This document shows positions 1 through 22,902 of a stretch of 22,902 nucleotides of DNA, piece after piece (within the stretch, counting starts at the first letter, position 1; each line of letters starts with the position of its first letter). The notes below the pieces were generated by a model, which ran no database searches, had not been told where the DNA came from, and saw nothing but the letters and a program-made list of their open reading frames with translations. Source of the DNA: Ochromonadaceae sp. CCMP2298 (taxonomy: Eukaryota > Sar > Synurophyceae > Ochromonadales > Ochromonadaceae); assembly GCA_026770595.1 (NCBI GenBank), contig MU633811.1:1-22902 (forward strand), read 5' to 3'. The position numbers and the translations under genes are program-made.

Positions 1-80
1 GCTCGTAAGCCCCCCTGGCAACAGTTTTGCAGTTATTTGGCAGGAGGCATATTCTCTGGCAACAGAGGTGGATCAGTAAA

Positions 81-268
81 CTTATCCCCCAATTCTCAGA
101 GTGATCCACCGATCAGGTCGAGAGAACCATCATCAAGCGTGACAGCGTGACGGCGTGACGGCGTGACGGCGTTTTTTCTGCCTTTTTGCGAGTTTTCGGC
201 TGGGTTTGGCGGGCCCAATTTTCCATAGAGAGGTGGAACCGAGACTGCATTATCTTATCCCCCAATTC
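81..268 (+). repeat. 15-bp direct repeat pair CTTATCCCCCAATTC
   Basis: CTTATCCCCCAATTC occurs at 81-95 and again at 254-268. In both places a GAGGTGGA-type segment lies just upstream (65-72 and 230-237), so this looks like a diverged duplication of about 40 bp rather than chance. The first copy is nested inside an inverted repeat, GGTGGATCA (67-75) with TGATCCACC (102-110), whose arms could pair. The function is unknown. Confidence 0.55.
139..170 (+). repeat. 8-bp tandem repeat, four units
   Basis: Four head-to-tail copies of GTGACGGC are present; the first reads GTGACAGC. They are followed directly by GTTTTTT. This is a short minisatellite-like run in the spacer. It could be replication slippage or a binding-site cluster, and nothing else in the sequence decides between these. 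Confidence 0.75.
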
Positions 269-484
269 CTACAAATTCACCCGCACCTTCCTACATGTGT
301 TCCCACACGCACACACAGGGGTTTGGCACAAAGCATAGAGTTTATGAATACCCCCCCATACACACCGTTGTAAGTTTATTCCCCTGTTCCCCTCGCTATA
401 GTGTATTCCCTTAATGTTGTTAGTATTTCATTTATCATTTAATATTTACTGTTCATCTATAATTATTATAACAGTAATCTATTA

Positions 485-1501
485 TCAGTAATCTATTATC
501 TGGGGCTGGGGCTTCGGAATGGGGTTTTCCACCAGGTCCGTGAAGACGATAGAGCCGTCGGTGTTTGCGGGTAGCAGCTTTGCCAGCACATCAATGAGAA
601 AATCCTTCACCACATTAGCCTCTTCGATTTCCTCTTGGTCGATTTCTGAGGTCCCCTCAATTGCACTGGTGTGGAGGACTTTCTTCCACTCCTCCTTAGA
701 TTGTGTGGGAGTACTGCGGGCAACATAATTGCCACGGTCTTTCAAATATTCAATCATCTCGAGATGCTCGATTCTCAGGTTGAGATCCTGGAGGGTGGCA
801 GTCAGATTTGTCTGCATGGCGATGTCCGCACCTTGTTGGGTCTTACTGAAGCTGAAGAACCTCTTGAATTGCCTCTTTGATCCTCCTGCAACCTCAAAAC
901 AAATCCAACGCTCCAACATGCGCATGGACTCGCGAACCGTGACGGGGGCCACTTTGCTGTCCTCCAACGCTTGGAGTCTCTGTTCGCAGTCTGCTAGGCG
1001 GGCCTTGAGCGATATATTTTCCACTTTTAGCTGTTTAATCGAGATTAAACAGCTAACAGTGGAAAATATATCGCTCAAGGCCCGCCTAAGGGTCTGCACT
1101 AACTCCCTCAGCTGATCAATTTCTAGGGAGATCTCCCCTTGCTGATGCCATTCCTTGCAGATTGTCAAGCGCCTCGGCGGCGCAGATGCTCTTTTCGTGC
1201 AGACCCTGGCCAGGAGCACCCAGGAGGAGGAGCACCCCAGGAGCACGGGCTGGCGAGCGGCCCTACAGAGATGCCTCATTCGCAACAGAGATGCCCATGA
1301 GTAGGGGGAGCCCATCATAGTGGTCGGTTCTTTTCCATTGATAGATTGAAATGCTGCGCGTCGAGCACTGTTCTCAATTGTAAGAGAGTTGAACAGCCTC
1401 CCTCCTATAGAAATGTCTGTGCGCCAGCTCCTACTTTCCCGCGCTTGTGCCTTCCGATCGGATTGATGATCGGCAGCTGCCAAGAAAAGTAAAGGACTCA
1501 T
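485..1501 (-). CDS. hypothetical coiled-coil protein with internal palindrome
   Basis: This is an open frame of 338 codons on the minus strand, from ATG at 1501 to TGA at 485-487. The family is not recognised. The C-terminal two thirds look like real protein: heptad-like leucine/isoleucine stretches around residues 124-138 and 155-182, a basic/aromatic segment near residues 190-220, a second helical stretch, and an acidic patch before the end. The first 110 or so residues have a mixed, less protein-like composition, so the true start may lie further in, or an intron may be hidden there. A 46-bp-arm palindrome (995-1088) sits inside the frame; its upstream half encodes about 16 residues that are just the reverse complement of the coiled-coil codons. 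The gene may be a live variant, a relic, or altered by an assembly artefact. It is divergent from the EML gene, with a 240-bp gap. Confidence 0.45.
   Translation of the reverse strand: MSPLLFLAAADHQSDRKAQARESRSWRTDISIGGRLFNSLTIENSARRAAFQSINGKEPTTMMGSPYSWASLLRMRHLCRAARQPVLLGCSSSWVLLARVCTKRASAPPRRLTICKEWHQQGEISLEIDQLRELVQTLRRALSDIFSTVSCLISIKQLKVENISLKARLADCEQRLQALEDSKVAPVTVRESMRMLERWICFEVAGGSKRQFKRFFSFSKTQQGADIAMQTNLTATLQDLNLRIEHLEMIEYLKDRGNYVARSTPTQSKEEWKKVLHTSAIEGTSEIDQEEIEEANVVKDFLIDVLAKLLPANTDGSIVFTDLVENPIPKPQPQIIDY
995..1088. repeat. near-perfect palindrome, 46-bp arms, 2-nt centre
   Basis: Positions 995-1040 and 1043-1088 are reverse complements with a single mismatch (T1026 against C1057), separated only by GA at 1041-1042. 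The left arm, read on the minus strand, encodes the coiled-coil segment IKQLKVENISLKARL. The right arm, read on the plus strand, encodes the same peptide with one K-to-T change. Arm plus centre is 48 nt, a multiple of three, and the surrounding minus-strand frame stays open. A transcript across it would fold into a long hairpin. Fold-back (template-switch) duplication explains it best; a library chimera is the main alternative. Confidence 0.93.
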
Positions 1502-1741
1502 ATCCCATGGCCATACGAGATACTTTTTACGAAACTACCTGCCATCGTACCAGTAGACTGGTAGAGGTTCTTTTTACTTGATCCGTTACAGATTTCTCCG
1601 GTTTTTGAAAGTGATAACACCTGGAACAGTTTCTTGCTCTTTTTGCACAAAGCGCTTGCGCGGGACGAGCTCGAGGTCCTTTCCACTTCTCCACCGGAGC
1701 TGTTGTGTTTTTAAGTCGCCACTTGCGGTACAGACGGCGCA
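1502..1741. promoter_or_regulatory. divergent intergenic region, probable shared promoter
   Basis: This 240-bp gap separates the start of the minus-strand coiled-coil ORF (1501) from the ATG of the EML gene (1742), so promoters and 5' UTRs of both must lie here or in flanking exons. No TATA box is evident. The sequence TTTTAAGTCGCCA at 1709-1721 matches 13 bases of the right-hand junction of the MITE at 21938-21950 (read as reverse complement). The EML start has G at -3 and G at +4, a favourable context. Confidence 0.45.
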
Positions 1742-4700
1742 ATGGGGAACTCCGTGCTGAGCAAGAAGGCGCAGGGCTCGCCTCCGCCGCTGCTGGACGA
1801 GACCCAAATATTCGCCCTATGTAAGTGTCTAAGTGCCCCACCCCAGCTGTTGCTTACAGCAGTGCAAACTGTTTCTAATCATCTCCTCTCTCCACGCCAC
1901 GCATACAGGGACCATCAACGACCTGAAGGAGCTGCTGAAGCGCTTCCGCAATCAGATCCACGGGTTCGCCATCGTGGAGGCGCAGTTCGAGTCGATCATG
2001 GCCTTCAAGCCCAACCTCGCTGACCACGTGCATCTAGAACTTCTCTTCGAAATTCTAGACAACGACCACGACGGGCGCATCGACGGCCTCGAGTTGCTGG
2101 GCGGCTTGACGCTGGTGTGCCAGGCCACCTTTGAAGAGAAAGCTCGCTTCGCTTTTGAGCTGTTCGACTTCAACCTTAACTCCACCATGAGCAAGAAGGA
2201 GCTCATCATGATGATGATGAGCTGCGTGTGCGGTATGAACCTGTTGACGGGGGGCTCTGAGGCTCTGGAGCCTGAGATGGAGGTGTACGAGGCTCTGGCA
2301 GACGACGCAGTCATCCGTGCAGATAAGAACTCGGACGGACAGGTATCCTACGAAGAGTTCCTGTACTGGGGCCGCTCCTCTCGAGACCTCATGGCCGCCC
2401 TAGAGGCTATTCATAAGATGTCCAGCGATGCGAAGATGGATGTGAATCCGGTTGACTCGGCATCCGAGACGGATGACGACTACCTGAGCGAATCGGACAC
2501 GGGCTTTCGTGCAAAGGTTCGCGCGCAGGAGGGGGTTATCGTGAAAGCTGTGCGGTCTTCGGCGGACAACAACGATCAATTGCTGGTACTCAGGCACGGC
2601 GACGAGCAGCCCGCGGTGGCTCCGTGGCTGGGGCAGGTGTTCGAGCCCACCAACTTCAGGAAGAAGAAAGACTCCGCTCACGGTCCCGACACCAACCTAG
2701 AATTGAGCTGGGCTTTTGGATATTCAGCCGAAGGGGCGCGCAACAATGTGCGCTACATCGGGGGCGTGGGTGTGGACTACGCAGACCGGCTGATTGTCTA
2801 CTACACCGCCGCACTGGGGGTGGTCTACTGCCCCAAGACGCGGCAGCAGTCCTTCTACATGGGCCACTCAGACGCCATCACATGCATCGCACTACACCCA
2901 GGGAACCAGATCGTCGCCACGGGGGACGTGCGCTCTAACATCCACATATGGAATATGGACGTGACGGGCAAGGTGACGGCGCTGAGCGTGATGAAGGGCA
3001 TCGTGAGGGAGGGGGTGATGCACCTGCTCTTCTCTCCCAATGGAGATCGCATCGCATCTGTGGGCAGGGACAACGACCACACGGTGTGCTTCCACTGCGT
3101 CAACACTGAGGAAATCATATCCTCCACGCAGGGGCTGCAGGTATGTAAACGTGTTAACCCCCTCTTTGTATGTGTATTCTCCCCCGATGTCTGTGCATAT
3201 ATGTATTAACCCCCTATTTCCTCATTTATGTATTAATCCCCCATTTCTTTACAGCACCCAAACACCGTCTACGACATTGCCTACAACGAGACCGGTACAG
3301 AGCTCGTGCTCGTGGGCAAGCAGCAGATAAAGTTCTGCTACGGGACAGACACACTCAAGAGGGCGGTGGAGACGTACATGGGCGAGGTGGGCAGCATGGG
3401 CAAGCTGCAGACCTTCTTCTGCGTTACCTACTTCCGAGAAGACTGCATCGTGGGCTGCGCCTCAGGGGAGCTGTACCGCTTCCGGGACACGATTTGCATA
3501 GAGGTCATCCAGGCGCATGGCATCCGAGAGCCCGTGCTGTGCCTGTTCACAAACAGGGACGGGACTATGATATCGGGGGGGAAGGACTGCCTCATCAAGA
3601 CGTGGGACTACACCCTACACCCCGTAGGCGAGCCCATCGACATATCAGAAGATGTAGATGGGGACGGCAAGGCGGACAACGGGTCGCTGGACTGCACCAT
3701 CATCTCCCTCCAGCAGTGGGACTCAAAGCTACTCCTCTCCACCCGCGGAGGAGACATCTTCGAAGCAGACGTCCCCAACAACCCCGGCGACCCCCACACC
3801 CTCTCACGCATCGCCTGGGGGCACGCCAAGGGCGAACTATGGGGCCTGGCGGTGCACCCCCTCCGGGACGAGTTTGCTACCTGCGGGGACGACAAGACCC
3901 TCCGTATCTGGAGTGTGCGCTCCCATGAGCAACTGCACGTACGAGTGATGCCAGACCGATCCCGCAGCCTGGCCTACAGCCCCTCCGGAGAGGTGCTCTG
4001 CCTCGGCATGCTGGACGGCTCCATGGCTTTGATGGAGCCGCAGCACCCCCAGCTGCGCGTGTACTCCACCTGGCAGCACGCAGAACTCATCATCACTGAC
4101 ATAAAGTTCTCCCCAGACGGACAGCTCATCGCGGCCGGGTCTGGAGACAGCAACATCTACCTGTACAAGTCAGAAGACAAAAAGAACTTCTTCAGACAGG
4201 GGGTGTGCAGGGGGCACGGGGGATGCATCACGCACCTCGACTTCTCCTGCAACAGCCTCTACATCCAGTCCAACGGAGCGGACAGCAACCTGCTCTTCTG
4301 GGACGTGGAGGGGAACCAGGTCAAGAACTCGGCCAATCTCAGGGACGTTACGTGGGCCACGAATACCTGCAAGCTGGCCTGGCCGGTGCAGGGGATCTGG
4401 TCCAGCGGCGGAGACTACACTCATGTGAACTCTCTGCAAGCGCTGCCCGACATAGGGGACATCGTGACTGGGGACGACCATTTCAAAGTGCGCCTATACA
4501 AGTACCCCGCGCTGGAGACAGGCGCACTGCACCAGGCATACGTCGGACACGCCTCCCACGTCTCCTGTGTGCGCTTCACGGCCTCCCGCAGGTACGTCGT
4601 ATCCACCGGTGGAGCCGACCGCACGATTCTCTTGTGGAGCCACCAGATCGAGCTGGACGAGAGCGACGTGGAGGACCTCTACTCCTCCTCCGCCTCCTCC

Positions 4701-7700
4701 TCCAACGATGAGTTCGATCTGGGCGTGGAGACTAGGCATGAGATCGCGGATGTAGGATTGCGCAGCCTGGAGCTGGAGGCGGTCAATATGGGATGGTCGG
4801 CGCAGGAGCTGAAGGAGTATGTGCTGCACAAGAAGGGGCAGAGCAGGTTCTTGGATACTGTGCATGATAATGGGGGGGGCAAGAGCCCCGGGTCGGTGAT
4901 GCCCTGGAAGAGCTACATCGTGCAGCCGAGTGCCTACCAGGACGCACCTGGGGCTACGGATGTGGATCTGAACTTGAAGTGGGTGCACGGACATCGCTCC
5001 TACGACTGCCGCAACAACGTGCTATACAGTGCATCGGGCTCCATCGTATACAACGCCGCATCGCTAGCGGTGGTGTACAACAAGGGCGCGGGCAAGCAGC
5101 AGTTCCTCCAAGGCGCACATATCGACGAGGTCGTGGGTATCGCCGCACACCCCGCAGGGCAGATATTCGCCACAGGGGAGGCCGGCAGCCAGCCCTCTAT
5201 CATCGTGTGGAACTCGAAGGACATGCAGGTGCAGAGCCGCATCCAGCGCGCGCACGAGCGGGGCGTGCCTTTGCTGGCCTTCAACAGCCGCGGCAATGTG
5301 CTTGCCTCAATAGGGCTTGACGCTGACTCCTCTCTGTGCCTGCATGAGTGGCACAAGGGCGTGGAGATCATCCGCACTCCTACAGACAAGGGCAAGATTC
5401 TATGCATGTGCTTCCTCGTAAACGACCTTGTGGTCGACCCGAACGTGTTCAACGAGGACGGGGCAAGCACCAGGGACGTGGTGGTGACAGCAGGCGAGAG
5501 GCATCTGAAGTTCTGGTGGACGCAGGGGCAGAACGTGCAGTCCCAGAGGGCTTTGTGGGGGCGCCACAGGGCTGAGAAGAAGAGCACTATCATGTGCGTG
5601 GCATCGGCGAACAGAGACGTGTGTGTGTCTGGATCCAGCACGGGTCGAATGATGATCTGGAAGTCCTTCCGGGTAAGCCTCTCACTTCCACTCCCACTTC
5701 TATAACTTACATATATTATTACTGTATGATCTCATGACGATCGATATTATATTCTTAACCTCCCCATGTCCAACCTCTGCCCCTTCTTCTTACTCCTCCC
5801 AGGCAGTGTGCGATGTCCGCACCACCCTGGAGTCGCACAACTCCCCCGAGGATCTGCACGTCGACCCCCTAGACCCCGCCTCAGACCACACGCTGGTACC
5901 CTTCGGCCAGTACCCGCACTCCTCCGCAGTGCAGTGCATCTGGGCAGTGCCGGGTGTGATAGACGTCAAAGGGGACATCTACGAGTGCCTGGAGGGGTAC
6001 CAGGCCTCTGCTCGCTATCTGACAGGGGACAACCAGGGGCAGGTGGCGATCTGGCGAATGGTGGAGACAGTGCAGGGCAACCTGCAGCTCGTACTGATGA
6101 AGTCGTTCAACGTATCGCAGCTCAACCCCCCGCCCCTAGGCGCCTCTGTCAGATCCGTCTGCATGCGGGACGGCATCCTGCTGCTGGGCCTCAAGTCCAG
6201 CGAGATCTTCGAGGTGTCAGAGGCCGCATTCCCCTTCGCCATTCCCAAGCGCACGCTGGGTATGATGGAAGGGGGCATAGGGGGCATAAGGGGCGTAGGT
6301 GCGGGTGCGGGTGCGGAGATTTCCCTCAGTGGCCCCCTCAGTGTGAAGGCCCCCGTACCTGCGCAGCGACTGATCATCGGCCACTCCACGGGCGAGGTGT
6401 GGGGCCTCTCCGTGCACCCCTTCCTGCCCCTGTTCATCACCAGTGGGGACGACTGCACCCTCAAGTGCTGGTCCCTGGCCACACACAAGCTCATCTCATA
6501 CATAGTGCTGCCGGATAAATGCCGCGCCATCTGCATAGAGCCCGTAGACGCTGCCTGCTTCGCCCTCGCCCTCAACAGCGGCATCATCTGGGTCCTATCC
6601 ACTCAATTGCTATTAAACCCTGACGACAAGAAGGCCTTTAAGGGACACGTGGACCCGTCCGTTGATGGCCGCGACGTCTCCTCCCTGCTGTCCGCCAAGC
6701 ACCCCCCCAGGGTGGTGACAGGCCCCGAGCAGTGGATGCAGGTGCTCAAGTACTCCTTCGACGCGTCCCTGCTGGCTGCCGGCTCGCACGACAACAAGAT
6801 CTACCTCTTCGACACGGTGGAGTACAAGCTGCTGCACGTGCTGGGCCGCGACTCCCCTGGGCACTCCTCCTACATAACACACCTCGACTTTGGACTTTTA
6901 TTGAAAAAAGACTTTGTGGAGAAGGACTCGGAGACGGAACTGAAGGACGACCCTCGCAGCACTGGTGTCACGAGGAACTTCACGCTGACCGAGGAGTACG
7001 ACCCCGAGTCACGCATGATCCTGGGCGCCCGCACGGTGACCACCACCCTCAGCGCCATGGTGAGCCTCGTTCCCCAAAAACTCGAGGAGTCCCGCGAGGT
7101 TACAGCGCTCCCGCCGCGGGCCATCCTCGCGGAAGACATTTGCCTGCAGACTGCCAGTGCGTCTTTCGAACTGATGTTCTGGCTCTCGGATGGCACGCGC
7201 ATGCACTCCGCTACCGCCATGAAGGACGCCTGGTGGGCCTCCTTCAGCTGCCCCTTCGGCTGGCCCGTGCAGGGCATATGGCCCCTTGAGGCAGACGGGA
7301 CCGAGATAAACGCAGTGGCTCGCTCACACACGTGGGATAAAGTCCCGGTCCTGGCCACGGGAGATAACTTTGGTCGCGTGAGACTGTACAACTACCCCTG
7401 CATCATGCCGGGCGCTTCTGACAAGTGCTACAAAGGGCACGCGCAGAACATCACTAACCTAGCATTCAGCAACGACGACGCATACTGTATCTCCATCGGC
7501 GGCACTGACAAGTGCGTATTCGTGTGGGAGACAGATATTCAGGACGAGATCCGCGAGCGCGCCGCCTACGCCGCCTCTTCTGTGGGCGGGCAGCTGGACG
7601 CGATCACTGAGAACGAGGAGGTGTTAGAGGTAGAGTCGGACGTGGAGGATGAGGACTACAATTTATTCAAGGCCAGCCCCAGGGGGGGGGACGAGATGGG

Positions 7701-9624
7701 CGCGGTGAAGCCCTGGAAGGGTGCAGTCAGAGAGCCCTCTAGCTGGAAAGATAAACAAGACCATCTGGATATGCCCGACGCCTCGCTGGAGTTGAAGTTC
7801 GTGTACGGGTACAGGGGCTGGGACTGCCGCAACAACTTGTCGTTCGCTGACAGCCGCTTCGAGGTGGTGTACCACATAGCAGGCGTGGGGGTGGTATTCA
7901 ACACACAGCAGAACAAGCAGCTGCACAACACGGAGCACGATGACGACATCCTGTGCCTAGACGTGCATCCAGAGGGGCACACCGTGGCCACTGGAGAGAT
8001 AGGCAAGTTCCCCAAGATCGTGCTGTGGGACGCCAACACAGGTGTAACAATACGAGTGATACTGTTCCACAAGCGTGGTGTCGCCAATATAGCGTTTAGC
8101 GCAAACGGCGACCTTTTGGTGAGCACCGGCATGGACGACGACCGCACCGTGGTGGTGCACAACACACGCACGGGCTCGGTGCTCGGCAAGGGCAAGGCGG
8201 GCAGAGGCATAGAGGTGTACACGCTCTCCGTGGGGGGGAACGAGCTGTTCGTAACGGGGGGCAAGGGACACATCAAATTCTGGGAACTGCCCCTAGCCAA
8301 CTCACCCGGTGGCGAGCTGTCCTCCAAGAGCGGCATCTACAACGTGAAGGCCGTCAAGGCGCGCACAGTGGTGTCGAGTGCGTTCCTGGGCGCAGATGCG
8401 GTGACGGGTATGTCAGACGGACACATCCTCCTCTGGAAGGACCGATCGTCCACCAAATACCGAAAAGCCCACCAAGGCCCCGTGAATGCCATGTACAGCA
8501 TCAGCAACACGTCACCCGGTATCGACACCAGAGAATTAGGTCCGCGCGTGATCACCGGCGGGAAGGACGGGTTTGTGCATATATGGTGCATGCAGCTGAG
8601 GAAGATGTGGTCCCTGAACCTGGCAGAGACGCTGCCCAAGTCCGTGTGTCCGCAGATACAGGCCATCGCGACCAAGGAGAACAGACTGCTGATCGGCACC
8701 AAGGCGAGTGAGATATACGAGGTGAGTCTGCTCTCCCACGCAGAGGTGTTCAAACTAGTGGAGGGGCACTTCGACACACGGGGGGAGGTGTGGGGGGTCG
8801 CAGCGCACCCGCGGATGCAGCGCTTCGTGACCTGTGGAGACGACATGACCGTAAGATTGTGGGAGGCCAAGGGCATGAAGCAGCTAGAGATAGTGCACAT
8901 GGGGGCTAAAGTACGCGCCGTGTGCATATACCCCGACGGTTCTCAGATCGCCGTGGCCACATATGAGGGGCGGGTGCACATACTATCGGCGGATTTGCAC
9001 ACGGAGGTGGCACAGGTGACCGTCTCTTCGCACTGGATCGAGACCATGGCCTACTCCCCTGACGGCAAGTTGCTCGCGGTTGGCTCGCACGACTCCACCA
9101 TATACTTGCTCGAGACGCGTGCGTACTCATGCAAGTCCAAGTGCCGCGGCCACCACTCCTACATATCAGGTCTGGATTTCTCCGCAGACAGCACCGTGCT
9201 ACAGTCCATCTCCGGGGACTACGAATTGCTTTTCTGGAACGCCACCACAGGCCGCCAGATAACCTCTCCTACCGAGGTGCGTGACGTGAAGTGGGCCACA
9301 TGCACTTGCAAGCTGGGCTGGCCGGTGCAAGGTGTGTGGTCCAATGCAGACGGCACAGACATCAACTCGGTCGACCGCTCTCCTGACGGCACCTACCTCG
9401 TCACTGGGGACGACTGCTCTCTCGTGAAGCTGTTCAAGTTCCCCTGCACCAGGCCGGACAGTGTCTTCAAGGAGTACAAGGGGCACGCACAGCATGTTAT
9501 GAAGGTGCGGTTCAGCTTCGACGGGCGGTACGTCTTCTCAGTGGGGGGTCTGGACAAGGCCATTCTGCAGTTCGAGGTGAAGAAGGACTCCTCCAGTAGG
9601 AAGAACAAGATGATCAAGGCGTGA
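1742..9624 (+). CDS. EF-hand, triple HELP/WD40 EMAP-like (EML5/6-type) protein, four exons
   Basis: The joined exons are 1742-1820, 1909-3140, 3255-5672 and 5803-9624, giving 2,516 residues and a TGA stop. The introns are GT-AG, with phases 1, 0 and 0. The N terminus carries EF-hand loops at residues 77-88 (canonical, D.D.DG.ID..E), 113-124 (degenerate, no Gly at position 6) and 165-176 (canonical). Three EML modules follow, beginning near residues 290, 1008 and 1903. Each opens with a HELP motif (RNNV, DCRNNV or DCRNNL) and runs into WD repeats, with a conserved WPVQG near 813, 1730 and 2416. Acidic linkers containing a Pro-Trp motif (265, 987 and 1880) precede each module. Family members bind microtubules through HELP-propeller units; animal EML5 and EML6 also have three. 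Calcium control of microtubule or axoneme binding is inferred. Module 2 carries an extra insertion of about 80 residues (about 1607-1688) and a Gly-rich loop. It is convergent with the DUF3638 gene. Confidence 0.93.
1821..1908 (+). other. intron 1 of EML gene (88 bp, phase 1)
   Basis: It begins GTAAGT and ends CATACAG, with a CTAAT branch-point-like site about 30 nt upstream of the acceptor (1875-1879) and a pyrimidine-rich tract. Splicing joins a 26-codon first exon plus one base to the EF-hand exon, making a Trp codon at the junction and a continuous frame. Without it, the ATG at 1742 leads into a frame that ends at 2023 and does not encode the EF-hands. Confidence 0.88.
3141..3254 (+). other. 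intron 2 of EML gene (114 bp, phase 0), built of ~27-bp repeats
   Basis: It begins GTATGT and ends TTTACAG. Removing it joins two WD40 segments in the same frame; the unspliced frame stops at 3207-3209. Almost the whole intron consists of degenerate copies of a unit like TATGTATTAACCCCCTATTT, starting near 3142, 3169, 3200 and 3227. The last two copies are the best preserved and repeat with a 27-bp period. The unit resembles motifs in the spacer at about 340-415. Confidence 0.88.
5673..5802 (+). other. intron 3 of EML gene (130 bp, phase 0)
   Basis: It begins GTAAGC and ends CTCCCAG after a long pyrimidine-rich tract. Splicing joins a WD blade that ends in a typical Ile-Trp-Lys strand to the rest of the second EML module. 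Both flanking exons stay open through the junction, and the sequence in between is AT-rich and unlike the exons. Confidence 0.85.
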
Positions 9625-9926
9625 GCGGATCCTATGAGTCTATGTTCCTCGTATGAGTTATACAGGCAGACAATTATTCCTCCTCCTGGTTAGACAATAG
9701 GTGGTTATGCCTCTAATTAAGCATACTCGAAAAAGTCCATTTTGTTATGGGGAGTTATACCTAACCATAGATACAGGAAATGCTACAACTGTACAAATAT
9801 CTCTGTGAACAACGCCTAAGCAGAGCACAGCCCAGTGCCGCCCATACTTATGTGGTTGCAGCCTCAGTCCCACACATACAATACAGGAGTACATACATGT
9901 AGAGCGATGGCGTAGCGCAGTGCTAC
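9625..9926. other. convergent 3' spacer between EML and DUF3638 genes
   Basis: This 302-bp gap lies between the stop codons of two converging genes, so it must hold both 3' UTRs and both cleavage sites. There is no AATAAA on either strand. TGTA-rich stretches (for example TACATACATGTA at 9890-9901) lie close to the minus-strand stop. No small ORF or RNA gene was recognised. Confidence 0.5.
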
Positions 9927-12314
9927 TCAAGCCTCGCCAATGTCAGCAGCGCAGATGGCCTCCAGGTCGCTGCGGGACACCATGTGCTGCAGTCCGCGCA
10001 TGGCAGGCAGGTGCAAAGCCGCCTGCCGCGCCTCGGGTGAGGACAGCAGCTCCCTGACAGCCTGCTTGCGAGACTCGGTGCCGAACACGGTCTCTCCTGC
10101 CAGCAGCTGCAGGCCCGCCAGTAAGAGCGGCGCCACAGGCTCCGGACGAGAAGGGCGAGTAAAAAACAGATGAGGGCGAGGGTTATTAGTGCCAGGGAGG
10201 GTCAGGGGCGTCCCCACCAGCAGATGCGGCTGCGCCACCCACCCCTCGTCTGCGGCGTGACGTAGGTAGGCCAGGTCCACCAGACAGGGGCCGCCGGGTG
10301 CGTGTGCCCACTGCAGCCCCAGCAGCTGGTCAGTCTCCCACTCGGAGAGCAGCAGGCACTCGCCAGAGTTGAACAGCAGGACCGAGCCCACGGGGCGGGA
10401 GTGCTCGGAGTGATCTGCCAGCGCCTGCCCCTCTCGGCCCGTCACCGCCAGCATGAAGTTGCGCGTGGCGGAGATGCCGCACAGGCCCCAGTTGATGGCT
10501 GCCAGAGAGGGCAGGTGCGCCCTGATGGCCTCGGCCAGAGGCAAAACGCCCGCATTGGCTGGCAGGTCTGTTGGGCCCACAGCATGCAGCACCGCGCTGA
10601 AGTCCCACTGCTGCGGCTCCTTGGGCGCCTGCCTCGGGAACTGCCGCTCCACCTCTCGCTCCAACTCCCGCTCTGTTTCCAGCTCGCGCTCGCACTCCTC
10701 GTCCAAGCCGCTGCACACGAGCGTCACGTCGGAGCCATATTTTCTTGCGTGGCTGCCGATACTGACCTTTCGCGCCTCCCCCGCTGTGTCCAGCCGCACA
10801 CCCAGCTTTGCGATGCGCGCCTGATCCCGCTCCTGCCGCTTGAGCACCACGGCCTCTGCTGTCTCCTCCGCCACCGGGCCTGCGTAGAGGTCCTCAGCGC
10901 GCAGGTTCTCTTCCAGCAGGCGCGTGGAAGGATCCCTCGTGGTGGTGAAGTGGCTGCCCTGTCCGCCCCACTCAGGCAGGCCGGCAGTAATCGCCTCTAC
11001 GGTGGTGTGGATCGTCCAGGTAAGAACGTGTAGGGGCGTGAGCTCCTCGGCCGCGACACGGTTATTGGCGCGGATCTTGGCCACGAGCTCTGCGGGCACT
11101 GCGAGCACCAGTTTCTGTCCGTACATGAGCTTACGCATCCTGCCCGCCGCCTGCATCAATTTGTCCTTGCGCATGCCGGTGCCTATCGTGAGCAGCGCGG
11201 TGGCCTCTGGGTGCAGCTTCAGGTCCGCGCCTCTGCAGCGGCTCTCGTCAAAGAACACAAAAGCGTCCTTCTCACGGATGGGCGAGCTGCCCAGCGGCCA
11301 GCTGCGGCCGTGCCTACTGGCGACGGTCCATGCATTGGCAGCGGTGCTGAAGTAGGCCACTCCCTGGAAGCGCGACGAGGTAGGCAGCAGATTCAGCACC
11401 CGCTGCGCCACCTGCTCATTGCTCAGGCCTGCCATCGTGGCCCCCGCGTCGATCAAAGCGGCCGCCTCTGCCTCCACCACCGCCAGCTGCAGCACCGCCT
11501 CGCTGAGGGGCGAGCCGTCCAGGCACACGACGCGCTGGCTACGCAGGCCCACGAGGTCCAGCATCTTGCCGTCCGTGCCCGCGAGCTCCTGGCAGTTTGG
11601 CTGCTGCTGGCTCACCGGAAAGGGCAGCAGCAGCGCGTTGTCCTTCGTGCCGGAGAAGCCCACGACACGCTTTTGCGCGTTGTCCGCCAGGTGGAAGGCG
11701 GTGCTGACCAGGCGCTGCGAGAATTGCATCGACTCCCTAGGCAGCACACAAGTAGCCAGCCAGAAGTCCACTGCAGCCATGTTGTGTGCGTAGACCGAGT
11801 GCAGCAGGGTCAGCTGCAGCTCGTTGGAGAGATCCAATTTGCGCACGTCGTCTAGCACGCCCAGCTGCTCGGCAGTCAGCGAGGGGTGGGCGGAACGCAG
11901 CCACAGCGCATACTCCTCCCCCTGCGCGATGGGCCCCAGTGACAGCAAAGCGCGCAATGCCTCTCTGATCTCGTCCTTCTTGAGGCCGTCGTGGTAGTAG
12001 GACAGCTGTGTCAGCAGGATCAGCGAGTCGGGCTGTGCGTACTCTGCGCGCTCAGAGGGTGTGTCGCTGGCACGGTAGGGGACCGCTACGCGCCTGCTCT
12101 TGCCGCGGCGCTCGTCCATGCCGTAGTCTACTCTGTGCCTGCGGCACAGGCAGTGCACCAGTAAGCTGTATGCTAGCATCCCGCGAAGCGCCAGTAGCTG
12201 GTCTAGCTGGCGCCCCTGCCTGATGAGATGTGCGCCGGATTGCCGCTCCAGCCACTCCAGGCTCTTGTTCTTCTCGGCCACGAAGGAAACAATAGTGGCG
12301 CGCAAAGGGTGGTC
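9927..12314 (-). CDS. C-terminal part: DUF3645 and second ATPase-like lobe
   Basis: This is an open frame of 795 codons plus stop, continuing after the TGA with no credible ATG start. Codons about 2204-2270 of the whole frame are the DUF3645 signature: LRGMLAYSLLVHCL, then HRVDYG, VPYRASDTPSERAE and LTQLSYYHDGL. Further on, FFDESRCRGADLK (near 11220-11260) and GTGMRKDKLMQAAGRMRKL (near 11130-11195) resemble motifs V and VI of helicase-type second lobes (QxxGRxxR). The last 250 or so residues contain a charged Glu/Arg-rich stretch and a C-terminal region I do not recognise. It ends at TGA 9927-9929 (coding strand), 302 bp from the converging EML stop. Confidence 0.82.
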   Translation of the reverse strand, partial: DHPLRATIVSFVAEKNKSLEWLERQSGAHLIRQGRQLDQLLALRGMLAYSLLVHCLCRRHRVDYGMDERRGKSRRVAVPYRASDTPSERAEYAQPDSLILLTQLSYYHDGLKKDEIREALRALLSLGPIAQGEEYALWLRSAHPSLTAEQLGVLDDVRKLDLSNELQLTLLHSVYAHNMAAVDFWLATCVLPRESMQFSQRLVSTAFHLADNAQKRVVGFSGTKDNALLLPFPVSQQQPNCQELAGTDGKMLDLVGLRSQRVVCLDGSPLSEAVLQLAVVEAEAAALIDAGATMAGLSNEQVAQRVLNLLPTSSRFQGVAYFSTAANAWTVASRHGRSWPLGSSPIREKDAFVFFDESRCRGADLKLHPEATALLTIGTGMRKDKLMQAAGRMRKLMYGQKLVLAVPAELVAKIRANNRVAAEELTPLHVLTWTIHTTVEAITAGLPEWGGQGSHFTTTRDPSTRLLEENLRAEDLYAGPVAEETAEAVVLKRQERDQARIAKLGVRLDTAGEARKVSIGSHARKYGSDVTLVCSGLDEECERELETERELEREVERQFPRQAPKEPQQWDFSAVLHAVGPTDLPANAGVLPLAEAIRAHLPSLAAINWGLCGISATRNFMLAVTGREGQALADHSEHSRPVGSVLLFNSGECLLLSEWETDQLLGLQWAHAPGGPCLVDLAYLRHAADEGWVAQPHLLVGTPLTLPGTNNPRPHLFFTRPSRPEPVAPLLLAGLQLLAGETVFGTESRKQAVRELLSSPEARQAALHLPAMRGLQHMVSRSDLEAICAADIGEA

Positions 12315-15300
12315 TCACAGCCAGCGCATGTGGTACGGCGGATCGTCCATGACCCCCTCAATCAACAGCCGCAGCAGTTCCGGTGTCACGGCGTCCAGCC
12401 ACGGCCCCTGCAGCAGGCGCGTGTCATCGAAGGCGCCAGCCCCACGCTCTGCTGCCGACAGCCTCCTGGCGACATCTGGATCCTGCAAGATAGCGGCGAT
12501 CTTCGTGCTTGTCTGCAGCTGCCTCAGCAGCGCCTGCGCCCCCACCCAGCGCTCCTTCCCAGCAGGCAGCTCGCAGCAGCTTCCCACTGCGTATATGAGC
12601 TGATACTTGTGGGAAAGCATCTCGTCGCTCTCGTCCAGCAGGTCCAGGTAGGGCAACTCGTCAATTACTTTCCTCAGTTGCGTACACATCGCCTCTTGTC
12701 CGTCGGCCATGGCGAGCTCGTCCCGCTTCAGCAGCAGCGAGAGGCGGTGCTCAGGAGCTATGCACAACGCGCCCAGCGAGGCCTTGCAGTGCAGCAGGCT
12801 CTCATGCATGCGCTGCACACTCTGCGGGTCAAGGCGCACGTCTCGGTGGAAGGGCATCAGGTACATCCTGCGGTTCATGAGGCTAGCAGTTAGTTGGCAG
12901 TGCAGGAAGTGGTAAGCCTCGCCCAGCAGCGGGGACAGGAAGTGCAGACGCAGGAGCAGGTCGGGCTGCGCCATGGAGAGCAGCAGCATGGGCAGGATGA
13001 CGCGGGTCTTGCCCTCGCCCATGTTCAGCTGAGTGATGGCGCCAGGGTGCTCGGTGAGGAAGTGCGCCACCCGGTACTGCACTTTCCGTATCTGCAGCTG
13101 CTGCTCCACCTCGAACACCAGCCATTGCGGGTGCTGCTGCACGTCCCACTCTCGCCCCACCTCCTGCAGCTCGCGCTCCAACTCCTCCACGCTGCCCACG
13201 CTAGCGAGGTCGCAGGCCCTGCGCAGCTTGTCCTCCAGCACGCAGGCCTGCAGCCACGTCAGCGTGCCGGCGTTCAGACGCAGCACCGCGGACCCCGACA
13301 GAAAGGGGTTGAAGCGCCGCAACTCCTTGGGCGCCCACGCTGCACGCGCAACATCGCGGGCAGTGGCGACGGGCTCCAGATTGGCTGCGCGGCGCATGTT
13401 GAAGGCAGAGGCGTGCCAGCCCGCAGCAGCCGGTACGTGGGAGACGTTCCGCAGTAGCTCTGCCTCCAGCTTTCCTCGTACGTCGCGAATGCGGATCAGG
13501 TGTTGTCTGAGCAGGCCTTTTGTGTGCTTCACGCTGTGGACCAGTCTCACTGCGCCGGTGTTCTGGTAGGCCGCCCAGCTCTGCTGCAGCTGCTCCACCA
13601 AGCTGCGCCCCAGCTGTGAGTCCTGGAAGTCCGCCACGTTTAGCGGCAGCGCTGCAGGCTTTGCTCTGGGCTGCTGACACACCATCAGCCGTAGCGCGTC
13701 CTCGATCGACGCCGCCACCTCGCTGCACTTCATCGCAGGCACGTCTGTGGAGGAAAGGTCCAGGTAGCCAGCCTCGGGGAACACGCGGCCCTGGGGGCGG
13801 GCGGTCACGGGCAGGCCAAGCACGCGCGTCTCCTCGTCGGCGCTTAGGGCAGCTCGCGGGTTGAGCTGTCCCCGCTGCTTACGGTGCGAGTAGTCACTAG
13901 CGGCGTCGATGTCCAGCTGCATTGGCGGCCTGCGCAGGTCCTCCCTCCTGTCGGTATGCAAGAAGCTGAGTTCCCGCGCACTCTGGTCCAGCTCCTGGCA
14001 GAGCAGCGCCAGCGCAGGCGTGTGCATGCCGAACTGCACGATGGACTGCAGATGGCCGCTCTCCCTTCTGCTGAGGGGCTGGTTCACCCAACTCTGCCGC
14101 AGCAGCTCCACCGCAGCCTCCCCGCCTGTGCGCCGCTGGCTGGGCTCTGGCACCTCTGCGCCTGTGGCGGCGTGCAGGGCGGCCAGCTGCAGTCTAGCCT
14201 CTACCGCCAGGGGCCCGGCCGCAGCCTCCAGGGTGCCGAAGCGGCCGTGCTCATCGTAGGCGTGCAGACTGCGGTGCGCGTCACAGGAGCTGGGCCCCTG
14301 CACAGACACTCTGTGCGCCTGGCGCTCGACAGTCCCCTCAGGCACTATCACCTTACGGGCGCTGGCAGCCTCCAGCACGAGGTACTGCTGGAAGCCCCTG
14401 AGCTGGTCGGGCAGCAGCTGGTGCACACCTAACTGGAAGCCTCGGTAGTTCATGCACTGCAGCTGGCCCTCGACAAGCTGGAAGGCCAGGTCGTACCGCG
14501 GGAGTTCGAACAGAAAGGCACCACTCGTGGATTCGCGCAGCGTGTGCACCAGCCCTGCATCCGTCTCGAGCTTCTCCAGCACGCGCAGCAGCTGCGACTC
14601 CCCCTGCCTGGTCTGGATCACGAGCTGGTCAAACGAATTGGACCCCGCAGCATTCCCAGGTTGAAACGAACGCAGCTTCGTCCAGTGCACCTGTCTCTGA
14701 TTCTCACCCACGCAGAAGCACAGCATCGGGAGCGAGCCGTTGCCAACCGCGTCAGAGGTGTTGTAGTTGTTCAAGGCCGGCTCCAGGAAGAAGGACACGC
14801 CTCGCTCTAGATAGAGCTGCCCGCGCAGCACCACTGTGTCTGTCTCCCTGCAGAGCCAGTGGCTGTGCATCCTCTGCAGCCGGATGGGCAGGTCGCCGCC
14901 CCAGACCGCCACGCCCCGCCCGGTCCCATCCAGCAGCTCCAGCTTGTGGAGGCTGCTCGGGTCGATCTCCTGCACCACCAGCGCGCCGCTCTCGTCCACG
15001 AAGAAGCTGTACATATGCCCGCCCAAGGGGCGTGCTGTGAGGAGCGAGCCGTCGCTGGAGGCAGTCACCTCGAAATTACGGTCGCTGAAGGTGCGGCGGT
15101 ACAGAGGCATCTGCAGGATGGACTGGGGCAGCCTACTGGGGGGCAGGCCGTTGAACAGCAGCACACCAGTCATCGCGTTGAGGCTGTAGAGGTTGCCGCT
15201 GGAGGACACTGCCTCGTAGCACTCCGTGTCGCCGTCAGCCACCACCCGCCTCCATGTCAGCTCGCTGGGTGTGGCGTCCAACACGAGATTCACCGCCGCA

Positions 15301-15590
15301 GTCAGCAGGTGCGTGTGCTGGTCGAGCACGTCGAGCACCTCGCTCAGACGGCGCGCCATCACTGCGAGAGTGACTGCCTTGAGCGCCTGCACCTCTGCGT
15401 CGTAGGGCGTGGGGTCCTCAAACAGCCTGTTGTAGTCCGCCAGCAGCACCAGCTGCATTAGCTCCCCCACATCATCCACAGAGAGCTCCCCCGCGCAGTG
15501 GTAGACGATCGCGTATCCGTAGAAGAGGCAACGGCGCGCACGCAGCATCGGCACCTGCTCCGACGTCGCCCCCCCGATCTCTGCTGCGAC
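12315..15590 (-). CDS. middle part: DUF3638 region with Walker-A-like and DExD-like motifs
   Basis: This is an open frame of 1,091 codons following directly on the TAA, without an ATG near its beginning; the first residues resemble family sequence soon after the break (RRCLFYGYAIVYHCAGELS). Near its C-terminal end lies the DUF3638 core. QLNMGEGKTRVILPML contains a P-loop, MGEGKT, encoded at 13005-13022 (codons 1926-1931 of the whole frame). A DESDEML box follows about 125 residues later (encoded near 12616-12637). The pair resembles motifs I and II of helicase/SecA-type ATPases. The piece ends at TGA 12315-12317, right after PPYHMRWL, within what appears to be continuous family sequence. Codon use and GC content match the flanking parts. 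Confidence 0.82.
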   Translation of the reverse strand, partial: VAAEIGGATSEQVPMLRARRCLFYGYAIVYHCAGELSVDDVGELMQLVLLADYNRLFEDPTPYDAEVQALKAVTLAVMARRLSEVLDVLDQHTHLLTAAVNLVLDATPSELTWRRVVADGDTECYEAVSSSGNLYSLNAMTGVLLFNGLPPSRLPQSILQMPLYRRTFSDRNFEVTASSDGSLLTARPLGGHMYSFFVDESGALVVQEIDPSSLHKLELLDGTGRGVAVWGGDLPIRLQRMHSHWLCRETDTVVLRGQLYLERGVSFFLEPALNNYNTSDAVGNGSLPMLCFCVGENQRQVHWTKLRSFQPGNAAGSNSFDQLVIQTRQGESQLLRVLEKLETDAGLVHTLRESTSGAFLFELPRYDLAFQLVEGQLQCMNYRGFQLGVHQLLPDQLRGFQQYLVLEAASARKVIVPEGTVERQAHRVSVQGPSSCDAHRSLHAYDEHGRFGTLEAAAGPLAVEARLQLAALHAATGAEVPEPSQRRTGGEAAVELLRQSWVNQPLSRRESGHLQSIVQFGMHTPALALLCQELDQSARELSFLHTDRREDLRRPPMQLDIDAASDYSHRKQRGQLNPRAALSADEETRVLGLPVTARPQGRVFPEAGYLDLSSTDVPAMKCSEVAASIEDALRLMVCQQPRAKPAALPLNVADFQDSQLGRSLVEQLQQSWAAYQNTGAVRLVHSVKHTKGLLRQHLIRIRDVRGKLEAELLRNVSHVPAAAGWHASAFNMRRAANLEPVATARDVARAAWAPKELRRFNPFLSGSAVLRLNAGTLTWLQACVLEDKLRRACDLASVGSVEELERELQEVGREWDVQQHPQWLVFEVEQQLQIRKVQYRVAHFLTEHPGAITQLNMGEGKTRVILPMLLLSMAQPDLLLRLHFLSPLLGEAYHFLHCQLTASLMNRRMYLMPFHRDVRLDPQSVQRMHESLLHCKASLGALCIAPEHRLSLLLKRDELAMADGQEAMCTQLRKVIDELPYLDLLDESDEMLSHKYQLIYAVGSCCELPAGKERWVGAQALLRQLQTSTKIAAILQDPDVARRLSAAERGAGAFDDTRLLQGPWLDAVTPELLRLLIEGVMDDPPYHMRWL

Positions 15591-18500
15591 TTAGTCACCC
15601 CACGCCCGCGATATCTCCGCAAAGTGCCGAGCAGTCTCGCATGTGGCGGCATCCCACTGCGAGGCCACGGCTGCTATCTCCCCCAGCACCAGCACTGCCC
15701 CGTGCTCCCTGGGCTTGTGGCGTAGCTCATCCACGAGCTCGTCCAGCTCCCTTCTCAGGGCCGCCCAGCCGCCGTCCTCTGCCATGTCGGTGCGCCAGAG
15801 CTGCCGGGGCATGTCGTCGTCTGAGAGCTGGCCTACGTGGAACAGCGTCTGTTGCAGCAACAGGCGCACCGACGGGTGGTCCAGGGGCAGGCTGCGGTCC
15901 CGCAAAGCCACGCAGAGTTTGCGCATCTGCTGCAGGGGGTAGGCGCGCAGGGCACCGAAGGCGAGGAAGTGCTGCTTGCTGGGCAGCCAGGCGGGCATGG
16001 TATCCAGCACTGCCTCAGGCCAGTTGCCGCGCGCAGGGGCCGACTCGCAACCGTGCTGCTCTAGAGCCCACTGCAGGGCGTGGTCTGCCTCGGGCAGCGG
16101 CTCTGTGAATTTATGGACTGCCATAGCTGCCGGGAGCGTCTTGAAGGGATCGAAGAAGGGACTATACAGGCCGTCGCCCAAGCGTGTGTCGAGCGAGAAA
16201 CCCCCGCCATCCCAGAACAGCGCTGGCTGCAGCGTGTCGGGGTGCCAGATGCCCTGCGTGGGGTCAAAGTACTTGCGCACATTCTTGGGATACCAGTCCC
16301 CGTCGACCTCCACCTCCACCCCCATAGACCCGACCAGCACCTTGGTGCCCTTGGAGGTGTGTGACCTCGCAGTGCTGCCCGACATGTAGTAGCTCTGCCA
16401 CCAGGTTTTGGCTCCGTCAACAGCGATCAGATCGTTGACGTCCACAAGTTGCTCGTCCGCAGCGTCCAGAGCGGGCAGAGTAATGTTGTCTCCGGGTAGC
16501 AGCATCTGCTGGGCAGTGAAGCTCAGACGAGACAGCACGCAATATTCCTCGGGCATGAAGAGCAGGAACAGCACAGGCATGGCTGCGGAGGCCTCAAAGG
16601 GCAGTGGCTGCTTGACGGGACTGGGCGGACTCTCTGCTGCGCGGATCACTTGCGTGGTCCAGCTGACGGTGTTTTCCCGTATGTCGAGCTCAGACTTTGC
16701 GCTAGAGTAGAGGATGTCCTCGGCTTTAGACGTTGGATTCTTCCACCCATTCCGCGGTTTGTTCAGCCTATTAAGCTTGGCCTGGGCTGAGTCTCTATCT
16801 CTGGTTTCCTCTTGCAGCTTTGCGTCCAGCTGGCGCAGGTGCTGTTGCTTCGCCAGCACATCGCGCCAGTGCTGCGCTTGCCTCTCCACTGCAGCTGCCT
16901 GCTCGACACGCCAGGTCTCCTGTATCGAAGGGTCAGCATAGGCGTAGCGCCGGGCCAGGTCAATGGTGGCATCATCGGGCCGCAGAGAGAACACTGGCCT
17001 AGAGACCTGTCTGTTCACGCGGCGTAGGTACGCCGCCACCTGGAGGGCGCTGTCCACCTCGCTTCGCTCCGAGAGCACGAGGAGCTGCAGGTCCTCCCAC
17101 TGCGGGGCCGCCCTGTACTGCCCCAACAGCGGGTTGCTGCTCCTCGTGGCGTGGTGTGCCATGCAGAAGGCCACCCACACCACCAGCAGCTCTCTGCTTT
17201 TGACCTCCACTGACAGCAGCGCAGCGCCAGTTTTTGACTGCTGCAGCTGCGCCACGGCCAGGCGATACGTCTCCACCACCCCCTCCATATGGCGTAGGCA
17301 AGAGCCACTTAGGTAGCTTGTCGCGTTCAGGTTGTCGGTCTGCCTGAAGGCAAAGGACTCCACTGTGCTCACCACCAGCAGCATCGCCGCCTCATCCTGC
17401 CCCCCACTCTGCCCAGGCTGCAGACGGCGGAGGGCGAGCCACTTGGAGAGCTGGGGCCACGTGTTGAGCACGGGAGGCGTGGGCAGCCACCCAAGATTGT
17501 CCAATGCCCTCTCACGCGACGCCTCCAGTGACCCCGACTGCCACGCTGGTAGCCTGGGTACGGGGAGTGACAGCTCCGGCGGTCTGACGTGCACGTCCTC
17601 TATGTGTACGGGCGGCAGCTCGAAGGACTGCGCCACCAGAGAGGCGCGATGCTCCGCGGCGCACTCCAGCTCATACCTGACCAGTACGCAGCGAGCCTCG
17701 AAGCCACCCATATCGTGCCCCTCGTCTGCCAAAGCCGCGCCCTCTGACACCGCCGCCTTGAGCATCTGCATGGCTGCATCGCTGCCTTGAGCGCTGTCCA
17801 CCGGTAGAGCACGCTCCGTGCTCCACAGCTGCAACTCAGCCATCGCAACCCGGTACAGCTGGTGCTTCTCTCGAGATTCCAGCAGCACCTGCATTACTGC
17901 GCGCACAAGGGGCCAGGTTGTGCTCCGCGCGTGTCCGCCAGTGTGCAAGCCCACGTCGGTGAAGCCCCCCCGCGGCGCCGTCTGGCCCTCATCCAGACCT
18001 GCAAGCGCGTCCAGCAGCACGGCCTGCACCATCGCAGGCGTCTTCTGGTTACCCTGCGGGTTGCGGTTGGCGCTGCGCTTGTCGCCCGTGCGAGACGCTG
18101 CCTTCCCCAGTAGATCGTAAGTCTTGAACAAGAAATCCCCATACTCGGCCTCGCTCACGCAGCCCACGTGGAGGGGCGTCGCGTCGGCACCCGCGAGAGA
18201 GCAGTGCGTGCGAGAGTGCTCACCGCAGTGCAAGTAGAACTTCCACTCATCCGGACACACGAGCATCAACACCACCTCTCCCACGCGCGGCATGGTCGCG
18301 AGCAGCGCGCAACCGTACTCTCCGAACCACGTTATGTGGGGTACGCCCTTGAAGGCGGGCTGCGACTGTTCCAGGGCAGAGGCAGCCCACGCAAGCACTG
18401 CGAGGTCTGCCTGCTCGGGCTGCCACATCGCTGCTTCGGCGTCAGAGAGCGAGTGCAGGAAGGAGGTCACTAGCGCTATCTCCCGGTTGGGGGCTGTCTG

Positions 18501-18797
18501 GTCACTCGGTGGAGGGAGGTGGCTGAGCAGGGGAAACAGCGCCCCCGTATTGAGGGACTGGTCTTGCTGACCCTGCGCGACCACGACGGAAAGAATGGCA
18601 TCTGGCTCCACGAGATCGGCCAGTTTGGCACTGCCATCGGACAAGACGGACCCGCCATGCACCAAGTGGATTGACGTAGATGGAGGTGCAGGCGAGAGCC
18701 GTGCCGCCGCCAGGGACCTAACTGATTCCACCGTGTAGTCGGGGAGAACGCGCAGGTTCTGGAGATGGCCCTTAGGCAGTCGTAGTTTGATACTCAT
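15591..18797 (-). CDS. N-terminal part: ubiquitin-like domain plus DUF3638-family N region
   Basis: It has 1,068 codons. The start at 18797 is preferred over the upstream ATG at 18839 because MSIKLRLPKG lines up with the first strand of a ubiquitin fold, and because a probable 5'UTR intron (18812-18902) would remove the upstream ATG. Residues 1 to about 75 form the ubiquitin-like domain, without a C-terminal Gly-Gly, so it is a fixed domain rather than a processed modifier. A charged coiled coil follows at about 622-684, just after an RYAYADPSIQE-type motif. Next come a hydrophobic MPVLFLLFMPEE segment and SRLSFTAQQMLL (about 740-766), which I recognise from this protein family. The piece ends at TAA 15591-15593, in the middle of conserved-looking sequence. 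The role is unknown; the family is thought to be linked to ubiquitin. Confidence 0.8.
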   Translation of the reverse strand: MSIKLRLPKGHLQNLRVLPDYTVESVRSLAAARLSPAPPSTSIHLVHGGSVLSDGSAKLADLVEPDAILSVVVAQGQQDQSLNTGALFPLLSHLPPPSDQTAPNREIALVTSFLHSLSDAEAAMWQPEQADLAVLAWAASALEQSQPAFKGVPHITWFGEYGCALLATMPRVGEVVLMLVCPDEWKFYLHCGEHSRTHCSLAGADATPLHVGCVSEAEYGDFLFKTYDLLGKAASRTGDKRSANRNPQGNQKTPAMVQAVLLDALAGLDEGQTAPRGGFTDVGLHTGGHARSTTWPLVRAVMQVLLESREKHQLYRVAMAELQLWSTERALPVDSAQGSDAAMQMLKAAVSEGAALADEGHDMGGFEARCVLVRYELECAAEHRASLVAQSFELPPVHIEDVHVRPPELSLPVPRLPAWQSGSLEASRERALDNLGWLPTPPVLNTWPQLSKWLALRRLQPGQSGGQDEAAMLLVVSTVESFAFRQTDNLNATSYLSGSCLRHMEGVVETYRLAVAQLQQSKTGAALLSVEVKSRELLVVWVAFCMAHHATRSSNPLLGQYRAAPQWEDLQLLVLSERSEVDSALQVAAYLRRVNRQVSRPVFSLRPDDATIDLARRYAYADPSIQETWRVEQAAAVERQAQHWRDVLAKQQHLRQLDAKLQEETRDRDSAQAKLNRLNKPRNGWKNPTSKAEDILYSSAKSELDIRENTVSWTTQVIRAAESPPSPVKQPLPFEASAAMPVLFLLFMPEEYCVLSRLSFTAQQMLLPGDNITLPALDAADEQLVDVNDLIAVDGAKTWWQSYYMSGSTARSHTSKGTKVLVGSMGVEVEVDGDWYPKNVRKYFDPTQGIWHPDTLQPALFWDGGGFSLDTRLGDGLYSPFFDPFKTLPAAMAVHKFTEPLPEADHALQWALEQHGCESAPARGNWPEAVLDTMPAWLPSKQHFLAFGALRAYPLQQMRKLCVALRDRSLPLDHPSVRLLLQQTLFHVGQLSDDDMPRQLWRTDMAEDGGWAALRRELDELVDELRHKPREHGAVLVLGEIAAVASQWDAATCETARHFAEISRAWGD

Positions 18798-18811
18798 AGT
18801 CGAGTGCAGCG

Positions 18812-18902
18812 CTGTGAATAGGATCAGGAATATGCGCATCTCAACTATTGTCAGTATAACAACCTCTCACAGGCCGACAAACTCTCAGAACATCGTTCTC
18901 AC
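18812..18902 (-). other. probable 5'UTR intron of the giant gene (91 nt)
   Basis: On the minus strand, AG is followed by GTGAGAACG (donor G at 18902), and 91 nt later lies CTGATCCTATTCACAG (acceptor ending at 18812) with a branch-like CTGAT. The length matches the EML introns. Splicing would remove the ATG at 18839, whose reading would add a spurious MRIFLILFTALHST extension, and the short ATG-TTC-TGA reading near 18892. The first remaining start of the gene would then be the ubiquitin-like Met at 18797. Transcript data would be needed for proof. Confidence 0.55.
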
Positions 18903-19056
18903 CTCTCTTTTGCTTTACAGGTGCTCTGCAGCTCGATCCAGCGAGATCGGACAGAGAAGAAGGCGCCGAATCAAACCGAAGTGGTCGATTTCAACACGGA
19001 TATGATTCGCCTATATTGTGTGACCTTCCTTCGAGCGCCTCTTCTCAAGGCAACGA

Positions 19057-19100
19057 GTTCCTCTGACCCTCTCCTGCGCCGCGAGGAGGGCCAGAGGAAC
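19057..19100. repeat. 44-nt inverted repeat/hairpin
   Basis: GTTCCTCTGACCCTC (19057-19071) pairs with GAGGGCCAGAGGAAC (19086-19100) with one mismatch. The stem extends by TCCT/AGGA around a GC-rich loop, with a 2-nt bulge. It lies about 260 nt upstream of the giant gene's ATG on the minus strand and could sit in its 5' leader or at the boundary with the receptor transcript. Confidence 0.75.
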
Positions 19101-19179
19101 TCCGTCGCATCCTTTTGAGTCGCTGGAAAGGTGGAAGGAAGATCAAAGGGAAAGGAGAAGTGCGAACAAGGTAAACAGT

Positions 19180-19353
19180 CCGCAAGTACTGCTACTTGGG
19201 GGTCACGCTAAAAACGCCTTTTTTTTACCCCAAAAACCCATGTAACGGAATGGTTACGCGGTTTTTTTTAATGTGTCTCCTATTTTATTGATTAAAACCC
19301 ACCTTGGGGTAAAAATTTTGGGGGGTGAAAATTACCCCCAAGTAAAGTTGCGG
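19180..19353. repeat. nested inverted repeats, possible degenerate MITE
   Basis: ACTTGGGGGT (19194-19203) has its exact reverse complement ACCCCCAAGT at 19334-19343. CCGCAA and TTGCGG lie just outside at 19180-19185 and 19348-19353, though not equally spaced. Inside, TTTTTACCCCAA (19222-19233) pairs with TTGGGGTAAAAA (19304-19315), and GTAAC with GTTAC near 19242-19257. The whole 174-bp stretch could fold on itself. No clear target-site duplication was seen, so the element assignment is tentative. Confidence 0.45.
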
Positions 19354-19586
19354 GCAGGTAAAGTTCGAGCCACGAAATCCTGACTTTCACTGGGGTGATC
19401 TTATCTCAAAAACAGAAATCTATCTCCGATTGAATCAATACTAATTCATGTACTCAATTAGCAATTATATTATTACTCTACTAAAATGGGCATAGAATTT
19501 CATATTTCGATAGGGGTTGTCACTTTTGTAGGATACAATGTTTCGTTATTTCAGCGCTGTTTATCCCTTTTTCATAATAAAAGTCG

Positions 19587-19622
19587 GCCAGGCACTTTGT
19601 GACGCAGCCAGGCGCTTTGTGA
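19587..19622 (+). repeat. 20-bp tandem pair
   Basis: GCCAGGCACTTTGTGA at 19587 is repeated as GCCAGGCGCTTTGTGA at 19607, with a 20-bp period and one difference in 16. It is a small local duplication in the spacer with no assigned role. Confidence 0.7.
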
Positions 19623-19679
19623 ACCTACTGGATTTTAACCTTTTCAACCGGCACCTTCCAGGGTTAGAGGGTTAAAGAA

Positions 19680-19757
19680 ATGAAGGGGCTGAACGTGATA
19701 CACGACTGCATACTGGTGGAGTTCGGCTTCGACGAAAGGCGATTAATTTTGTATTAA
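19680..19757 (+). other. short coding-like GC island (25 codons)
   Basis: ATG at 19680 opens a 25-codon frame whose first 21 codons use the same C/G-ending third positions as the real genes of the window (MKGLNVIHDCILVEFGFDERR), then meets AT-rich sequence and TAA at 19755-19757. It is set in an otherwise AT-rich spacer. It could be an exon relic copied from another gene, a microprotein, or chance. No homologue is recognised. Confidence 0.25.
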
Positions 19758-19903
19758 ATACCGGTATTATATATTATATGTTATAATAAGTAGGTTGTAT
19801 AAAAGTATGTTATTGCATTCTGATAGTTCCAAAAATTCAGCTGATAATTAGAAAGATTCAGATGGGTTCCCGTGATCCCGATCCCCACCTTTCACATGAG
19901 TCT

Positions 19904-20998
19904 CTATAACCCATCAGGCATCTCGACATCGCACGCCATAGGATCGTGTAGGGGATTATTGGGAATAGTGGGAATAGCTGTAATGAGGGTATTGTGGGTG
20001 GAGGTAGTTAGGTCAGAGCCTGCCCCGCTCTCTCCCACGTCTACACTCGCCCAGTATGTCTCGTCATCGTCAAAATCCTGGTACTCCTGCTCAGCCAGGT
20101 ATGTGGACGCCACAGAATCCCTATCCCTGCTATCCTCTGACCCCACCGACCCCGCTGCCGACTCGATTCCCCTGTTGATTCCCTTACTGAGGTGGTGCAT
20201 GCCCAAAAGCCTAACCCAGTTATTGCGCGCCTCTCTGGAGTTTCCGAAGAAAACGCACGCTGTAAGCGCCCCCTGCATGATGGATATGCAGTTTATGGAC
20301 ACCACGGTGGTGCTGTTGGCCGCCCTGTCCGGGTCGATGTTGGTCTGCAGGGCGTTGGGGATCCAGCAAACCATGATGATAACGGGATACAAAAAGAGCA
20401 TATTCATGGCATTGCGCACGGCCGGGGTGGTGCCCGTGTTCGCCCTAACTTTGAGATAGACCAGCACCCCCCAGTAGAACATCAGCATCCCCGTGCCGAA
20501 AATGACCGCATCGAAGGTAAGAATCTGCCAAAAAATGGCCATATTTTCGCTCCTGCCGCCCCCCCTTGGCTGGATCCAGCAGAAGTCGTCGTCCTCGGGG
20601 GCCTGTCCGTAGTCCGAAGTGGTCAAGGGCAGGAGCGTCAGGAAGAGCGGGATGGTCCAGCAGATCAGATGCATCTGTAATTGGGACATGGCGATCTTGC
20701 CATGCGTGACGAGGGAATATATGAGGAAGGAGAGCATGCAGGTCCAGAACCAGCTGGCGGGGTAGAAGAACTGCTGCACCAGTCCTTGCACGGAGCACAT
20801 CACTCCGTCCCCGGGTGAGCCGAAGAAGACTGTGCAGTTCGCGATCGTGTCACAGAACGAGATAAAGAAGATCGTGCGCATGAAGACGCTGCGCCAGAGG
20901 CTTCTGAAAAGAAGGAAGCTGAGGAGAACTACGAAGGAGGCTGACGTACTCACTATAGTGATGTACAGCTCCGCATCCTTATTATGCCCAGCGGACAT
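19904..20998 (-). CDS. cAMP-receptor-like (class E type) seven-transmembrane GPCR
   Basis: It is a single-exon frame of 364 residues with a TAG stop. The ATG at 20998 is the start: the open frame extends upstream, but the only earlier initiator-like codon there is TTG. Hydrophobic helices lie at about residues 10-32, 37-60, 68-97, 107-126, 155-187, 197-220 and 234-258, after a very short N terminus as in the Dictyostelium cAMP receptor family. A Cys at the top of helix 3 (about 68) and one in the second extracellular loop (in DDDFCWIQ, about 141) could form the usual disulfide. Helix 6 carries CWIPNALQ, and after helix 7 comes FFGNSREARNNW, both in the style of this family. The roughly 100-residue tail is rich in Ser, Thr, Asp and Glu, suitable for receptor phosphorylation. 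It acts at the plasma membrane or ciliary membrane; the ligand is unknown, and cAMP binding is not implied by the family alone. Confidence 0.87.
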   Translation of the reverse strand: MSAGHNKDAELYITIVSTSASFVVLLSFLLFRSLWRSVFMRTIFFISFCDTIANCTVFFGSPGDGVMCSVQGLVQQFFYPASWFWTCMLSFLIYSLVTHGKIAMSQLQMHLICWTIPLFLTLLPLTTSDYGQAPEDDDFCWIQPRGGGRSENMAIFWQILTFDAVIFGTGMLMFYWGVLVYLKVRANTGTTPAVRNAMNMLFLYPVIIMVCWIPNALQTNIDPDRAANSTTVVSINCISIMQGALTACVFFGNSREARNNWVRLLGMHHLSKGINRGIESAAGSVGSEDSRDRDSVASTYLAEQEYQDFDDDETYWASVDVGESGAGSDLTTSTHNTLITAIPTIPNNPLHDPMACDVEMPDGL

Positions 20999-21196
20999 GA
21001 ATACTGCCAGGTGCGCAACCGACCTCGGTAACACGGGACAGGCGTCACACAACGCTTTGCTCGACTGGAGCGATGATGACCTTCGTGATCTGTTGAATGT
21101 GGGATGCCAGAAAGCGTCACATCAGAAAAAAGATCTCGCTCTCGGTTTTTTTTCCTTTTGAAATCCAGTTGGGGCAAAAAGGCGCCAACGAAAAAA
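20999..21196. promoter_or_regulatory. upstream region of receptor gene, left flank of MITE
   Basis: These 198 bp lie between the receptor ATG and the MITE's left end. They contain the remainder of the receptor's upstream open frame and a T-rich stretch at 21147-21160. On the minus strand, a CTGAT-rich segment ending CATTCAACAG (near 21091-21100) resembles a splice acceptor, so a 5'UTR intron is possible. GCGCCAAC at 21182-21189 resembles the MITE end GTCGCCAAC. No TATA box is clear. Confidence 0.35.
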
Positions 21197-21198
21197 TA

Positions 21199-21337
21199 AG
21201 TCGCCAACATTTTGACAGTGGGAAACGGCCCAATTAGCGCAAACCGTAATTCCAGTTATAGATCAATATCACATCTGCATCGTAATTATACGCATTTATA
21301 ACAATGTTTTTGTCATGTAATATATATATTGCACATC
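21199..21337 (+). repeat. left terminal inverted repeat of the MITE
   Basis: It is 139 bp and begins AGTCGCCAAC. Compared with the right copy it differs at three scattered single bases over the first 105 or so positions, and at five bases in a short variable patch (GTTTTTGTCATGTAAT here). It then matches again through a TATATATATTGCACATC end. The position of the inner boundary is set by where the match ends. Confidence 0.9.
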
Positions 21338-21631
21338 TATAAGACATGCCATTTTGGACAAAGTGATCGTCGTAAATAATGCACATAGATAGTAGAAGGC
21401 AAAATAATAAGGTGCAAAATAATGTCTGGGCTGAGCACTAGGACTGCTGCGCTGAGAGCCAAGATGTCACTGAGGATGGTTCCTTGCAGGATCTGCGCGC
21501 TCAGTGCGAATGGAGATTCTTACGAATCTCGTGCTTTGGATGGCTCAGTGCCGCCTCTGTAGTCGTTTTGTTGATTAAAATGCCAATTTTAATGGTACAC
21601 TATTTTGCAGTTGTCGTCTGGCAGAATAATT

Positions 21632-21763
21632 CGTCAAATGACAGATTTGTTTGTCATATGACAGGTTTGTTTGTCCAATGACAGATTTGTTTGACAGTGT
21701 ATCGAATCGTTTGTCAAATGACAAAAATGTTTGTCACATGACAAAATTGTTTGTCACATGACA
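21632..21763. repeat. 20-bp-period array of TGTCA-NN-TGACA dyads
   Basis: Dyad cores start every 20 bp at 21632, 21652, 21672, 21712, 21732 and 21752; the slot at 21692 is degenerate. The cores read CGTCAAATGACA, TGTCATATGACA (a perfect palindrome), TGTCCAATGACA, TGTCAAATGACA, TGTCACATGACA and TGTCACATGACA, separated by GATTTGTT-like spacers. The outer TGTCA/TGACA bases are kept while the two central bases vary, as expected for sites bound by a dimeric protein. The array is only on the right-hand side of the MITE. Confidence 0.9.
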
Positions 21764-21797
21764 GATGATAATAATAAATAGATGATAATAATAAATA
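21764..21797 (+). repeat. 17-bp tandem pair GATGATAATAATAAATA
   Basis: Two identical, head-to-tail 17-bp AT-rich units lie between the dyad array and the right terminal inverted repeat of the MITE. They probably arose by slippage. Confidence 0.85.
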
Positions 21798-21806
21798 TAT
21801 TTTATT

Positions 21807-21945
21807 GATGTGCAATATATATATTACACAACTTAAATATTGTTATAAATGCGTATAATTACGATGCAGATGTGATACTGATCTATAACTAGAATTACGG
21901 TTAGCGCTAATTGGGCCGTTTCCCACTGTCAAAATGTTGGCGACT
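21807..21945 (-). repeat. right terminal inverted repeat of the MITE
   Basis: It is 139 bp, the reverse complement of 21199-21337 with about 94% identity. It is followed by TA and then AAATCCTGACTTTCAC (21948-21963), a 16-bp sequence also present at 19375-19390. Its outer end is only 37 bp upstream of the ATG at 21984. Confidence 0.9.
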
Positions 21946-22070
21946 TAAAATCCTGACTTTCACGTTTTAACCCTTTCCAAAGAATGGGGGCCATCGTGGT
22001 CCACCGATGGCTGGCGAACTCTACAAGTAACTTACCTTTTCGCGTTGTCTCTACCTCGCGCACAATCGCC

Positions 22071-22902
22071 ATGCAGGAGGACGGCTACTCAGGTGCTGCC
22101 CCGGCGGCGGGGGCAAAGCACCGTCTCGAGCTGTCGACAGCGCCCAACGCGGCCTCCGCGATCTGCTTGCGGTATCTGTTCGCAGTGTCAGGCGGAGACT
22201 TCCTCATCAGCAACGGCGACACTCTCGATCACCAGGTCACCTGCCTGGAGAACGGGCGCGCCGCTGCGGAGAACACTATCAACGTGATCTACTGGCTGTC
22301 CTTCAGAAACACCCCTGGTTTCGCGAAGGTGGGCCAGCTGTGCGGGCAGGACAAGACGCAGAAGCGGAGGGTGGGCAGCGCCGTGAAGCGCGTGCTGGGC
22401 TGGTTGGAAGACTGGAGCGACCTAATAACCCCGCCTGAGCAGCAGCTGACACCCACCTGCGCGCCCATACTGCTGGACAAGAGGATGAGAGCGAGGGGCA
22501 TGCATTACATCACAGACTATACGATCAACGAGAGCGAGACAAACCTGCACGCTTCTGCGGCCGACGTGCTCATGCTGGCCCTGCTGCAGCCTTGGCTTCG
22601 GGCCTGTGTGGGCGCGGGAGTGGCGGGGGGAGCGGGGGCAGCGGGGGAGGCGTGTGACACAGCGGCAGGGGACGCAGAGGACGGGGACGCAGGGGATGGC
22701 GTCGCGTGCGTTACCGAGCTGCTCCCCTACGTGCTTCTGTACGTACAGCGCATCAGGGCGGAGTTGCGGGCCTCAGACGGGCCCCTGTTCGATCGGCTCT
22801 TTGGGGAGCTGTGGGTGGACGGGGTGCAGGGGCCTACGCAGACGGTGCCGGTGTTTCGGTTCACGAGGCGCAAAGTTGCAGGGACTGGGGGCGAGGCTGG
22901 GG
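22071..22902 (+). CDS. hypothetical protein, 5' part of a gene running off the window
   Basis: An open frame of 277 codons runs from ATG 22071 to the window end without a stop; it has strong C/G third-position bias like the other genes. The start at 22071 has G at -3. An in-frame ATG at 21984 would add 29 residues (MGAIVVHRWLANSTSNLPFR and onwards) that are rich in Arg and Ser and lack acidic residues, so they could be a mitochondrial targeting peptide. I do not recognise the protein. It contains Trp-rich segments near residues 75 and 111-115 (VLGWLEDW) and a Gly/Ala/Asp low-complexity stretch at about 182-215 encoded by G-rich repeats. It resumes with a predicted helical part (LLPYVLLYVQRIRAEL). 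No signal peptide or membrane segment is evident. Confidence 0.65.
   Translation, partial: MQEDGYSGAAPAAGAKHRLELSTAPNAASAICLRYLFAVSGGDFLISNGDTLDHQVTCLENGRAAAENTINVIYWLSFRNTPGFAKVGQLCGQDKTQKRRVGSAVKRVLGWLEDWSDLITPPEQQLTPTCAPILLDKRMRARGMHYITDYTINESETNLHASAADVLMLALLQPWLRACVGAGVAGGAGAAGEACDTAAGDAEDGDAGDGVACVTELLPYVLLYVQRIRAELRASDGPLFDRLFGELWVDGVQGPTQTVPVFRFTRRKVAGTGGEAG

Follow-up and report, generated by a model that had tools for sequence, protein, structure and literature searches.

Two in-frame stop codons in a DUF3638/DUF3645 gene copy of Ochromonadaceae sp. CCMP2298: probable early loss of a duplicated gene

Introduction

The large eukaryote proteins that carry DUF3638 (PF12340) and DUF3645 (PF12359) are the closest described relatives of the gene reported here, which resembles them in having both domains in order and a length of about 2,950 residues. 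Proteins of comparable size are found among its relatives in named algae and in metagenomes, and the copy analysed here differs from them by its two internal stops. A 2025 paper still terms the mechanism of the family undefined (PMC12615304). A wider comparison is with the SF2 helicases and translocases such as RIG-I, MDA5, SecA, Prp43 and HrpB; unlike these, the protein of this gene has no counterpart in the PDB by sequence search, about 310 residues lie between its two matched parts, and a motif-VI-like pattern is found in just 52 of the 119 relatives listed.

Two further kinds of system bear on the stops themselves. Duplicated genes that have become pseudogenes or null alleles by nonsense mutation share with this locus a long homologous frame, a premature stop at sense positions and a decayed sister copy, whereas the present gene has no frameshift so far and has one of its two stops inside a patch. 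In human CD177 a stop is reported to have been brought into the gene through conversion by the pseudogene CD177P1 (PMC4882059), and the likeness lies in a stop being delivered with a short tract of a second copy; here, however, the assembly contains no such donor, and a chimera of assembly would explain the tract as well or better.

The gene, its frame and its two stops

The window, that is the whole stretch of DNA analysed (22,902 nucleotides), makes up the entire contig MU633811.1 (C86) of an assembly of 724 contigs and 11,247,203 bases, which was searched for further copies. Its EML and DUF3638 genes, and the introns of the neighbouring gene, are in our reading marks of a eukaryote. The features of the interrupted gene are as follows.

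9927..18797, minus strand: copy of a DUF3638/DUF3645 gene interrupted by two stops, 2,957 codons with the terminal TGA counted, recognised by its reading frame and by relatives of all three pieces
15591..15593, minus strand: internal TAA, codon 1069
12315..12317, minus strand: internal TGA, codon 2161

Read from 18797 to 9927 the frame contains exactly two internal stops and no frameshift, which bears out the initial annotation of a single frame of about 2,957 codons broken only by this TAA and this TGA. A chance open reading frame is ruled out because a frame of this length shows homology along its course. The same annotation had recognised a DUF3638/DUF3645-type protein flanking each stop, and this holds between the stops, where DUF3638 is matched at E 1.2e-59 (201.8 bits against a Pfam cut-off of 31), and 3' of the TGA, where DUF3645 is matched at E 6.5e-13 (48.2 bits against 25), so that both domains of the family stand above their cut-offs and in the required order. 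It does not hold in the same form 5' of the TAA, where no Pfam domain was matched, though relatives exist there too: 24 were found, the top one with 98% coverage and 43% identity, and from about residue 445 onward this stretch can also be aligned to contig C364. The annotation had seen no ATG close to either restart, which was mistaken for the TAA: the first in-frame ATG comes 15 codons after it (15548-15546). The TGA is followed by one at a distance of 46 codons (12179-12177).

The residues that relatives carry at the two stops were taken from a search with query residues 900-2700 of P0001, which gave 245 relatives, 120 of them listed and aligned. Among those 120, the column of the TAA is acidic in 70 (Glu in 40, Asp in 30) with seven gaps, and the column of the TGA holds Lys or Arg as its commonest kind (58 rows), Ser in 18 and Cys in two, with three gaps; in P0137, a nearer relative, the residue at the TGA column is basic as well. 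This comparison had been proposed as a check, and among the relatives listed it gives E/D as the commonest kind at the first site and K/R at the second. Judged from these alignments both stops stand where ordinary sense residues belong, as is expected of premature stops in a pseudogene, with the proviso that the rows are predicted proteins and that such databases would hide stop codons.

A patch of differences around the TAA

One of the relatives listed is nearly the same protein: P0002, a metagenome protein from JGI of 2,156 aa on a contig of 9,306 bases, which represents a cluster with 5 member sequences. Of its 2,156 aligned residues 2,143 are identical to the window protein. The 13 differences, to which the TAA belongs, all fall within residues 1050-1099; at the position of the TAA P0002 has a sense residue.

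15501..15650, minus strand: patch, residues 1050-1099, holding every one of the 13 differences from P0002, including the TAA
16308..16319, minus strand: tandem VEVE of 12 nt, residues 827-830, missing from P0002 and the sole further difference from it

When 13 differences were placed at random, they fell within 50 residues in none of 200,000 trials. At the protein level, then, this is a sharply bounded tract of differences in otherwise identical sequence. Because all 13 differences fall in these residues, the simplest account is that the TAA belongs to a tract of about 150 nt from a third, more diverged copy.

Comparison with the sister copy on contig C9, described below, suggests which of the two records has the foreign tract. 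Within the patch C9 matches P0002 at 43/50 residues and the window at 36/50, whilst in the flanking 50 residues it is equally close to both (46/50 on the left and 47/50 on the right). Of the 13 sites that distinguish the window from P0002, C9 has the P0002 residue at nine, the window residue at two and neither of them at two. Leaving out the stop, the 12 differences that could be scored against the family fit better with P0002 at eight and with the window at four, and residue 1099 is Cys in 93 of the 119 family rows (among the relatives listed) but not in the window. We infer that it is the window that carries the foreign patch. The converse, a correct window and a foreign patch in P0002, is less likely, given that C9 matches P0002 more closely in the patch and that the P0002 patch is no copy of C9.

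At the level of bases the patch differs from C9 at 32/150 positions and its flanks at 13/150 and 14/150, but the whole gene is a patchwork in this respect, and 31% of 349 overlapping 150-nt windows diverge from C9 at least as much as the patch does, so that divergence from C9 alone does not mark it out. Its dN/dS against C9 is 0.265 (0.106-0.638), with no sign of decay. A search of the assembly with the patch DNA matched only C86 itself and C9 (at 85%) and yielded no donor with a matching tract, and what is claimed here is a patch, not conversion from an identified donor. Either ectopic gene conversion or a chimera of assembly would have brought in the tract. A tract of about 150 nt resembles a short sequencing read in length, and for that reason, together with the fragmentary state of the assembly, we lean slightly to a chimera. 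The stop-bearing patch may not be real.

The TGA and the predicted motor

P0002 ends with the residue directly before the TGA of the window. It would be a coincidence for the contig to end at exactly this codon, and thus a stop codon probably stands at the same place in the gene of P0002. Among the relatives listed a protein end at the TGA recurs only in this near-identical protein. Most simply, the TGA is an ordinary nonsense change.

What such a change would remove can be judged from a structural model of a relative.

12504..13154, minus strand: DUF3638, predicted motor lobe 1, with GEGKT from 13019 and LDESDE from 12638 (model of a relative)
9930..12314, minus strand: stretch after the TGA with DUF3645, predicted motor lobe 2 and the C-terminal part, with QAAGRMR from 11153 (model of a relative)

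We take GEGKT to be a Walker-A-like and LDESDE a Walker-B-like motif. The model suggests that DUF3638 and DUF3645 are the paired lobes of a single SF2-type motor, with the TGA lying between them. Since termination at the TGA parts the two predicted lobes, it should inactivate the product. The predicted two-lobe motor for this family is a by-product of the analysis which may be of wider use.

Other copies and the traces of selection

A search of the assembly with the middle piece of the gene found a copy on C9 (83% identity, broken frame) and one on C364 (38%, open for 2,585 aa to the end of the contig), and a Pfam search of the assembly added a further copy on C678 with an open frame of 3,068 aa. 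Most of the window gene can be aligned to the C9 copy, with 82-88% of bases identical, and this copy contains five in-frame stops and 13 gaps within the gene that are not divisible by three. Two adjoining gaps sum to an in-frame length, leaving about 11 frame-breaking events, and one further pair (one base gained and one lost 140 bases on) may compensate each other. This sister copy, with five stops and some 11 frame-breaking gaps, is plainly decayed and dead, and it shows that the DUF3638/DUF3645 family of this genome is losing copies.

C9 also gives a measure for the argument made earlier that random decay would normally bring frameshifts as well as stops. At its ratio of 11 gaps to 5 stops the chance of finding no frame-breaking gap is ~0.10 beside two stops and ~0.31 beside one, so that two stops with an intact frame are unsurprising and the lack of frameshifts is weak evidence for recoding.

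Over the whole comparison of the window with C9, dS is 0.296, dN 0.117 and dN/dS 0.395 (bootstrap 0.349-0.441). By region dN/dS is 0.474 (0.385-0.584) 5' of the patch, 0.36 (0.289-0.44) from the patch to the TGA and 0.354 (0.277-0.437) 3' of the TGA, with no excess of dN in this last stretch, and because the ratio is not raised there the stretch has not long been free of constraint. Most of the change between the window and C9 predates any loss. Strongly conserved family columns are kept by the window at 84/88 before the patch, 1/2 in the patch, 192/197 in the middle and 142/151 after the TGA; for C9, counting gap-free columns, the corresponding figures are 79/85, 2/2, 165/178 and 140/151. Where the window and C9 disagree, the better fit to the family is that of the window at 75 sites and that of C9 at 76 before the patch, at 5 and 8 in it, at 78 and 64 in the middle and at 69 and 51 after the TGA; the window's edge over the dead copy is at most a small one. 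The pattern fits recent loss and also, less simply, ongoing translation past the TGA.

In 50-codon blocks of 9927-18797, dS to the C9 copy ranges from 0.08 to 0.79, as if the copies had exchanged tracts repeatedly, with the caution that small blocks are noisy.

Explanations for the two stops

The reading that we favour, and hold to be probable, is that the gene is a young pseudogene or null allele of a duplicated gene, in which the TGA is a nonsense change and the TAA lies in a patch of about 150 nt that arose by conversion or as a chimera. The gene of the window would be one of the few members of a duplicated eukaryotic DUF3638/DUF3645 family, and it would be at an early stage of loss. The TGA would have ended the protein between the predicted lobes of a helicase-type motor and its product would presumably be inactive, while the TAA would not be an isolated mutation here but would have been carried in with the patch of a more diverged copy, through conversion or mis-assembly. 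Several explanations were offered at the outset: recent loss, an allele or an error of sequence, readthrough, RNA editing and cryptic splicing. The evidence favours recent loss for the TGA and an allele, conversion or assembly chimera for the TAA, and speaks against cryptic splicing. There is a caution in this, in that exactly two stops and no frameshift resembled recoding until one near-identical protein placed one stop in a foreign patch and left the other simplest as a nonsense change.

Excision of the stops by tiny or cryptic introns would restore the frame, and the frame-preserving GT-AG segments proposed over the stops do exist, but so many can be written (17 of 200 nt or less hold the TAA and 31 the TGA) that each one carries little weight. 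A local standard for introns is given by the neighbouring gene.

1742..9624, plus strand: EML-type WD40 gene with three inferred introns (1821-1908, 3141-3254 and 5673-5802), its start at 1742 being the first ATG as read

Its introns, inferred from frame and splice signals, are 88, 114 and 130 nt long, start with GTAAG or GTATG and end with CAG. The proposed segments, on the other hand, are matched by sequence in C9 and by coding residues in the family, the alignment is free of gaps over both stops, and the C364 copy is one open frame; at neither stop is there a segment that is missing from the coding sequence of relatives and bounded by splice sites like those of the genome. The chance that introns remove the stops is practically nil, and we put it no higher for selenocysteine at the TGA or a reassigned code. 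Selenocysteine has in its favour that the C364 paralogue has Cys at the place aligned to the TGA, yet Cys occupies that column in only 2/120 family rows listed against K or R in 58/120, the TAA would be left unexplained, no Rfam family reached its gathering score anywhere in the window, and no SECIS appeared in 9000-12400 among Rfam matches up to E 10. Against a reassigned code stand the frames of C364 (2,585 aa) and of an HSP70 on C117 (706 aa), both without internal stops; another HSP70 copy, on C386, has one TAG and matches in four separate pieces, which are probably exons. All three ideas, selenocysteine, reassignment and tiny introns, were rejected on these grounds.

Functional readthrough, in which the TGA and perhaps the TAA would part of the time be read as sense to give a full-length motor, could account for 2,957 codons without a frameshift, for conserved residues mostly kept past the TGA (142/151), for a dN/dS beyond the TGA that is not above that before it, and for P0002 stopping at the same position. 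Recent loss accounts for the same facts, however, and the TAA is replaced by a sense residue in P0002, the bases 3' of both stops do not match the familiar readthrough motifs, and a sense residue is present in all filled rows among the relatives listed (117/117 at the TGA and 113/113 at the TAA), bearing in mind that a database of predicted proteins would hide stops. None of the results specifically favours functional readthrough of the TGA, and we regard it as very unlikely. An error of sequence or assembly at both stops, with the real gene intact, we consider simply unlikely: similar copies within one assembly make such mistakes likely, the assembly is fragmentary at 724 contigs, and the patch around the TAA is sharp-edged and about as long as a short sequencing read, but P0002 from JGI ends exactly at the TGA and would have to be wrong as well, unless both records share the same reads. 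That a stop-containing allele is kept in the population and its TGA-shortened N-terminal product is still in use would agree with P0002, representative of 5 member sequences, ending at the TGA; the cut would nevertheless fall between the predicted motor lobes, the identity of two near-identical records is uninformative on selection, and such an allele seems to us very improbable. As a maintained switch the TGA would give mostly the N-terminal product with lobe 1, with lobe 2 made by occasional readthrough or by re-initiation at the ATG 46 codons on; if true, this would be a giant helicase-type protein made in two forms, but we consider it extremely improbable.

Elsewhere in the window and the assembly

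No exact match to a 16-base 18S end pattern was found across the whole assembly, and a missing 18S end pattern is common in metagenome-derived eukaryote bins. Three features of the window outside the interrupted gene may be recorded. An inverted repeat at 986-1097, with 55-nt arms that are 91% complementary and a spacer of 2 nt, lies within an open frame at 485-1501 on the minus strand and resembles a hairpin chimera or an insertion of the snap-back type. The open frame at 19904-21052 on the minus strand has a weak match to Dicty_CAR, a 7-transmembrane receptor family (E 2.1e-6). Finally, inverted arms of 151 nt at 21197-21947, 93% complementary and with 449 nt between them, enclose short internal repeats around TTTGTCA and form what we take to be a MITE-like element.
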